From contig NZ_CP159837.1 of the NCBI RefSeq assembly GCF_040564635.1, forward strand, positions 1,119,001-1,183,000: a stretch of DNA of 64,000 nucleotides, written 5' to 3'. The position numbers were made by a program, and so were the translations under genes. Positions 1-64,000 of the stretch are shown one piece after another. Each line of letters begins with the position of its first letter. Within the stretch, counting starts at the first letter, position 1. The DNA is from Planktothricoides raciborskii GIHE-MW2 (lineage in GTDB: Bacteria; Cyanobacteriota; Cyanobacteriia; Cyanobacteriales; Laspinemataceae). The notes below the pieces were generated by a model. That model had not been told where the DNA came from. It saw only the letters and a program-made list of their open reading frames with translations, and ran no database searches.

Positions 1-1
1 T

Positions 2-739
2 ATTTGGACGATCGCTTTTAGTTATGACGGCAGTTATTTGGCCAGTGGCGGTCAAGATTCAACGATAAAAGTCTGGAATCTCAAAACAGCTAAATTGACC
101 GGAGTTTTAGCGGGACATAAAGCTTGGATTTGGAATCTTGCCTTTCATCCCAGGGCGAATATTTTGGCCAGTGGTAGTAACGATCACACGGTAAAAATTT
201 GGAATATTAAAACCGGGGAATGTTGCCAAACCTTAGCGGGACATGAAAATAATATTAGAGCCGTGGCATTTAGTGATGATGGGCGATTTTTGACCAGTGG
301 CAGTGAGGATAAAGTTGTAAAAATTTGGGATTTACACTTAGGAGACTGTTTGCATAGTTTATTCGGACATGAAGGGCTAATCTTGTCCGTTGATTGGAGT
401 AAAGATGGTCAAGTATTCGGCAGTGGGAGTGATGATTGTACTATAAGATTATGGCAGGTGAAAACTGGTGACTGTCTGCATACACTTAGGGAACATCAAG
501 ATACAGTCACTTCCGTGATGTTTCACCGGCATTTGCATCAAGTAATGACCGGAAGTTCCGATGGAACCATGAAGTTTTGGGATCTGGTGACAGGTCATTG
601 TTTAAGAAGTGTGACAATTCCGAATATTTATCTGAATATGAATATTGGGCAAGCTGAAGGCTTAATTGATGCGGAAAAAGAAAATTTAAAAGCATTGGGG
701 GCAATTGACTGTCCCGGTGGGTTTGAGCAATCGGTTTGA
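2..739 (+). CDS. WD40-repeat protein, C-terminal part (5' end outside window)
   Basis: The reading frame is open from base 2, so the gene enters from the left edge and no true start is visible. At least five WD40 blades can be read. Each has the pattern GH, hydrophobic strand, SG(S/G)xD, then (K/R)(I/L)W, for example GHKAWIWNLAFHP, SGSNDHTVKIWN and SGSEDKVVKIWD. The last unit ends in a 40-residue tail without repeats. Such propellers are protein-protein scaffolds, and in cyanobacteria they often follow NB-ARC or kinase modules, but what lies upstream here is unknown. The family call is firm and the function is not known. Confidence 0.85.
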   Translation: MWTIAFSYDGSYLASGGQDSTIKVWNLKTAKLTGVLAGHKAWIWNLAFHPRANILASGSNDHTVKIWNIKTGECCQTLAGHENNIRAVAFSDDGRFLTSGSEDKVVKIWDLHLGDCLHSLFGHEGLILSVDWSKDGQVFGSGSDDCTIRLWQVKTGDCLHTLREHQDTVTSVMFHRHLHQVMTGSSDGTMKFWDLVTGHCLRSVTIPNIYLNMNIGQAEGLIDAEKENLKALGAIDCPGGFEQSV

Positions 740-767
740 AAGTTATCTTTATGGGCACTTTCCAGAA

Positions 768-950
768 AAAAAACCGGGTTTCTGCGACAATCTTTGGCTT
801 TCAAAAAAAATCTTAATTAAGAAACCCAGTTTCTGACACCTCACGAACAAAAAAACCGGGTTTCTGCTGAGAAAAAGAAGCCGGGTTTCTGCGACAATCT
901 TTGGCTTTCAAAAAAAATCTTAATTAAGAAACCCGGTTTCTGACACCTCA
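768..950. repeat. Two copies of a palindrome-ended dispersed repeat (variant A)
   Basis: Two nearly identical 71-bp units lie at about 773-842 and 880-950. Each begins with an (A)CCGGGTTTCT half and ends with AGAAACC(C/A)(G/A)GTTTCT. The interior CGACAATCTTTGGC... is shared by both. The termini are related to those of the 65-bp family at 44-50 kb, but the interior differs, so this is a subfamily. Confidence 0.85.
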
Positions 951-1005
951 AGAGTATGATGAAAGACGACCATAGCAAATCGTAATTTTTGCAACGGAGA
1001 AACGA

Positions 1006-2544
1006 ATGACACTCAAGCGATTAATCTTAACATTGCTGACGGTGATGGTAGTGGGTTTGGCGGGTATTTCTTTAGCGACTAGCTGGAATGAACCTCAGAT
1101 TCAAAGTCGTCTAGAACTATATCAAACCAATCTACTCCTACACGGATCGGAATACAAGGGCGAAAATTCAGAAGACCCTAGGGTAAAAGCTGCCCAAACT
1201 TTATTGGGTCAGGAGTTTATTCAAACGGCCCTGAAGCAATATCAAGCAGTGCGCGAGTCTACCCAAACCATTTTGCAAAGCAACCGGGCTAAATTAGAAG
1301 CGAATACAGAAATCGGTACGGTTGACGATCGCCCCGTGGAATTGCTGCAAAAGGCGATTCACGACGGAGAGTTATATTTAAATGACCTAGATTTGCGGAT
1401 TGGCATTTTGCAAGCGTATCAAGGTGAGGTGAAAACTGCTCAAGCAACTTGGGGACAAATCAGCGAAAGTGCATCCACCCAAACCGAAGCCCAAAAGCAA
1501 ATCACGGCTATTTTATCAGGCCTTTGGAGTGAACCACCACGTCTGGAACCCAATGCCGAAGAACTGCTAAAAACCAACTTAGATGGCTGGTTTCGCTATC
1601 AAGTATTAAGCCAATTATATGAACAACAAGGGCGAACCAGTGACCTAGAAATTCTTCAGGAAAAACAGCAACAAATTGCCGGTCAAGCATTGCTAAAACT
1701 GGTGTTTATTGGTGGGTTGCCCGTGTTGGGGGTAATCGTCGGTGGGTCATTGATAATTTTTTTGCTGGTGCAAGTTTTTCTAGAACCGCAAACAGCAATT
1801 TTAGCCTTACCCTCGGATAACGATAACCAAGAAATTTGGCAAACTCCCTGGGATTGGGAAACTATTTGGCAAGTGCTGATTGTGGGCTTTTTCTTTGTCC
1901 AGCAAATCTTATTACCATTGTTACTCGGACTGCTGCCGATTAAGGCTTCAGAACTCGGTGTCCGGCTTCAATCTTTCTATGTGTTGGGAACTTATGTGCT
2001 GTTATCAGTTGGTGGTTTGTTGGTGCTTTATTTATCATTAAAACCATTTTTCCCATTACCAGAAAATTGGTTTCGTTTTAACTGGCGGAGTAATTGGATT
2101 CTCTGGGGAATTGGCGGCTATTTAGTCGCCCTGCCTTTGGTAATTTTGGTGTCTTTAATTAACCAACAAATTTGGCAGGGACAAGGTGGCAGTAATCCCC
2201 TATTGCAAATCGCCCTAAATAATAAAGATAGTGTGGCGTTAGTGGTATTTTTTATCACCGCATCAGTGGCCGCACCTTTGTTTGAAGAAATTATGTTTCG
2301 CGGCTTTTTGTTGCCATCTTTAACCCGATATCAGTCCCCCTGGTCGGCGATCGCCCTGAGTAGTTTGTTATTTGCGATCGCTCACTTAAATGTCTCCGAA
2401 GTTATCCCCTTAGCTACCTTGGGCATGGTGCTAGGATTTACTTATGTGCGATCGGGCAATCTTTTAGCCCCAATGTTACTCCACTGTCTCTGGAACAGTG
2501 GCACCCTCGCCAGTCTATTTATTTTAGGCAGTAGTGCCAATTAA
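1006..2544 (+). CDS. CPBP family intramembrane metalloprotease (CAAX/Abi type)
   Basis: This is a 512-residue membrane protein. An N-terminal signal/anchor is followed by a soluble, mostly helical region to about residue 225, then several transmembrane helices. The C-terminal CPBP domain contains EEIMFRG (about residues 426-432) and a later AIAHLN (about 456-461). These are the glutamate and histidine motifs of the Rce1/CPBP protease superfamily. GGAG sits 8 bases before the ATG. The N-terminal extension with TPR-like helices is common in cyanobacterial members. The substrate is unknown. In plants and bacteria the family includes prenyl-protein proteases and bacteriocin-immunity proteins. Confidence 0.88.
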   Translation: MTLKRLILTLLTVMVVGLAGISLATSWNEPQIQSRLELYQTNLLLHGSEYKGENSEDPRVKAAQTLLGQEFIQTALKQYQAVRESTQTILQSNRAKLEANTEIGTVDDRPVELLQKAIHDGELYLNDLDLRIGILQAYQGEVKTAQATWGQISESASTQTEAQKQITAILSGLWSEPPRLEPNAEELLKTNLDGWFRYQVLSQLYEQQGRTSDLEILQEKQQQIAGQALLKLVFIGGLPVLGVIVGGSLIIFLLVQVFLEPQTAILALPSDNDNQEIWQTPWDWETIWQVLIVGFFFVQQILLPLLLGLLPIKASELGVRLQSFYVLGTYVLLSVGGLLVLYLSLKPFFPLPENWFRFNWRSNWILWGIGGYLVALPLVILVSLINQQIWQGQGGSNPLLQIALNNKDSVALVVFFITASVAAPLFEEIMFRGFLLPSLTRYQSPWSAIALSSLLFAIAHLNVSEVIPLATLGMVLGFTYVRSGNLLAPMLLHCLWNSGTLASLFILGSSAN

Positions 2545-2605
2545 AATTGACATCATCCCGATATCTGTCAGTTTATAGTCTGACTTAAGTCTGACTTTAA
2601 AAACC

Positions 2606-2785
2606 AAGAAACCGGGTTTCTGGTAAAATCTCTGAATTATCAACAAGATTAACGCCAGAAACCCGGTTTCTGAGCCTGTTTCTCAAACCTCAAGCGAAAA
2701 CCAAGAAACCGGGTTTATGGTAAAATCTTTCTGATAAAATCTCTGAATTATCAACAAGATTAAAGCCAAAAATCTGCTTTCTGAA
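2606..2785. repeat. Two palindrome-ended dispersed repeats (variant B)
   Basis: The first unit, about 2606-2681, starts with AGAAACCGGGTTTCT and ends with AGAAACCCGGTTTCT. The second, about 2703-2785, has decayed ends (GGGTTTATG, AATCTGCTTTCTG) and an internal duplication of the segment TAAAATCT. Both share the interior CTGAATTATCAACAAGATTAA. They lie between the CPBP gene and the tRNA. Confidence 0.8.
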
Positions 2786-2816
2786 AGCTTGTGCAACCAT
2801 ATTCAATTTAATTAAA

Positions 2817-2888
2817 CTCCCCGGGTAGGATTCGAACCTACGACCAATCGGTTAACAGCCGACCGCTCTACCACTGAGCTACCGAGGA
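2817..2888 (-). tRNA. tRNA-Asn (anticodon GTT)
   Basis: Read on the minus strand, the cloverleaf folds completely. The 7-bp acceptor is TCCTCGG with CCGGGGA (one T-G wobble), the D stem is GCTC/GAGC, the anticodon stem is GTCGG/CCGAT with loop CTGTTAA, and the T arm is GTAGG-TTCGAAT-CCTAC. The discriminator base is G and CCA is not encoded. Anticodon GTT reads AAC/AAT, giving asparagine. Confidence 0.97.
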
Positions 2889-2987
2889 TCGTGTAGCCTT
2901 TTTCTTAACCTTAAATACTATAACCCGATCTACTCGATTTTGGCAAGCCTTTTTTGAAAAAAATTTTTTCACCCTGATTTTTCTCCC

Positions 2988-3533
2988 TCATAAACCCATC
3001 CGCATTTGGGCGAGACGCTCTTGGGCTTTGGCATCCAGCGATTGAAACAAGAACCGTCCAGTAGGTTGCTTGTTCTGTTTATGCTGGTGGCGACGCTGAC
3101 GATTCGTATTTTCTACCGCCTTCGCCAGATGTTTCGCGGACATCCACTCCGCGCCATAACCAATCACCGTAAGTTGTTGCGCCCGGTCTGAGGTGGCAAC
3201 GATCACCCGGCGATCGCGCTTGTCGATTTCCCGGTGCAGCTTGGCACAGGTTTTCTCGATATAGGTATCGGCAGTCTGACCAAACTCTGTATAGTGAACC
3301 GATACGCGATCGGTGATAACTTCCAGATAGCTAGGTTCCCGGCGATTTTGGGCATCAAAAACCACTTTGGTTTCTAATCCTTCAAAAGCACTGTAGTTGA
3401 CCAATAACTCGATCAATTCCCGGCGTGAAGCTTCTAAGCCGTCACGCTGATGTATTCTCTTCAGGTCAGACCAGATCCCGATCATGTTGTAACCGTCTAC
3501 TAGGAGTAGCGATCGCCTTAAGGAGGGTGGCAT
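2988..3533 (-). CDS. NYN domain protein (YacP/Rae1-like)
   Basis: This 181-residue protein opens with LLLVDGYNMIG, the acidic strand of the NYN/PIN-like nuclease fold. FDAQNRREP and TSDRAQQLTVIGYGAEWMSA follow at the positions expected for PF05991 (YacP-like). In Bacillus the homologue Rae1 is a ribosome-associated mRNA endonuclease. The C-terminus is basic (NRQRRHQHKQNK), consistent with RNA binding. It starts at ATG 3533, with GGAGGG upstream on the minus strand. The domain call is strong. Nuclease activity in cyanobacteria is inferred from the family. Confidence 0.85.
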   Translation of the reverse strand: MPPSLRRSLLLVDGYNMIGIWSDLKRIHQRDGLEASRRELIELLVNYSAFEGLETKVVFDAQNRREPSYLEVITDRVSVHYTEFGQTADTYIEKTCAKLHREIDKRDRRVIVATSDRAQQLTVIGYGAEWMSAKHLAKAVENTNRQRRHQHKQNKQPTGRFLFQSLDAKAQERLAQMRMGL

Positions 3534-3723
3534 TGTAGTTAAGGGTGATCAAAATTCTTAAAATTTCATATATTTTAAACAAATTTAAACAACGATCGCC
3601 CTTGGTTTCTGAGATTTCTTGACTTTTTGTTAAAAAAATTAAGATTTTCTCACAAAGAATCTCAGATTTCTCCCAATCTCATAGATATCATATTGCCAAC
3701 TTACCACTTTTTGACTACTTTTT

Positions 3724-4428
3724 TTACCACTCTTGTTGCATCAAGCGTTGTTTCAAGGGTTCGGGATTCCCAGAATCAACCACCCCCCCATCTTCCAAGA
3801 GAAAAGCGCCGTCACAATAATTCAACTCATCAAAACGGTGTGTCACCCATAATGCGGTGATGCCCCGGCTTTTCACCAAGCGTTGCACTTGGGCGACCAA
3901 ATCTAATTGACTGTCCGGATCTAACAATGCCGTCGGTTCATCCAATAACAACACCTCACAATGACGGGCGATCGCCCCGGCGATCGCGATCCGTTGCTTC
4001 TGCCCGCCACTGAGGGCATAAATCGGTCGGCGTTGCAAATCCAGCAAATTTACCGCGCTGAGGGCTTCCTCCACTCGTTGCCGAACCTGGACTGGTGAAA
4101 GTTTTTCCTCCACCAAGCCAAAAGCCACATCAGCGCCCACCGTCGGCATCACCAATTGATGATCCGGATTTTGGAACACAAATCCCACGGGAGGCAAAAT
4201 CGAAATCTCACCCCTTTGGGGAGTCAATAAACCGGCGAGTATCCTTAATAAAGTAGATTTGCCACAGCCATTTGACCCCAAGAGCATCCAAAACTCTCCC
4301 TGGGGCACCGCTAAGGAACAGGATTTTAACACCTGTGTTCCATCAGGCCAGGAAAACTGGAGATCCTTAACGCGAATTGCGGGTTCTCCAGTCACCAATT
4401 TCTGTTCAACTCCTAAGTTGGGATTCAT
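3724..4428 (-). CDS. ABC transporter ATP-binding protein (CbiO/EcfA-like)
   Basis: This is a complete ATPase subunit of 234 residues. It has Walker A GSNGCGKST, Q-loop VFQNPDHQLV, signature LSGGQKQR, Walker B LLLDEPT and H-loop VTHR. The Q-loop wording FQNPDHQ is typical of energy-coupling-factor (CbiO/EcfA) ATPases that drive cofactor or metal uptake. The start codon overlaps the stop of the upstream UPF0367 gene by 4 bp (ATGA), so the two are translationally coupled. No membrane partner lies next to it, so the S and T components must be elsewhere and the substrate is unknown. Confidence 0.9.
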   Translation of the reverse strand: MNPNLGVEQKLVTGEPAIRVKDLQFSWPDGTQVLKSCSLAVPQGEFWMLLGSNGCGKSTLLRILAGLLTPQRGEISILPPVGFVFQNPDHQLVMPTVGADVAFGLVEEKLSPVQVRQRVEEALSAVNLLDLQRRPIYALSGGQKQRIAIAGAIARHCEVLLLDEPTALLDPDSQLDLVAQVQRLVKSRGITALWVTHRFDELNYCDGAFLLEDGGVVDSGNPEPLKQRLMQQEW

Positions 4429-4706
4429 TCCGCCAAGGCTTCACTCACGAGGGCAGCAAAACCAGGGGCTTTTCCGGTGGGACTAGCCCCGGATTTTTGA
4501 GACAATTGCACCGCAATAATCTCATTGGCGTAAACCGCCACTTTTTTCTCTGGCATTTTTTCGCAGGTCAGCTCTAAAATTTCCGAACTTCCCGCCCGCA
4601 TAGCAGCCAGGATGTCTTGGTAAAGGGATTCAGCCGCTTCGATGGTCTTCCGTTGGACTGACAAAGGCAGCGGATTATTTTTCAGAGATAGATCAATGGT
4701 GAACAT
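4425..4706 (-). CDS. UPF0367 family protein
   Basis: This is a 93-residue conserved cyanobacterial protein. MFTIDLSLKNNPLPLSVQRK, then ILELTCEKMPEKKVAVYANEI and KSGASPTGKAPGF, match the pattern I know for the UPF0367 family. Its function is unknown. The 4-bp overlap with the downstream ABC ATPase shows an operon, with this gene first. It is divergent from psbD. Confidence 0.8.
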   Translation of the reverse strand: MFTIDLSLKNNPLPLSVQRKTIEAAESLYQDILAAMRAGSSEILELTCEKMPEKKVAVYANEIIAVQLSQKSGASPTGKAPGFAALVSEALAE

Positions 4707-4928
4707 TCAGTGTTGAGAATTCTCAGTTGATAGGCCATTCTAGTATCTCAGAATATCTCAGGTACTTGGCACTGTGTGAAGATAAAAATCCATTTCATTG
4801 CAGATATTTAGGGAAAATTAAGGGAAAATTACTCGACTTCACCTCATGGCTCGAACCGATACAACCGATGCACCGCCCTGGTATGCGGTGGTATGCGCCA
4901 TCGATTGACCCAGGGCAATCGACTTCTC

Positions 4929-4950
4929 AAGAAATTCTTAAGAATTTCTT
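4929..4950. promoter_or_regulatory. 22-bp perfect palindrome upstream of psbD promoter
   Basis: The sequence is a perfect 22-bp palindrome centred between 4939 and 4940, with half-site AAGAAATTCTT. It ends 25 bp before the psbD -35 box, a position suited to a dimeric transcription factor. No known factor is assigned. In RNA it could also form a hairpin, but it lies upstream of the likely transcription start. Confidence 0.5.
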
Positions 4951-4975
4951 AAGGATTAATTTGGGGAAAAAAGAC

Positions 4976-5003
4976 TTGAAAATTATCCAGTTTTGCCTAT
5001 AAT
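4976..5003 (+). promoter_or_regulatory. psbD promoter (-35 TTGAAA, -10 TATAAT)
   Basis: TTGAAA (4976-4981) and a perfect TATAAT (4998-5003) are separated by 16 bp. This implies a transcript start near 5010 and a 5' leader of about 135 nt before the psbD ATG at 5148. The long leader is typical of cyanobacterial photosystem genes. The rest of 4707-5147 shows no convincing gene. An open frame at 4727-5002 runs through the promoter and is not supported. Confidence 0.65.
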
Positions 5004-5010
5004 GAGAAAC

Positions 5011-5028
5011 TAAGTAAAGAAACGTAAA
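5011..5028 (-). promoter_or_regulatory. HLR1-like element (candidate RpaB site)
   Basis: On the minus strand the 18 bases read TTTACGTTTCTTTACTTA. The HLR1 consensus is two (G/T)TTACA(A/T)(A/T) repeats separated by two bases, and this site matches at all but the sixth base of each half. It lies just after the psbD -10, where bound RpaB would be expected to repress. The match is imperfect and the assignment is inference. Confidence 0.35.
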
Positions 5029-5147
5029 CTCTACTACCACTCAGAGCACTTATCTGCTATGGGTCTGTCTCTGACAAGTAAGTCGCCAAGATTCGGTAGT
5101 AAAGCATTCGTGGAATCATAATCATAACTTTGGAGATACGCTAAACA

Positions 5148-6203
5148 ATGACTATTGCCATTGGACGCGGCCAAGAGCGAGGATTGTTTGACGTCCTCGA
5201 CGACTGGCTAAAACGCGATCGCTTTGTATTCGTAGGTTGGTCTGGAATTCTCCTATTCCCCTGCGCCTTCCTGGCGGTTGGGGGCTGGCTGACCGGCACC
5301 ACCTTTGTGACTTCCTGGTACACTCACGGATTAGCCTCTTCCTACCTGGAAGGCTGCAACTTCCTGACCGTGGCCGTTTCCACCCCCCCGAACAGCTTAG
5401 GCCATTCCTTACTGTTCCTCTGGGGTCCAGAAGCCCAAGGCTCCTTTGCTCGCTGGTGCCAATTGGGTGGACTCTGGACATTCGTCGCCCTGCATGGAGC
5501 TTTCGCTTTGATTGGCTTCTGCTTGCGTCAGTTGGAGATTGCTCGACTGGTAGGGATTCGCCCCTATAATGCGATCGCCTTCACCGGCCCAATTGCCGTA
5601 TTCGTCAGCGTCTTCCTGATGTACCCCTTGGGTCAGTCTGGCTGGTTCTTTGCCCCTAGCTTCGGTGTCGCTGGTATCTTCCGTTTCATCCTCTTCTTCC
5701 AAGGTTTCCACAACTGGACTCTCAACCCCTTCCACATGATGGGAGTGGCGGGTATCCTCGGTGGCGCTCTGCTTTGCGCCATTCACGGTGCCACGGTGGA
5801 AAACACCTTGTTTGAAGATGGCGAAGGAGCCAACACCTTCCGGGCATTTGAACCCACCCAGTCGGAAGAAACCTACTCAATGGTGACTGCCAACCGTTAC
5901 TGGTCTCAAATCTTCGGGATTGCCTTCTCCAACAAACGCTGGTTGCACTTCTTCATGTTGTTTGTTCCCGTCACCGGGCTGTGGATGTGCTCCATCGGTG
6001 TGGTGGGCTTAGGTCTGAACCTGCGGGCTTATGACTTCGTGTCCCAAGAATTGCGGGCGGCTGAAGACCCGGAATTTGAAACCTTCTACACCAAAAACCA
6101 ACTTTTGAACGAAGGTCTGCGGGCTTGGATGGCTCCGGCTGACCAACCCCATGAAAGCTTTGTGTTCCCCGAAGAAGTTCTGCCTCGCGGTAACGCTCTG
6201 TAA
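5148..6203 (+). CDS. psbD: Photosystem II D2 protein
   Basis: This 351-residue protein is readily recognised as D2, one of the two reaction-centre subunits of photosystem II. It opens with [20 protein letters not shown] and ends with [10 protein letters not shown]. It contains the five transmembrane helices and the [13 protein letters not shown]-like segment (here [13 protein letters not shown]) with the chlorophyll/iron-ligand histidines. In many cyanobacteria psbD overlaps psbC. Here a terminator follows within 70 bp and no psbC is present, so this is a monocistronic copy of the psbD2 type. GGAG sits 14 bases before the ATG. A second psbD with psbC is expected elsewhere in the genome. Confidence 0.98.
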
Positions 6204-6272
6204 TCAATATTGGGTTTGATATCAATTAGTCAGTTTCTCTGAATTTGATACTCTCTTACGGTGATTCACCAC

Positions 6273-6302
6273 AAAAAAACCTGCCTGATGGCAGGTTTTT
6301 TT
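6273..6302 (+). terminator. psbD terminator
   Basis: A-tract, ACCTGCC stem, TGAT loop, GGCAGGT stem and then seven T residues form a textbook Rho-independent terminator 70 bp after the psbD stop. The A-tract on the other side makes it potentially bidirectional. Confidence 0.9.
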
Positions 6303-6426
6303 GTTGAATCAAACGGGATGGTGAAATAAAACGGGATTAATTTGGACGATGGCGATCGCGATCGCGAGAATATTTTCGGCTGAGTTATTTATCTTTGCCA
6401 AGGAAAATAATCTCAAAAGAAAATAA

Positions 6427-6442
6427 TGTAATTAGAATTACA
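6427..6442. promoter_or_regulatory. NtcA-type site 1 (GTA-N8-TAC)
   Basis: TGTAATTAGAATTACA is a perfect inverted repeat apart from its two central bases and matches the NtcA consensus GTA-N8-TAC with the preferred flanking T and A. It lies 32 bp from an equally good second site, so both fall on the same face of the helix. Confidence 0.6.
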
Positions 6443-6458
6443 TTTAATCAAGAAATAA

Positions 6459-6474
6459 TGTAACTTAAGTTACA
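6459..6474. promoter_or_regulatory. NtcA-type site 2 (GTA-N8-TAC)
   Basis: TGTAACTTAAGTTACA is a perfect 16-bp palindrome that fits GTA-N8-TAC. Its centre is about 90 bp upstream of the transcription start predicted from the promoter at 6522-6549. That suits class-I-like activation or a combined role with site 1, rather than the classical -41.5 position. Confidence 0.6.
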
Positions 6475-6521
6475 CTTTTTATAAAAAATAAAGCAGTTCA
6501 AAAAATTTCTTAAAAATGGGC

Positions 6522-6549
6522 TTGACATTAAAAATTTATGTGTTATCTT
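6522..6549 (+). promoter_or_regulatory. Promoter of the 6.55-6.99 kb transcript
   Basis: A perfect TTGACA (6522-6527) and TATCTT (6544-6549) with a 16-bp spacer predict a transcript start near 6556. No protein gene of ordinary size follows on this strand before the terminator at 6944-6985. Confidence 0.6.
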
Positions 6550-6605
6550 ACAAATCAAGAACGATTTGAAAAATAAACCGTTCAGGGAAACAGGAGGTGA
6601 TGCCT

Positions 6606-6677
6606 ATGCCAGATAGTAGTAAATGCATGGGTCATCAGTTTGGATTAGGCCGGCTGTGTGCCGGGACTGTTCTCTAA
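6606..6677 (+). CDS. 23-residue micropeptide with ideal ribosome-binding site
   Basis: AGGAGGTGAT lies 8 bases before ATG 6606, a near-perfect complement to the 16S 3' end and much better than the sites of neighbouring genes. The peptide contains KCMGHQFGLGRLCAG and thus two cysteines and a histidine. An in-frame ATG at 6600 is too close to the Shine-Dalgarno. I do not recognise the peptide. It may act as a leader peptide whose translation controls the overlapping stems, or as a small functional protein. Confidence 0.4.
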   Translation: MPDSSKCMGHQFGLGRLCAGTVL

Positions 6678-6691
6678 CAGCTAGTCTCTGG

Positions 6692-6715
6692 AAAATCAGA
6701 ATTTTTCTGATTTTT
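6692..6715 (+). terminator. AT-rich hairpin followed by T-run (candidate attenuator)
   Basis: AAAATCAGAA and TTCTGATTTT form a 10-bp stem with a very short loop, followed by T residues, 15 bp after the stop codon of the 23-codon ORF. It is weak in GC, but its position would suit premature termination. Confidence 0.35.
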
Positions 6716-6875
6716 ATCAAGGCTGACTGTTCGGTTCTCCCGGCAGTCAGGTTTCCAAAACTGAAGACCCGCTACACCGCTCTCATCCATTGCAATTAGC
6801 TTATGGCTATTTGTCCGGGGTGAGAGCGGATAGCTTTCTTTAGGAGAAATTAGAGAAAATTGATCGATATTCTCA

Positions 6876-6938
6876 ACAGAGATTTATTCTAAACAGAGAT
6901 TTATTCTAAACAGAGATTTTTTACAGAGATTTTTTTTA
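6876..6938. repeat. Short tandem repeat ACAGAGATTTATTCTA
   Basis: The 16-base unit ACAGAGATTTATTCTA occurs twice, followed by two degenerate units with longer T runs, immediately before the bidirectional terminator. Confidence 0.7.
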
Positions 6939-6943
6939 ACAGA

Positions 6944-6985
6944 AAAGCCCCTCTATGTTTAAACGCTTAAACACAGAGGGGCTTT
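6944..6985. terminator. Bidirectional terminator
   Basis: AAAGCCCCTCT and AGAGGGGCTTT form an 11-bp stem, with a second inner GTTT/AAAC stem. It closes the plus-strand RNA and lies 10 bp after the stop of the minus-strand HTH gene, so it can serve both. Confidence 0.8.
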
Positions 6986-6995
6986 CGCTTCAACA

Positions 6996-7388
6996 TCAGT
7001 CATTGCTGATGGGTGGCACCTCGATGGTTCGTTCCCCAGTGGCAATATCTAATAAGTTTTCTAGGGTTAACGGTTCCTGGGTTTGAGGGTTGATGGGTTC
7101 GAGGACATCCATCAGTAACAGGAGTTGATCGATCGCGAGGCGGGTAATTTTCCCGCCTTCAATGCGGTTAATTTGTGGGCCTGAGATTCCTGGCACCAGT
7201 TCCGGGTCAATATAGAGTTCTTTGCCCCGGTCTTTGAGCAATACAGATTCCTCATTGGCAATGTGTTGGCCTAGATCGTGGACGGAAGTCCACCCGCGAA
7301 AATATCTCAGCCAACGCAGATATCGCCCCAAGTGGATTAGACCCACTTGAGTCAATCTACGGTTCTTTTTCAAGGGTTTTTGAGACAT
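6996..7388 (-). CDS. Helix-turn-helix (XRE-like) DNA-binding protein
   Basis: This protein of about 130 residues has the XRE-like order LGRYLRWLRYFRGWTSVHDLGQHI, then ISGPQINRIEGGKITRLAIDQLLLLMDVL. The second part resembles the recognition helix and following helices of a Cro/CI-type HTH, interrupted by an insertion. ATG 7388 is chosen; a GTG two codons upstream is possible. It converges on the NtcA-type RNA locus and shares its terminator. The targets are unknown. The fold assignment is moderate. Confidence 0.6.
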   Translation of the reverse strand: MSQKPLKKNRRLTQVGLIHLGRYLRWLRYFRGWTSVHDLGQHIANEESVLLKDRGKELYIDPELVPGISGPQINRIEGGKITRLAIDQLLLLMDVLEPINPQTQEPLTLENLLDIATGERTIEVPPISND

Positions 7389-7575
7389 GGACACAAAATG
7401 ATCAGATCCGATATTACAGATCGAAATAATAATACGTTCTTTTACAATATCAGATTAGTGGTTACTAATTTTTTACATAGCTTTAGGAAAGTAGGTAATA
7501 TGTAATATTTTGCTGATAATACTTGCCCTTAGCGCCGATCTGAGTTAGGACTAAATTCCGGCAGGTAAGGCAGGG

Positions 7576-8748
7576 TCAGTTGATCTCACAGAGGGACGGG
7601 GACAAGGTTTGCTGACAGCGAGAGATTTCCTGGGGAGTAAGACGATCCCATGAGATGTCTTGTCTGAGTTCTATGCCGTTGATGCCAATGATGATTCGGG
7701 GTAATTCCTGAATATCTAGGACTTTTAAGGTGTTGAGGTTATAGGTGGTGTAGCTGGTGGTGGCCGATCGCAATTCTATATCAACCACGGTGAGGGTTTT
7801 TTCCCCTGGGCGATCGCTTTCCAGGAGTTGCCTCGGCCCGCTACCGATCGCCCCTGCATGAAGCATTTGCAACTGCCCCCGATGACCGGGAAAATAAGCG
7901 TGGTGATGGCCACTAATATAAGTATGGACGCGATACCGTTCTAAAAGACGACGCAATTGTTCCCCATTGTCCAAGATTTCCCCGGTTTTGTTCCGACCGA
8001 CCGCCACCGCATAAAGGGGCAAATGGCCGATCGCGATTCTCAGTTTGGCGTTCTGGGCCACAGGACTGGCTAAACTTTCCTCGACCCAAGTTAATTGGGC
8101 TGGAGGAATTTTGGCGGTAGAAGCATCCCAGACTAAACAGAATACTTCCTCGTCGTTGGCAGCGGCAGGAGTTAGCCGAAAACTATAGTAAAAAGGAAAA
8201 TGAGTGCGATCGATCCAGTTTAAGCCTGGGTCATGTTCGGGATCTTGCCAGTAGGCTGCCGCAATTTCTCGGTCTAGGTGAAATTTGAGTTGACCGTTGG
8301 CATCAAGGGCGCCGGAACCATCGTGGTTGCCAATGGTGAAGCCAAAAGGAAGATTGGCTTGACGGAGTTTGGCGGCAATGTGCCGATCGAAAGCTTGCCA
8401 TAGAGCCTGAAGATTTTCTCTGGTTAAAGATAACTTTTGTCCGGCTACCATGTCCCCACCGGCAATGACTAAGTCCGGTTGCCAGTCGGGAATCAGCGCG
8501 ATCGCCCGCTCCACTTCCGGTTCATAAGTAGTAGACCCATAAGCACTGTTGAAATCGCTAATCACAACTAGCCGCAAATCCCCGCGCGGAGGTGCAAATA
8601 CACCAGGGGGCGCCGGGTTCAGCGGCTTTTCGCCAGGGGAAGGGATGGAGGCATCAGAAGAGTCAGAGGTGCGATCGCCTATCTTGGCAACGGTGCAACC
8701 ACCGATCATTCCCGCCAAAACTAAAAACTGACGGCGATTTAATCTCAT
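7576..8748 (-). CDS. Secreted/lipoprotein metallophosphoesterase
   Basis: This 390-residue protein begins with MRLNRRQFLVLAGMIGGC, a Tat-like RR motif ending in a lipobox-like GGC. The calcineurin-type phosphoesterase motifs follow in order: VISDFN (first metal-ligand Asp), GGDMV, GNHDGS, GHLPLY and the terminal GHHHAYF. The expected DxH of motif I reads DFN, so one usual histidine ligand is replaced. It is probably an extracytoplasmic phosphodiesterase or phosphatase. The substrate cannot be predicted. Confidence 0.85.
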   Translation of the reverse strand: MRLNRRQFLVLAGMIGGCTVAKIGDRTSDSSDASIPSPGEKPLNPAPPGVFAPPRGDLRLVVISDFNSAYGSTTYEPEVERAIALIPDWQPDLVIAGGDMVAGQKLSLTRENLQALWQAFDRHIAAKLRQANLPFGFTIGNHDGSGALDANGQLKFHLDREIAAAYWQDPEHDPGLNWIDRTHFPFYYSFRLTPAAANDEEVFCLVWDASTAKIPPAQLTWVEESLASPVAQNAKLRIAIGHLPLYAVAVGRNKTGEILDNGEQLRRLLERYRVHTYISGHHHAYFPGHRGQLQMLHAGAIGSGPRQLLESDRPGEKTLTVVDIELRSATTSYTTYNLNTLKVLDIQELPRIIIGINGIELRQDISWDRLTPQEISRCQQTLSPSLCEIN

Positions 8749-8762
8749 TGGTTAACGACCTT

Positions 8763-8970
8763 CCGGGGCTTCCGGAGCAGAGGAGATGAGGAGCAGGGCA
8801 GATGAGGGGCAGGGCAGATGAGGGGCAGGGCAGATGAGGGGCAGAGGAGATGAGTAGGGGCGCAATGCTTGCGCCCTTATGCTCCCCTGCTCGATTGGCG
8901 GCTCCCCTGCTCCTCATCTGCCCTGCTCCCCCACACCCCACACCCCACACCCCACACCCCACACCGATGG
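8763..8970. repeat. G-rich and CACACCC low-complexity repeats
   Basis: Purine-rich units GGGCAGATGAGGGGCA repeat from 8790 to 8850. From 8932 to 8964 the heptamer CACACCC repeats. The adjoining block CACACCGATGGCGGCCCCA recurs at about 51822-51839. No gene is seen here. Confidence 0.7.
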
Positions 8971-8983
8971 CGGCCCCAAAAGC

Positions 8984-9901
8984 CTATTCCCCATTCCCCG
9001 TTCCCCATTCCCGGTTTAAAGCCTCGGCTTTTTCCTGGGTAGACTGGCTATATTGACGATAAAGGGCGGCGCGATTTTTCGCTGTCTCATATCGACTATG
9101 ATCCGGGGGAACGGATGCCATAAGTTTAGAGGCTTGATCCCACAAAGCCGCGATCGCCAACCAATCCTCAGCAGTTTGGGCATTCTTTCCTTGGCTAGAA
9201 GCTTGTTCTGCCAACCGCACCGCTTGAGCAAAATTCTCTGTATAATTGGCCGTTGGCTCGGCGGCAGTAGGCGAAACCGTCGCTTCAGAACTGGTCGGCG
9301 GTTGAGTTTCCTGGGGCGGAGTTGCGACTGGTTGGCGATTTTGACCTTGATACAAATACCAGCCAATCCCGACACTAACCAAAAAAGCCAAACCAGCCCC
9401 CATCATTAGAGAATTCAAAAATTGACGTTGTTGGCGTTTTTGCTCTGCCACTGCCGAAGAAGTGGTCAAACTCAAAAGCAATTGACGAGGGTCTGTTTGC
9501 TCAGTGCGGATATCTTCCAGTAAACGCTTAAAAACATTGGGCTTGCGTAAAATAATTTTTTCTGACCACAATAATTGATTCTGGGGATCTCGCATAATTT
9601 CTTCCAACCAAAGAAGCTGTTGCTCGCGCACCAATCGACTATTAATATTGACGTGGTGAATATTCCTAGGTGACAGAGACTCCAGAATCTCACGAATTTC
9701 GTTGACTACCGTCGATTGCTCTAAAGCTGCCTCGGTGCGAGCCTCACAAAGAATTTGTAACACCCCTTCGGCCAACACTGCACGGGTTCTCACCCCAGAA
9801 GCCGCTAACTTTTCATTAAGCACTTGTATAATCGCTGCCACACTGCCTTGGCGAGCTTGTTTAGCAATATCATCAATAGAAGCTATCATCGTTGAAATCA
9901 T
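8984..9901 (-). CDS. Cyanobacterial membrane-anchored protein of unknown function
   Basis: This 305-residue protein has a helical N-terminal domain (to about 150) and one transmembrane helix, LMMGAGLAFLVSVGIGWYLY (about 165-185). A Pro/Thr/Ser-rich linker and a helical C-terminal segment resembling TPR-like repeats (AEDWLAIAALWDQASKLMASVP...) follow. The C-terminal motif recurs in many cyanobacterial proteins of unknown role. The last residues, NREWGTGNGE, are encoded by a CCCCATTCC-type low-complexity repeat, so the original stop may have been lost. GTG/ATG alternatives exist near the start. Confidence 0.7.
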   Translation of the reverse strand: MISTMIASIDDIAKQARQGSVAAIIQVLNEKLAASGVRTRAVLAEGVLQILCEARTEAALEQSTVVNEIREILESLSPRNIHHVNINSRLVREQQLLWLEEIMRDPQNQLLWSEKIILRKPNVFKRLLEDIRTEQTDPRQLLLSLTTSSAVAEQKRQQRQFLNSLMMGAGLAFLVSVGIGWYLYQGQNRQPVATPPQETQPPTSSEATVSPTAAEPTANYTENFAQAVRLAEQASSQGKNAQTAEDWLAIAALWDQASKLMASVPPDHSRYETAKNRAALYRQYSQSTQEKAEALNREWGTGNGE

Positions 9902-10336
9902 TACTTGTTGATGGAATAGGTTGTCAAAAGGTTGTCAGCTTTCTGCTGTAAGCCGTCAGCTTGCCGCTAAATCATCCAGATCGGTGATAGCACAGAATTT
10001 CACTTGAGTACCCCAGGCATCCAGAAGCAATATGAATTCTGACTCACTCAACGGGCAGCGAATAGCTGACGGCTAATCTCTGACCGCTAATTGCTGGCTT
10101 AAATAGTAAATTGATTTAGATGATAAACGAAATTTACTCCGTCGGTGTATATTTTCAGAAAGTTTAAGACAATTTTTTTTAAAAATCTCCATATTTCTCT
10201 GTTTGATTACGCCTTAGCGGATGCAGATAAAAACAAGGGCAATTTTCAGATTGCCCCTGTTTAAACCAATTAAACTAATTAAAGCAAATCAATTAGACAA
10301 TCGGCGTCAATCGGCGTCAATCATCATCGCCTAATT
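9902..10336. other. Intergenic region with short repeats
   Basis: This 435-bp stretch has no supported gene. It carries dispersed AGCTGACGGCTAA-type short repeats (9940-10100) and, at 10290-10322, the tandem duplication AATCGGCGTC. Confidence 0.6.
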
Positions 10337-12118
10337 TTAACGGGCTTCAATGACTAGACCGACACTTTCATTGGCCATATTATCCACCGCACATAAGGCA
10401 TAATTTCCGGGGGAAACGCTCACATTGTTGATATTTGCTGGCAGAATTATGGCTAATTTCCAACTATTTCCTTGCTGCTGATACAAAGTCCAAGAACGAA
10501 TGTCATTAGAGGTAGCTGGATTCCAACTAATTTGCCCAAAACTGACCTGAATTCCCGTGGGAGGTTCGGGGGGAATCGCATCTAACCAGGGCATTGTTGG
10601 TGGTAATGCCGGTTGAGCATAAAGATTTGTTTTGAATCTTTCATTCACTCCTAGCCAATTTTGGTTGAGCACTTTGGCACTGTATAAAATATTACCCAGG
10701 GAAAGTTTGTCAGCTTCTTGACGGGAAATTTGCACTTGTCTTTCAAATTCAGAAATTGGCCAAGAATTTCCATCGAGTTTACTGAGAAAATTACCGGCAT
10801 AAATATGCCGACGCAGAGGATTATTTTCAACCCACCATTTGAGCAATACAGGATAACTTTGTTGCGGCGGATCGATGCGCCAGTAGAGTTGCGGGGCTAG
10901 GTAGTCTAACCAACCTTTTTCTAACCATAATTTCACATCGGCATAGAGGCTTTCGTATTGATCTAAACCGACGATTCCCGGTGCTTTTCCAGGGCGGTAA
11001 ATGCCAAAAGGACTAATGCCAAATTTGACATGAGGTTTTTCCGCTTTAATTCCTCGCCAGATTCTTTCAATCATCAGATTGACATTTTGGCGTCGCCAGT
11101 CTGCCAGAGAAAGAGTCCCCCCAGAATTCCGATAAGCGTTATAAGTTTTGTTGTCAGGAAAGGGAACTCCTGCTTCAGGATAGGGATAGAAATAGTCATC
11201 AATATGAATGGCATCGACATCATAGCGACGCACTACGTCCATAATCACATTGTAGGTTTGGTCTTGGACTTCTTTCGCCCCCGGATCCATCCAAATTAAT
11301 TGGCCATAAGAATAGGCATATTCTGGATAAAGTTTGGCCATATTATTGGGCGCTAAGGTATAGCTGGTGGCGTTTCTTGCCCGGTAAGGATTGAACCAAG
11401 CATGGAGTTCTATATTCCGTTTATGACTTTCGGCGATCGCAAATTCTAAGGGGTCATAAAAGGGGACGGGGGCTTTGCCTTGTTGTCCGGTTAACCAATA
11501 ACTCCAAGGTTCGAGTTCCGAGGCATAAAAAGCATCTCCTGCGGGTCTAACTTGTAAGACCAACGCATTCATATTTAAAGCTTGAATCCGGTCAAGAATT
11601 TGCACCAGTTCGGCTTTTTGCTGGTCTACGGTTAGGTCGGGACTGGACGGCCAGTCAATGTTGGCGACTGATGCTACCCAAGTGCCGCGAAACTCCCGCT
11701 GATGTTCCACGCTCACTCGCGTAAACATATCATTATTCTGAGTGGGGAACGGTGGCTGATTTTGTGGTTGATTTTGTGGTTGATTTTGTGGCTGATTTTG
11801 CGGATTATTCTCTGTTGGCAAGGGTGGTTGATTTTGCGGTTGAAACTGCCAATCAGAATAAGAAGGAGATGGGGGTCCAGAATTTTCTGGCAGATCGATC
11901 CGAATTGGATAGGCATAGACTTGAGTCACGGTCATGGCAACCAGGACCAAACAACCGGCGATCGCCAATGGGAACGTGAATGGGGACTTTTTCCCGCGAT
12001 GAAAAACCCGTTGTTGCAATATCCAAAGGTCTTGGAAAATCCCAATCACAAGACGGATCAAGGATGACAAGGGTTTAATTTTAGGCATTCTTCTGAACAT
12101 TTGGCTTATCCAATTCAT
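10337..12118 (-). CDS. GHL10-type family 10 glycosylhydrolase-like protein (DUF187)
   Basis: The chosen start, ATG 12118, has AGAGGGA upstream on the minus strand; an ATG at 12175 is also open. A transmembrane/signal helix (PLAIAGCLVLVAMTVTQVYA) is followed by a Gln/Asn/Pro-rich linker made of repeated PQNQ units. The GHL10 domain starts at FRGTWVASVANIDWPS, with VLQVRPAGDAFY, HAWFNPYRA, DAIHIDDYFYPYP and LAPQLYWR. This family belongs to the TIM-barrel hydrolases and is thought to act on envelope glycans. The C-terminal 90 residues resemble a fibronectin-III-like module. It is likely an exported envelope enzyme. Confidence 0.85.
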   Translation of the reverse strand: MNWISQMFRRMPKIKPLSSLIRLVIGIFQDLWILQQRVFHRGKKSPFTFPLAIAGCLVLVAMTVTQVYAYPIRIDLPENSGPPSPSYSDWQFQPQNQPPLPTENNPQNQPQNQPQNQPQNQPPFPTQNNDMFTRVSVEHQREFRGTWVASVANIDWPSSPDLTVDQQKAELVQILDRIQALNMNALVLQVRPAGDAFYASELEPWSYWLTGQQGKAPVPFYDPLEFAIAESHKRNIELHAWFNPYRARNATSYTLAPNNMAKLYPEYAYSYGQLIWMDPGAKEVQDQTYNVIMDVVRRYDVDAIHIDDYFYPYPEAGVPFPDNKTYNAYRNSGGTLSLADWRRQNVNLMIERIWRGIKAEKPHVKFGISPFGIYRPGKAPGIVGLDQYESLYADVKLWLEKGWLDYLAPQLYWRIDPPQQSYPVLLKWWVENNPLRRHIYAGNFLSKLDGNSWPISEFERQVQISRQEADKLSLGNILYSAKVLNQNWLGVNERFKTNLYAQPALPPTMPWLDAIPPEPPTGIQVSFGQISWNPATSNDIRSWTLYQQQGNSWKLAIILPANINNVSVSPGNYALCAVDNMANESVGLVIEAR

Positions 12119-12175
12119 CAAGTAGTAATTCCCTCTGGCAGTTTTAAAGTGTAACATTTGGTTAAGTTTACCCAA

Positions 12176-12859
12176 ATTTGGGGATCGGTTGAGTTTTTTT
12201 CACCTGAAATCAGCCCGGACTGAGGGGTGTCCCAGTTGACTTAAGTGCTTCGGCTTCGGTTCCAAGCCTCATATTTGGCAATGTTTGGGTGATTGCTTTG
12301 GACTTGAAGAGATTTTACTCAGAACCATACCGATGATTTTTGGCATAACAGAACATACGGCCAAAGCTTCAGCCAATCCCGAAGCTTTGGCCAAATTTAA
12401 ACCAGGGCAAAATTAGGCCGTCGATATTCCCCACAAGATATCCTACAAGACAGCGAAAAATATGGGACACGGCAATGCCGTGTCCCCGGTAAATATTCAA
12501 TTTTTTGCGGGCTGTTACTCTGAATAAAGATAAGTTTAGATCCGGTGAAAAATTAGCTAAAAATTAGCCCCGGATTATAAGAGAACTATGTTAATTATTA
12601 TATGTTTGCTCGTAGTTACTGTTTACAAAAAAAACAGCATATCCAATAGACAAGAATGCAAAATTCGTACAAAGCCCCCACCCCCCTAGCCCCCCTTCAA
12701 AAGGGGGTTTGGGGGATCTATCGGTTATTTGGCAAGAGATATAATTTAGAATTCATCACATTTTTTACTACATGAGCAATTAAAATTATCAAAAATTATC
12801 AAAATTTTAAAAACATTGAAAGTATAACAATTTATCAATTTACTAGATATAACTATCGG
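12176..12859. other. Intergenic region with hairpins, no gene seen
   Basis: It holds a 12-bp perfect inverted repeat (12359-12392) and a C-rich/G-rich hairpin common in cyanobacterial genomes (12674-12716, AGCCCCC...GGGGG). No open frame with protein-like character is present. Confidence 0.6.
12359..12392. terminator. 12-bp perfect inverted repeat, terminator-like
   Basis: GGCCAAAGCTTC and GAAGCTTTGGCC flank a 10-base loop and are followed by AAATTT. It could be a hairpin terminator, but no gene ends close to it, so the role is open. Confidence 0.4.
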
Positions 12860-13243
12860 CTAAGATTGCTCTTTTAAAATTGCTCCTTCAAGGTTGGCAG
12901 TTTTTAAATAAGCTCCTTCTAAATTGGCTTGACTTAAATCAGCCCCTCTCAGGTCTGCTAAACCCAGAAAAGCGCCGCTTAAATTGGCTCCTTTTAGTAT
13001 CGCTCCTTTAAGGTTAGCAGCAAATAACCAAGCCCCGCTTAAATTGGCATCCCGGAGGTTGGCGCCACTTAGGTTGGCATTTTCTAAATCTGCATCGGCT
13101 AAATCTACTTTTTCGAGAATAATTTTGGCTAAATTAGCATCGCTCAGTTGTCCTTGATGGAGAGAAATAGAACTAAAATTTCTCTCTCCAGATTGATATC
13201 GTTTTAGCAGTTCTTCCGGTTGCATATTGCAGTCGATCTCCAA
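12860..13243 (-). CDS. Pentapeptide-repeat protein
   Basis: This 127-residue protein is almost entirely A(D/N)Lxx pentapeptides ([20 protein letters not shown]...), which form a right-handed quadrilateral beta-helix. Such proteins are frequent in cyanobacteria and a few mimic DNA, but nothing specific points to that here. The first 35 residues are non-repeat. It is the last gene downstream of dndD and the ThiF-like gene on the same strand (91-bp gap), so it may be part of that transcript. Confidence 0.9.
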
Positions 13244-13334
13244 TTGATTAATTTATTTAACCACTCTAGTTTATGGAGAAATTTAGCGGTTGCGCTGGTA
13301 AAACTAGCCACTTGCTTAAGTGGCACATAATTGG

Positions 13335-13982
13335 TCAGGACTGAGCCGCGAGAAACGGTTTAATGGCAAAATCTCCTAATGTGACAGTAAAACTCTGCTG
13401 TTTTTCGGTGGCGGTAAAGTTGATGATGACTTCACAAGCAACGGCCACTGTTAGGGTGACTAAATTTCTGGCTAAGGGATATTCACAAATGTCATCGTTG
13501 GTGGGTGAGGGGACGCGATAATCTTGGTTCCAGATGATTTCGGCATAGTCACTGGCCATTCCCAGATGCAAACAAGGAATGTTGTTGGTGGTGCAGTAAT
13601 CTTTGACCGCTTGGCGGCTAATGCTATTGTCAAAGGTATCAATGACTAATCCCGGTTTACTAATAAGTTGCTTGGCATTTTGGGGGGTTAATTCTTTGGC
13701 TTCAATTTCCAGTTTTACCCCTAAAGCCCGATAAAGACTATTGGCTAAGATTTTGGCTTTGAATGCGCCAATATCTGAGCGATAATAGGGTTGGGTGGAT
13801 AGGTTGCGTTCTTCTATGCGATCGCGATCGATGGTTTTGAGTTGACTAAAGCCACTGCGGGCTAAACTTTCCGTAAGATTAGCCCCTAGTGCCCCGGCGC
13901 CGCACACTGTCACGGGCAATGTTTTTAGTTTTGCCATGACTTCTGATGTTCTATAGATTTGTTCGTGAAAAAATATAGACAT
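13335..13982 (-). CDS. ThiF/MoeB/HesA family adenylyltransferase (E1-like)
   Basis: This 215-residue protein has the nucleotide-binding VTVCGAGALGANLTESLARSGF (GxGxxG plus helix), followed by IDRDRIEERNLSTQPYY and KAKIL, then VIDTFDNSISRQAVKD. These are the E1-like order of motifs, including the arginine and aspartates that bind ATP-Mg. It is shorter than MoeB/ThiF (about 250) and no CxxC zinc pairs are visible. E1-like enzymes adenylate the C-terminus of a ubiquitin-like or peptide substrate and often prepare it for sulfur transfer. It follows dndD by 86 bp on the same strand. No ubiquitin-like sulfur carrier is adjacent. Confidence 0.8.
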   Translation of the reverse strand: MSIFFHEQIYRTSEVMAKLKTLPVTVCGAGALGANLTESLARSGFSQLKTIDRDRIEERNLSTQPYYRSDIGAFKAKILANSLYRALGVKLEIEAKELTPQNAKQLISKPGLVIDTFDNSISRQAVKDYCTTNNIPCLHLGMASDYAEIIWNQDYRVPSPTNDDICEYPLARNLVTLTVAVACEVIINFTATEKQQSFTVTLGDFAIKPFLAAQS

Positions 13983-14068
13983 TTTTTTAGTTTTTTCTAT
14001 GGTAAATCACCGGCAAAAATATCGATCGCTATATGTGCATTGCCCAGCTATTTTTAGCTTACCTTTGT

Positions 14069-16072
14069 TTACCAAAAATAACCGGGTTCAATGTTGGTTT
14101 GGCGGGTTTCTCCATTATATTTTAGGAGATATTCCCGGGCGATCGCCTTTTGTTTGCGGAGTTTTTTCACTTCCTCTTTGCCTAATTCTGTATCGGTAGA
14201 TAGGAGAATTACTTGATGAGAAGCGGCGGGAAAATAACGTTCAATTAAGTTTTGCCGGTGTTCGGAGTCGAGACGACCTAATGGGGTGTCAATGGCTACC
14301 GGAAGTTCCCGTCCCGAAACCCGGGCAAGTCCCCAGAGAAAGGCGATCGCTAATAGTTGTTTTTCCCCGGCAGAAATTCGATGTTTGGGCACGGGTTCTC
14401 CCTGGAGATCGTAGAGAGAAAGGCTAAAGTCTTTGGTGTCAATGGCTACCCGGTGAACTAAATCTAATTTATGGAGTAAATAGCGGAAACAGTCGGTGAC
14501 TTCTTTTTCGAGTTTACTGAGTTTTTTGATGGTTAATTTTTCCCGAAATAGTTTTAGGGTGTCTTGGACTCTGGCCGCTGTTTTAATTGTATGTTCATCT
14601 TGTTGGCGTTCAATGGTGTTGTCTACATAATTGATTAATTCTTTTTTGGCTTTGTTAATTTCTCGTTCTAGTTGGACAACGAGATGCTGGGCGTTTTCAT
14701 AGTTAATTCTGGCTTTGATTAAGGCGGTTTGGGTCTTTTGTACCGCGTTTTTTAACTGTTCATAGATTTCCGGCGGTGGGGCAACTGCCAGTTGTTTTTC
14801 TATGGCGTTGAGTTGCAGTTCTAGCTGGTCAATTTCGGCGCGAGTTTGTTGGGCGGATTTGATGCGATCGCCTAAGTCAGATTGCACCACAATGCCCAGA
14901 GTTTCTAAGGCTTTTTCGTCCGCTGCTAACCAGGCATCTTTTTCGGCACCAATTTGATCTAATAGTTGTTGGTTTTCGTCCGCTAAAAATTGGTCAATTT
15001 TTTTGATTTGGTCGGCTTTTAATTTTAAGTTTTTGATATACTCTAAGAGGCGATCGCCCGTTGCTTGGACTAAAGCTTGAGCATTTTTTGCCTGTTGTCG
15101 CTTGGTTTCTCTTTCCCCTTGGGTACGGGCCGCTATTAGCAATGGTTGAATTAATGCTAAGGGTAATTTTTCGGCGGCTAATTCTCGTAAATATTGGCGC
15201 GATCGCTCAATTTGCCCCTCTAAATCGGCTTTTTGTCTTTCCAGGTCTGCTTCTCTTGAGGCAATTTTACCCCCTTCCGAGAGAAAGCGATCGCTGGCTT
15301 CTTTGGCTTTTTTTTCGGCTTTTTCCAACTGAGTTTTTAGGGTAGCTTCCTCCGCTTGTGCCTCCGCTAACTCAGCCTGATATTTTTTCAGCTTGATGTC
15401 AATTTCATCTAAACTAATTTTTTGTTGGAAATTCGCCAGCTTCTTTTGTTTCCGCTTGACGAGAATATCAATATCAATAGATAGCCTTTCGATTAATTCC
15501 AAGCCCAGCAGGGACTCGATCGCTTTGACCACCGTCGAGGGGGGAACCTCTTGTTCTGCTAACTCTTTCACCTGTTCCCCATCAAATAAGAATAGGTTAG
15601 AAATTCCCAGGGGCAGCAGATTTTCAATATACTCGTCCCAAGTTTCCGTTAGATAATCGTCTTTCCAGTAATCTTGCTGACTTTCATTCCACTCTAAAAT
15701 CCCTAACGTATCTTTGCCGTCTTTGGGGTTTTTTGTCCAATAGCGGACAATTCTTAATTCCACCCAGCGATTGCGATCGATATGTTTAAAAGCCAACTCC
15801 AAACGGCTTTTATCCGTAAACGGAGATTGGCGATTCACACATTGAGAGAGAAAATCACCATAACTCAAATTTCCCCGCGTGGAACATTGCGCCCGTGACC
15901 CATATAAAGCGAGGCGAATTGCATCCATCAGGGTAGTTTTTCCGCCCCCATTCATGCCGCCAAATAGGATAATCGGGCGGGTTTCTCCAGCTTCGGCTTC
16001 CGGGTGAAAGTTAATGATTTGTTTGCCCACATAAGGGCCAAAATTTTCTAAGACAAGTTCAGTGAGAATCAT
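14069..16072 (-). CDS. dndD: DNA phosphorothioation ATPase DndD
   Basis: This 667-residue SMC/Rad50-like ATPase has Walker A GGMNGGGKTT (38-47). A long coiled-coil-rich middle region (about 200-500) is dominated by Ala, Glu, Lys, Gln and Leu. The C-terminal signature ISAGEKQLLAIAFLWGLA and Walker B VAIDTPLGRLD follow. These features and the adjacent dndC fit DndD, which supplies ATPase activity to the DndCDE complex that puts sulfur into the DNA backbone. The gene lies 56 bp after dndC. Confidence 0.93.
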   Translation of the reverse strand: MILTELVLENFGPYVGKQIINFHPEAEAGETRPIILFGGMNGGGKTTLMDAIRLALYGSRAQCSTRGNLSYGDFLSQCVNRQSPFTDKSRLELAFKHIDRNRWVELRIVRYWTKNPKDGKDTLGILEWNESQQDYWKDDYLTETWDEYIENLLPLGISNLFLFDGEQVKELAEQEVPPSTVVKAIESLLGLELIERLSIDIDILVKRKQKKLANFQQKISLDEIDIKLKKYQAELAEAQAEEATLKTQLEKAEKKAKEASDRFLSEGGKIASREADLERQKADLEGQIERSRQYLRELAAEKLPLALIQPLLIAARTQGERETKRQQAKNAQALVQATGDRLLEYIKNLKLKADQIKKIDQFLADENQQLLDQIGAEKDAWLAADEKALETLGIVVQSDLGDRIKSAQQTRAEIDQLELQLNAIEKQLAVAPPPEIYEQLKNAVQKTQTALIKARINYENAQHLVVQLEREINKAKKELINYVDNTIERQQDEHTIKTAARVQDTLKLFREKLTIKKLSKLEKEVTDCFRYLLHKLDLVHRVAIDTKDFSLSLYDLQGEPVPKHRISAGEKQLLAIAFLWGLARVSGRELPVAIDTPLGRLDSEHRQNLIERYFPAASHQVILLSTDTELGKEEVKKLRKQKAIAREYLLKYNGETRQTNIEPGYFW

Positions 16073-16128
16073 GGTTGATTATATATGTGGTTATGGGTTG
16101 CGAATCCGTTATCTATCTGTTGTTCAAA

Positions 16129-17706
16129 TCAATCATCACCATCCACCGCATCCACTCCTTGCTGCCCATATTTAACGTCCGACCAAGGGTTTAACTCAAG
16201 CTGTTTCACCTCATCAATACCCCCACCACCAGCGGCAACCTTTAAATCCCGCTGATAATAAGCAGTTCCTACCGCGTCTTTTTCATCACGGGAACTACTT
16301 TCAAAGCAACCATCCAACGCTTCAAAAATGCCGCGTCGTTTAACGTAATAGTGGGATTCGGTGCCAATCAGTTTTGACATCAGTTCTAAATACATCGAAT
16401 CTTCAGCACAAATTTCCTGAAGAATTTCCCATTCATCGCTGCCTAATAGTTTTTTGGCAACTCCTACTCGCGGGTCATTAAAAGGTTGCCCGGTGACTTC
16501 TTCATAGATTTTCGGCAAACTGTCATCTAACTCGTGTTTTTCTTCCAGCCAAATCCGGCGAATTTCGCTGAGTTCGTCATCAGAAATCAGGGTAATATCC
16601 CTCATGTCTTCCGGGGCAGTTCGCCGAATTTCTGTTTGCGCTTCCAGCAGTTTCCTGAGCAAATATTCTCGATATTCTTTAGTATATGGCCCACGAATCG
16701 GTTTGACAGAAATTTTGCCATCAATATTCCGTTCAAAGAGTTGAACCGTACCCCAAATTCGGCGAAAGTCTCTTTTATCGTGTTCGTTCCATATATCTAA
16801 TTCGAGACGAAAATCAACGAGAGGCTGTAGCCATTCTTTTTCTTCGTCATTTTGGATCATAGCGTTTAAAGATTTATCGCTATCTACCAGGGTGCAAACC
16901 CAGCAACCAAACCGTGAACTACCACAACTAGGGGTTGAAGTATCTACTACTAACGGACATTCATTATCCGCAGTGGCTCCTCGATACATGGCGAATAAAT
17001 CTTTATTGCTATGTCCCCAGGGATTTTCCCATTGCATTAGATATAGCCAAACTTCATCAGTCCGCCAATCTTCAATTGGGCTATAAAGTAAAGAATTCGG
17101 CAAATGAGGATGTGGACTCAGGCGATCGCGCACTCTTTTAGCTTCACGCTTAGTCATAATATTAGCGCGATTAATACTTTCAGTTTTGCGAATACCTAAA
17201 ACTACAATTGCCTCACCATTAGAACGGACAATATTGCGAATAAATCGGTTAGATGGATCGATCTTTAATCGCGAAGTACACCATCTAAATTTGTGACGAG
17301 GGGCTGGATAACCTTTGCCAATTAAACCAGTCCAATATGTTTGAGAAATTTCTGGCTTTAAAAGATGTGCCTGAATCGGCATTTCTTTTTCTTTTGCTGC
17401 TTTTCTCAGACGCTCCATCGATTTTTTCACCCAAGCAGCAACAATCGGATTCTCAACTAATGTATCTGTAGTAATTACATAAATGGTTTTTTGGCGTTTT
17501 TCTTTAGGCAATTCGGCGATCGCATTCCAAACCAACTGTAAAACAGAGGTACTATCTTTTCCCCAAGATACACCAATAATCCAAGGGATATCATCCGCAC
17601 AATATAATTCTTGAATTTCAGCGGTTAAAAATTTGATATCTTCAACTAGCTGATCAACACTACGTCCTGGGAATAGTAATGTTTGTGTCTCTGCCACTTT
17701 TTTCAC
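16129..17706 (-). CDS. dndC: DNA phosphorothioation sulfurtransferase DndC
   Basis: This is a 525-residue member of the PAPS-reductase/ATP-pyrophosphatase family. The PP-loop SWGKDST (47-53) adenylates the phosphate acceptor or sulfur donor. RWCTSRLKI and the later CPLVVDTSTPSCGSSRFGCWVC give the cysteines that ligate the 4Fe-4S cluster in DndC. The length and motifs agree with characterised DndC. It starts 6 bp after the stop of the HNH gene, so the nuclease and DndC are almost certainly co-transcribed. The C-terminal 100 residues end in an acidic tail. Confidence 0.95.
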   Translation of the reverse strand: MKKVAETQTLLFPGRSVDQLVEDIKFLTAEIQELYCADDIPWIIGVSWGKDSTSVLQLVWNAIAELPKEKRQKTIYVITTDTLVENPIVAAWVKKSMERLRKAAKEKEMPIQAHLLKPEISQTYWTGLIGKGYPAPRHKFRWCTSRLKIDPSNRFIRNIVRSNGEAIVVLGIRKTESINRANIMTKREAKRVRDRLSPHPHLPNSLLYSPIEDWRTDEVWLYLMQWENPWGHSNKDLFAMYRGATADNECPLVVDTSTPSCGSSRFGCWVCTLVDSDKSLNAMIQNDEEKEWLQPLVDFRLELDIWNEHDKRDFRRIWGTVQLFERNIDGKISVKPIRGPYTKEYREYLLRKLLEAQTEIRRTAPEDMRDITLISDDELSEIRRIWLEEKHELDDSLPKIYEEVTGQPFNDPRVGVAKKLLGSDEWEILQEICAEDSMYLELMSKLIGTESHYYVKRRGIFEALDGCFESSSRDEKDAVGTAYYQRDLKVAAGGGGIDEVKQLELNPWSDVKYGQQGVDAVDGDD

Positions 17707-17712
17707 CTCTGC

Positions 17713-18687
17713 TTATGGTCTAAATATATTTTTTCTATGCCAGTCTAATGCTTTAATACTGGGAAAATATTGCTCTAAATTTGGTAAAGAAATATTTTCA
17801 AAATGAAACTCTTTTAATGGCTTGGCATTCGGTGAATCTTCTTGTAAATCTTCAGCTACTAAAATTCTATAATTATCATCTATACTCAACCAACCGCGAT
17901 CGAATGCCCAATGATGATTTTTACACAGTGAAAGTCCGTTATTAATATGACTGTTATAAAACTGTGCAAATGGTTGAATATGCGCTCCATCGACAATATT
18001 TTGAGTTAAGTTTCTTGTGACTTTTAATCTACAAATTGCACATCGGTAATCATAGACATGAACAACTGCTTTACGAAAGAAAGAATTTCTGACTAATGCT
18101 TTTCTGATGACTAACTTAGGTTTTTTCTCGAAATCGGAAAATTCATCATCTTGTGGCTGTTGGTTATGGTTTTCTTGTAATGATTCATTGACTCGTAAAA
18201 TATCTTCTATTTCTTGTTGGTAATCGGCGAACCAGACAGCAATCAGAGTATCAATCAATTCTTGCAGAGAATTATTATCTTGCAATAATTCAAATAATTC
18301 TAGATCCAAACTAGCATATTCAACTGCTTCTTTTAGCTTATTGGTAGTTTTGGGTTGTAAGCCATTAAATTTGTCTGTAAATTTTAAATGCCAAAATCCC
18401 TCACTTTGTAAATGAAAAAATGGATAATGTAAACCGCCTTTATACGAGGAATCAGACGATAAGACATTCCAGTATTTTTTAAAGTTATCAATTAATTCAT
18501 CTGAGACAAATATTTTATTATCTTGGATTGTTCCTTGTGTAATTAAATCAATTACTGATAAAAGTAAAATAGGCTTATAATAAGCCTGTCCCTTGGTTTT
18601 ATTCCGACTTACATTCAAACTAGAAAAAATTTCTGAATAGTAATTTATATCCCGATTCTGATTTTTTGATGATTCACTGTTACTCAT
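17713..18687 (-). CDS. HNH endonuclease with sulfur-binding-domain-like N-terminus
   Basis: This 324-residue protein has two parts. The N-terminal half contains YYKPILLLSVIDLITQG (37-53), NVL and HYPFFHLQSEGFWHL (87-101). From memory this matches the KPxLLL...PFxHLxxxGFW pattern of phosphorothioate-DNA-binding restriction enzymes (SBD-HNH type such as ScoMcrA/EcoWI). The C-terminal HNH domain (about 205-275) has CAIC, VDGAHIQPF, NNGLSLCKNHHWAFDRG. It is the first gene of the operon with dndC. The domain boundaries are by eye. The HNH call is firm and the sulfur-binding call needs a profile search. Confidence 0.8.
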   Translation of the reverse strand: MSNSESSKNQNRDINYYSEIFSSLNVSRNKTKGQAYYKPILLLSVIDLITQGTIQDNKIFVSDELIDNFKKYWNVLSSDSSYKGGLHYPFFHLQSEGFWHLKFTDKFNGLQPKTTNKLKEAVEYASLDLELFELLQDNNSLQELIDTLIAVWFADYQQEIEDILRVNESLQENHNQQPQDDEFSDFEKKPKLVIRKALVRNSFFRKAVVHVYDYRCAICRLKVTRNLTQNIVDGAHIQPFAQFYNSHINNGLSLCKNHHWAFDRGWLSIDDNYRILVAEDLQEDSPNAKPLKEFHFENISLPNLEQYFPSIKALDWHRKNIFRP

Positions 18688-19006
18688 TTTTCATTTCCTC
18701 TAGAAAATCGATCGCCCACTAATACCACTAAAGAGTCATGTTCTGGGGTGAACGACCCACCCAAACACTGTCACCAATCAGCAATTAAGCAAATCGCAAT
18801 TGGGGAATATCGGCAAAAGCGATCGCCTCTACTCTGGAACATAGTTGCACCCTAAAATATTGACAAAAAAACAAAAATGTGCATTAGGCATCGGCGTCCT
18901 AGGTAGTTTTTATCTAGACCGCATTATTTTTTAAAAACTGCAAAAGTATCGTAGCATATTAACCAGCGATTTTCAAAAACTTTACAAAAATTGCTCCTCA
19001 GCAACC
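18688..19006. promoter_or_regulatory. Divergent promoter region of the two dnd transcription units
   Basis: This 319-bp spacer lies between the HNH-dndC-dndD operon (minus) and the DndB-like gene (plus). A TTGACA occurs at 18860-18865 on the plus strand, but a clear -10 is not seen. It includes two HIP1 octamers. No small gene is convincing here. Confidence 0.4.
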
Positions 19007-20608
19007 ATGAACAGCGACCCCAAACAACCTCCGAACATTGCCAAGCAAATACTGGAACAGGATCAGCAAGACCGAGAAGCCCTAGCCCTGCTATTAGATC
19101 GCCATTTGTCCAGAAGCGATCGCCTCCTAGTCCAGCAGACTCACATGGGCAACACCGAAGCCTTCATTGGATCCGTGACCTTAGAATGGCTAGACAGTCG
19201 AGTCCGTTTTGCCTCGCAACTGCCCCTATTCCGCAAAAAATTTGACCCGGAAACCGACAACGTAATCCGGGACGAGGAAACCATCGACGATATCTTGCAA
19301 CGACCCCTCGACTGGTCTAGACAAGCGCCCCTCAGCCTGTATCTGGTCGCCCGCAAAGCCCACAAATTCCCCGCCGTCCTGGTTGTCCTCAGCGCCAGTT
19401 GGGTAGACGACCCCCACGCGGACGAATGGGACGAACAAGGACGCGCCCGCCAATCCGCCGCCGATTTCACCCCATTAGATAAAGATGGCACCGTAGGACT
19501 ATTAGACATTACTGAAAAAGTCTCTATTTTTGCCCTAGATGGCCAACACCGACTCATGGGCGTTCAAGGGTTAATGCAACTAATTAAAACCGGCAAAATT
19601 CAACGCTATAACAAACAGAAAAAGGCGATCGGTAATCCCATCACCATTGAAGACCTACAAAAGCAATATCAAGTTGAACCCAACCATGTCCAAACTTTAG
19701 CCTATGAAAAAATCGGCATTGAATTTATCCCCGCCGTCGTGAAAGGGGAAACTCGCGAAGAAGCCCGCTTGCGAGTTAGGTCTATTTTTGTCCATGTTAA
19801 CCTCATGGCCGTTAACCTCAGCAAAGGCCAATTAGCGGTACTAAATGAAGATGATGGTTTTTCCATTGTGGCTCGGAAAATTGCCGTCCAACATCCTTTA
19901 TTTAAAGAAACTAAATATCGCAAACCTCGCGTTAATTGGGATAGTGCTACGGTCGCCAGCAAATCCACAGTTTTAACCACTTTACAAGCGCTCAAAGATA
20001 TGTCTGAGCGTTACTTATCTGCTCGTTTTCCCACTTGGCAAACTTCAGACAATAAAGGGTTAATTCCCATGCGTCCCGAAGATGAAGAACTAGAAGCTGG
20101 AGTGGCTGAATTTAGTCAGCTTTTCGACCATTTAAGCAAGTTATTAAGTTATGAACGTTTAGAATATGAAGCCGAAACCCCAAAAATGCGCCGATTTAGC
20201 CATGAAAAAAGCGGCGGTGAGGGGAATTTTCTTTTCCGTCCCGTGGGTCAGGTTGCTTTTGCTCAAGCGATGGGTATTTTAGTCTATGAAAAAGGATTTT
20301 CTCTGGAGAGTTTATTTGAAAAACTTAGCCGGTTTGATACAGACGGCGGTTTTAGTGGCATGGAACATCCCCAGTCTATTTGGTATGGGATATTATACGA
20401 CCCAAATCGCAAGCGGGTGTTAGTGGCTGGTCGTGATTTAGCGGCCAAGTTGCTGGTGTATCTTTTAGGGGGAATTACTGACAATTATGAGCGAGCTAAT
20501 CTGCGGAAAGAAGTGGCGATAGCTCGTACTTTTGGCAGTCAAGCCATGAACTTTGATGGTAAATTTGTGGAGCCGAAAAAAATCGTTTTGCCTCCTATTT
20601 TGGGGTAA
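19007..20608 (+). CDS. dndB: DndB-like DGQHR-domain protein
   Basis: This 533-residue protein has the defining DGQHR (178-182) in the context LDGQHRLMGVQGL. Further family segments include IEFIPAVVKGETREEARLRVRSIFVHVNLMAVNLSKGQLAVLNEDD. In Dnd systems DndB is a transcriptional repressor and regulator. This one is longer than the roughly 365-residue classical DndB, so it may be a DndB paralogue rather than a strict orthologue. It is transcribed divergently from the HNH-dndC-dndD operon, as many repressors are from their targets. Confidence 0.8.
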   Translation: MNSDPKQPPNIAKQILEQDQQDREALALLLDRHLSRSDRLLVQQTHMGNTEAFIGSVTLEWLDSRVRFASQLPLFRKKFDPETDNVIRDEETIDDILQRPLDWSRQAPLSLYLVARKAHKFPAVLVVLSASWVDDPHADEWDEQGRARQSAADFTPLDKDGTVGLLDITEKVSIFALDGQHRLMGVQGLMQLIKTGKIQRYNKQKKAIGNPITIEDLQKQYQVEPNHVQTLAYEKIGIEFIPAVVKGETREEARLRVRSIFVHVNLMAVNLSKGQLAVLNEDDGFSIVARKIAVQHPLFKETKYRKPRVNWDSATVASKSTVLTTLQALKDMSERYLSARFPTWQTSDNKGLIPMRPEDEELEAGVAEFSQLFDHLSKLLSYERLEYEAETPKMRRFSHEKSGGEGNFLFRPVGQVAFAQAMGILVYEKGFSLESLFEKLSRFDTDGGFSGMEHPQSIWYGILYDPNRKRVLVAGRDLAAKLLVYLLGGITDNYERANLRKEVAIARTFGSQAMNFDGKFVEPKKIVLPPILG

Positions 20609-20642
20609 TTTGGCAACGGATGGGATAACTGATGGGGTAATG

Positions 20643-20909
20643 GAAAAATAAAAGGTGATTTTTTTACCACAGAGACACAAAGGACACAGAGAGAAAAACC
20701 ATTATCCCATCGGTTGCCAATCACTATTTATGACTAAAACAGTTAATCTATCCGTTGGCAACTATCCGCTGCCGATCAAAAAATAAAATGTGATTTTTTT
20801 TACCACAGAGACACAAAGGACACAGAGAGAAAAACCATTATCCCATCGGTTGCCAATCACTATTTATGACTAAAACAGTCAACCCATCCCTTGCCAACTA
20901 TCCGCTGCC
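20643..20909. repeat. Tandem duplication with 136-bp period
   Basis: Two near-identical copies (about 20643-20773 and 20778-20909) each contain TACCACAGAGACACAAAGGA and the block ATTATCCCATCGGTTGCCAA. They fill the gap between two DGQHR genes and contain no gene. The ACCACAGAGACAC core is a familiar cyanobacterial intergenic repeat. Confidence 0.85.
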
Positions 20910-20951
20910 AACTGCCTAGGAGTTGCCAATTTTTACCCGCCCCATTAAACC

Positions 20952-23141
20952 TCAATTATCATCATCAAAATCAGACTCTTCATATGAATATTCACTTTCG
21001 TTTAAAGTGGAAATTTCCTGATTTAATGGTCTATCAAAATTCTCTAACCAGTCACTAAATTGCTGTGAAGTAATGCCAAACCATTTCCGACAAAATTTAC
21101 TCATCCGGTTTTTAGCCTTAACATTGGCTTTTTGTTGGCAAACTTTAGAAGTCATACTGGGATAATTCTTTTTCAGGGTTTTTTCTTCGTCTTTTACCAA
21201 AGCGTCTAAATACAATTTTCTTGCTTGACTTAAAAGACGGGCGATCGCCTCTTTTTCTTCCGGGGTAAATTCCTCGCTTCGAGAAACTTGCATAAACTCT
21301 AATAAGAGATACCGGAAATAGACCGCATCAGCGGGAGATAGTGTGGTAAAGTCTAAAAAAGCATAGTCTTGTTGGCGATCGAATATCTTAATCCGATCTA
21401 ATGATAATTCTAAGGCCAAATTCCAAGACCGGATCCAAACTTCAGCCCGTTCTTTAAAAGTCTTGGCATCATACCCTAAATCGTGTTTTAGACTCGCCAA
21501 AGTTAAGACCGCACCAGATAAAAAAGCCTGAGTAAACAGCCACTTGTAAATATTGTCGGCAGTTTTCAATAATTCATCATTAATTTCTCGTTTCCGGTTA
21601 AATAATTTCTTGGCACGTTCCTGCTCAAACTCTTTTTCTTTATATTGAATAATTTCCCAAGCTTTTACGGTTTCAGTTTTATCTTGAACTGTACCACCAT
21701 CCAAGCGAGCCGTTTGATTATTTTTTAACCATTGCTCGTGATCTTCTTTAAGAGTCCAGTAAATCCCTAACCCTTTGAACATCGCATCATTTGCCAAAAT
21801 AGCATGAGCCGCCCCAGCCGTCCAGTTATTTTGTAAGTCTTTTAAGGCTTCAATGTGACATTTAAACGGAAAAAATTCAGAAAAAATATTCATAATCACA
21901 CTGCCCCAGCCATCCCAAAACTTTTCAATTAATGTTTTTAACTGTGTCTTGGGAAAATGCTCATTCCTTAAATCATTTCTCACAAAAGCTATCGGCCCAT
22001 TCATTCCTTCATCGACGATTTCTGAATCCAGCCATTTATTAATTTCTAATTCATACTGAAGTCGCCGGTCTTTGTCAGTTTTTTTCGCGGTTCCTTGAAT
22101 CGTTTTATTCACATCTTTAATATACTTATCTGGCCCGCGTAATGCCCATTCTATAGCACTATTCAGCATCAAAATGCTGGCTAAAGCCGTCTTGCGAACT
22201 GGCACCCCTTCCCCTTGTTCATGGGGATAATCGTATTCAATGGCGTGCAAAGGAAACCGCGCATCTTTTGTGCGGAGATGATTTAAAAATTCCCTGACAA
22301 AAATAGACGTTAACTCGGAATCCGAAAGCAAAATCAATCGAGATTTACTGGGGGTTCGCGCATTCTTATTTACATCCACAAAAAGCTTCCGCGCCGCTTT
22401 ATGAGGATTTGGCCATAATGAATTGTCAGAGGTAGGGTGTGGAAACCAACAAATACAGACCGGAAATTCGATATTTTCCAACAAATCAGGGGGCGGATTA
22501 TTTAATAACTCGTTAATTCGTTTCTCATAAAAATAACGATAAGCCCCACCAGTCCCCGCATCCCAATTGCGATCGATAGTGCGACGAATCGCTAACAATG
22601 CCATTGCCCGATGTTGCCCATCAATCACCACCAGTTTAACGTGCTTAGTATTAAAATCTAAGCGACCTAGGGGAGTTTTATGCAGCATTTGATTATTCTT
22701 ATCCCAGAATTTTAACACCCGAAATGCCTCTCCATATTGCGTTTGTTCCCAGGTATTTCCATCAACCTGGGTAACTGAAATATCTAGATTTTCAGGATAA
22801 CTATCGATTGGATTTGGCCCATCAAACGGTAATACTGCTGCAAGAATCGGCGTATAAAATGCCGGACCGCCAAAATTGGGTTTAAGCAAATAATCGACTA
22901 AATCTGTGGCTACCCGGTAATCATCCAGATCCCGTTGCAGCAATTGGTTAAAATCCAGATCGTCAATATTGAGAACTTCGCGCACTGGGGCTAAATATTT
23001 AGTCAGAATGCCTTCGGGAGTAGTATCTGCTTTTAGCTTGGCTTTAGTCATTAAATAAGAGACTTTTCCGGCAAGGGTATGGAATTCGCCATAAGTTCCT
23101 TGAGTTTTAACTTCCCAATCTTGGATTGATGGACCTAGCAT
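20952..23141 (-). CDS. Large DGQHR-domain protein of the Dnd locus
   Basis: From ATG 23141 the protein has 729 residues; GGAG lies 11 bases before that start. An open frame 27 codons longer exists, but its first residues (SRPETRFLS) translate a dispersed repeat, so I reject it. VVIDGQHRAMALLAIRRT places DGQHR at 174-178, almost the same position as in the divergent DndB-like gene. FVDVNKNARTPSKSRLILLSD follows. The C-terminal half is helical and basic/acidic without a recognised domain, and ends in an acidic tail. It is probably a second DndB-family member with an added domain. Confidence 0.75.
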   Translation of the reverse strand: MLGPSIQDWEVKTQGTYGEFHTLAGKVSYLMTKAKLKADTTPEGILTKYLAPVREVLNIDDLDFNQLLQRDLDDYRVATDLVDYLLKPNFGGPAFYTPILAAVLPFDGPNPIDSYPENLDISVTQVDGNTWEQTQYGEAFRVLKFWDKNNQMLHKTPLGRLDFNTKHVKLVVIDGQHRAMALLAIRRTIDRNWDAGTGGAYRYFYEKRINELLNNPPPDLLENIEFPVCICWFPHPTSDNSLWPNPHKAARKLFVDVNKNARTPSKSRLILLSDSELTSIFVREFLNHLRTKDARFPLHAIEYDYPHEQGEGVPVRKTALASILMLNSAIEWALRGPDKYIKDVNKTIQGTAKKTDKDRRLQYELEINKWLDSEIVDEGMNGPIAFVRNDLRNEHFPKTQLKTLIEKFWDGWGSVIMNIFSEFFPFKCHIEALKDLQNNWTAGAAHAILANDAMFKGLGIYWTLKEDHEQWLKNNQTARLDGGTVQDKTETVKAWEIIQYKEKEFEQERAKKLFNRKREINDELLKTADNIYKWLFTQAFLSGAVLTLASLKHDLGYDAKTFKERAEVWIRSWNLALELSLDRIKIFDRQQDYAFLDFTTLSPADAVYFRYLLLEFMQVSRSEEFTPEEKEAIARLLSQARKLYLDALVKDEEKTLKKNYPSMTSKVCQQKANVKAKNRMSKFCRKWFGITSQQFSDWLENFDRPLNQEISTLNESEYSYEESDFDDDN

Positions 23142-23193
23142 TTTTTCGTTGACTCCTATATATATTGTTTCTGGGTTTCCCTGTGTGAGAGAA

Positions 23194-23262
23194 AGAAACC
23201 GGGTTTCTGGTCGGGAAACCAAAGTTAACGGTGGAACTTGAACAAGAAACCAGGTTTCTTGT
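23194..23262. repeat. Palindrome-ended dispersed repeat between two Dnd genes
   Basis: AGAAACCGGGTTTCT starts the unit and AGAAACCAGGTTTCT ends it; the interior differs from the 65-bp family. It separates the protein-4 gene from the large DGQHR gene and supplies spurious upstream codons to the latter. Confidence 0.75.
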
Positions 23263-23264
23263 TT

Positions 23265-23735
23265 TTACAGAAACTTGCTCAAATCAAAAGAAAACTGCCC
23301 GGTATCTTCCTGCTTAAACCGCTCAGAAATCAGCATTAACATGATTTGCTCGGTGTAGTCCACGGCGCCGCGCAATTCATCCCGCAAAATTTCTAACCCC
23401 CCATTGGCATATTCTTCAAAAATCTCCAGCCGTTTTTCCACCATTGTTTGGTCTAGAGTCCCCAGAATTTTCGCGTCTTTGGTTTCGGCGATCGCCAATA
23501 ATTTGATGGCGACATCGTACCCACGGGTGACAAAAATATCCAAGTTAATTGGGCCGGGATCTTTTTTAGAAATTTGTCCCAAAGGCGATCGCTTCTTGCG
23601 TTTTGCCCCCAAAGCCGCAGCAAACACCATCACATCCGCATAGGTGGGAAAGGGAGAGTTATTATTTTCTGAAGTAGTTAAGGATTTAATCAACTCAGCT
23701 TTATCTTTAGCAATCCTAATTTTCAGAGCACTCAT
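23265..23735 (-). CDS. DNA phosphorothioation-associated protein 4-like
   Basis: This 156-residue protein contains TYADVMVFAAALGAKRKKR, INLDIFVTRGYDVAIKLLAI and LEIFEEYANGGLEILRD. The pattern fits the small 'dnd system-associated protein 4' family found beside Dnd genes in cyanobacteria. I recall the family but cannot run a search. Its role is unknown. It sits upstream of the large DGQHR gene on the same strand, 123 bp before that gene's chosen start. It is not DndE, which is shorter and has a different basic N-terminus. Confidence 0.65.
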   Translation of the reverse strand: MSALKIRIAKDKAELIKSLTTSENNNSPFPTYADVMVFAAALGAKRKKRSPLGQISKKDPGPINLDIFVTRGYDVAIKLLAIAETKDAKILGTLDQTMVEKRLEIFEEYANGGLEILRDELRGAVDYTEQIMLMLISERFKQEDTGQFSFDLSKFL

Positions 23736-24092
23736 AAAACGGTTAGGCTATAATTAACGGCTATGATTAACAATAAAAAAGCGCTATAGATCATTATCTC
23801 ATATTTTTTAGCGATCGACACAAAATCTCCGCCCCCAAAAAATTAACCCAGCTATCCCGTATTTTTACGGAGAAATCATGGAATTATACGGATAGCAATG
23901 GCGTTTTCCCATGAAAAAGGGTGGACAATGCCCACCATAAGAAAATTTTAATGATCTATGCCCATAGAATTTTAAATTAAAAAATTACCGCCAATTGCCC
24001 ACCAAAGCAAACCCCGACCATAAACAAGGATGAAAGATTATATCATCCTTTAACCTTTTCTCATTAAAAATAAAAACACGAATATAATCAAC
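23736..24092. other. Intergenic region, no gene seen
   Basis: This is 357 bp of AT-rich DNA with the short inverted words ATGCCCACCAT and GTGGACAATGCCCACC near 23920-23935. I see no promoter or gene that I can support. Confidence 0.5.
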
Positions 24093-24673
24093 TTAATCGT
24101 TATACAAATCCGGCAAATGAAATCGAACCAATTCCACAAAATTTGGCGCATCAACTGCCAAAGCATTTAACACATCACTGACGCTAATTGGGGGTTGACG
24201 AAGCTGTTTTGCTTGTTCTATAATAATTTGCGTCATAATCTGCGGATTTTCATTAAATAAACAAATTAAAAATTGATCCGCTGACCAAGCTTCAATTTCA
24301 TAAATTGATAAAGCTGATGCGGGAAAATCTTTGAGATTGCTCGTCACAATAATATCAGCTTCAGCCATCACTGCTGCCGCGAGGATATGGCGGTCTTTTG
24401 GGTCATTTTTCATCTCTGGAATCAGAAATTCAAAACCCTTAACTGTAGCATTGGGGAAAAATTGGCGCATAGCCGATAAAAGTCGCTGTACTTGCTGGCT
24501 ATTCATCTTATCGGTTTTGAGCAGATTCCGATTTACTTCTTCAAGAATTGTCTCACTCCAATAAACAAAACATCATATATGCCTTTTTCCGCTGCACGCA
24601 GTAAAGTATCTCGCAGGGACGATTTAAATAAAATACAAGCGTCTAAGACCACTTTGAATAAACCTGATTTCAT
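24093..24673 (-). pseudogene. PIN-domain toxin gene, frameshifted
   Basis: From ATG 24673 the frame reads MKSGLFKVVLDACILFKSSL, a PIN-domain start with the first acidic residue, and continues to about 24565 (YDVLF). Translation then runs into a stop. In another frame the natural continuation WSETILEEVNRNLLKTDKMN appears and leads into the long C-terminal part (MKNDPKDRHILAAAVMAEADIIVTSN). A one- or two-base indel near 24560 therefore splits the gene. The HTH antitoxin-like gene lies 22 bp upstream. A sequencing error is an alternative explanation. Confidence 0.75.
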
Positions 24674-24695
24674 CAATCTATTCCCTATTAAGCGT

Positions 24696-25196
24696 TTATT
24701 CTGCTGATATTTTAGCGGTTGGTTCGCTTAACTCAGATCCCAGAAAATAAAGACCGGCATCATGGCTCATCTGGGCAATGTCTCTAATATTTTTATGCCG
24801 CAATTTTGCCCAATTTTTCTGATAATCAATTAGATGATCAAACTGAATTTTACGATTAAGTCCTTCTCCGGTACTCGGAATCTCACCATTTTGGAGTATT
24901 TCTACCATATGTTGCCGGGAAAAATTCAGTAAATAGGCAGCTTCATTGATGGTTAATGGCTGATGAAATGTTTCTATAACTACCCCTTTTCCCTGGTTAA
25001 ATTGATGGACAACTTGGCGAAGTAACTGCAAGATACACTGAGGCATTGGGATGGTTTCTCCGGTTTCTCCATCCAGGATTTGTAATTTGCGATCGGAGTG
25101 ACCATTATTCAGCATATTTAATATTTGTGCTAATTTGGCTAAATCAGCTTTTTCGTTTTCATCGGCAACAATGGGTTCAATATTTACTTCAGTCAT
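24696..25196 (-). CDS. HTH/excisionase-type antitoxin-like protein
   Basis: This 166-residue protein contains LTINEAAYLLNFSRQHMVEILQNGEIP and NRKIQFDHLIDY, the DNA-binding domain found in excisionase-like antitoxins paired with PIN toxins in cyanobacteria. The N-terminus is acidic and the C-terminal part (RDIAQMSHDAGLYF) is likely to contact the toxin. It is the first gene of a two-gene unit whose PIN partner is frameshifted, so the antitoxin may now be orphaned. Confidence 0.75.
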   Translation of the reverse strand: MTEVNIEPIVADENEKADLAKLAQILNMLNNGHSDRKLQILDGETGETIPMPQCILQLLRQVVHQFNQGKGVVIETFHQPLTINEAAYLLNFSRQHMVEILQNGEIPSTGEGLNRKIQFDHLIDYQKNWAKLRHKNIRDIAQMSHDAGLYFLGSELSEPTAKISAE

Positions 25197-25316
25197 CGGT
25201 TAATTCTCCTATTTTGCTGGCATTTTGCTGGCAATTATGCTTTTATTATATAACGTGATTATGATCGATCGCCTCTGGGTTAAAACATCTCTGGTAAAAC
25301 CTCTCTGGTAAAACAT

Positions 25317-26189
25317 TTATGGAGAAACCGTCGGAACTGGCAATAATTCCAACTGATAACGATACAAAGCCACCGGATGACCTCCGGCATTAAAATAATC
25401 TGGGTCTTGGGGAGATAAATAAATCGCCGTAATTTGGTCAGCAGCGATTCGCGTTCGCGATCCGCTTTGCGGAATCGCCCCGGAATTTTGGAACTGATAA
25501 CGGGTCGTAGTTTCCACTTCATTTAAATAAATATCCGTTTGACCATGAAAAATTTGTTGGGTAATTTCTGTAGCCACAAATTCATCCGGGGCAATAGTTT
25601 CACTTAACCGTCCTGTGACCACAGAAACCAATTGGCGATCGCCTCGCAGTCCCGTAATTTGCCGATTGGGATTTTCCGGATCGACTTTCACCGACAATAT
25701 GCTATCATTCCCTAAATACGCTTGGGCAATATTCAACCCATTAAAAGCGCGATCTGCGACGACCAAAGTTTCCCGAAAATCCTGATTTTTTACTAAAGGA
25801 ATCGGCACCAATGTAACCTTTTTACCCTTAGATGAATTTTGCCGATAAGTCGGTTCGCCAAACTTGACTAAAAACTTGATTGGTTGATGCAAATACTGAC
25901 GATTACTTTCAAATCCGGGCGTGATTAATTTGGGGGCTAAAGGGGCAACTAAATCCACCAAGGTACTGCTGACTTCCCAAGTTCCAGCCATCCATTCAGG
26001 ATAGCGTAAATCTCCTTGGGCTATCTCAACCGGGGGTTTACTTTCCCAATGGGGAAATTGGGCAATGCGATCGCCCAAAACACCGGCGATCGCTGAGTCA
26101 TTACCCCACAACACCAGCATCAAGACTAAGCAAACTTTCCAGCAAACTTTCCAGCAAACTTTCCAGCAAACTTTTACAAGTAATTTCAT
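25317..26189 (-). CDS. DUF6816-like lumenal/periplasmic protein
   Basis: The likely start is the ATG at 26189 (MKLLVKV...). A further ATG at 26207 adds six codons. The signal peptide has four KVCW units before a hydrophobic core (LVLMLVLWG) and an AIA cleavage-like site. The mature part has YPEWMAGTWEVSSTLVDLVAPL, a WxxGTW opening that resembles the DUF6816 thylakoid-lumen family shared with plants. The C-terminal ...ALYRYQLELLP also fits. The family call is from memory and moderate, and no function is known. Confidence 0.6.
   Translation of the reverse strand: MKLLVKVCWKVCWKVCWKVCLVLMLVLWGNDSAIAGVLGDRIAQFPHWESKPPVEIAQGDLRYPEWMAGTWEVSSTLVDLVAPLAPKLITPGFESNRQYLHQPIKFLVKFGEPTYRQNSSKGKKVTLVPIPLVKNQDFRETLVVADRAFNGLNIAQAYLGNDSILSVKVDPENPNRQITGLRGDRQLVSVVTGRLSETIAPDEFVATEITQQIFHGQTDIYLNEVETTTRYQFQNSGAIPQSGSRTRIAADQITAIYLSPQDPDYFNAGGHPVALYRYQLELLPVPTVSP
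26145..26185. repeat. 12-bp coding tandem repeat (KVCW) in signal peptide
   Basis: The plus strand reads CAGCAAACTTTC repeated about four times at 26128-26175. It encodes KVC(W) on the minus strand in the n-region/h-region boundary of the DUF6816-like signal peptide. The copy number is likely variable between strains. Confidence 0.75.
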
Positions 26190-26207
26190 AATAGTGGCAT
26201 AATCCAA

Positions 26208-26746
26208 TTAAAATTGTAGGTTGGATTGAGGCACGAAACCCAACACAAACCATAAAAATTCGTAGGGGCGAAGCATGACCGCAGTCAATTCATGGGTCTA
26301 ATCAATAACTTATATGCGGTCATGCTTCGCCCTTACAATATTTTACCCAATAAATTATCTCCTCTTGGGGCGAAACATGACCACAGTAAGGGCGAAGCCT
26401 GACCGCAGTCAGGGCGGCGTTGCATGACCGCAGTCAGGGCGGCGTTGCATGACCGCAGTCAGGGCGGCGTTGCATGACCGCAGTCCAATTAATATTTTAA
26501 GCAATAAGCTATCTGCGGTCATGCAACGCCCCTACAATATTTTAATCAATAAATTATCTATAGTTTTAACCAATAAATCATTGGCGGGAAAAATTACGAA
26601 TGGGCGATCGGTTAACTTAAATTGCCCGAATATTTCGATTCCGGGATCGGAATTGACAGATCGGTCAGAAATTTTCCCAGAGGCACACAGACCTGAACAT
26701 AAACCCGTAAAATAGAACAAAGTAAAAATAAACCTGTAATTTCTCT
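26208..26746. other. Intergenic region filled with inverted and tandem repeats
   Basis: It contains a 75-bp element (26262-26336) with 22-bp inverted ends GTAGGGGCGAAGCATGACCG.../...GCGGTCATGCTTCGCCCTTAC. It is followed by a 25-bp tandem array and another inverted right end at 26514-26535. The last 200 bp hold no element except the rseP leader. No gene is supported. Confidence 0.7.
26400..26484. repeat. 25-bp tandem repeat, 3.4 copies
   Basis: The unit TGACCGCAGTCAGGGCGGCG plus TTGCA begins at 26400, 26425 and 26450 and again, partially, at 26475. It looks like an expansion of one arm of the neighbouring inverted-repeat element. Confidence 0.85.
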
Positions 26747-27835
26747 ATGTCTATATTGGCAGCGATCGCGGTTCTTGCCCTACTCATTTTCGTCCATGAA
26801 CTAGGACATTTCCTAGCCGCTAGACTCCAAGGCATTCATGCGAATCGTTTTTCCATCGGCTTTGGCCCAGTATTGTGGAAATACCAAGGCCCCGAAACCG
26901 AATACGCCATCCGAGGCATTCCCCTGGGGGGTTATGTGGGATTTCCCGACGACGACCCGGACAGCGGAATTCCCCTTGATGACCCAAATTTACTCCGCAA
27001 CCGGCCAATTCTTGACCGGGCGATCGTCATTAGTGCTGGGGTAATTGCCAACTTAATCTTTGCCTATGTACTATTAGTCGGTCAAGTCGCCATCGTTGGC
27101 ATCCCAGAATTTAACTACCAACCGGGAGTAATTGTGGCGGAAATCATGTCCCAAGACTCTGCCGCTTATCGGGCTGGACTGCAAGCAAAAGATATTGTAC
27201 TTGAAGTCAACAACCAAAAACTTGAGGCTTCCGAAGAAGCCATGCAACTGTTCATTCAAGAAATCCAAAATCATCCCAACCGAGAACTTTCTCTAATAAT
27301 TCAAAGGGATGAAAAAACCTATCCCATAACCATTATCCCCAACGATCAAAACGGCAAAGGAATTATTGGGGTTCAGTTAGCCCAAAACCGGGAAGTTTTC
27401 AGACATAAAGCGGCAAATATTATTGATGCTTTTGTCTCTGGGGCGAATGAATTTCAGCGCCTCACCATGTTTACCCTCAACGGATTTGGTAAGCTAATTA
27501 GCAACTTTGGGGAAACCGCTGAACAAGTCGCAGGCCCCGTAGCAATTGTGGCGATCGGTGCCAATATTGCCAAAGATAATGCGGCCAACTTATTCCAATT
27601 TGCCTCGCTAATTAGTATTAACTTAGCGATTCTGAATATACTGCCCTTACCTGCCCTTGATGGCGGACAATTAGCGTTTCTCCTAATAGAAGCCTTACGA
27701 GGCAAACCCTTACCCACCCATATTCAAGATGGCGTGATGCAAACCGGGTTAATGCTATTATTGGGTCTAGGAATTTTCCTAATTATTCGGGATACAACGC
27801 AACTGGATTTTGTCCAGCAGTTATTCCAAGAATAA
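26747..27835 (+). CDS. rseP: Site-2 intramembrane zinc metalloprotease RseP
   Basis: This 362-residue protein has the zinc motif HELGH (17-21) in the first transmembrane helix and a PDZ domain at about residues 115-200 (SAAYRAGLQAKDIVLEVNNQ...). The second metal-ligand motif is LPLPALDGGQLAF. This order is diagnostic for RseP/S2P family proteases, which cleave anti-sigma factors and signal-peptide remnants. It begins at ATG 26747 with no strong Shine-Dalgarno, as often in cyanobacteria. Confidence 0.93.
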   Translation: MSILAAIAVLALLIFVHELGHFLAARLQGIHANRFSIGFGPVLWKYQGPETEYAIRGIPLGGYVGFPDDDPDSGIPLDDPNLLRNRPILDRAIVISAGVIANLIFAYVLLVGQVAIVGIPEFNYQPGVIVAEIMSQDSAAYRAGLQAKDIVLEVNNQKLEASEEAMQLFIQEIQNHPNRELSLIIQRDEKTYPITIIPNDQNGKGIIGVQLAQNREVFRHKAANIIDAFVSGANEFQRLTMFTLNGFGKLISNFGETAEQVAGPVAIVAIGANIAKDNAANLFQFASLISINLAILNILPLPALDGGQLAFLLIEALRGKPLPTHIQDGVMQTGLMLLLGLGIFLIIRDTTQLDFVQQLFQE

Positions 27836-27845
27836 CCAGAATAAA

Positions 27846-27964
27846 TTCCGTGGTAGTGGTAGGGTGCGTTAGGCTGACCAGCCGTAACGCACCAACCAGC
27901 AATCCCGTGGTAGTAGTGGTAGGGTGGGTTAGGCTGACCAGCCGTAACGCACCAATCAGCACTC
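27846..27964. repeat. 60-bp tandem pair of GGTGCGTTA hairpins
   Basis: Two copies with an exact 60-base period each carry GGTG(C/G)GTTAGGCTGACC and AGCCGTAACGCACC, which can form a hairpin. They follow rseP and may also act as its terminator. Confidence 0.8.
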
Positions 27965-27989
27965 CTGTTGTAGTAGTAGGCTTAAAAAT

Positions 27990-28059
27990 GTAGGTTGGGT
28001 TGACGAAGGAAACCCAAAACGAAGAATAATGTGGGGTTTCGTTCCTCAACCCAACCTAC
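27990..28059. repeat. Inverted-repeat element GTAGGTTGGGTTGA...
   Basis: GTAGGTTGGGTTGACGAAGG and the opposite arm ending CCAACCTAC give a 70-bp palindromic element. This type is widespread in cyanobacterial intergenic DNA. It lies 50 bp upstream of nth. Confidence 0.8.
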
Positions 28060-28109
28060 GAATCAAGCCACGAATCAAGCTAAATTCAATCATTCATTTA
28101 ATAGATTCT

Positions 28110-28763
28110 ATGAGTATTACTCGAAAATGGGCAGCCAAAGAACAACGGGCTATTGAAATATTGATTCGCTTAAAGCGCCTTTATCCCGATGCGAAATGCA
28201 GCCTAAACTATGAAACTCCTCTACAATTATTAGTCGCCACAATTCTATCCGCCCAATGTACCGATGAACGAGTCAATAAAGTAACCCCCGCATTATTTCA
28301 ACGGTTTCCTGATGCCCAAGCTTTTGCCGAAGCTGATATCGCAGAAATCGAAAATTTAGTCCGTTCAACGGGCTTTTATCGTAATAAAGCGAAAAATATT
28401 CAAGGGGCTTGTCAAAAAATTGTGGAAAAATTTAAAGGTCAAGTCCCTAAACGCATGGAATTATTGTTAGAATTACCGGGAGTCGCCCGGAAAACGGCTA
28501 ATGTGGTATTAGCCAATGCTTATGGTATTAATCAGGGAGTTACGGTTGATACTCATGTCAAACGTTTAAGTAATCGTTTGGCCTTAACCACTCATCAAGA
28601 CCCGGTAAGAATTGAAAAAGATTTAATTAGATTAATTCCCCAAGAAGATTGGGAAAATTGGTCAATTCGCTTAATTTATCACGGACGGGCTGTTTGTCAA
28701 GCTAGAAAACCTATGTGCGATCGCTGTGATTTGGCGGAACTTTGTCCCTCTAAAAATGAATGA
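28110..28763 (+). CDS. nth: Endonuclease III
   Basis: ATG 28110 gives 217 residues, the usual Nth length. An upstream start at 28029 would translate part of an inverted repeat and is rejected. The helix-hairpin-helix LPGVARKTANVV is followed by the catalytic aspartate in VTVDTHVKRL. The C-terminal cysteines C-x6-C-x2-C-x5-C (CQARKPMCDRCDLAELC) bind the 4Fe-4S cluster. It is a DNA glycosylase/AP lyase for oxidised pyrimidines in base-excision repair. Confidence 0.95.
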   Translation: MSITRKWAAKEQRAIEILIRLKRLYPDAKCSLNYETPLQLLVATILSAQCTDERVNKVTPALFQRFPDAQAFAEADIAEIENLVRSTGFYRNKAKNIQGACQKIVEKFKGQVPKRMELLLELPGVARKTANVVLANAYGINQGVTVDTHVKRLSNRLALTTHQDPVRIEKDLIRLIPQEDWENWSIRLIYHGRAVCQARKPMCDRCDLAELCPSKNE

Positions 28764-29407
28764 GCGATCGCCAACAGTCAACCCCCAAAAGCCAACCAAC
28801 AACTCACAACAAATAACCAACAACAAATAAACTCATCAACACCTAACCGCCCAGTAGCAGCCTGCAAAATATTCAGGATGATTAAAAATTTTCGGTTGGC
28901 GCATAAAACCCATATAGTCAGCGAGTTATTAAAAATAATAGCGATAAAATAGCGAGCCAAAAATTAGTAATTATCATGGTAATAATTTGACTCTTTTATC
29001 AAAGATAAATAAATTTAATTCAATCAAATCAATCTGAATCTGAGTTGACAAAATAGATCATTGATATATCATTGATGGTTGATCCCCGATCGCTCAAATA
29101 GTAATTCTGCCTAATTCTGCCTAACTGCCTAATTCTGTCTAATTCAAGCCTAATCAAAGCCTAATTCAAGCCTAATTCAAGCCTAATTAAGATTTCTGTC
29201 ATAAATTTTACCACTAAAATTGATAAAAGCAAAAAAATCTCAAGTTTTGAGGTTCCCTGACCCAATATGCGGGGATTTGTGATTTTCTGTGTCTCAGGAG
29301 TCAAATTATGTCACAATAACTGACATTATTAGACCCATGAGTGATTTAGGTCAATCCCAGCCTAAGTCGATTCATGTTAACCCGATGAAAACATTACATT
29401 TTATCTT
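28764..29407. other. Intergenic region with TAATTCAAGCC short repeats
   Basis: This 644-bp stretch is AT-rich. A cluster of TAATTC(T/A)(G/A)CC-type 11-base units runs from about 29100 to 29185, and an AACAACAAATAA run follows nth. No gene is supported; it contains the ktrB leader. Confidence 0.6.
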
Positions 29408-30742
29408 ATGACAGTATCCAGAACGATTTGCCTAGGTTTTCTGGCAATCATCAGCGTTGGTACGATTTTACTACTATTGCCTTGGTCAACCACAGAACCC
29501 GGTTTTAGTGATGTCATCACTGCTTTATTTACTTCCACTTCCGCCGTCTGTGTCACCGGGTTAGTTGTGAAAGACACGGGCACATATTATACAGGATTTG
29601 GACAGTTTATTATTGTATTGCTGATTCAGTTGGGTGGCTTAGGTTACATGACCGCCTCAAGTTTTTTGCTATTGTTACTGGGTCGCAAATTTCGGTTACG
29701 AGAAAAGCTGGCCATTCAACAATCTTTGGATAAACCGGGAATGGCGGGAGTTTTGCAGTTGGTTAAATCCATTATTGCCGCCACTCTGATTGTGGAAATT
29801 ACCGGCATTTTTTTACTGATGCTAGTCTTCATCCCCAATTATGGTCAAGCTTATGGGCTGTGGTTGTCAATATTTCATAGTGTCAGCGCTTTTAATAATG
29901 CGGGATTTGGTTTATTTTATGATAACCTAGTCCAATATGTAGGAAATCCTTTAATTAACCTGGCAATTACCTTGTTAATTATTTTGGGCGGCATCGGCTA
30001 TCAAGTAATGATGGAATTATTTTACTGGATGCGCGATCGGCTACAAGGCCGTTCCCAACGAGTCATATTTTCCCTTCATTTCAAAATTGCCACCACCACC
30101 ACAATTTTTCTGCTAATTTTCGGTACTCTGATCTTTTTCATCATAGAATTCAGCAATCCAAATACCCTAGCCAGTTTGACCTTTGGCGAAAAAATATTAG
30201 CAGCTTGGTTTCAATCTGTCACCACCCGTACCGCTGGATTTAATAGCATTGATATTGGCAAAATGACCACCGCAGGTTTATGTCTCAGCATTGTGTTAAT
30301 GTTTATCGGGGCTTCTCCGGGCAGTACCGGCGGCGGGATTAAAACCACCACCTTTCGAGTATTACTGAACACAGCGCAAACTGTTGTCCAAGGCCGTCAA
30401 CAAGTGCTGTCTTTTCAGCGGCAAATTCCCATAGAATTAGTCCTGAAAGCTGTCGGACTGATTATGACCGCGATGTTTACCGTGTTCGCCGCTACTATGA
30501 TGATTTGCATTAGTGACCCTGAAATTCCCGCGATTCAAATTTTGTTTGAAGTCGTTTCTGCTTTTGCAACAGTGGGCTTATCTACGGGAATTACTGCCAG
30601 TTTGACTCCCTTTGCCAAACTGGTTTTGGTTTTGACCATGTATATAGGTCGAGTCGGTCCATTGTTGCTGATGAATGCAATTCTGGGAGAACCCCAGCCC
30701 ACAACTCTTCGTTACCCCGACGAAGAACTATTAGTTGGTTAA
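29408..30742 (+). CDS. ktrB: KtrB/TrkH-type potassium (or sodium-dependent K) transporter
   Basis: This is a 444-residue membrane protein with four MPM repeats. The first pore loop reads STSAVCVTGLVVKDTG, with the selectivity glycine of Trk/Ktr proteins. HSVSAFNNAGFG, SVTTRTAGFNSID and VVSAFATVGLSTGI give the other three pore loops. It pairs with the regulatory RCK protein 51 bp downstream, so the two form a Ktr-type uptake system. In Synechocystis such a system is needed for osmotic adaptation. Confidence 0.93.
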   Translation: MTVSRTICLGFLAIISVGTILLLLPWSTTEPGFSDVITALFTSTSAVCVTGLVVKDTGTYYTGFGQFIIVLLIQLGGLGYMTASSFLLLLLGRKFRLREKLAIQQSLDKPGMAGVLQLVKSIIAATLIVEITGIFLLMLVFIPNYGQAYGLWLSIFHSVSAFNNAGFGLFYDNLVQYVGNPLINLAITLLIILGGIGYQVMMELFYWMRDRLQGRSQRVIFSLHFKIATTTTIFLLIFGTLIFFIIEFSNPNTLASLTFGEKILAAWFQSVTTRTAGFNSIDIGKMTTAGLCLSIVLMFIGASPGSTGGGIKTTTFRVLLNTAQTVVQGRQQVLSFQRQIPIELVLKAVGLIMTAMFTVFAATMMICISDPEIPAIQILFEVVSAFATVGLSTGITASLTPFAKLVLVLTMYIGRVGPLLLMNAILGEPQPTTLRYPDEELLVG

Positions 30743-30793
30743 TCAAGCATTGAATTTGTTGCCATTTACCATAGAGAATTAATAGGAGCATTA

Positions 30794-31492
30794 ATGGTCA
30801 ACTTATCGTCTCTAAGTTTTCTGCGTAATCTCCGCACCGACAACAAGCAATTTGCGGTGATTGGGTTAGGTCGTTTTGGTCGCGCTGTCTCTTCCACATT
30901 ACATAGTTTGGGATATGAAGTGCTGGCAATTGATAACAATGAAACGAGTGTTAACCAAGCGTTAAAAGAGCAAATATCCTCCCATGCAATTCAACTAGAT
31001 ACTACCGATCCGATCGCCCTGGAGGAGGCAGGACTTTCTGATTTTGATGTGGTGATTGTAGCCATTGGGAATTATCTCGCCCAAAGTATTATTACCACTT
31101 TGAACTTAAAAGAGTTGGGCGTCAAGCACGTCGTGGCCAAAGCCTCCTCAGAAATTCACATGAAACTGCTGAATAAAGTCGGCGCCGATCATGTAGTTTT
31201 TCCCGAAAGAGAAATGGGATGTGAACTCGCCCGCAGTCTGACTAAACCTAGACTTTTAGATCAGTTTGAACTCGACCCCAATCATAGTATTGTGGAAATG
31301 CTAGTTCCTGCCCAATTTAACGGGAAAACCATCGCAGAATTAGAACTGAGAAATCGGTTTGGCATTAATGTGCTGGCGGTGGGTTCTGATGAGAAGTTTG
31401 AAATTAATCCGCCGCCGAATAAACGCATGGAAAAAGGAACGATGATGGTAGTGATTGGAGCCAATAAAGATATTGATCGCATCCCCTTGTAG
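30794..31492 (+). CDS. ktrA: KtrA/TrkA-type potassium uptake regulator (RCK)
   Basis: This 232-residue protein begins its RCK_N domain with FAVIGLGRFGRAVSSTLHSLG (GxGxxG Rossmann), and IDNNE binds the nucleotide. VVAKASSEIHMKLLNKVGADHVVFPEREMG follows, then the RCK_C domain from about 150. It binds NAD/ATP and gates KtrB. The 51-bp gap, same strand and a terminator right after show a two-gene operon. Confidence 0.93.
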   Translation: MVNLSSLSFLRNLRTDNKQFAVIGLGRFGRAVSSTLHSLGYEVLAIDNNETSVNQALKEQISSHAIQLDTTDPIALEEAGLSDFDVVIVAIGNYLAQSIITTLNLKELGVKHVVAKASSEIHMKLLNKVGADHVVFPEREMGCELARSLTKPRLLDQFELDPNHSIVEMLVPAQFNGKTIAELELRNRFGINVLAVGSDEKFEINPPPNKRMEKGTMMVVIGANKDIDRIPL

Positions 31493-31497
31493 TTAAC

Positions 31498-31524
31498 TGT
31501 AGGGTGGGCAATGCCCACCCTACA
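31498..31524. terminator. Perfect hairpin after ktrA
   Basis: TGTAGGGTGGGCA and TGCCCACCCTACA surround one central A, 6 bp after the ktrA stop. It could terminate ktrA and also lies 9 bp after the stop of the convergent gene. The same GTAGGGTGGGCAATGCCCACC element is a common cyanobacterial repeat. Confidence 0.7.
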
Positions 31525-31532
31525 CCTATTTT

Positions 31533-31994
31533 TTAACTAATTTCTGGGTCTAAAACAATCTCAGTTTGATGGATTAAATCCTCAAAAGATAGAACAAATT
31601 TACTCCGAGAATAAGCCCCCGCTAGATTTTTCATTAAAGACCTTTGCATTTGGCTAGTCATTTGCCATAAAATTTGACGGGTGGGTTTAACCAAACTGTT
31701 CCATAAATGGAACAAGGCTAATTCAATATATTTCTCTGTTTTTAGCAGATCATCAAACACGACCCGACTCATCAATTGAGTTGGCTTGATCCACGCAAAA
31801 ATCTTGGCTTTGTTGTTAATTTGATGCCAAAATCCCATACGAGGTGATTTCGCTTTTTGCTGGTTCAGCAAGACACTCACCGTTGGTTGATCGGTGAACT
31901 CATCCCCAACCATTTCTGGTGAAAGGAATAAGGGCAGTGGTAAGGTCAGCCATAAAATCAACAAACCGACGATCATTCCCCGAAAAATTCCCAT
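31533..31994 (-). CDS. Hypothetical secreted protein
   Basis: This 153-residue protein has a signal-like start MGIFRGMIVGLLILWLTLPLPLFL and no motif I recognise. The rest is helical and moderately basic. It converges on ktrA. Conservation cannot be judged from this sequence alone. Confidence 0.5.
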   Translation of the reverse strand: MGIFRGMIVGLLILWLTLPLPLFLSPEMVGDEFTDQPTVSVLLNQQKAKSPRMGFWHQINNKAKIFAWIKPTQLMSRVVFDDLLKTEKYIELALFHLWNSLVKPTRQILWQMTSQMQRSLMKNLAGAYSRSKFVLSFEDLIHQTEIVLDPEIS

Positions 31995-33100
31995 AGCAAA
32001 ATAGACCCATGACTAGAAAAAGAAATGGGACTTATTTAGTCCTGTAAGAAAGTCACTTGATTTTCCCAGGATGGCTGTGTTTAATGCGATCGCTTCTCAC
32101 CGCCATGCTTAGTCAAACTAGCCCCCGGCTGCTCCATAGACGATCAACATCTATTTGCCGACTTTTTCCGTCGTCATATGCGTTGATTTGACCGGGTAAG
32201 ACTATCTTGACTGACGGTTATTTCTGTGCTTTCTGGGTGACAGAAGCAAATTACCCACTCAACTTACCCTTGGTAAGTTTTTGTCTTACAGTTATCCAAG
32301 TCTCATCGTTTCTACTTCCAGATCCGATGGCCGGATGTCAAGCCCTCTTTTTTGATTATAACCCCTTTTATAAATTTATTGAGATCCCTAGAGCAAATTT
32401 CTGAAAAATTTATTTTTTTACTGCCAAAATTATTACAAATAGATTTGACATTAGCCATTAGCCATTAGCCATTAGCCATTAGCCATTAGCCATTAGCCAT
32501 TCAAAGAGTAAATAGGACACCTAGGAAAGAGGCAGCATAAGCGATCGTCAGTGTAAATCAACGCAGCCGAACACTTTAGTTCTTAGTTCCAGTCTTCTCT
32601 TGGCAATGTATCCTGGCCATAGCCTGTAACAACAGCGATCGCGGCATCACCACTGAAAACTGAAAGCTGATACCTGAATGCTTACAAAAGCCCACCCTAG
32701 GGAATGCTATCAAATACTGGCCAAATACTGAAAATCATTCGGTGGTTCAAGCTGACCTGAAATGCGATGAACACCCGAAAATCTCAAGATAATCTAATTA
32801 GTTTTGAGTCTTAAACAAGCAATACTGAAAAATGCTGGAGGGAGAACTATGGAGAGGGAAAAACCGGATTGAAAAACACATTGAAAAACACATTGAAAAA
32901 CACAACTAAGTGAGATATCCTCTGCTTTTTCAAGGAAAATAACCTTAGCTTAAGAGAATTGAAACCCACCGTGTTTCTATCCATCCCATCCCTGAAACAG
33001 CAGAGGTTTTCCCACCTGAGCCTGAATCTATACTACACACAGTTCTAAATATTTGTGTTGGGTCGATTCAGTCATCGAAATTCATATCGCTGAATGTTAA
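31995..33100. other. Long intergenic region, no protein gene seen
   Basis: These 1.1 kb hold a heptameric repeat (32451-32501), a GAAAAACACATT triplet (32872-32907) and several HIP1 octamers. A 65-codon frame at 32207-32404 lacks a ribosome site and family character and is not called. The apcC 3' end lies at 33101. No strong terminator is seen. Confidence 0.6.
32451..32501. repeat. Heptamer tandem repeat TTAGCCA, about 7 copies
   Basis: The 7-base unit TTAGCCA is repeated without change for 51 bases. Short tandemly repeated heptamers are typical of filamentous cyanobacteria. Confidence 0.95.
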
Positions 33101-33304
33101 TTACAGCAGCCCAGTGTTGGTTCCGGGCGTACCAGTGACCAATTTAACCTTAATAATTTTGCCACCCATTTTCATAATTCTTTGCTGTTCACTAAACCAG
33201 TTATCATAAGGCACTAGCTTGGTGAAGTAGGTGTTTTGCAATTCTCGTTGGGTACGAATACGAGTTTGACTTGGGACGCAAGCCGTCACCTTGAACATAC
33301 GCAT
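33101..33304 (-). CDS. apcC: Phycobilisome core linker polypeptide Lc
   Basis: This 67-residue protein MRMFKVTACVPSQTRIRTQR... ending in GTPGTNTGLL matches the 7.8-kDa allophycocyanin core linker in length and sequence. It caps the allophycocyanin trimers of core cylinders. It is the third gene after apcA and apcB on the same strand, 212 bp after apcB. Confidence 0.97.
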   Translation of the reverse strand: MRMFKVTACVPSQTRIRTQRELQNTYFTKLVPYDNWFSEQQRIMKMGGKIIKVKLVTGTPGTNTGLL

Positions 33305-33516
33305 GAGTTTTTTCTCCTGATTTAATTGAGAAAATTGTAAATGTCAATTGAGATTATCAAAATTAAAGGCAGGGAGTCGAGAGTCAATCCTAACTCGTCA
33401 AAACTCATCTTGTAGATAAGCCCTCGACCAGCTAGAACTCACTCTTGACTTCCCTGACCTCAATAGACTCAAGACAATGCTATGATTTGTAGCATTTCCC
33501 TGTCAGGGTGGCTATA

Positions 33517-34002
33517 CTAGCTCAAACCAGAGCTAATGTAGTCGAAGTAAACACCCATTTCTTTGCCAGCGTCAGGGCCGACCAGAGAAGCGGTGACTTC
33601 TTTCATGGCTTGGATGGCTTGCACGGTAGAACCGATTGGTACACCCAGGGAGTTGTAGGTTTCCTTCAGACCGTTGAGCACGCGCTCATCCAGGATGGAA
33701 GGATCGCCAGCTAACATAGCGTATGTGGCGTAGCGCAGGTAGTAGTCCAAGTCGCGAATGCAAGCAGCATAACGACGGGTGGTGTACATGTTGCCACCGG
33801 GACGGGTGACATCACTGTACAGTAAGGACTTGGCCACAGCTTCCTTGACGATGGTAGCGGCATTGGCGCTGATGGTGGTTGCAGCACGAACGCGCAGTTC
33901 GCCGGTTGCGAAGTAAGACTTGAGCTTGGCCAAGGAAGAGCTATCGAGGTACTTACCTTGGACGTCGGAGGAGTTAATTACAGCGGTAATTGCGTCTTGC
34001 AT
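33517..34002 (-). CDS. apcB: Allophycocyanin beta subunit
   Basis: This 161-residue protein has the bilin-binding Cys81 in [17 protein letters not shown] and the beta-type N-terminus [20 protein letters not shown]. It forms the alpha-beta protomer with ApcA in the phycobilisome core. It is 89 bp downstream of apcA. Confidence 0.98.
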
Positions 34003-34091
34003 TGTTTTGATGATTCCTTAAACTGCTTAATCTGGTGACAATTGGCTAAAAGGTGCGGAAAGAATTAAAGAATTAATCAGAGGATTAACTC

Positions 34092-34577
34092 TTAGGACAT
34101 AGCACCAATTACATAGTCAAAGTAGGAAGAAGCTTCGGCAGCATCTTCGGCAGAAAGCAAGGAGGAAGCAGCTTCCTTCATTTCACGGACGCCTTGTGCC
34201 ACTGCATCAATGGGGGTGCCCAGAGATTTGTACATTTCACGAACACCAACGATGCCGATTTCTTCGATGGGGGTCACATCACCAGCGATGATTCCGTAGG
34301 TGACGAGACGCAGGTAGTAGTCCAGGTCACGCAGGCAGGTGGCGGTCATTTGCTCGCCGTAGGCGTTTCCACCAGGAGACACCACGTCGGGACGTTTTTG
34401 GAACAGACGATCGCCAGCGGTCTTGACGATGCGTTCACGAGATTCACTGAGAATTTGAACGATGCGGAGGCGCTTTTCGCCGGTGGTGACAAAGCTCTTG
34501 ATCCGATCTAATTCGCCTGGGCTCAGGTAACGAGCTTCAGCATCGGCATTCACGATGGATTTCGTGACGATACTCAT
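34092..34577 (-). CDS. apcA: Allophycocyanin alpha subunit
   Basis: This 161-residue protein begins [20 protein letters not shown], with Cys81 in [16 protein letters not shown] for the phycocyanobilin. It is the first gene of the apcA-apcB-apcC cluster. A GGAGG site lies 8 bases before the ATG. The leader upstream is long and has a TACAAT -10-like word on the minus strand at 34718-34723. Confidence 0.98.
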
Positions 34578-35061
34578 TAATTACTTCCTCCAAAAGAGAA
34601 TGATGTCCAGATAGGTCAAAGATTGATCTGGATTGTGGGTTTGGGTGAGAAAGCGGAGATTCTTTAAGTTTTTTTACTTAAAGACTCATATTTGAGCCTC
34701 TCTGCTGCTCCCGACAATATTGTACGGGATAACGTCACCCAAAGAAACTCAATTCAGTTTTTCTTTGACTTCAGTTTTGTAAGTATCGCTATTTTGCAGC
34801 ATTAGGTTAACACTTGAGCGATTTGCTTAATATTTTTTTACAAATCCGTTAATTTTTGGCCGATTCACCCACCCCATGATTAACCTCTTATGCTTTCATT
34901 ACAAGAGTTTCAGGGACTTATGTGTTGCTACCTCTTGGATGTAATGTGATTGGTGATTCGTTATGGGACAATTCCTCCCCCCAATCACAAACAACGAATA
35001 ACAAGCAACAAAAGAATCCCTACCCAACAACAAATAACAAATAACAAATAACAATTAACAA
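34578..35061. promoter_or_regulatory. apcA leader/promoter region and AACAAATAAC repeats
   Basis: The apcABC promoter should lie here. On the minus strand TACAAT (34718-34723) is a plausible -10, giving a leader of about 135 nt, but no clear -35 is placed 16-18 bp upstream. The left part of the gap (34985-35065) is an array of AATAACAA-type words that recurs near 50770-50860, sharing AAAGAATCCCTACCCAACAA. Confidence 0.4.
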
Positions 35062-35424
35062 TTAAATTGCATATTTTCGCAAATCTTCCAGAGAAACAAA
35101 TTCTAGGGCTTTTTCATGGGTGGCAGAGAGAATGACCGGGGGCGCCACTCCAGCTTCCAGGGCTTCTTGCCAGCGGCTGGCACATAAACACCAGCGATCG
35201 CCCGGTTTCAGTCCCGGAAATTGATAGGCAGGCATGGGGGTGGATAAATCGTTGCCACGAGATTTGGTAAATTCGAGGAATTCCTCGGTGACTTGGGCAC
35301 AGATGACATGGCTGCCAAAATCCATCGGGCCGGTTTTGCAACAGCCGTCGCGATAAAATCCGGTGACGGGATTGGTACAGCAAGTTTCCAGGGTTTCGCC
35401 TAAGACATTTTTTGCTTCAGCCAT
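35062..35424 (-). CDS. DUF2237 family protein
   Basis: This 120-residue protein contains NVLGETLETCCTNPVTGFYRDGCC, HVICAQVTEEFLEFTKSRGNDLSTP and GDRWCLCASRW. The cysteine-rich pattern is diagnostic for DUF2237, a small bacterial family with unknown role. It sits between the apcABC genes and the kinase pseudogene. Confidence 0.9.
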   Translation of the reverse strand: MAEAKNVLGETLETCCTNPVTGFYRDGCCKTGPMDFGSHVICAQVTEEFLEFTKSRGNDLSTPMPAYQFPGLKPGDRWCLCASRWQEALEAGVAPPVILSATHEKALEFVSLEDLRKYAI

Positions 35425-35691
35425 AAGTAATTCCGATGTGATGGTTGGATGGATTGGTTTAAACCTATTAGTCTAAGTAGGTGAACATAATTAATTGCAC
35501 TTTTCGTTCCCCGCCGATAGGCTTTGGATTCCCGCCTGTAGGAAGTAAAGAGGTTCGTAGGAGAGAGGAGAGAGAATATCTTTACTCTTTACTCTTTACT
35601 CTTTACTCTTTCCTATGCATCCTCTTTCCTATGCATCCTCTAATGGGGTCTGTGGTGCATTTATTTCTGCCCGTCTACTTATTATGTTCAC
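35425..35691. repeat. TTTACTC heptamers and an 18-base duplication
   Basis: TTTACTC repeats about four times at 35580-35608. TTTCCTATGCATCCTC then occurs twice (35609-35641). No gene is seen. Confidence 0.75.
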
Positions 35692-38600
35692 CTATATAGA
35701 TGAAATTTTGGGGGCAATGGGAATCTCTATGATAAACTCGGTGCCTTGATTGGTTTGACTTTCATAAGTTAATTGCCCTCCATGTTGTTCTACGATAATT
35801 TGGTAGCTGGTGGAGAGTCCTAACCCTGTCCCTTGTCCGACGGGTTTGGTGGTAAAAAAGGGATCGAATATTTTGCCTTTAATCGCTTCTGGAATACCCA
35901 CCCCATTATCTCGAATCAAAATTCTCACAGTGTCTTGAGAAGTTCTCTCGGTGAGAATCTCGATTTTAGGGGCAGACTCAGAAAGCGATCGCACTTCTGC
36001 TAAAGCATCGATCGCATTAGTCAAAAGATTGAAAAATACCTGATTTAATTAGGCGCCATAGCAAATCACGTTGGGTAAATTGCCATAATTTTTCTCCACG
36101 GTTACTTGGCGCAAATTTGCTTCACCGTTAATCCGACTTTGCAATAACATTAAACTACTCTCGATACTGACATGAATATCCACGGGTTTCATTTCAGCTT
36201 CATCTAACCGGGAGAAAGTGCGTAATCCTTGGACAATCTTGGCAATGCGATCGCAGCCATATTTCATAGAAGTCAATAACTCTTTCACATCAACTCGCAG
36301 ATAGTCCAAATCCATCTCTTCAATTTTCTCTTGAATCATGGGACTGGGATGGGGCAATTCCTCTCCATAAGCATGAATCAGATATAGTAACTCATCAAAA
36401 TAATTCTGGGCATAAATCACATTGCCAGAAATAAAATTAATGGGGTTATTAATTTCATGGGCAATTCCGCCAACTATTCGTCCCAATCCAGACATTTTTT
36501 CCGATTGAATCAATCGGACTTGGGTGCGCTGCAATTCCTCTAAGGTTTGGGATAACTTCTGATTTTTTTGTTCTAATTCCTCAGTCCGTTGCTGCACTTT
36601 TTCTTCTAAGGAAGCATAAAGCCGAGAATTTTCTAAAGAAATCGCTGCCTGGGTGGATATCATTTGCAATATTTCCATGGGTTTCGTGGTAAACACCCCA
36701 GTAGCTAAATTATTTTCTAGATAAACTAAGGCAATTAACCGTCGTTGATTTAATAGGGGAATACAGAGGATTGATTTGGGTTGATGGGTTTTAAAGTAAG
36801 AGTCGTTACTTTGGCTAATTTCTTGACTAGCATTCTGATAAACCAAAGGTTTTTTAGTGCGAATAACATATTGAATAATTGACTTAAAAAGCTGATTTTT
36901 TTAAGTCAATTATTCAATATAGCCGTTTGCTCATCTCCTGGCACTTCTCCAATAGCTTCGATTTTCCATTTATCTAATTTGACATAACTTTTATCACCGG
37001 ATTTCACGATTAAATAACCCCTTGGTGATCTGGCGGTTTTAATAAAAATTGTCATTAAATTTTTCAAAAGTTATTCTAATTCTAAAAACCGAGAAATAAT
37101 TTGATAATTTTTCGCCAATGCCGCATAATCTAAAAAAGCATTAGCATTATTATCCCCAGGATAAGATGAAATTGTTGTGGTGTTAAACTCAGGGAAATTA
37201 CCAATTTGGAGGATATATTGAGAGTAGTTGGCTTCCAGTTGTTTTAATTTGTTTTTCGCCCCCCAGCGATCGTAAGAAGAGTAACTCTGGCTGAGGTAAA
37301 TTTTCGCAAAGTGTTCTTTCCCTAAACCCAGATAAAAATAACCAGCCATTTGATTGGCTAATGCATGATCTTGGAGAAATTCGTTTTCTTTCGCTAAGGC
37401 GATCGCGCGATCGTATAAATCCATTGCTGCGAGAATATTTTCGTTTCTCCGCGCTTGTTCCGCTTCGATCAGCAGCAACTTATGTTGGAAATTTTTTGGA
37501 CAACTTTTCACCCATTGGCTCATCGTTTGCTGATTTTTATTGATTTCATTCAGATAAAGATACCAATTGGGCTGATTTAACATCAGTAAGGAAGCATAAT
37601 AGTAATATTCTGAGGATAAAGTAAATCCCAAGATACTGGTTAAGATTTTTTTGGTTGGGTTGATATATAGGATGCCTTGGGCAAAATCCTGAGTCATACA
37701 ACAGAGTTGCATTTGACAGATATAATAAATGGTCAAAGCAAACAAAGATTCAGAAGATTTACAGCGATTAACAAATTCGCGATCGCTAATATCCTTATCC
37801 CTTTCAATTGTGCTGTCAATTTCCTCGGCATCAACTCCCACGAAGGAAATGATAAATTTTTTAATCGCGAATAAGACATCAATACCTAACCTAATTGATT
37901 TTTGCTAGTTAATGCAAAAGATAAATAATCATTTAATTTATTTAACATTCCAGGAAAATACAAGCCTTTAATCAGTAAAATTTAAACTCGCTAAGTCTGA
38001 CAATTGCAAATCATCCAATAATAAGAATAAGGGATGTTCTGGGTTACAGAAATATCGGATAAATAAAATATTTAAATAAAAGATTAATTAAATCGATTTT
38101 GGGCTTCCACCAGCCCGACTTCAGCCACCGCAGGCTGAGAACTAATAATTAACTCTAATTCAGGAATCACATCAATAATAATTTGCCCTTCCCTAATGCG
38201 GAGAATATTTTTTCTCGCCATTCTTGTAGTTGCTCTTCACTTTCTGTTAAGATTTGTTCGATTAATTCTCTAAAAGCATTGATTAAGGCTGAGTAGGGAA
38301 TATGAGTTGGCAATTGATCGAATTTACCACTAATAAAATAGCCCCGTTTGGCGATAATGGCTTTGTGAATTTCTGCCACTAACGCTGATTTGCCGATACC
38401 GGAATATCCGCTAATAAGCATTATTTAATTGGAGAGAATTACCCCGTATCCATGAGCGATCGCCGGTTCTTTGCCCAGACTACTGCTAACTCGTTCAAAG
38501 GCACTAATTAACTCAGCAATTTCCGCTTCTCTGCCATAGAGTTTTTGGAAAATATGGAATTGATCGGCAAAATTCCACGCTCCCAAAGCAAAGGGTTCAA

Positions 38601-39267
38601 TAAAACCAAGGGCATTAAACTGCCTTTGACATTCTTGTAAATCCGTCAGGAAACCCCAAGCACTTTGATAACGTTCTTCCGCATTTTCGCCATCAATTTC
38701 AGCACAATGTTAGCTAAATTTGAGGTAATTTCGGGACAAATAGAGGAGATGGGGGTTGGGTGGCTAAATGACAGTGGACTAATTCCAGTGGATCTTGGCT
38801 GGTAAATGGCAGTTTTCCCGTGAGGAGTTCGTAAAAAGTAACCCCAAGAGAGTAAAAGTCACTGCGATAATCAATTACCCGGTTCATCCTGCCAGTTTGT
38901 TCTGGGGAAATATAAGATAAAGTTCCCTCTAAAACATGGGGATTTTTAACTGTGGGATTTTCTCGACTCAGTTGGGTGGCAATGCCAAAATCAATTATTT
39001 TCACCTCATTGGTAGAGGGGTTGATGATAATATTACTGGGATTAATATCTTTGTGAATAATGTTGCCACCGTGAATTTCGCCAACAATCTTGGTAATTTG
39101 AATGGCGATCGCCAAGAATTTAAGTAAAGGTAGAGGACGACCTGCCAGATATTTCTTTAAGGAGATGCCCCCAATGTCCTGAAACACCAAAAAAGGCTTT
39201 TGTTGATGGTATTCCAGGCTATCTACTTTGACGACGCCGGGGAGGGAGAGATTTTGCGCGATATTGC
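35692..39267 (-). pseudogene. Decayed Ser/Thr kinase-ATPase-GAF-histidine kinase (HstK type)
   Basis: The pieces occur in the order of one multidomain signalling protein. First come a kinase C-lobe (IIHKDINPSN, KIIDFGIA) without its N-lobe, then an AAA ATPase start (ISGYSGIGKSALV) with DDLQ preserved in a shifted frame. A helical/TPR-like region, GAF (LCIPLLNQRRLIALVYLEN), HisKA (GGIAHEINNPINFI) and HATPase (NGVGIP, GTGLGLS) follow. There are in-frame TAA stops at 36049-36051 (YGA*LNQVFFNLL) and 37071-37073 (LELE*LLKNL), further stops near 38430, a large deletion near 37850-38000 and a fold-back palindrome in the GAF part. It is not functional as one protein. Confidence 0.88.
36868..36920. 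repeat. Perfect 23-bp inverted repeat inside the pseudogene
   Basis: The arms at 36868-36890 and 36898-36920 are exact complements around a 7-base loop. The left arm, read on the minus strand, is native coding sequence (SIIQYVIRT). The right arm is an inverted copy, which suggests fold-back copying at a deletion junction. Confidence 0.9.
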
Positions 39268-39304
39268 ATCCGCAACGCTGACGCGATATTGCATCCGCAA
39301 CGCT
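39257..39304. repeat. Direct repeat CGCGATATTGCATCCGCAAC, two copies
   Basis: The 23-base unit starting CGCGATATTGCATCCGCAAC occurs at 39257 and 39282. It marks the point where the kinase homology ends, so it may have mediated loss of the N-lobe. Confidence 0.8.
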
Positions 39305-39320
39305 CCTGCGCGAACGCATC

Positions 39321-39356
39321 AAAAAAACCCCCAGTCTCATCAACAGACCAGGGGTT
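39321..39356 (-). terminator. apcE terminator
   Basis: On the minus strand a 12-bp stem with two wobble pairs (AACCCCTGGTCT with AGACTGGGGGTT) and a 7-base loop is followed by seven T residues. It ends the apcE transcript, so apcE and apcA are separate units. Confidence 0.85.
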
Positions 39357-39387
39357 AAACATTAGAAATGAAAGGTGAAATCAGAAG

Positions 39388-43236
<3,849 letters not shown>

Positions 43237-44463
43237 ATGAATTCTGAAAGTAACATTAGTCAGGCAGTCCAACAACTTTATGATACTTACCCGTTTCCCC
43301 CAGAAACCCTCTTAGATGAACCCCCACCGGGATATAACTGGCGCTGGAATTGGCCGGTTGCTTATAGTTTTTGCACCGGACAAAAACCAAAAAATCAGGC
43401 CATTCGGATTCTTGATGCCGGTTGTGGTACTGGGGTGGGAACCGATTATTTAGTTCACCTCAACCCGGAAGCCCATATCACCGCTATTGATTTAAGTAGC
43501 GGGGCATTGGAGGTCGCCCAAGAACGCTGTCAACGTTCTGGGGCAGACCGGGTGACATTTCATCATTTAAGTATTTATGATGTGGGTCAACTGGAGGGAG
43601 AATTTGATTTAATTAATTGTGTCGGGGTACTGCATCATTTACCCGATCCAATTCGGGGGATTAAAGCTTTGGCGTCTAAGTTGGCGCAGGGGGGTTTATT
43701 TCATATTTTTGTCTATGCAGAGTTAGGTCGCTGGGAAATTCAACTGATGCAGAAAGCGATCGGGCTGTTACAACAAAATTCTAGCCTCGATCGACCCACA
43801 GGCGAAACCTATCAAGAAGGGGTGAAAATTGGGCGGCAAATTTTTGCCGCATTACCAGAAAATAACCGGATTTTGAAACGGGAAAAAGAACGTTGGGCAA
43901 TGGAAAATCACCGGGATGCCAGTTTTGCGGATATGTATGTGCATCCTCAAGAAATTGACTACAATATTGACACTTTATTTGAATTTATTGATGCATCAGG
44001 ATTAGAGTTTTTAGGGTTTTCTAATGTAGATTATTGGAATTTAGAGCGACTTTTGGGCAAGGAACCAGAGTTAATGGAACGGGCAAAACAGTTGAGCGAT
44101 CGCCAACGGTATCGACTGATTGAATTACTCGATCCAGAAGTAACTCACTATGAGTTTTTCCTGACTCGTCCCCCATTAGCGATCGCTGACTGGTCGAATG
44201 ATGAAGCATTAAAAGCAGCCTATCCCGAAATCAGTCCTTGTTTACATGGATGGCCAAGCACACAAGTCTTTGACTATAACTACCAAATCGTCGATTTTTC
44301 CCCGGCAGAATTTGAATTTCTCCAAGCTTGTGAAACCGCTAATTCTTCTGAAACAGCCAAAAAGACTATCGCCGAAATATTAGCCAAAGTTGACCTAGAT
44401 TTGGATGGGGTGCGGAGTCTGCAAAAACGACAAATTATTTTACTTTCACCGGCTCAAGGTTAA
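43237..44463 (+). CDS. Class I SAM-dependent methyltransferase
   Basis: This 408-residue protein has motif I ILDAGCGTGVGTDYL (about 65-79), ITAIDLSSGALEVA (motif II) and FDLINCVGVLHHLPDP (motif IV). The N-terminal QAVQQLYDTYPFPPE recurs in cyanobacterial methyltransferases of unknown substrate. The C-terminal 180 residues lack a recognised domain. The substrate is not predictable. Confidence 0.85.
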   Translation: MNSESNISQAVQQLYDTYPFPPETLLDEPPPGYNWRWNWPVAYSFCTGQKPKNQAIRILDAGCGTGVGTDYLVHLNPEAHITAIDLSSGALEVAQERCQRSGADRVTFHHLSIYDVGQLEGEFDLINCVGVLHHLPDPIRGIKALASKLAQGGLFHIFVYAELGRWEIQLMQKAIGLLQQNSSLDRPTGETYQEGVKIGRQIFAALPENNRILKREKERWAMENHRDASFADMYVHPQEIDYNIDTLFEFIDASGLEFLGFSNVDYWNLERLLGKEPELMERAKQLSDRQRYRLIELLDPEVTHYEFFLTRPPLAIADWSNDEALKAAYPEISPCLHGWPSTQVFDYNYQIVDFSPAEFEFLQACETANSSETAKKTIAEILAKVDLDLDGVRSLQKRQIILLSPAQG

Positions 44464-44480
44464 GCATAGGAAAAATACTT

Positions 44481-44545
44481 AGAAACCGGGTTTCTTTAGA
44501 CCATCTCTGTCACCTAACCAAAATGCTGATAGAAACCCGGTTTGT
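44481..44545. repeat. 65-bp palindrome-ended repeat, copy 1
   Basis: The canonical unit begins AGAAACCGGGTTTCT and ends AGAAACCCGGTTT(C/G)T, with the interior TTAGACCATCTCTGTCACC...GCTGAT. The two ends are inverted copies of each other and each is itself palindromic. Other canonical 65-bp copies lie at 46349, 46447, 46829, 47491 and 48345. Confidence 0.9.
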
Positions 44546-44568
44546 TTGCTTGAGCACATTTTTGGCTA

Positions 44569-44640
44569 TTGGTGCGTTACGGCGGGAATGAAGATAATTA
44601 ATTTGAGCCATAAATTTTGCCCCGCAAACACGCACCCTAC
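44569..44640. repeat. GGTGCGTTACGGCGGGAATG inverted element
   Basis: A unit of about 72 bp starts GGTGCGTTACGGCGGGAATG and ends CACGCACCCTACC, with the interior TTAATTTGAGCCATAAATTT. Related copies lie at 46511-46584, 46600-46675, 46927-46996, 48415-48490 and 50453-50513. This is a second repeat family of the island. Confidence 0.75.
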
Positions 44641-44666
44641 CAAAGACTACCAAAGACGTAGGCTTG

Positions 44667-44753
44667 AGAAACCGGGTTTCTTTAGACCATCTCTGTCACC
44701 GAACCAAGAAACCGGGTTTCGTCAAAGAAACCCGGTTTCTAACCCGGTTTCTT
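44667..44753. repeat. Palindrome-ended repeat, copy 2 (rearranged)
   Basis: It starts with AGAAACCGGGTTTCT, then holds a second left end and two right ends (AGAAACCCGGTTTCT, AACCCGGTTTCT). This looks like two overlapping or recombined units. Confidence 0.75.
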
Positions 44754-44843
44754 TGCTTGGTTGATTTCGGTGCGATCGCCCTTCATTTGTTTATGCTAGG
44801 ATTAAGTAGCTTAAACATTAGCAAATAAGAGATTTTCAATAAA

Positions 44844-45164
44844 ATGCCTCAGCCAGCAATCATCACAGAACATATTGAAATTACACCAGGAGTCCTTGGT
44901 GGTAAGCCCCGCATTGCCGGTCATCGAATTGCCGTAGCACATATCGCTGAAATGTATCTAAAAATGGGAATTTCTCTAGAAGAAATTGCGGGCAAATATG
45001 ATTTATCCTTGGCATCGGTTCATGCAGCAATGACTTATTATTATGATCATAGAGCAGAAATCGATCGTCATACCGCTGAAAGTCGAATGCGGGTAGAAGA
45101 ATTAAAGCGCAATAGTCCCCCATCTCCGTTACAAGAAAAGTTGAGGGCAATTAGAGGTGAGTGA
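44844..45164 (+). CDS. DUF433 antitoxin-like protein
   Basis: This 106-residue protein contains ITPGVLGGKPRIAGHRIAV and YDLSLASVHAAMTYYYDH, the DUF433 pattern with a winged-HTH-like fold. DUF433 proteins commonly precede PIN-like DUF5615 proteins in toxin-antitoxin-type pairs. That partner follows with an 8-bp overlap. The role is inferred from the pairing. Confidence 0.85.
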   Translation: MPQPAIITEHIEITPGVLGGKPRIAGHRIAVAHIAEMYLKMGISLEEIAGKYDLSLASVHAAMTYYYDHRAEIDRHTAESRMRVEELKRNSPPSPLQEKLRAIRGE

Positions 45165-45492
45165 GAAAATTCGGTTTCATTTGGACGAGCATATTGACCC
45201 TAATATTGCGCGGGGTTTACGTCGTTATGGCATAGATGTAACCACAACATTAGATGCAGGGTTGCGGACTCAAAGTGATGAATTACATCTGGCATTTATT
45301 CGTGAAGAGCAGCGGGTGATAGTCACCCATGATGATGATTTTCTAATTATGGCCAGTGATATCACCGATTATCCGGGGATTGTCTATTGTGCGCCTAATT
45401 CTCGTTCCGTTGGGGAGATTATCCGTAGTTTGATTTTAATTTATGAAGTCTATACCCCTGAAGAAATGAGCGGAAGAATTGAATATATTTGA
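45157..45492 (+). CDS. DUF5615 PIN-like protein
   Basis: This 111-residue protein, from GTG 45157, starts KIRFHLDEHIDPNIARGLRRYGIDV and continues VIVTHDDDFL. These are the acidic residues of the PIN-like (Mut7-C) fold used by DUF5615. It overlaps the DUF433 gene by 8 bp. It is a probable ribonuclease toxin of an intact module, with no degradation visible. Confidence 0.85.
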   Translation: MSEKIRFHLDEHIDPNIARGLRRYGIDVTTTLDAGLRTQSDELHLAFIREEQRVIVTHDDDFLIMASDITDYPGIVYCAPNSRSVGEIIRSLILIYEVYTPEEMSGRIEYI

Positions 45493-45520
45493 TATGATTG
45501 CAAGGCGATCGCCTCTATCC

Positions 45521-45606
45521 AGAAACCGGGTTTCTTTAGACCATCTTTGTCACCGAAACAAGAAACCGGGTTTCGTCAAAGTTACCCGGTTTTTAACCCG
45601 GTTTCT
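45521..45606. repeat. Palindrome-ended repeat, copy 3 (rearranged)
   Basis: It has the left end AGAAACCGGGTTTCT, a second left end, then a mutated right end (GTTACCCGGTTTTT) and AACCCGGTTTCT. It resembles copy 2 in layout. Confidence 0.7.
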
Positions 45607-45691
45607 TTGGTTGTAAGATGAATTATCAATATCCTGGTAAATTTAGACTAATTTGAGATAAAATAGAATAGATTTTTCTGGAGCAAAAGAG

Positions 45692-45964
45692 ATGGAAACA
45701 ATTAAGCTGAATTCTCATGTGGTAACCGATGGTATTCTCCAAATTACGATGCCAGCTAATTTAAAAAATACTGCGGTTGAAGTAGTATTAGTAGTACAGC
45801 CGTTATTATCTGAAGAAACTAAATCCAAGTATAATGCCTGGGGGAAGTTGACCACTAAAGAATCAATTCAACAAGCCATTGAGCAAATGCGAAAATTGCA
45901 GCAACAAGTGGCGTTGTCACCAAATTTTATTCGAGAAATGATTGATGAAGGGCGGAGATTTTAA
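45692..45964 (+). CDS. Antitoxin-like protein of a VapBC-type pair
   Basis: This 90-residue protein opens METIKLNSHVVTDGILQITMPANLKN, a swapped-hairpin (AbrB-like) beginning. It continues with a helical C-terminus that would bind a toxin. Its stop TAA shares one base with the ATG of the PIN gene (TAATG), so they are coupled. Confidence 0.7.
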   Translation: METIKLNSHVVTDGILQITMPANLKNTAVEVVLVVQPLLSEETKSKYNAWGKLTTKESIQQAIEQMRKLQQQVALSPNFIREMIDEGRRF

Positions 45965-46339
45965 TGCATTTTGTCTTAGATTGTTCGATCGCAATTAGTT
46001 GGTGCTTAGTCGATGAAAATAACGATTGTACCGGCAATTTGGTCACTAGAAGTCGCGAATACTCTACTGGTGGCGGAACGACGCAACCGTATGACTCAGG
46101 AGCAATCACAATTAGCGATCGCTTTGTTACAATCTTTGTTAATTCACGTTGACGAAGCAACGGATAGCAAGGCGTTCTCTTCAACATTTTATCTGGCAAG
46201 AAAAGAAGGTTTAGCCGCTTATGATGCGGCATATTTAGAGTTAGCCATACGATTAAAATTGCCAATTGCAACACTCGATCGCCGCTTGGCAGAAGCCGCA
46301 ACTCGCTGCGGGGTAGATTTGGTAGTTGTTGATGGTTAG
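45964..46339 (+). pseudogene. PIN-domain toxin, internally deleted and frameshifted
   Basis: Frame 1 gives MHFVLDCSIAISWCLVDEN, the normal PIN start with its first Asp. It then loses frame near 46013. The downstream frame gives IVPAIWSLEVANTLLVAERR, AYDAAYLELAIRLKLPIATL and the final acidic residues. Comparison with the usual spacing of the family suggests that roughly 15 codons are missing at the junction. The antitoxin upstream is intact. Confidence 0.75.
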
Positions 46340-46348
46340 AAAAATCCC

Positions 46349-46413
46349 AGAAACCGGGTTTCTTTAGACTATCTTTGTCACCCAAGCAGGGGGTTCATAG
46401 AAACCCGGTTTCT
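46349..46413. repeat. 65-bp palindrome-ended repeat, copy 4
   Basis: Canonical 65 bp with perfect ends AGAAACCGGGTTTCT and AGAAACCCGGTTTCT, immediately after the broken PIN gene. Confidence 0.9.
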
Positions 46414-46446
46414 TTGCTTGGTTGCTTGGTTGCTTGGGGGCAACAG

Positions 46447-46511
46447 AGAAACCGGGTTTCTTACCCAAATCTCTGTCACCCAATCAACATTATCGCAGAA
46501 ACCCGGTTTCT
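46447..46511. repeat. 65-bp palindrome-ended repeat, copy 5
   Basis: Canonical length with perfect ends. The interior is diverged (TTACCCAAATCTCTGTCACC). Confidence 0.88.
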
Positions 46512-46718
46512 TTATTGTAGGGTGCGTGTTTGCGGCGAAAAAATTGAGATTTTTACCGAGATTTATAAATCCGCCGTAACGCACCAATATTTAGCAATAA
46601 AGGTGCGTTACGTCTGGAATGGAGATGGTTAATTGGAGGCATAAATTTACCCCCGACTAACGCACCCTACCAAAGACTACCAAAGATTACCAAAGACTGT
46701 AGGCGATCGCCTCTATCC

Positions 46719-46803
46719 AGAAACCGGGTTTCTTTAGACCATATTTGTCACCCAACCTAGTAGGGGCGTTCTCGCATTGGCCCCTACTAGAAACCCGGTT
46801 TCT
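46719..46803. repeat. 65-bp repeat, copy 6, with a nested palindrome
   Basis: Perfect ends, but the unit is 85 bp because a TAGTAGGGGCGTTCTCG...CCCCTACTA hairpin (about 46759-46791) replaces the usual central segment. It is a repeat within a repeat. Confidence 0.8.
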
Positions 46804-46828
46804 TTGCTTGGTTGCTTGGGGGCAACAG

Positions 46829-46893
46829 AGAAACCGGGTTTCTTCAGACCATCTTTGTCACCCAACCTTAATGCTCATAGAAACCCGGTTTCT
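46829..46893. repeat. 65-bp palindrome-ended repeat, copy 7
   Basis: Canonical 65 bp with the interior CAGACCATCTTTGTCACCCAACC and perfect ends. Confidence 0.9.
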
Positions 46894-47042
46894 TTGCTTG
46901 GTTGCTTGAGTACCTTTTTGGCTATTGGTGCGTTACGGCGGGAATGAAAATAATTAATTTGAGCCATAAATTTTGCCCCGCAAACACGCACCCTACCAAA
47001 GAGGTGGTTAAACTAGATACACATCCTTAATTCTGTTAACCT

Positions 47043-47261
47043 ATGATTTCATTTAAAACGATTCTTCACAACGGCATCATTAACATTCCGTCTCAATACT
47101 CCTCCCAATGGGAAGGAAAAACCATCTGCGTCATTGTGTTAGAAAACCAGGAAAGCACACCGTCATCTATTGATATTGAAAACAACCCCCTCAAAGGAAG
47201 TATTATTTTTGAGGATGACCTGATTTCTCCCATTGATGAGCCTTGGGAAACAGACGAATGA
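47043..47261 (+). CDS. Antitoxin-like protein
   Basis: This 72-residue protein begins MISFKTILHNGIINIPSQYS and ends in an acidic tail (DDLISPIDEPWETDE). Both are typical of antitoxins of PIN-domain pairs. Its TGA overlaps the ATG of the PIN gene by 4 bp. The partner gene is truncated. Confidence 0.7.
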   Translation: MISFKTILHNGIINIPSQYSSQWEGKTICVIVLENQESTPSSIDIENNPLKGSIIFEDDLISPIDEPWETDE

Positions 47262-47509
47262 TTATTCTCGATACTCATGCTTGGCTTTGGTGGGTCAATG
47301 AATCCGACAAACTAGCTCCTCACGCCGGAGAAATCATTCAGGGAGCAGACCAGATTGGGATTTGTGCGATTAGTTGCTGGGAAGTAGCAATGCTCATTGC
47401 CAAAGATAGACTCGGGCTATCAATGGATGTACAAGTCTGGATTGATTTAGCACTACAAGTTTCTTTGCTTAGTTGCTTGCTGATGGCGTCAGAAACCGGG
47501 TTTCTTTAG
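47258..47509 (+). pseudogene. PIN-domain toxin truncated by a 65-bp repeat
   Basis: From ATG 47258 the frame reads MIILDTHAWLWWVNESDKL (PIN start with the first Asp) and CAISCWEVAMLIAKDRLGL. It runs normally to WIDLALQ (about 47457). Beyond that, translation is of repeat DNA (VSLLSC..., ETGFL) and stops at 47509. The usual C-terminal half, with the later acidic residues, is missing. The 65-bp copy at 47491-47555, preceded by a TTTCTTTGCTTAGTTGC flank, lies exactly at the break. Confidence 0.85.
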
Positions 47510-47555
47510 ACCATCTTTGTCACCCAACCAAAATGCTGATAGAAACCCGGTTTCT
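47491..47555. repeat. 65-bp palindrome-ended repeat, copy 8 (in toxin gene)
   Basis: Canonical 65 bp with perfect ends. Its left end supplies the last codons and the stop of the truncated PIN gene. Confidence 0.92.
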
Positions 47556-47635
47556 TTACTTGGTTGATTTTGGCGCAATCGCGCTTTTTTAACCACAAAT
47601 AAAGGTGAATGAATCAATGGCGATCGTGAGGAAAT

Positions 47636-47974
47636 TTAATCTAGCTTTAAGTGGAGTTTGAGGGCAGTCTCTACTATTTGCATAACTTCCTGACTCAAAA
47701 AACCCACTGCATCCCCACCGATCCTTTGTTTAGAAATAGTTCGCACCTGCTGCGCTTGCACCTTGGAAGGCTTGGATAAACCGCTATCCTCCGGATTGAT
47801 TAACACTTCAAAAGGGTAAACGCGAGTCACATTAGAGGTAATGGGTAGAATTGTCACTGTATCCGCTGCGCGGTTATTTGCATCGTTACTTACTATAAGC
47901 ACGGGGCGGCGTTTATCCATTTCCGATCCAACCGCCGGACTGAGATTAGCATAGTAAATTTCACCACGTTTCAT
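47636..47974 (-). CDS. MazF/PemK family toxin
   Basis: This 112-residue protein begins MKRGEIYYANLSPAVGSEMDKRRPVLIVSND. It then has TVTILPITSN and QAQQVRTISKQRIG, which match the MazF/PemK mRNA interferase family. The arginine and serine/threonine of the active site are visible. It overlaps its antitoxin gene by 14 bp and appears intact. Confidence 0.93.
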   Translation of the reverse strand: MKRGEIYYANLSPAVGSEMDKRRPVLIVSNDANNRAADTVTILPITSNVTRVYPFEVLINPEDSGLSKPSKVQAQQVRTISKQRIGGDAVGFLSQEVMQIVETALKLHLKLD

Positions 47975-48188
47975 CGGTTAATCCATCGGCAATTGTAATA
48001 TCCCAAGCGGAATCAATTTCACTAGATGCTTCTCTGTAAGCGGATTCTAGTTCTTGATTTCTCAATAATTCTAAAGCTAATTGAATCACTTGGTCAGGGG
48101 ATTGACATCCTTTGGCGGTTTTATAGTTCTCAATAAATTGTACTAGGGATGTTGGTAAGGAAATTGAGATTTCTTTAGCGGGCGACAT
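47961..48188 (-). CDS. Antitoxin of the MazF pair (ribbon-helix-helix)
   Basis: This 75-residue protein has ISISLPTSLVQFIENYKTAKGCQSPDQVIQLALELL, a ribbon-helix-helix DNA-binding pattern, and an acidic C-terminus. Overlap with the downstream mazF gene indicates a coupled module. Confidence 0.85.
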   Translation of the reverse strand: MSPAKEISISLPTSLVQFIENYKTAKGCQSPDQVIQLALELLRNQELESAYREASSEIDSAWDITIADGLTDETW

Positions 48189-48250
48189 CTTAGTTATTGA
48201 TCGTTATAGATATGATTATTTGATTATAGCATCAGCGATCAACTTAATTC

Positions 48251-48306
48251 AGAAACTCGGTAATTGACACCAAATCTCTGTCACCCAACCAAGAAACCCG
48301 GTTTCT
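48251..48306. repeat. Palindrome-ended repeat, copy 9 (shortened)
   Basis: The left end is mutated (AGAAACTCGGTAATT). The right end AGAAACCCGGTTTCT is perfect and is followed by a second AACCCGGTTTTTT. Confidence 0.7.
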
Positions 48307-48344
48307 AACCCGGTTTTTTTGCTTGGTTGCTTGCTGAGGGCTTC

Positions 48345-48409
48345 AGAAACCGGGTTTCTTTAGACCATCTTTGTCACCCCACCAAAATGCTGATAGAAAC
48401 CCGGTTTCT
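48345..48409. repeat. 65-bp palindrome-ended repeat, copy 10
   Basis: Canonical 65 bp with perfect ends and the interior TTAGACCATCTTTGTCACCC. Confidence 0.9.
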
Positions 48410-48564
48410 TTATTGGTATGGTGCGTGTTTGCGGCGACAAACTTTAGATTTTTACCGAGATTGATAAATCCGAATAGACGCACCTTTTTATTTATAAATG
48501 ATGCGTCTAGTCGAATTTTTAGATTTTCTCGCGTCAACCCAGCCTACAAGAGTCACGCTCTTAA

Positions 48565-48843
48565 TTACAGAGACCGAGCTACCGATATAGCAAGACTGAC
48601 AAGATTTGGGTAGGCATCTCTAATTTCTTTACTTCCCCATCTATAGCCATCGTTGTGAGGATCAGAGAAGTGGATATTTTCAATATCTCCATTTTTGGAA
48701 TATTTTACAGTCCAGTGTGGATAATCGTGTGTCTGCCCTGCTCTTCTTAACAGGAAAACACGACCATCGTCGCGTTCCCTGTATTCGAGAGGATGACCTT
48801 CATCATCAGAAAAACCTGCTGATTGCCAGCTACTGTACGCCAT
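48565..48843 (-). CDS. Small protein of unknown function
   Basis: This 92-residue protein is rich in charged and aromatic residues (YRERDDGRVFLLRRAGQTHDYPHW, FSDPHNDGYRWGSKE). I recognise no family. Its position among TA modules suggests an accessory or effector-like protein, but this is not evidence of function. Base composition is similar to its neighbours. It is preceded by an AATGTTGGAAA-type repeat on the other side of its start. Confidence 0.5.
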   Translation of the reverse strand: MAYSSWQSAGFSDDEGHPLEYRERDDGRVFLLRRAGQTHDYPHWTVKYSKNGDIENIHFSDPHNDGYRWGSKEIRDAYPNLVSLAISVARSL

Positions 48844-49063
48844 TTGTTCTCTAAAATTTCTTAAGGTTTACACAGATTGATATGATTCTAATTTTCCTTA
48901 AAAATCAAAGCGTTGTCTAGGCTAAAATGCTCGATTTTGTTGGCAATTTTGTCGGCAACCCCAACTCCACCGCGTCAAAAATGTTGGAAAATGCCAGAAA
49001 ATGTTGGAAAATGCTAGGAAATGTTGGCTATAATACGGAAAATCACGAAATCTACCCGAATCC

Positions 49064-50419
49064 ATGAATCTTGATGAAGTGCTAAAAATGGCTGACGCTC
49101 TGGTGTTTGCTAAGACCGGGCAACACCTTGATGACTTGCAACAGGCGATCGCACGGGGAACTCTGCAAGGTAAGAAATACAGCGAAATTGCCCAAGAAAA
49201 GCACTGTAATGAGAGTTATGTTCGGGATGTTGGAGCAAAATTATGGCAGACACTTTCAGAGGAGTTGGGAGAAGAGGTTAAGAAATCAAATTTTCGCTCG
49301 ACAATAAAGAGGTGGCAAATCTCATTATTTTCAAATGTTGTACAAGATCACGTTCAAGCTGGTAGCATTAACTTTTGTGGACAAGCCAGACAACCACCAG
49401 ATACACCCAACCAAACCCCACAAAATCAAGCAACATCTAACCCCCAACAAAGCCCAAGTTTCCATCACGATTTAAGTGAAATGCCCAAGTTAGGCAGCTT
49501 CTATAATCGTACTGCTGAACTGGAACTACTCAAAAAGGAAATCCTCACAGAAAAAGCACAACTTTTAACCATTACTGGCATCATAGGAATGGGCAAAACC
49601 GCCCTGGGGATAAAACTTGTAGAAGAAATTAAACATGAATTTGAATATGTGATTTGGCGTAGCCTGGAAACTTGCCCGACCCTTAACCAATTGCAAAATA
49701 ATTTAACCGAAATTTTTACCCAGGGGGATAATCAAACTTCACCGTTACCCCCGATCAACCTGATGAAATATTTACAAAATCATCGCTGTTTAATTATTTT
49801 AGATGATATCCATTACCTGTTTATGCGGGGAGAATTGGCCGGTCATTATCAACCAAACTATGAGGATTATCGCAGTTTCTTTAAACAAATTAAAGAGCGA
49901 TCGCATCAAAGTTGTTTTCTCTTGATTGGTTGGGAATACCCGCGAGAAATTGCTCAAGTTAAACACCCAAATACCCCTAGCTTAATCTTGACCGGGTTAG
50001 ACACTGCATCCGCTCACCAAATTATCGCCGAACAAGGATTAGAACCGGAAGCAAACGGCTCCCGATTCATCGATCATTATCAAGGCAACCCGTTATGGTT
50101 AAAAACTGTGGCGAATTTTATGGTTGAATTAGGCTTAACCGTGACTGAGGTGTTACAAAATCAGCCTTTATTATTTCCCCAAGATTTGAAAGATATTTTA
50201 CAGCAACCGTTGGCTTACCTATCGGAACCAGAAAAGCAACTTTTATCCCTATTAGCTAAAGAAAATGAAGCGATCGCCCTGGTCAAACTATTAGAAATTG
50301 CCCCGATGCCATATGCCGATTTACTGGATATCCTACAATCTCTTTGCCGTCGTTATTGGATAGAAAAAACCGATCATCTTTATGGAATGTCACCTGTATT
50401 GAGACCGTACCAATTTTGA
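49064..50419 (+). CDS. NB-ARC ATPase with N-terminal vMAP-like HTH domain
   Basis: This 451-residue protein starts with a helical domain (1-90: MNLDEVLKMADALVFAKTG..., YSEIAQEKHCNESYVRDVGAKLW). Cyanobacterial signalling ATPases carry such a domain before NB-ARC. Walker A GIIGMGKTAL and Walker B CLIILDDIHYLF follow. The C-terminal winged-helix-like part ends YGMSPVLRPYQF and then repeat DNA begins. Many relatives carry WD40 repeats next, so this copy may be truncated. STAND ATPases of this type act in signalling or phage defence. The role here is open. Confidence 0.8.
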   Translation: MNLDEVLKMADALVFAKTGQHLDDLQQAIARGTLQGKKYSEIAQEKHCNESYVRDVGAKLWQTLSEELGEEVKKSNFRSTIKRWQISLFSNVVQDHVQAGSINFCGQARQPPDTPNQTPQNQATSNPQQSPSFHHDLSEMPKLGSFYNRTAELELLKKEILTEKAQLLTITGIIGMGKTALGIKLVEEIKHEFEYVIWRSLETCPTLNQLQNNLTEIFTQGDNQTSPLPPINLMKYLQNHRCLIILDDIHYLFMRGELAGHYQPNYEDYRSFFKQIKERSHQSCFLLIGWEYPREIAQVKHPNTPSLILTGLDTASAHQIIAEQGLEPEANGSRFIDHYQGNPLWLKTVANFMVELGLTVTEVLQNQPLLFPQDLKDILQQPLAYLSEPEKQLLSLLAKENEAIALVKLLEIAPMPYADLLDILQSLCRRYWIEKTDHLYGMSPVLRPYQF

Positions 50420-50866
50420 ATAAAAAAAGCTGAATAAAAAAAAGCGTCTATTCGGGAATGAAGATAATTAATTTGAACCCTAAATTTTACCCCTACTAAC
50501 GCACCCTACCAAAGACTTAATACCATCTTTGTCACCAAACCTTATGGCTGATAGCAACCCGGTTTCTTGGTTTCTTTGCTTGGTTGCTTCGGGAGCATCT
50601 CCATTAAATTAATCTATAAGTAGAAATACTTAGATAATTTAGGCACCAAAAGCCCCATTGAGATAGGCGCAACGATGCTTGAGTACCTGATTTCTCTTAT
50701 GGTTAAAATTGTCAAGGAATTCTAGGGATTTCTGAGACAATTTCCCAACCCTAACCCTAATAAAGAACCATAAATAACAAACAACCAACAACCAAAGAAT
50801 CCCTACCCAACAACCAATAACTAATAACCAATAACTAATAACTAATATTTAATAACTAATCAAAAA
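50420..50866. other. Gap with degenerate repeats upstream of ruvA
   Basis: It contains a GGGAATGAAGATAATTAATT-type second-family unit (50453-50513), a 65-bp unit without its left end (50521-50568) and an ACCAATAACTAATA-rich stretch (50780-50860). No gene is present. Confidence 0.65.
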
Positions 50867-51496
50867 ATGTTAAGCTATCTCAAAGGCACAGTCGTCGGCG
50901 TGCAAAAAATCGCTCCTTGTCGAGTTATTCTCACCGTAGAAGTGAATCATATCGGTTATGACTTGCAAATTCCGCCTCGGATGATGCAGCAGTTGCCCAC
51001 GAGCGTCGGGCAACCTATTCAAGTATTTACCCACTTACAAGTTCGGGAAGACCAGTGGATATTATATGGCTTTGCATCAGTAGCGGAACGGGACTTATAT
51101 CGCCAGTTAATCAGTGTGAGTGGGATTGGTTCTCAGTTGGCGATCGCCCTCCTGGATACCTTGGGCATGACGGACTTAGTGCAGGCGATCGTCACCGGCA
51201 ACACCAAAGTGCTAATTCAAACCCCTGGGGTGGGCAAAAAAACCGCTGAACGCATTGCCTTGGAACTCAGAACCAAGCTGGCAGAATGGCATCAGCGATC
51301 GGGTTTATCGACCACAGCCACTCCAGGGCTAAACCCAGCCCTCCAAGAGGATATAGAAATGACCTTACTCGCTTTGGGATATACCCCCAGTGAAGTCATG
51401 GCTACTCTGACCAGTCTCAGCCGAGATCCGCATTTATCGGCGGATACCGATGCGGATGAGTGGATTAGACAGGCGATCGCGCTTCTCAGTCAATAA
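50867..51496 (+). CDS. ruvA: Holliday junction branch-migration protein RuvA
   Basis: The 209-residue length is standard. It has the N-terminal OB domain MLSYLKGTVVGVQK... with YDLQIP, helix-hairpin-helix motifs VSGIGSQLAIALLDT and TPGVGKKTAERIALELR, and the C-terminal RuvB-contacting domain (EDIEMTLLALGYTPSEV). It binds four-way junctions and loads RuvB. It starts with MLSYL, typical of cyanobacterial RuvA. Confidence 0.96.
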   Translation: MLSYLKGTVVGVQKIAPCRVILTVEVNHIGYDLQIPPRMMQQLPTSVGQPIQVFTHLQVREDQWILYGFASVAERDLYRQLISVSGIGSQLAIALLDTLGMTDLVQAIVTGNTKVLIQTPGVGKKTAERIALELRTKLAEWHQRSGLSTTATPGLNPALQEDIEMTLLALGYTPSEVMATLTSLSRDPHLSADTDADEWIRQAIALLSQ

Positions 51497-51503
51497 TTGT
51501 CAT

Positions 51504-51580
51504 TTGTTGATTGTTGATTGTTGATTGTTGATTGTTGATTGTTGATTGTTGTTGGTTGGTTGTTGGTTGGTTGTTGGTTG
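51504..51580. repeat. Heptamer GATTGTT and GTTGGTT-type tandem repeats
   Basis: About six GATTGTT heptamers (51504-51549) run into GTTGGTTGGTT units. This short tandemly repeated array sits directly after ruvA. Confidence 0.9.
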
Positions 51581-51703
51581 GGGTGTGGGGGGGGAAAGTG
51601 ATGCATTGAAAAGTGATGCATTGAAAAGTGAAAAGTCGTAGGGGCGAATGGCCATATAGCCTGACGGCATGGGCTTCGCAAGGACGCCCGTACAAAAGAA
51701 ATA

Positions 51704-51764
51704 TCACTATTCACTATTCACTATTCATTATTCACTATTCACTATTCACTATTCACTATTCACT
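51704..51764. repeat. Heptamer ATTCACT tandem repeat, about 8 copies
   Basis: ATTCACT repeats with one variant (ATTCATT) for about 60 bases. It is the second heptamer array in the ruvA-rpsO gap (51497-51956). That gap also has a CTCTTACCCTGAGCCTGCCG element and the CACACCGATGGCGGCCCCA block, and holds no gene. Confidence 0.9.
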
Positions 51765-51956
51765 ACACCTCTTACCCTGAGCCTGCCGAAGGGCTACACC
51801 CTCTCTTCCCCCTACACCCCACACCGATGGCGGCCCCACACCCCAAAACCGCGCTTTCACAAAAAAATCAGGCAAATAGATGAAAACCCCTAGACCCAAT
51901 CGAAAAGAATTTGCTATGATTAAAAATTGCTGTTTTAGAAAAATCAAAAAAAATCA

Positions 51957-52226
51957 ATGGGTTTGCCACAACCAGTCAAACAACAAATCATCAACGAATA
52001 CCAAAAGCATGAAACGGACACCGGATCCGCTGATTTGCAGGTTGCCATTCTCACCGAAAGAGTCAAACAACTCAGCCAACACCTAGAAAATAATCCCAAA
52101 GATTACGCTTGCCGTCGAGGACTTCTAAAAGTGATTGGCCAGAGAAAGCGGTTGCTGTCCTATATACTAAACGAAGACCGGGCGCGGTATCAGGCACTGA
52201 TTGCCCGCCTCGGCATTCGTGGTTAA
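51957..52226 (+). CDS. rpsO: Ribosomal protein S15
   Basis: This 89-residue protein has ETDTGSADLQVAILTERVKQLSQHL and NPKDYACRRGLLKVIGQRKRLLSYI, the S15 rRNA-binding pattern. It is a 30S subunit protein binding 16S rRNA. The next gene follows after 23 bp. Confidence 0.97.
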   Translation: MGLPQPVKQQIINEYQKHETDTGSADLQVAILTERVKQLSQHLENNPKDYACRRGLLKVIGQRKRLLSYILNEDRARYQALIARLGIRG

Positions 52227-52249
52227 GTGGTTAAACAGTAACAAAACTT

Positions 52250-52744
52250 ATGTCGTCGGAATCAACACGCGATCGCTTACCCTTTGAACCCGGTAAACGA
52301 AAAAAATCAGCCAAAAAAGCCGCTGATCGGGCAACAGAGCAAAATCAACCATCACGTCCCACTGCCAAAGCAGAAGCCACCAACAACCCACCCAGTAAGG
52401 CGATCGCCAAAGAGGACAGGGCAATCCCGGAAGTTGTCAGCAATCGCATGATCCGCCGGATGGCGATTTTATGTGGAATACCTTCCGCTTTGGGGATGGC
52501 TACGTTTATCGTTAGCTATTGGATTACGATCAATGAAATTTTTGAGCTACCGAATACAGCGGTGGTGTTGGTGAGTTTGGGCTTTTTTGGCTTGGGCGTC
52601 TTAGGGTTAAGCTATGGCGTTTTGTCGGCGTCTTGGGATCCTGAAATATCTGGAAGCCTGGTAGGGTGGAGCGAATTTACCACAAATTTGGGACGAATGA
52701 CCCAAGCATGGCGGACGGCAAAAGAAAAACGTCAACAAAATTAG
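52250..52744 (+). CDS. pam68: PAM68-family photosystem II assembly factor
   Basis: This 164-residue protein has a basic, Lys/Ala-rich N-terminus, then IPEVVSNRMIRRMAILCGIP and two transmembrane helices, and ends GSLVGWSEFTTNLGRMTQAW. This matches the DUF3464/PAM68 family needed for photosystem II assembly and CP43/CP47 insertion. It is 23 bp after rpsO and probably co-transcribed with it. Confidence 0.93.
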   Translation: MSSESTRDRLPFEPGKRKKSAKKAADRATEQNQPSRPTAKAEATNNPPSKAIAKEDRAIPEVVSNRMIRRMAILCGIPSALGMATFIVSYWITINEIFELPNTAVVLVSLGFFGLGVLGLSYGVLSASWDPEISGSLVGWSEFTTNLGRMTQAWRTAKEKRQQN

Positions 52745-52994
52745 TTGTCATCAGTCAAATCACCAGTAAATGTTGGGTTGGCAGAGTCAATCGTCAACAC
52801 TCAACATCTAACCGTCAAATAAAGATATACAAGACTTACGCATCAGGGTTTGACCGTTGCTGAATCTGATGAGGTGGTAAAAACATACCGCCCCCTGCGG
52901 ATCAGCCGATACCATGCGTAAGTCTTCGTTTATTAGGGCTGCGATCGATAAAATAGATGACAAAGGACGTAGCAACACAAAAATTGAGAAATTT

Positions 52995-54059
52995 ATGATT
53001 ATCGTCACAAAAGTCGGGACTCCACCAGCGGAGATTGATCGGATTAATGAAGAACTGAGAACCAAATGGGGACTAACACCAGAAAATATTGTTGGTCGCT
53101 ACAAAGTGGTGATTGGTCTGGTGGGAGATACCGTTGACCTAGACCGAGAAGTTCTCCAAGAAATTAGTCCTTGGATCGAGCAAGTTTTGCGAGTCGAACA
53201 GCCGTTTAAACGAGCGAGTCGTGAGTTTCGCCAAGGGGAAGCCAGCGATGTAGTGGTGCCTACCCCCGCCGGGTCGGTGATTTTTGGCGAAAATCAGCCT
53301 TTGGTGACAATCGCTGGGCCTTGTTCCGTGGAAAATGAGGAAATGATTGTGGAGACGGCACTGCGAGTCAAGGCTGCCGGTGCCCAGTTTCTCCGGGGGG
53401 GTGCCTATAAACCCCGCACTTCCCCTTATGCGTTTCAAGGACATGGAGAAAGTGCCCTCGGTTTACTGGCAGCGGCAAGAGACGCCAGTGGTCTGGGGAT
53501 TATTACGGAAGTGATGGATGCAGCGGATCTAGAAAAGATTGCGGAAGTAGCAGATGTGATCCAGGTGGGGGCGCGAAATATGCAGAATTTCGCGTTGCTG
53601 AAAAAAGTGGGCAGTCAAAATAAACCCGTGTTGCTGAAACGAGGGATGTCAGCGACGATTGAGGAGTGGTTGATGGCCGCTGAGTATATTTTGGCCGCCG
53701 GAAATTCCCAGGTGATTTTGTGTGAACGGGGGATTCGCACCTTTGACCGGGACTATACGCGCAATACTTTGGATTTGTCGGTGATTCCGGTGTTGCGATC
53801 GCTCACTCACCTGCCGATTTGCATTGACCCCAGTCATGGAACTGGTAAGTGGGAATATGTGCCTTCAATGGCAATGGCAGCGATCGCGGCGGGAACGGAT
53901 GCTTTAATGATCGAAGTGCATCCAACGCCCAATAAAGCCCTATCCGATGGCCCACAATCTTTAACCCCAGCAAAATTTGACAAACTGATGCAAGACCTGT
54001 CTGTAATTGGCAAAGCGGTGGGGCGTTGGCCGCAGCAAAAAACACCAGTTTTAGCCTAA
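52995..54059 (+). CDS. aroF: 3-deoxy-7-phosphoheptulonate synthase (DAHP synthase)
   Basis: I chose ATG 52995 (MIIVTKVGTPPAEIDRINEEL), which gives 354 residues, because the frame upstream to 52914 has no family match. The N-terminal ferredoxin-like domain precedes the TIM barrel with IAGPCSVENEEMIV, GGAYKPRTSPY, VGARNMQN and ICIDPSHGTG. This is the AroF/AroG(II-beta-like) first enzyme of the shikimate pathway, condensing PEP and erythrose 4-phosphate. Confidence 0.95.
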   Translation: MIIVTKVGTPPAEIDRINEELRTKWGLTPENIVGRYKVVIGLVGDTVDLDREVLQEISPWIEQVLRVEQPFKRASREFRQGEASDVVVPTPAGSVIFGENQPLVTIAGPCSVENEEMIVETALRVKAAGAQFLRGGAYKPRTSPYAFQGHGESALGLLAAARDASGLGIITEVMDAADLEKIAEVADVIQVGARNMQNFALLKKVGSQNKPVLLKRGMSATIEEWLMAAEYILAAGNSQVILCERGIRTFDRDYTRNTLDLSVIPVLRSLTHLPICIDPSHGTGKWEYVPSMAMAAIAAGTDALMIEVHPTPNKALSDGPQSLTPAKFDKLMQDLSVIGKAVGRWPQQKTPVLA

Positions 54060-54186
54060 TTTTCTAGGGCTGAAATGGCTAATTTCAGCAATTAATTTGG
54101 TAATTTTACCAGATTCACGGACACGGAAAAAGCCCGTGTCCTTATTTTTACACCATATTATTCTATCCCATTCAAATATCTTTAAT

Positions 54187-55332
54187 TCACAGCTTTTTAT
54201 ATTGTAAAGACCGCAGAAAATTGACTTGATTTTCTACTTTTTGAAGAAGCTGATTCAGCACGGGTAAAGAGTCTAATTCTCTGGGCATAAGATCGGGATT
54301 ATTCCGAGCATTTCGCTCTAGTTGGTTAATTTTATATTCAAGTTGATGGGCTAATCGTAAAGCATCTCGACTCAAAGCCACAATTTGTTGCTGTTGATAG
54401 AATTTTAAAGCTGCTCCCCGTAAAACTTGCAGAGTCGCTTCTTCCCCATTCACCCCAGGCATAATCCTTAAGCGTAATAATAAATCCGCATTTTGATAAG
54501 AACGTAAAATTTCCACTTGTTTCGGTTCTTTGACCGGCATTAAACTTAAATTAACTAAGCGCTTAAATTCATTCAGGGTACTTTGAAATAAAGGTTCAGA
54601 CATATTAGATAATACCGATTGCACCACCCCATTTTGACTCCAAAGAATTCGGCCTTTTTGCATTTGTCGCTCGAAGTATAAGCGACCAATTCCTCCTTGT
54701 AAAACTCTGGCTAATAATTCTTGCAGGAGTTGATTGGGTGGTAAATGCGCCAGTGACTCAAGATCCTTACCTAAATGAACGGAATGCACCGTTAAAACTG
54801 GCAATTCATTCAGGGATGGGGAGACCCCAGGAGGAACTTTTATTTCCGGCGGCTTGTTGAGGCGACGGGCGGCGGCTATTTGTTGTTCAGTCCGCACCAA
54901 ATTCCCCGCCGGATTATAAACTAAAGCCGATTCATTATTTTGATTAACTGGAGGTTCGCTTTCCTGCTCTTTAGCATATTTGCTCGGACTGGGTTTGGCG
55001 GCAGCAGCGCTCGATACCGCAGCATGGCGAGAATGAGAATATTTTAAATAAGCGGAAAGGGTGTCACTATGCACTTTGGATTCTAAAGATTTTGGCACCA
55101 AGGAACAATTTACATAGCTCAAAATTCGTCGCACATAATCAAGGGCAGAGACATCTTTAGGATCGACCATACCAAGATGGAGGCGACTTCCCTGGATCGA
55201 TAAAGGCAGGACTTGATAGTAAAGACAGACTTCAAACGGCAGGATGCTATCAATCAACTGGAATATTTGCTGAGAATCAATTCGGGCAGACCCGTCACTT
55301 GGAGATGGGGATGGTATAGGCATAGATGGCAT
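54187..55332 (-). CDS. GspE/PilB N-terminal (MshEN) domain protein
   Basis: This 381-residue protein has a segment of about 100 residues (IFQLIDSILPFEVCLYYQVLPLS..., LHLGMVDPKDVSALDYVRRILSY) that matches the GspE/PilB N-terminal fold. This is the region that binds c-di-GMP in MshE-type ATPases. A Ser/Ala/Pro-rich linker and a second helical domain (about 175-300) follow. There is no Walker motif, so it is not itself an ATPase. A role in type IV pilus regulation is inferred. Confidence 0.75.
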   Translation of the reverse strand: MPSMPIPSPSPSDGSARIDSQQIFQLIDSILPFEVCLYYQVLPLSIQGSRLHLGMVDPKDVSALDYVRRILSYVNCSLVPKSLESKVHSDTLSAYLKYSHSRHAAVSSAAAAKPSPSKYAKEQESEPPVNQNNESALVYNPAGNLVRTEQQIAAARRLNKPPEIKVPPGVSPSLNELPVLTVHSVHLGKDLESLAHLPPNQLLQELLARVLQGGIGRLYFERQMQKGRILWSQNGVVQSVLSNMSEPLFQSTLNEFKRLVNLSLMPVKEPKQVEILRSYQNADLLLRLRIMPGVNGEEATLQVLRGAALKFYQQQQIVALSRDALRLAHQLEYKINQLERNARNNPDLMPRELDSLPVLNQLLQKVENQVNFLRSLQYKKL

Positions 55333-55666
55333 GATTTTAAATTCAACTGAGGCAAAACTTTCGGTGACACCAATCGCAGGTATATACCGCTGGCTTTATT
55401 TTCTCAGGATAAAATTTGCGATGATATACCTCCGACCCAAGGATGTTGAATGCTAGGGAGTCGGTCAGAGGGTAGAGAGATTGGACTGACATATTCGTGA
55501 GGCTTTTCAGGTTAAGTCTCACGCCTACGATCGCCACGTCAGGAGAATCAGCGAGGTTTGGAACAGGGTTCCGATCCTGGATTCATCAGGAATCGGACAT
55601 GGATGTACCCGCATCCCATAAAAAGTGATCGGGTTTACTTAGTGTATCAAGAACCAATTTTCCCGA

Positions 55667-56794
55667 TCAGGAATTTCTTACGGATTGGGCGGTTAAATAC
55701 AGTTGAGTCCATTCGGTCAATACTTGAGAAGTTTTTAGATGTAAAGAAGTCGCGATCGCCTTGATGGGTTGACCGGCTTTTAACTGGGATAAGACCTGCC
55801 GTTGGATCGGGGTGAGACTATCTAGATATTTCTGCCATTGAGTTGGGGTCAAACCCAGGCTATGTTCGGTTAGAGAGGTTTGCAGCCAGTTGGTGACTAA
55901 CTCTGGTTGAATTTTCAGGCTAAAAATCCGCATGGCATGGTAGCTGATTTTTTCCCGTAAACGATAAATTTGTTTGATCGGCAGGTTGAGTTCTTGGGCG
56001 ATCGCCTCTTGGGAACGACCTTGCAAATACAGATGCAGCCATTTAGCCGCCATCGGATCGACTTTTTTGGCTAAATAATCGGCAAATTCTTCACAGACCG
56101 CTTGACGCAGACGCTGTTGTTCTTCCCAGGCTTGTCGATCTTCATATTGGGCGATCGCTTGTTCATCCAGGAGGCTTACAGGGTCATCACTGTCATCGGT
56201 GGTAATCTCTTGGGAGACTAAGCGAATTAACTCGGTATCGGGTACATGGGTGAGTCCAGCGCGTCCCGACTGGCGCAGATAGTTAAAAAAGCGATAGGTC
56301 AAGAGGGGCTGGTTGCGGACTGGACGCAGACAATATTCTTCGAGGCTTGCCAGTAATAAGGCATTGCGTAACCGGGAATCTTCCGTGCATTGACCGATCC
56401 AGGTTACTTGTTTTTGCATATAGCGATCGCGCTGACAAAGTTCTTGGACAACTTCTTGGATCACGTCTACCACCGTGCGCTGGCGATCGCGACTCAAAGC
56501 CACCCAAGTGCGGATCTTATTGCGAACTAAAAATAAACTGGCCAAGCGACGAATTAACTGGTTATACCCTTGGGTCATGGGTACGCCCAAATAACGCTGT
56601 TGTAAAATTCTCCAGCGGTAATCCATCCCCTGAGAAATCACCAAAAGCTCTTGATCGTTCAAGTGATTCAGCCGTTCTGGGTTTTCGCCTAACAGCCAGC
56701 GGATCATCCCATCATAACTGCTTTGATATTCTGGAGCCTCCCGCAACAGGCGCGATCGCCAATCTTGTGTCAGCTTTTCTTCAACCAATATCAT
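55667..56794 (-). CDS. HetZ-related protein
   Basis: This 375-residue protein has IRTWVALSRDRQRTVVDVIQEVVQEL, EEYCLRPVRNQPLLTYRFFNYLRQSGRAGL and a C-terminal HTH (QEAIAQELNLPIKQIYRLREKI). From memory this fits the HetZ-related family 2 of cyanobacteria. HetZ controls heterocyst differentiation, but these paralogues also occur in non-heterocystous species. It is likely a transcriptional regulator. A second HTH-like region lies at the C-terminus (IKAIATSLHLKTSQVLTEW). Confidence 0.75.
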   Translation of the reverse strand: MILVEEKLTQDWRSRLLREAPEYQSSYDGMIRWLLGENPERLNHLNDQELLVISQGMDYRWRILQQRYLGVPMTQGYNQLIRRLASLFLVRNKIRTWVALSRDRQRTVVDVIQEVVQELCQRDRYMQKQVTWIGQCTEDSRLRNALLLASLEEYCLRPVRNQPLLTYRFFNYLRQSGRAGLTHVPDTELIRLVSQEITTDDSDDPVSLLDEQAIAQYEDRQAWEEQQRLRQAVCEEFADYLAKKVDPMAAKWLHLYLQGRSQEAIAQELNLPIKQIYRLREKISYHAMRIFSLKIQPELVTNWLQTSLTEHSLGLTPTQWQKYLDSLTPIQRQVLSQLKAGQPIKAIATSLHLKTSQVLTEWTQLYLTAQSVRNS

Positions 56795-57286
56795 ACCGAT
56801 TGCACTCCTTCCTCACCAGTCCAAGCTCTGCTGATTCTAATCTCTCATATATTTTTCCTTGTCGGTTGCGGCAAACACGCAATCAATAGCGTAATTAGCG
56901 CATAAGTCAGATGTAGTGGCGATCAAATTCAAAATGGTTTGAAAAGATTTGAAAATGATGGGAAGCTGGCAACGGATACCCCTCAAAATCCCGATCCGGA
57001 ATTTTTTTATACCCTTTGAATACCGAATTGTAGATCCGTCAGGTATGGGATAAACCATCAATCAGGGGTTAATTGCGTCGAATTTGGTAGGATAATGGTA
57101 GGATAAATGGCGATGAATAGAAATTGATAATTTTCCGGCGAAAAAACTTGGTTTTAATCAACAGAGGACTTACTCATCAAACCCTAGAAGCTGACTGAGT
57201 TTTACTGCTACTCTCGCTCCCAGATTTATTTTTGGTTTAAATCTGAGAGCGGTGTAAGTCCAATTAATTGTCAAGAAAAACAGCCT
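56795..57286. other. Intergenic region, no gene seen
   Basis: These 492 bp between two minus-strand genes have short TTTGAAAA repeats near 56930-56960 and no open frame with protein character. Confidence 0.55.
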
Positions 57287-58102
57287 TCAGGGGTTAAATT
57301 TTGCCCATGGGACAAAGGGTTGAAAAATTCGCACTAATTCTGGTTTAGCCACAACTAATGTCGGAAAATTGCGATCGCTATAATCGTGACCCGGTTTCAG
57401 GGGAAAAATCTGGGCATTATCCAAAGGTTGCCACACTCCTCCTGCCGCTTGGACAATTGGATAAGCCCCACAAATATCCCAAACTTTGGGGGTTGCTTCG
57501 ACTCCGCCAATAGTTGAACCGGCGGCCACGCAGAGAAAATTGTAACTCGCGACGCCTAATAAGCGAATTTTGCAGGGAAAAGGATGCTGGACTATCGGAA
57601 TACTGCGAGAACAAAAATTAAAAAAGTGATTGTGAGTCGGTTCATCAGCGCAAGTTTCGATCGGGCGATTATTGCGAAACGCACCCCTAGGCCCTTTTAG
57701 ATCTGTTTGGCCATACCAAAAGCCATGAAAAGAAGTTCCCAATGGGGGCATATAGATGTAACCAAACACGGGAATGCCACGATAAAGTAATCCCAAAGAA
57801 ATCCCCCACAGGGGAATGCCACGGGCAAAGTTGGTGGTGCCATCAAGCGGATCGACGACCCAACACCATTCGGAATTAGGGAATATCCGCTGGCTTTCCT
57901 CGCTCAAAATCCCATGATCGGGAAAATGAAATGCGATCGCCTTGCACAATTCTTCATCAGCCCATTTATCTGATTGGGTAATTAAACTCCCATCTTTCTT
58001 TTCCGAAGGCTGAACCTGGCCAAAATCCGCAAGCAGTTCACTGCCCACTTTGTTACAGGTGGTCTTGGCAAAATTTAAGACTTGATCCCAAAAATCTTTC
58101 AT
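57287..58102 (-). CDS. Inositol monophosphatase family protein
   Basis: This 271-residue protein has ILSEES (65-70), VVDPLDGTTNF (82-92) and WDICGAYPIVQAAGG (about 208). These are the three metal-binding motifs of the IMPase superfamily. In cyanobacteria such proteins act as inositol- or histidinol-phosphatases, and the exact substrate is undecided. The GIPLWGISLGLLYRGIP context is normal. Confidence 0.92.
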   Translation of the reverse strand: MKDFWDQVLNFAKTTCNKVGSELLADFGQVQPSEKKDGSLITQSDKWADEELCKAIAFHFPDHGILSEESQRIFPNSEWCWVVDPLDGTTNFARGIPLWGISLGLLYRGIPVFGYIYMPPLGTSFHGFWYGQTDLKGPRGAFRNNRPIETCADEPTHNHFFNFCSRSIPIVQHPFPCKIRLLGVASYNFLCVAAGSTIGGVEATPKVWDICGAYPIVQAAGGVWQPLDNAQIFPLKPGHDYSDRNFPTLVVAKPELVRIFQPFVPWAKFNP

Positions 58103-58303
58103 TAGTCAGTGGTCAATGGTCAAATGTAATGCTTGTAGGTGATGCAAAATGTAATGCAATCTGTGTAAACAGTCAGTTTATCGCAGTGGATTTCTCAGCC
58201 AGATCATCCACATTAAACCCATTAGAGATGGCCAAACAATACGCCACTTGGCGCCAGTTGCTCTACTTGGGGGCACCCCAAGCCTGCCCCCATGCAGCCA
58301 GCC

Positions 58304-58388
58304 CCCCGTGCAGACGGGGGAAGCCTGCCCCCGTGAAGACGGGGGACGGGGGACGGGGGACGGGGGGCGGGGGGCGAGGGGCGGGGAA
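58304..58388 (+). repeat. G-rich tract with GACGGGGGACGGGGG repeats
   Basis: GGGGG runs are repeated at least eight times on the plus strand next to the stop of the BCD transporter gene, giving quadruplex-forming potential. The gap 58103-58399 has no gene. Confidence 0.75.
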
Positions 58389-58399
58389 GCGCAGTGGCT

Positions 58400-59836
58400 T
58401 TAGTCTAGTTCCCCTTCGATGATCGTCATAATCGTTGCCCTTGCATTATCGCGAAACTCTTGGATATTCACCTGGTTCAGCAAGATAATTGACAAGAGCA
58501 TCCCAACTGCTTGGGTGGCAAACACCGTGCCGTAAGCCAGAACTGGTTCGGTGAATAGATTTCGACCCGCATCCAGAATGGCACCGCCCAACACCGTCGA
58601 AAGTCCTCTGGCAATTGCTTGAGCTAATCCCCATGCGCCAATAAATGTACCTGCTGTTTCCGCTGCTGTCAAATCTAACATTAAGCTTAAGACTCCAGCG
58701 GTAAGGATGCCTGATAGTAAACCAAATAAAACTAAGACACCCATGAGCATTCCCGGTTGACCGACAAATCCGGCCATAATAAATAATCCAGAGCAAACTG
58801 CCGCACCGATACAGCCATATTTAGCTGTCTTTTGTTTGCCCAAGCGCGGCACAATCAAAAAACCAGTAGACCCAATTCCCATTAAAGTACCCATGCCCAA
58901 AAATGCATTCAGGCGAGTGGTTTGGGCAATTTCCATTTTGAAGACTTGGCCACCATAAGGTTCGAGAATAGCATCTTGCATAAATAAACTAATCGTCATT
59001 ATTAAGACGAAGCAGAAAAATATCCCGGTTTGGCGGTTGGCGGTTAAAATCTTTAAGGCTTTGCCGAAGGTAATTTGATCTTCCCGGTTGGCAACCGTAG
59101 AACGGATGGCGTAGCGAGAATACTTTTTTTCTACGCCAAAAGTAGCAATGATGGCTAAGGAAAATACGATCGCTGGAATAATGATAAAGAGTCGGTTAAT
59201 CGAAGCTTTTAATTCCGCGATCGGGGCATCTAAAGCGATTTGCTTGAGTAAACCACTACTGACAATTGCCCCAATAATAATCCCCACCATGAGCATTGAC
59301 CAAACAATACTGACCAGCTTGGAACGGTTATCATCATCAGAAATATCCACCAGTAAAGCGGCAAAAGGAGTGGAACTCATACTCAGGGCTAATCCGTAGA
59401 GGGCAAAGATCGCCGCGAGTATCACAGCCCAAGGATAGCTGGCGGGAGTCCAGCCGTTGAGCGCTACAGTATCACCGAGTTGCCAAACCACTTGCAAGGC
59501 CACAAATGAGAGACTGGTAAATAATAATGCACCGAGCCAAACATATGCAGTCCGGTGCATCCCCATCATGGGTTTGGCATCGGACATTTGACCAAACCAT
59601 ACTCTGGCAGGGGCGACAAACTGATGCATGGCGATCGCCCCGGCGGTAATTAAGGCCGGGACTTTCAGTTCATCAATCATTACGCGATTAATCACACCCA
59701 AGGTTAATAGGGTCATCATTCCTAGTCCCATCTGAAATGTCCCCAGACGGAACATAGTGAATAGATTAATTGGTGGCAGTGTTTCATTCATTATTGGGGC
59801 GTCCGGTTGTGGTTCAGATAACTGATTTGTTTTCAT
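58400..59836 (-). CDS. BCD (PucC/LhaA) family MFS transporter
   Basis: This 478-residue protein has twelve predicted transmembrane helices. FRLGTFQMGLGMMTLLTLGVINRVMI and the conserved GLALSMSSTPFAALLVDISDDDNRSKL are characteristic of the bacteriochlorophyll-delivery (PucC/LhaA) branch of MFS. Cyanobacterial members are thought to help insert chlorophyll into proteins or to support pigment assembly. Its exact substrate is not shown. Confidence 0.88.
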   Translation of the reverse strand: MKTNQLSEPQPDAPIMNETLPPINLFTMFRLGTFQMGLGMMTLLTLGVINRVMIDELKVPALITAGAIAMHQFVAPARVWFGQMSDAKPMMGMHRTAYVWLGALLFTSLSFVALQVVWQLGDTVALNGWTPASYPWAVILAAIFALYGLALSMSSTPFAALLVDISDDDNRSKLVSIVWSMLMVGIIIGAIVSSGLLKQIALDAPIAELKASINRLFIIIPAIVFSLAIIATFGVEKKYSRYAIRSTVANREDQITFGKALKILTANRQTGIFFCFVLIMTISLFMQDAILEPYGGQVFKMEIAQTTRLNAFLGMGTLMGIGSTGFLIVPRLGKQKTAKYGCIGAAVCSGLFIMAGFVGQPGMLMGVLVLFGLLSGILTAGVLSLMLDLTAAETAGTFIGAWGLAQAIARGLSTVLGGAILDAGRNLFTEPVLAYGTVFATQAVGMLLSIILLNQVNIQEFRDNARATIMTIIEGELD

Positions 59837-60193
59837 CGTTTCAGGGGTGATTAATTGTCCTCTAGATTTTTATTTAAGATACCTTTTTCTCGTTCAGGGC
59901 TGATACAAATATATCCAAATATATATACACAAATATATAATTTAGACTTAGTTATACTCTACCCTATATGGGATTTTCATCTTTGATGTAAATAATTAAT
60001 CGGGAATCAATCGTGTACTCATGGGCGGTTAAATCCCGATGATTCTGGTTGATTGGCAATTCATCGCCAATCACAATTGATAACAATCCATCAGTAATTA
60101 CCGGGGATTCTAGTGTTCTGAATCTCTCAAAAAATTAAGACCTGAGTGATGATTCTCAAGTCTTAATTTTGGCAGTTTTTATGATTAAACCAA
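59837..60193. other. Intergenic region with terminator
   Basis: It holds a strong AT-rich hairpin at 60131-60170 (AAAATTAAGAC...GTCTTAATTTT) that can terminate the minus-strand DUF2973 gene, and an ATATATCC-rich stretch near 59905-59940. No gene is seen. Confidence 0.65.
60131..60170 (-). terminator. Terminator downstream of the DUF2973 gene
   Basis: AAAATTAAGACCTGAG pairs with CTCAAGTCTTAATTTT with one mismatch. It is 24 bp after the DUF2973 stop on the minus strand. Confidence 0.7.
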
Positions 60194-60520
60194 CTAGGCT
60201 TGTTCCTTGGGTTCACTGTTGCCACTTGGAGAAGAATTATAAAGCTCATCTAATTTCTGACGGGCATCTTCTACCGTCATTGATTTCATTACTAACAAGG
60301 GTTCATTCACTAGATTCCCTTGATCGTCTAAAAATTCTGGGTGAGGCACTCGTCGAGACCGGGGGGAGGCAACGGGAGACAAGGGAGAATTTTGGTTCCA
60401 ATTGGTCGGGGAGTAGCTTCTCTGTGATTCAGCACTTAATGTAATCAGACTGCGGACTAAATTACCTACTGCCAGAATTGCTAGGCCGGTAAACGCAAGA
60501 ATATAAAGTAGGTGTAGCAT
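60194..60520 (-). CDS. DUF2973 family membrane protein
   Basis: I chose ATG 60520 (MLHLLYILAFTGLAILAVGNL) because GGAGG lies 8 bases before it. A longer frame to 60586 lacks such a site. There is one N-terminal transmembrane helix and a soluble region ending with HPEFLDDQGNLVNEPLLVMKSM, which matches DUF2973. It is a cyanobacterial family of unknown role, usually adjacent to DUF2605, as here. Confidence 0.85.
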   Translation of the reverse strand: MLHLLYILAFTGLAILAVGNLVRSLITLSAESQRSYSPTNWNQNSPLSPVASPRSRRVPHPEFLDDQGNLVNEPLLVMKSMTVEDARQKLDELYNSSPSGNSEPKEQA

Positions 60521-60679
60521 CGGGTTTATCCTCCAGTGTATTTGATGTTTAATCAGGTGAGCAATTGGATTTGCGATCGCCGCCAAGCTGCTTTTTGCTA
60601 ACCCTGGGCTTTTATGTAGCGAAACTCTAATCTTAATTTTCGGTTAAAATCGCTTTTTCTTCAACCTATTGTATTGAAC

Positions 60680-61015
60680 CTATTGTTCTGATTGCTGTTG
60701 TGCCGCTTGTTCTTGACGAAAACGAATGCTGACTTGCCAGCACTCCGTTAGGAGTTGATGCCAGGGCATGAGTACCTGCATTTGCACTCCCGCTTGACCA
60801 TTGGTTAAAAGAAAAAGCTGCTTGGCAATCTTGACTTCTTCTGATGCTGCTTGCACTCGTGATAGCATATCCGCCTGTTTTTCTGCACCGAGAAAGTCAA
60901 TTTTCTCAGTTTCGAGCAAAGTCCGCGATCGCCCAAACCAATAGTGGAAGTCCTCTAGTAACGGTTCTAGTAGGTTTTTGAGTAATTCTGATTCGCCTGG
61001 ATTCGGGGGGGTCAT
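60680..61015 (-). CDS. DUF2605 family protein
   Basis: This 111-residue protein has LKNLLEPLLEDFHYWFGRSRTLLE and VQMQVLMPWHQLLTECWQVSIRF, the DUF2605 signature. It lies upstream of DUF2973 on the same strand (159-bp gap), the usual cyanobacterial pairing. No function is known. Confidence 0.88.
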   Translation of the reverse strand: MTPPNPGESELLKNLLEPLLEDFHYWFGRSRTLLETEKIDFLGAEKQADMLSRVQAASEEVKIAKQLFLLTNGQAGVQMQVLMPWHQLLTECWQVSIRFRQEQAAQQQSEQ

Positions 61016-61494
61016 AGGTTAAAAAAGTCCTAGTCTATGGAATTAATATTAACTTAGTTTACAAATTTTAACATTAGTGGGCTGATTTTAAGCTAACCGC
61101 CTAGTTAGTCTCATAATTTTTTCTAATTTTTTAATATTTAGAGGGTTGATATAATGTAAATAGTCAGCAACTTGTTATTATAGCAGTTACAAAAATTCAT
61201 CCAACAGTAGGGGCAAAGCATTCCGGCAGATCGTATCCGCTCAAAATATTAACCTATATACCGGAATGCTTTGCCCATCCTCCCCTAAGTAGTCGCCCCG
61301 CTATTCTACTGTTGCATTTTTAATTGGAAACGGTATTAAATCAATTAATTAAAGTAAATTAAAGAGATCCGCGATCGCCTTGAATCAGAGATCGCGGATC
61401 TGGTTAGATTATTCAAGTGTAAACCTGGACTTTCGCCGTTCACGGAGGAACCCAGCCAACTAGGAGATATCAATCGATGAATCCACGGGGGAAA
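61016..61494. other. Intergenic region with inverted repeats
   Basis: An inverted element has arms GGGCAAAGCATTCCGG (61211-61226) and its complement (61261-61276). A perfect 12-bp inverted repeat AGATCCGCGATC lies at 61365-61376 and 61390-61401. No gene is present. Confidence 0.65.
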
Positions 61495-61701
61495 TCAAGC
61501 TTCATCCTCAACTTGCAGCCACCCGCGCCGAACGGCGTGCAACAGTCGGTCAATGGCATCCCGCTCATCCTCGCTCAGAGAATCTTGCATGAGAGCAGAC
61601 ATTAATCCCCATCGATGGCGGGCGCTGATTTGTTTTGTTTGCCAGATCTGATAAAAGATTTCTGAGATGGTTTGTTTATAAAAATTAACGTAAACTATCA
61701 T
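61495..61701 (-). CDS. Small conserved cyanobacterial protein
   Basis: This 68-residue protein has RHRWGLMSALMQDSLSEDERDAIDRLLHAVRRGWLQV. The EDERxxIDRLLxAVRRG core recurs in small cyanobacterial proteins of unknown role. No membrane segment is present. Confidence 0.6.
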   Translation of the reverse strand: MIVYVNFYKQTISEIFYQIWQTKQISARHRWGLMSALMQDSLSEDERDAIDRLLHAVRRGWLQVEDEA

Positions 61702-62097
61702 TTGCCTAAGATGCGAGATTTTTCTGGAAGTTTCTCTATATTTAGATTATCTTTGATTGGCGGGAAATATTAAGTAAATTTAATCCTTAATCCCCAATGA
61801 TCATTCTCACTAAGCCTTGTGACAGAGATCATTGCCTGGGTGAAGCTGAGGGGGAATCCGGGAATGTAACTAATCGTTATCATTAGATTATCTTTACTGC
61901 TTCTACTTAGGAAGGGATCAATTTGAGATGGGAAAATTTTTAACAGATAATAGGCAGTAGGAAGTAGGTAGTAGGGAGTGGGGAGTAGGCTGTCTTCTTG
62001 AGTCAGAAAGCATCGGGAATAAAAGACAATTTCCCTTGCCCTCAGAAATGCGGAACGCGCCTCTACGGTTTCTAAAGGCAGTTGCTAAAAGCGGTTT
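61702..62097. other. Intergenic region, no gene seen
   Basis: It has GTAGGAAGTAGGTAGTAGGGA low-complexity words near 61950-61990 and nothing I can call a gene. Confidence 0.55.
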
Positions 62098-63156
62098 CTA
62101 ACGGTGACTTTCTAATAAAGTAGTAGTGCTGTTGAGAATTAGTTGCGCCGAACCAAGAAAGAACTCGCGATCAATATTTTCCACCACATCCGTGGGCTGA
62201 TGATAATGGGGATTGCGAAGGTTGGCCGTATCCGTCACCAAGACCGCCCCAATCCCTTGATACCAGAAAGGTGCATGGTCACTACGCAAGGTATCTGGGG
62301 TTAAAACACCTTTTAACGGAATGGGTATGGTTAAAACTGGGCTGGTGTGAATGTTTTTACTGGCGATCGCGTCAGTTTTTACAGAATTGAAGGTATTCAG
62401 TAAGGGTAAATTTTCCGCATCCCCAATCACCACAATAAAATCCCCTTTGTTGCTAGGGGGAGTAACCGGGATATTCACAGGATAGCTTTGACATCCGGGA
62501 ATATGGCAAGCATAGCCAATCATGTCAGCGATAATTACCCCTTTTAAGTTAGCGCGGAGTTGCTCATTGCCCGCAAAAGCCAAACTGCCCCAAAGCCCAC
62601 TTTCTTCTTTGTCAAAGAAAGCCACTCGCAGCGATCGCGCCGTTTCTCTATTTTTTAATAACCGAGCAATTTCTAAAACCGTAGCCACTCCCGTGGCATT
62701 ATCATCGGCGCCGGGAGAAAATGCCACCGTATCATAATGGGCAGCCACTAAAATCGTCCCAGCGTCGGGGTCTGTTCCGGGGCGATCGCCATAGAGGTTA
62801 ATTCCCTCCTCAAACTCTTGCTGCTGGGTTTCCCATCCCGCTGCTTCTAGCTGATCGATAATATATTGACGGGCTTGTTCTCGTTGTGATTCAGAATAAC
62901 GCTCAAAAGCCAAGTTCTCTAAGTCGGTGAAGATTCTCTTAGAAGATATCGTAGGAAAATCAATCGGTGACAATGTTTCCGGTGGTTTTGGGGCTTCCTC
63001 CGTCTTGATGGGTGAAAATTCGGACACAAGTTCAGGGGTGGGAATAGTTGCCGGGGGAGAAGAAGCCCGGTTTCTGTGACTGGGGGCGATCGTCATTCCC
63101 GCTACCAAAATCATCAACAACACAAACCCGATAAATTGCTGAATCTTATTTATCAT
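62098..63156 (-). CDS. M28 family zinc aminopeptidase, secreted
   Basis: This 352-residue protein has an N-terminal hydrophobic helix (FIGFVLLMILVAGMTIA). Metal ligands are visible in VAAHYDTVAFSPGADDNATG, FFDKEESGLWGS, ADMIGY and the late SDHAPFWYQG, in the M28 order. The N-terminal SHRNRASSP is encoded by a half of the palindrome-ended repeat. It is likely an exported or membrane-anchored peptidase. The substrate is unknown. Confidence 0.88.
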   Translation of the reverse strand: MINKIQQFIGFVLLMILVAGMTIAPSHRNRASSPPATIPTPELVSEFSPIKTEEAPKPPETLSPIDFPTISSKRIFTDLENLAFERYSESQREQARQYIIDQLEAAGWETQQQEFEEGINLYGDRPGTDPDAGTILVAAHYDTVAFSPGADDNATGVATVLEIARLLKNRETARSLRVAFFDKEESGLWGSLAFAGNEQLRANLKGVIIADMIGYACHIPGCQSYPVNIPVTPPSNKGDFIVVIGDAENLPLLNTFNSVKTDAIASKNIHTSPVLTIPIPLKGVLTPDTLRSDHAPFWYQGIGAVLVTDTANLRNPHYHQPTDVVENIDREFFLGSAQLILNSTTTLLESHR

Positions 63157-63421
63157 CGATAGTCAATGGGCAGCCCCGTAGAATCTGTGAATATTTTTAC
63201 AGTAGCATGAGTGACTTTTCCTAGGCAGAGTTTTGCCGATCTTGGGCGATCGCTCAAACTAAAATACCCCGTATTATTAAGTGAAAAACTTAAAATACGG
63301 GGGCATCGATCAAAGTTAAATATAATCATGCTACCTGATATTAAATTGCGGGAAGTCCCTGCTGAATACGACTGGACACACTAACCTAAGCGGAGACTTT
63401 CCCGTCATTATCGGTTAGGAA
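63157..63421. other. Intergenic region with terminator
   Basis: It contains a hairpin CCCCGTATTATTAAGT...ACTTAAAATACGGGG (63267-63302), which can end the PEP-CTERM gene on the minus strand, and a HIP1-type site. No gene is seen. Confidence 0.65.
63267..63302 (-). terminator. Terminator after the PEP-CTERM gene
   Basis: CCCCGTATTATTAAGT and ACTTAAAATACGGGG pair with one bulged base around GAAAA. It lies 120 bp after the stop. Confidence 0.55.
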
Positions 63422-64000
63422 TTAAGCAGATTTTTGATTTTTGCGCTTGCTGGCATTGCGTTGGAATAAGCCACCAAATCCCAAGGCTAAACCACTACCC
63501 ATAATAGTCAAAGGTTCCGGTACATCTGTTGCTAAAGTCATTTGATAAGTTGAACTTTGATTTGAACCCCAATTTGTGTAGCCGCCCGACAGTTGACCCT
63601 TAGCTAAGGTAGTACCATTAAACTTAAACGCACCAGTCAAATAGGGGAAGGAAACTGTAGTGCCAGTGCCGAAGGCTTCCCAGCTAATGAACTGAGTTTC
63701 ATCTAAATTAAAGGTTAGCTCGGCTATTTCTCCCTTAATGCTTTGCGTACCAAAGCTAATGAATGGGGTGACAGGATCGGTGGTGCAAAGAGTAGGGTTT
63801 CCGATTCCACAAGTGAATGCCAAATCATTGATTTGAGGCAGAGAACCGTCCGCAGGAAATGATAGTCCAGCAAAATCATCGAATTTATCATTAACTACAT
63901 TCTCAGAAAATTTCCAAGTAAAGCCATTGGCAGTATCATTAATGTCCAAGTCTCCGGATAAGCCAACACTACCATGTAGACCAACATCTAGACTGGCGGC
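63422..64000 (-). CDS. PEP-CTERM sorting-domain protein (5' end outside window)
   Basis: The frame stays open to the right edge, so the start lies beyond 64000. The C-terminus reads VPEPLTIMGSGLALGFGGLFQRNASKRK, the PEP motif, hydrophobic helix and basic tail of PEP-CTERM proteins sorted by exosortase (EpsH-type). The rest is a beta-rich secreted domain with DCTTDP-like cysteines, and its family is not recognised. In cyanobacteria such proteins are exported with exopolysaccharide. Confidence 0.85.
   Translation of the reverse strand, partial: AASLDVGLHGSVGLSGDLDINDTANGFTWKFSENVVNDKFDDFAGLSFPADGSLPQINDLAFTCGIGNPTLCTTDPVTPFISFGTQSIKGEIAELTFNLDETQFISWEAFGTGTTVSFPYLTGAFKFNGTTLAKGQLSGGYTNWGSNQSSTYQMTLATDVPEPLTIMGSGLALGFGGLFQRNASKRKNQKSA

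Follow-up and report, generated by a model that had tools for sequence, protein, structure and literature searches.

Does the phosphorothioation (PT) locus of Planktothricoides raciborskii GIHE-MW2 represent a Dnd system whose restriction and sulfur-handling parts have been replaced, as originally predicted from its sequence, or does it belong together with genes elsewhere in the genome? Here the window is the whole 64-kb stretch of DNA that was analysed, and all coordinates are positions in it.

Gene content of the locus

Window proteins were scanned with Pfam, NCBIfam/TIGRFAM profiles and PADLOC models, and the family cut-offs were applied (Table 1). The genes for DndC, DndD, HNH, ThiF, two DGQHR proteins and "protein 4" are all open frames within 12860-23735, with gaps of 6 bp between HNH and dndC, 56 bp between dndC and dndD, and 86 bp between dndD and thiF. 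These frames and family scores bear out the genes, order and spacing named in the original prediction, and its view of a genuine Dnd locus with an atypical gene set agrees with the scores and the gene order. No dndF, dndG or dndH family was found among the ten proteins scanned, in agreement with the reported lack of dndFGH at the locus. The whole genome gave no match for dndF (TIGR03238), although this absence is weak because control genomes were equally silent.

Table 1. Features of the PT locus and its flanks in window coordinates
Feature	Coordinates	Strand	Profile or structure match
Pentapeptide-repeat protein, probably unrelated	12860..13243	-	PF00805 89 bits
ThiF/E1-like gene, probable passenger	13335..13982	-	PF00899 91 bits
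dndD, ABC/SMC-like ATPase of writer	14069..16072	-	TIGR03185 642 bits (cut-off 246)
dndC, phosphorothioation sulfurtransferase, PP-loop SWGKDST	16129..17706	-	TIGR03183 681 bits (cut-off 290)
SBD-HNH, sulfur-binding-like domain and HNH nuclease	17713..18687	-	SBDHga 8h0l and TagI 6ghs
DGQHR1, DndB-superfamily protein, divergent from dnd operon	19007..20608	+	TIGR03187 176 bits, PF14072 44 bits
DGQHR2, large DGQHR/DndB-superfamily-like, lineage-specific accessory	20952..23222	-	TIGR03187 27 bits, PF14072 19 bits (both below cut-off)
pbeD ("DNA phosphorothioation-associated protein 4")	23265..23735	-	TIGR04062 184 bits (cut-off 74)
PIN-domain-like protein flanking locus, present in L011 too	24093..24506	-	NF046100 71 bits (below cut-off 170)
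Helix-turn-helix protein beside PIN gene	24696..25196	-	TIGR01764 26 bits, PF12728 25 bits (both below cut-off)

Writer genes

A whole-genome search found a single dndC. Its product keeps cysteines 143, 250, 261, 268, 271 and 467, as do 80/80 aligned relatives, and has W at place 2 of the PP-loop, where 18 of 80 related DndC proteins have W or F; comparison with solved structures gave no match at E <= 0.01. DndD contains three ATPase motifs that are conserved in relatives and that we take to be Walker A, signature and Walker B. PADLOC places its PbeC model (894 bits) ahead of its DndD model (753 bits) for this protein; thus, the PbeC label alone cannot separate PbeC from DndD.

The dndE gene, which the original prediction left to a genome check, is not missing: one intact copy at 3.65 Mb on the chromosome, 2.5 Mb from dndC, matches TIGR03184 (135 bits, cut-off 72) and rules out its loss. 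It shares 86-87% identity with the dndE that is linked to dndD in the sister locus L012. A dndE remnant downstream of dndD was also considered and rejected, as frames of at least 50 aa in L005 and L011 contain no DndE match. The dN/dS ratios are 0.15 for dndD, 0.23 for dndC, 0.10 for DGQHR1 and 0.10 for dndE, the last against L012 on a branch that includes time preceding the dndE move. The DndCDE writer comprises DndC and DndD, over family cut-offs and with intact motifs, and an unlinked DndE, also over its cut-off.

Protein 4 and the PbeABCD genes

Sequence and gene order identify the hitherto unnamed protein 4 as PbeD, the fourth protein of PbeABCD; PADLOC gave no match for it. Relatives of protein 4 are encoded directly behind a PbeC-like ATPase on plasmids of Haloprofundus, Halococcus, Pontibrevibacter and Rhizobium (six of seven plasmid records with a relative were inspected, Ruegeria being left out), and TIGR04062 recognises both haloarchaeal plasmid proteins with E-values of 5e-11 and 8e-12, though with scores below its cut-off. 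Our named loci are the best 80 of 445 by DndC match; in all 26 of them that show both genes, protein 4 follows pbeC in the same orientation, at distances from 54 bp to 4.1 kb.

In the present genome pbeD is not adjacent to pbeC. At 4.61 Mb we found, in the expected order, (i) PbeA of 513 aa (TIGR04095 662 bits, cut-off 600), (ii) a small PbeB-like frame of 82 aa that overlaps pbeC and has relatives directly before pbeC in many loci, and (iii) a CxC-type PbeC with the hook CIC (PADLOC PbeC 1090 bits; TIGR03185 170 bits, below the DndD cut-off). Thus, the restriction-like module is present in two pieces. In six loci pbeC and pbeD are separated by a MazG/PRA-PH-like gene, which in the present genome directly follows pbeC; this places the break between the MazG/PRA-PH-like gene and pbeD.

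The PbeA of this genome lacks the N-terminal region that long PbeA proteins (684-714 aa) have, and no match to the nuclease-like domain of that region was found in the 513-aa protein or in the L158 frames. The PLD-like nature of the region rests on one Pfam match of 29 bits and on PMC10853773. Short PbeA proteins (about 480-525 aa) are common among the best 80 of 445 loci. PbeD itself is probably DndE-like. The top PDB fold match of its AF2 model (pLDDT 84) is DndE (7x4e) at a non-significant E of 0.75, and a Foldseek search gave no match at E <= 0.001, so that a DndE-like fold is only suggested; comparing protein 4 and DndE at the profile level did not link the two (probability 1.9).

Conservation and linkage across genomes

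Among 55 genomes of the order, dndC and dndD were each found in 47, and dndE and protein 4 each in 46. In 45 of the 55, dndC and protein 4 occur together, 10 times over 20 kb apart and 8 times on other contigs. Six of the 47 dndC genomes keep all four genes at mutual distances of at least 184 kb. The exceptions are two genomes having dndC without protein 4 (G164 and G231), two having dndC without dndE (G051 and G164), and one in which protein 4 and dndE are present but no dndC passes its cut-off (G198). Outside the order, 21 genomes of the class sample carry protein 4 but no dndC, and 15 carry dndE but no dndC.

Four loci (L033, L035, L039 and L041) carry pbeA, pbeB, pbeC, pbeD, SBD-HNH, DGQHR1, dndC, dndD and dndE contiguously, and L061 has the same set with a DndB-family gene in place of SBD-HNH. 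The earlier form of the system was probably this contiguous order, with either gene between pbeD and DGQHR1. PbeC shares the fetched stretch with dndC in 29 of the 56 loci, among the best 80 of 445, that have at least 9.5 kb upstream; the sister locus L012 has neither pbeC nor protein 4 within its 10 kb upstream. The common view is that genes for defence and modification move as compact cassettes. In the present case the PT writer and its partners were retained together although they lie megabases apart, so neighbourhood-based searches will call such systems incomplete.

SBD-HNH nuclease

The nuclease beside dndC is a plausible candidate for an alternative nuclease, as originally predicted, and is more precisely framed by its predicted sulfur-binding-like domain. 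Its N-terminus matches SBDHga (8h0l, E 5e-18) and its C-terminus TagI (6ghs, E 1.5e-4); it scores 121 bits with NF045808, below the cut-off of 180, and 42 bits with PF13391, and the Pfam scan showed neither a SAD/SRA match nor a DUF262-type part. The HNH catalytic residues GAH, NNG and HH are kept. The alignment was restricted to frames longer than 200 aa that scored above 150 bits, and the pocket places H116, R/K117 and P165 (ScoMcrA numbering) were assigned by eye on the motif pattern, without a ScoMcrA alignment. On this assignment, the R117-like place is K in 25 of 27 rows, the P165-like place is P in 27 of 27, and the H116-like place, Y in the window, is Y in 17 rows, H in 8 and N in 2.

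Within the order, 18 of 20 strong relatives of SBD-HNH lie within 20 kb of dndC. The other two are in genomes without a whole writer: in G345 the gene is in pieces with stops, and in G164 it covers residues 8-294 of 324 and stands beside a partial dndC. The slot is occupied by a DndB-family gene in the 98.5% identical strain L011 and in L012. On the DndC tree, with 76 scored rows, at least 14 changes of HNH status are needed. Short or split copies of the HNH gene make up 10 of 29 loci, as opposed to 1 of 56 for dndD (best 80 of 445 loci, leaving out those where the short gene touched a contig end). Here dndD is the fairer comparator, because the named loci were chosen by DndC match and a whole dndC in all 80 is partly built in.

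Mutual exclusion between SBD-HNH and the DndB-family gene was not supported after correction for kinship. In a plain count of 75 loci (the best 80 of 445, less 5 with under 2.5 kb upstream), both genes were present in 2, SBD-HNH only in 27, DndB only in 19 and neither in 27 (Fisher p 0.0013); the DndC tree gave 11 independent pairs, about 2 of them informative, nearly all in the expected direction, with a median p of 0.5. A link between the W/F form of the DndC PP-loop and SBD-HNH, judged by eye, was not supported either.

DGQHR proteins

Of 368 genomes of the class, 33 contain relatives of DGQHR1 (E <= 1e-30), and every one of these also carries dndC. Against the DndB equivalog TIGR03233 (cut-off 328) DGQHR1 scores 18 bits. 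The L011 slot protein scores 66 bits with the same model and passes the PF14072 DndB cut-off with 248 bits, and is therefore labelled DndB-family only. DGQHR2 has a strong match in L011 and weak ones in L064 and L089.

Proposed system and alternative explanations

The window is, in our judgement, quite likely the largest of three pieces of one PT system, in which a Dnd writer and PbeABCD parts would act in trans. It contains pbeD, DGQHR1, SBD-HNH, dndC and dndD, and the other two pieces are dndE and pbeA-pbeB-pbeC. DndC and DndD, with DndE supplied in trans and a housekeeping cysteine desulfurase, would modify the DNA backbone with sulfur at a short motif; PbeC and PbeD would together scan DNA and, with PbeA and PbeB, halt replication of unmarked DNA. 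SBD-HNH could be a PT-reading accessory nuclease that replaced a DndB-family gene in its slot, DGQHR1 may be a DndB-like regulator or guard, and the ThiF gene would be a passenger. What was observed is the identity of the genes, that their frames are open, where they lie, and how they are conserved, linked and found together; every biochemical step here is inferred. A more specific version, which we regard as doubtful, would make the writer-linked SBD-HNH branch a single-protein PT-gated restriction enzyme whose SBD reads the cell's own PT mark in order to be held off by it or licensed against unmarked DNA, rather than to attack self DNA, taking the nuclease role lost by the short cyanobacterial PbeA, while the parts of the system act in trans from three places.

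It is possible, if not our favoured reading, that SBD-HNH instead acts in type IV style on foreign DNA, cleaving where PT stands in another sequence context, and occupies a recombination slot beside the writer, harmless as the motifs differ. The SBD-HNH enzymes characterised so far cleave close to PT sites (PMC7461809, available portion), and the mostly kept pocket, the repeated changes of HNH status and the frequent short or split copies are in line with this; a free enzyme, however, would be expected away from dnd more often than was found, and the two relatives without a whole writer are broken or beside a partial dndC. PT marks could also serve mainly as antioxidants or in gene regulation, being kept vertically in the order with defence secondary, as proposed in PMC8569181. 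We think this rather unlikely: dndC over its cut-off in 47 of 55 genomes, the joint retention of unlinked genes, and the vertical inheritance and lack of dndFGH in cyanobacteria described in the accessible part of that report all speak for it, but PbeC stands in the stretch of dndC in about half of the loci with enough upstream sequence. A decaying relic, in which dndE has left the operon, PbeA is short, the parts are scattered, the writer is inactive and the nuclease is tolerated, appears improbable. The breakup into three places, the short PbeA and the W at PP-loop place 2 could be read in that way; however, all frames are open, dndE has a dN/dS of about 0.10 against L012 (a branch partly predating the move), six genomes keep the four genes though all are apart, and both the W or F residue and short PbeA recur in relatives.

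Very improbable, finally, is the original prediction that ThiF replaces sulfur handling and HNH replaces DndFGH. The ThiF gene follows dndD on the same strand, also in the near-identical L011, in the position that dndE occupies in many relatives. Nevertheless, of 34 genomes with strong ThiF relatives (>=250 bits) 13 have dndC over its cut-off and 21 do not, only the present genome has both within 20 kb, and 35 of the 47 dndC genomes of the order are without a strong ThiF relative. Strong relatives occur in 33 further genomes, of which 12 were inspected; in 11 of these ThiF stands behind another gene family. Elsewhere ThiF relatives follow a conserved ~280-aa gene. On these neighbourhoods and the rarity of co-location we rejected ThiF as a sulfur-handling part, and it is probably a passenger. 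Its neighbour families F1 and F2 gave no Pfam or NCBIfam match, and F2 matched TROVE proteins non-significantly (E 0.04). Of the predicted replacement, then, HNH as an alternative nuclease stands as plausible, whereas PbeABCD is present and ThiF is not a likely sulfur handler.

Relation to known systems

The closest described system, DndCDEA-PbeABCD of Haloterrigena jeotgali A29 (PMC6459918, as far as available), likewise combines DndC, DndD and DndE with PbeA, PbeB, PbeC and PbeD, the latter of 152 aa there and 156 aa here. The present system differs in its three pieces millions of bases apart, the added SBD-HNH and ThiF, the lack of dndA in the cluster, and a PbeA without the N-terminal part of the long form. 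Scattered cyanobacterial dnd genes are partly published: the available portions of PMC8569181 and PMC8546630 describe broken-up loci of varied order, without dndFGH and vertically inherited, including some Microcoleus in which at least 40 kb separates dndBC from dndDE and a "type-III restriction enzyme" is nearby. The window locus is also scattered and without dndFGH, whereas SBD-HNH, PbeD and the Pbe/Dnd split are not mentioned in those portions.

Pairing of dnd with a PT-reader nuclease is as such already known, because PMC10853773 (in the part available) reports wHTH(SBD)+SAD(SRA)+HNH nucleases at Dnd neighbourhoods in 698 taxa. SBD-HNH differs from these in having no SAD/SRA in the Pfam scan and in standing ahead of dndC or behind pbeD. 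With EcoWI-type enzymes (PMC7461809, available portion) it shares an N-terminal sulfur-binding domain and a C-terminal HNH, but its branch is tied to the dnd writer and scores below the NF045808 cut-off. DndI/SspE (accessible text of PMC11662687) is similarly a PT-sensing HNH effector coded with the writer, with an N-terminal DUF262 NTPase in place of the SBD-like domain. The same portion of PMC7461809 puts SBD-HNH nucleases near dnd at under 3.6%; the conserved pairing seen here is at odds with its view of mutual avoidance, agrees with PMC10853773, and allows a direct test of how one cell keeps both writer and putative reader.

Beside the locus, the PIN-like and helix-turn-helix genes form a possible toxin-antitoxin pair.

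Genes of the Dnd locus

Judged by sequence, the window contains a real Dnd locus, one portion of a Dnd-Pbe system that is known in kind and unusual in state. NCBIfam, Pfam, and PADLOC scans of the ten frames between 12860 and 25196 recovered every gene of the original prediction: a pentapeptide protein, ThiF, DndD, DndC, HNH, DGQHR2, and protein 4, with DGQHR1 on the opposite strand. DndC and DndD exceed their curated cut-offs by wide margins (681 versus 290 bits and 642 versus 246 bits, respectively). All 80 related DndC proteins share cysteines 143, 250, 261, 268, 271, and 467 and, in the PP-loop, the third G, K, D, and S. The second PP-loop place is W in the window, and 18 of these 80 proteins have W or F there.

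Features of the window and of the distant loci
Feature	Location	Strand
ThiF gene	13335..13982	-
dndD	14069..16072	-
dndC	16129..17706	-
PP-loop of dndC	17548-17568	
SBD-HNH gene	17713..18687	-
DGQHR1	19007..20608	+
Tandem pair	20644-20909	
DGQHR2	20952..23222	-
Protein 4 (TIGR04062)	23265..23735	-
PIN-like and helix-turn-helix genes	24093-25196	
Short repeated DNA	26273-26559	
dndE	C1:3650236	
pbeA-pbeB-pbeC	4.61 Mb	
Repeat-rich region upstream of pbeA	L158, 12754-14017	

At this second place, DndC proteins have G, W, or F, with at least eight changes on the DndC tree. In five genomes outside the order (G084, G099, G118, G135, and G155), an additional PP-loop protein, shorter at ~400 aa and scoring roughly 130-140 bits against the DndC family, is encoded ~4.5-7 kb from dndC on the other strand. 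Several features of the window were compared with L011, the locus of Planktothricoides sp. SR001. Between the convergent DGQHR genes lies a tandem pair of ~131 bp, whose copies match each other's L011 counterpart at ~94%, and the short repeated DNA gives several matches versus L011. At the locus border, a PIN-like gene and the helix-turn-helix gene upstream of it may form a toxin-antitoxin pair; both are also present in L011.

Protein 4 and the pbeA-pbeB-pbeC genes

The second DndD-like gene of the genome, located at 4.61 Mb, encodes an ATPase with the hook CIC that scores 170 bits, under the DndD cut-off, and 1090 bits with PADLOC PbeC. The PADLOC PbeC models also rank the window DndD highest (894 bits); because they match this protein too, the PbeC assignment rests on the hook, the score, and the neighbors. 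The latter are an 82-aa frame and a TIGR04095 helicase upstream (662 bits; PADLOC PbeA, 541 bits) and a MazG/PRA-PH-like gene downstream (PF01503, 22 bits). In the fetched locus L158, many short frames with repeated words are found upstream of pbeA, and this repeat-rich region may have eaten into the pbeA start.

Protein 4 is identified as PbeD from its sequence and gene context. Among 80 named loci (the best 80 of 445 DndC matches), all 26 loci showing both genes encode it on the pbeC strand, downstream of that gene. Seven plasmid records, among them Arthrobacter and Ruegeria, contain a protein 4 relative, and gene order was read in the other five: the relative is directly behind the ATPase on the Haloprofundus, Halococcus, Pontibrevibacter, and Rhizobium plasmids, and four annotated genes separate the two on the Pseudanabaena plasmid. 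The two archaeal plasmid proteins match TIGR04062 under its cut-off (E 5e-11 and 8e-12).

PbeD is described in PMC6459918 as a 152-aa protein of unknown function; PMC10853773 treats it as cognate to DndE and composed of a pair of ribbon-helix-helix units. Modeled with AlphaFold2 (pLDDT 84), protein 4 has no PDB match at E <= 0.001, and its first 30 matches include six chains from three DndE structures, with 7x4e at the top (E 0.75). The loop between helices 1 and 2 comprises 11 residues in protein 4 versus 5 in the DndE model, a difference in the same direction as that of clade 2 in the excerpt of PMC10853773. TIGR04062 appears in the consulted part of PMC3226654 as an uncharacterized, strictly dnd-dependent family, and our literature searches found no paper presenting it under the name PbeD. 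As far as these searches show, three points are new: protein 4 as PbeD, the three-way split of the system, and the tight tie of this SBD-HNH branch to the writer.

A second PbeD-like family of ~135-147 aa was observed behind divergent PbeC in five loci (L029, L070, L076, L080, and L082); profile comparison with protein 4 gave E 6e-5 and probability 64.

Probable split of the Dnd-Pbe cluster

TIGR03184 matches only one dndE in this genome (135 bits versus a cut-off of 72), a single gene 2,514,939 bases from dndC that is flanked by what we take, from reading of the translations, to be dapB and glutamate dehydrogenase. It aligns over its full length with 31 DndE proteins from other dnd loci, and a structure comparison with its model retrieves solved DndE structures (E 7e-6). 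In the sister locus L012, dndE is directly behind dndD, and the two dndE genes are 87% identical over 130 codons with a dN/dS of 0.10 (dndD, 0.15; dndC, 0.23; DGQHR1, 0.10). The identity and dN/dS relative to this dndD-linked copy thus suggest that dndE moved and remained under constraint, part of the compared branch being older than the move.

In four loci (L033, L035, L039, and L041), pbeA, pbeB, pbeC, pbeD, SBD-HNH, DGQHR1, dndC, dndD, and dndE are contained within ~12 to 15 kb, and L061 has the same gene set with a DndB-family gene replacing SBD-HNH. A MazG-like gene is located between pbeC and pbeD in six loci (L028, L060, L061, L067, L085, and L087). In this genome, it is still found behind pbeC at 4.61 Mb and pbeD is in the window; thus, the pieces are pbeA-pbeB-pbeC-mazG-like, pbeD to dndD, and dndE. 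One ancestral cluster would have been split into these three pieces, the direction being suggested by locus comparisons rather than a dated tree. Neither pbeC nor protein 4 was seen in the upstream 10 kb of L012, though dndE is behind dndD there. The overall explanation is strengthened by the contiguous clusters and slightly weakened by the DndB cut-off discussed below.

The scatter was surveyed in 368 genomes of the class, including 55 of the same order. Among the latter, dndC, dndD, dndE, and protein 4 score over their cut-offs in 47, 47, 46, and 46 genomes, respectively, and dndC occurs together with protein 4 in 45 and with dndE in 45 (Fisher value 1.4e-6, only a guide since the genomes are related). 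The exceptions are G164 with a partial dndC alone, G231 without protein 4, G051 without dndE, and G198 without dndC over the cut-off. Of the 47 genomes with dndC, 24 have dndE within 20 kb of dndC, 12 have it farther away on the same contig, 9 have it on another contig, and 2 lack it; the corresponding numbers are 27, 10, 8, and 2 for protein 4 and 32, 7, 7, and 1 for dndD. All four genes are mutually at least 184 kb apart in six genomes (G022, G157, G184, G300, G323, and G351). Outside the order, dndC was found in 25 genomes, of which 24 have dndE and 18 have protein 4; protein 4 without dndC occurs in 21 genomes, and dndE without dndC in 15. Scattered and vertically inherited cyanobacterial dnd genes are already in print (PMC8569181, PMC8546630), and the excerpts used of both papers contain no four-way split including protein 4.

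Variable genes of the locus

Over two long matching stretches, L011 and the window share 98.5 to 98.8% identity; they differ between ~17060 and 18830. In place of SBD-HNH, L011 has on the other strand a gene for a DndB-family protein (PF14072, 248 bits; TIGR03233, 66 bits, under the cut-off), and the first two fifths of its DndC are of another form. As a DndB-family gene also occupies this slot in L012, the state of the window is probably newer and was probably brought in by recombination.

SBD-HNH matches the sulfur-binding domain SBDHga in its N-terminal half (8h0l; E 5e-18) and TagI in its C-terminal half (E 1.5e-4). Binding pockets were compared in 27 aligned proteins covering the pocket, the window protein included, with places matched by eye and residue roles taken from PMC6224610. 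All 27 have P at the P165-like place; at the R117-like place, 25 have K and 2 have Q, and at the H116-like place, 17 have Y, 8 have H, and 2 have N. The tyrosine is a point against plain membership, because H116 ranks among the most conserved residues in PMC6224610.

Relatives scoring at least 200 bits were found in 20 genomes of the order, 18 of them within 20 kb of dndC, including one (G164) adjoining a partial dndC; of the other two, that of G205 is on another contig, and that of G345 is in pieces, its genome having no dndC over the cut-off. PMC7461809 puts the share near dnd at under 3.6% and expects avoidance, whereas PMC10853773 counts 698 taxa whose dnd loci include a wHTH(SBD)+SAD+HNH nuclease. 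In the best 80 of 445 DndC matches, SBD-HNH is whole in 19 loci and short or split in 10; these numbers are 55 and 1 for dndD, 58 and 2 for DGQHR1, 26 and 2 for PbeC, and 38 and 0 for protein 4. Presence of SBD-HNH requires at least 14 changes on the DndC tree. This picture fits a costly, often lost accessory nuclease and is compatible with both rival roles, in which SBD-HNH would act either as a type IV enzyme on foreign PT contexts or as a PT-gated restriction enzyme.

The ThiF gene adjoins dndD in L011 as well. Strong ThiF relatives (at least 250 bits) occur in 34 of the 368 genomes, 13 of which have dndC over the cut-off; this genome is the only one of the 34 with the two genes within 20 kb. 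In 11 of the 12 other ThiF loci examined (L131-L142), the ThiF/E1-like protein is behind a ~280-aa family that has no Pfam match, the two forming a conserved cyanobacterial pair. A further conserved family, whose resemblance to TROVE proteins does not reach significance, is often found near this pair.
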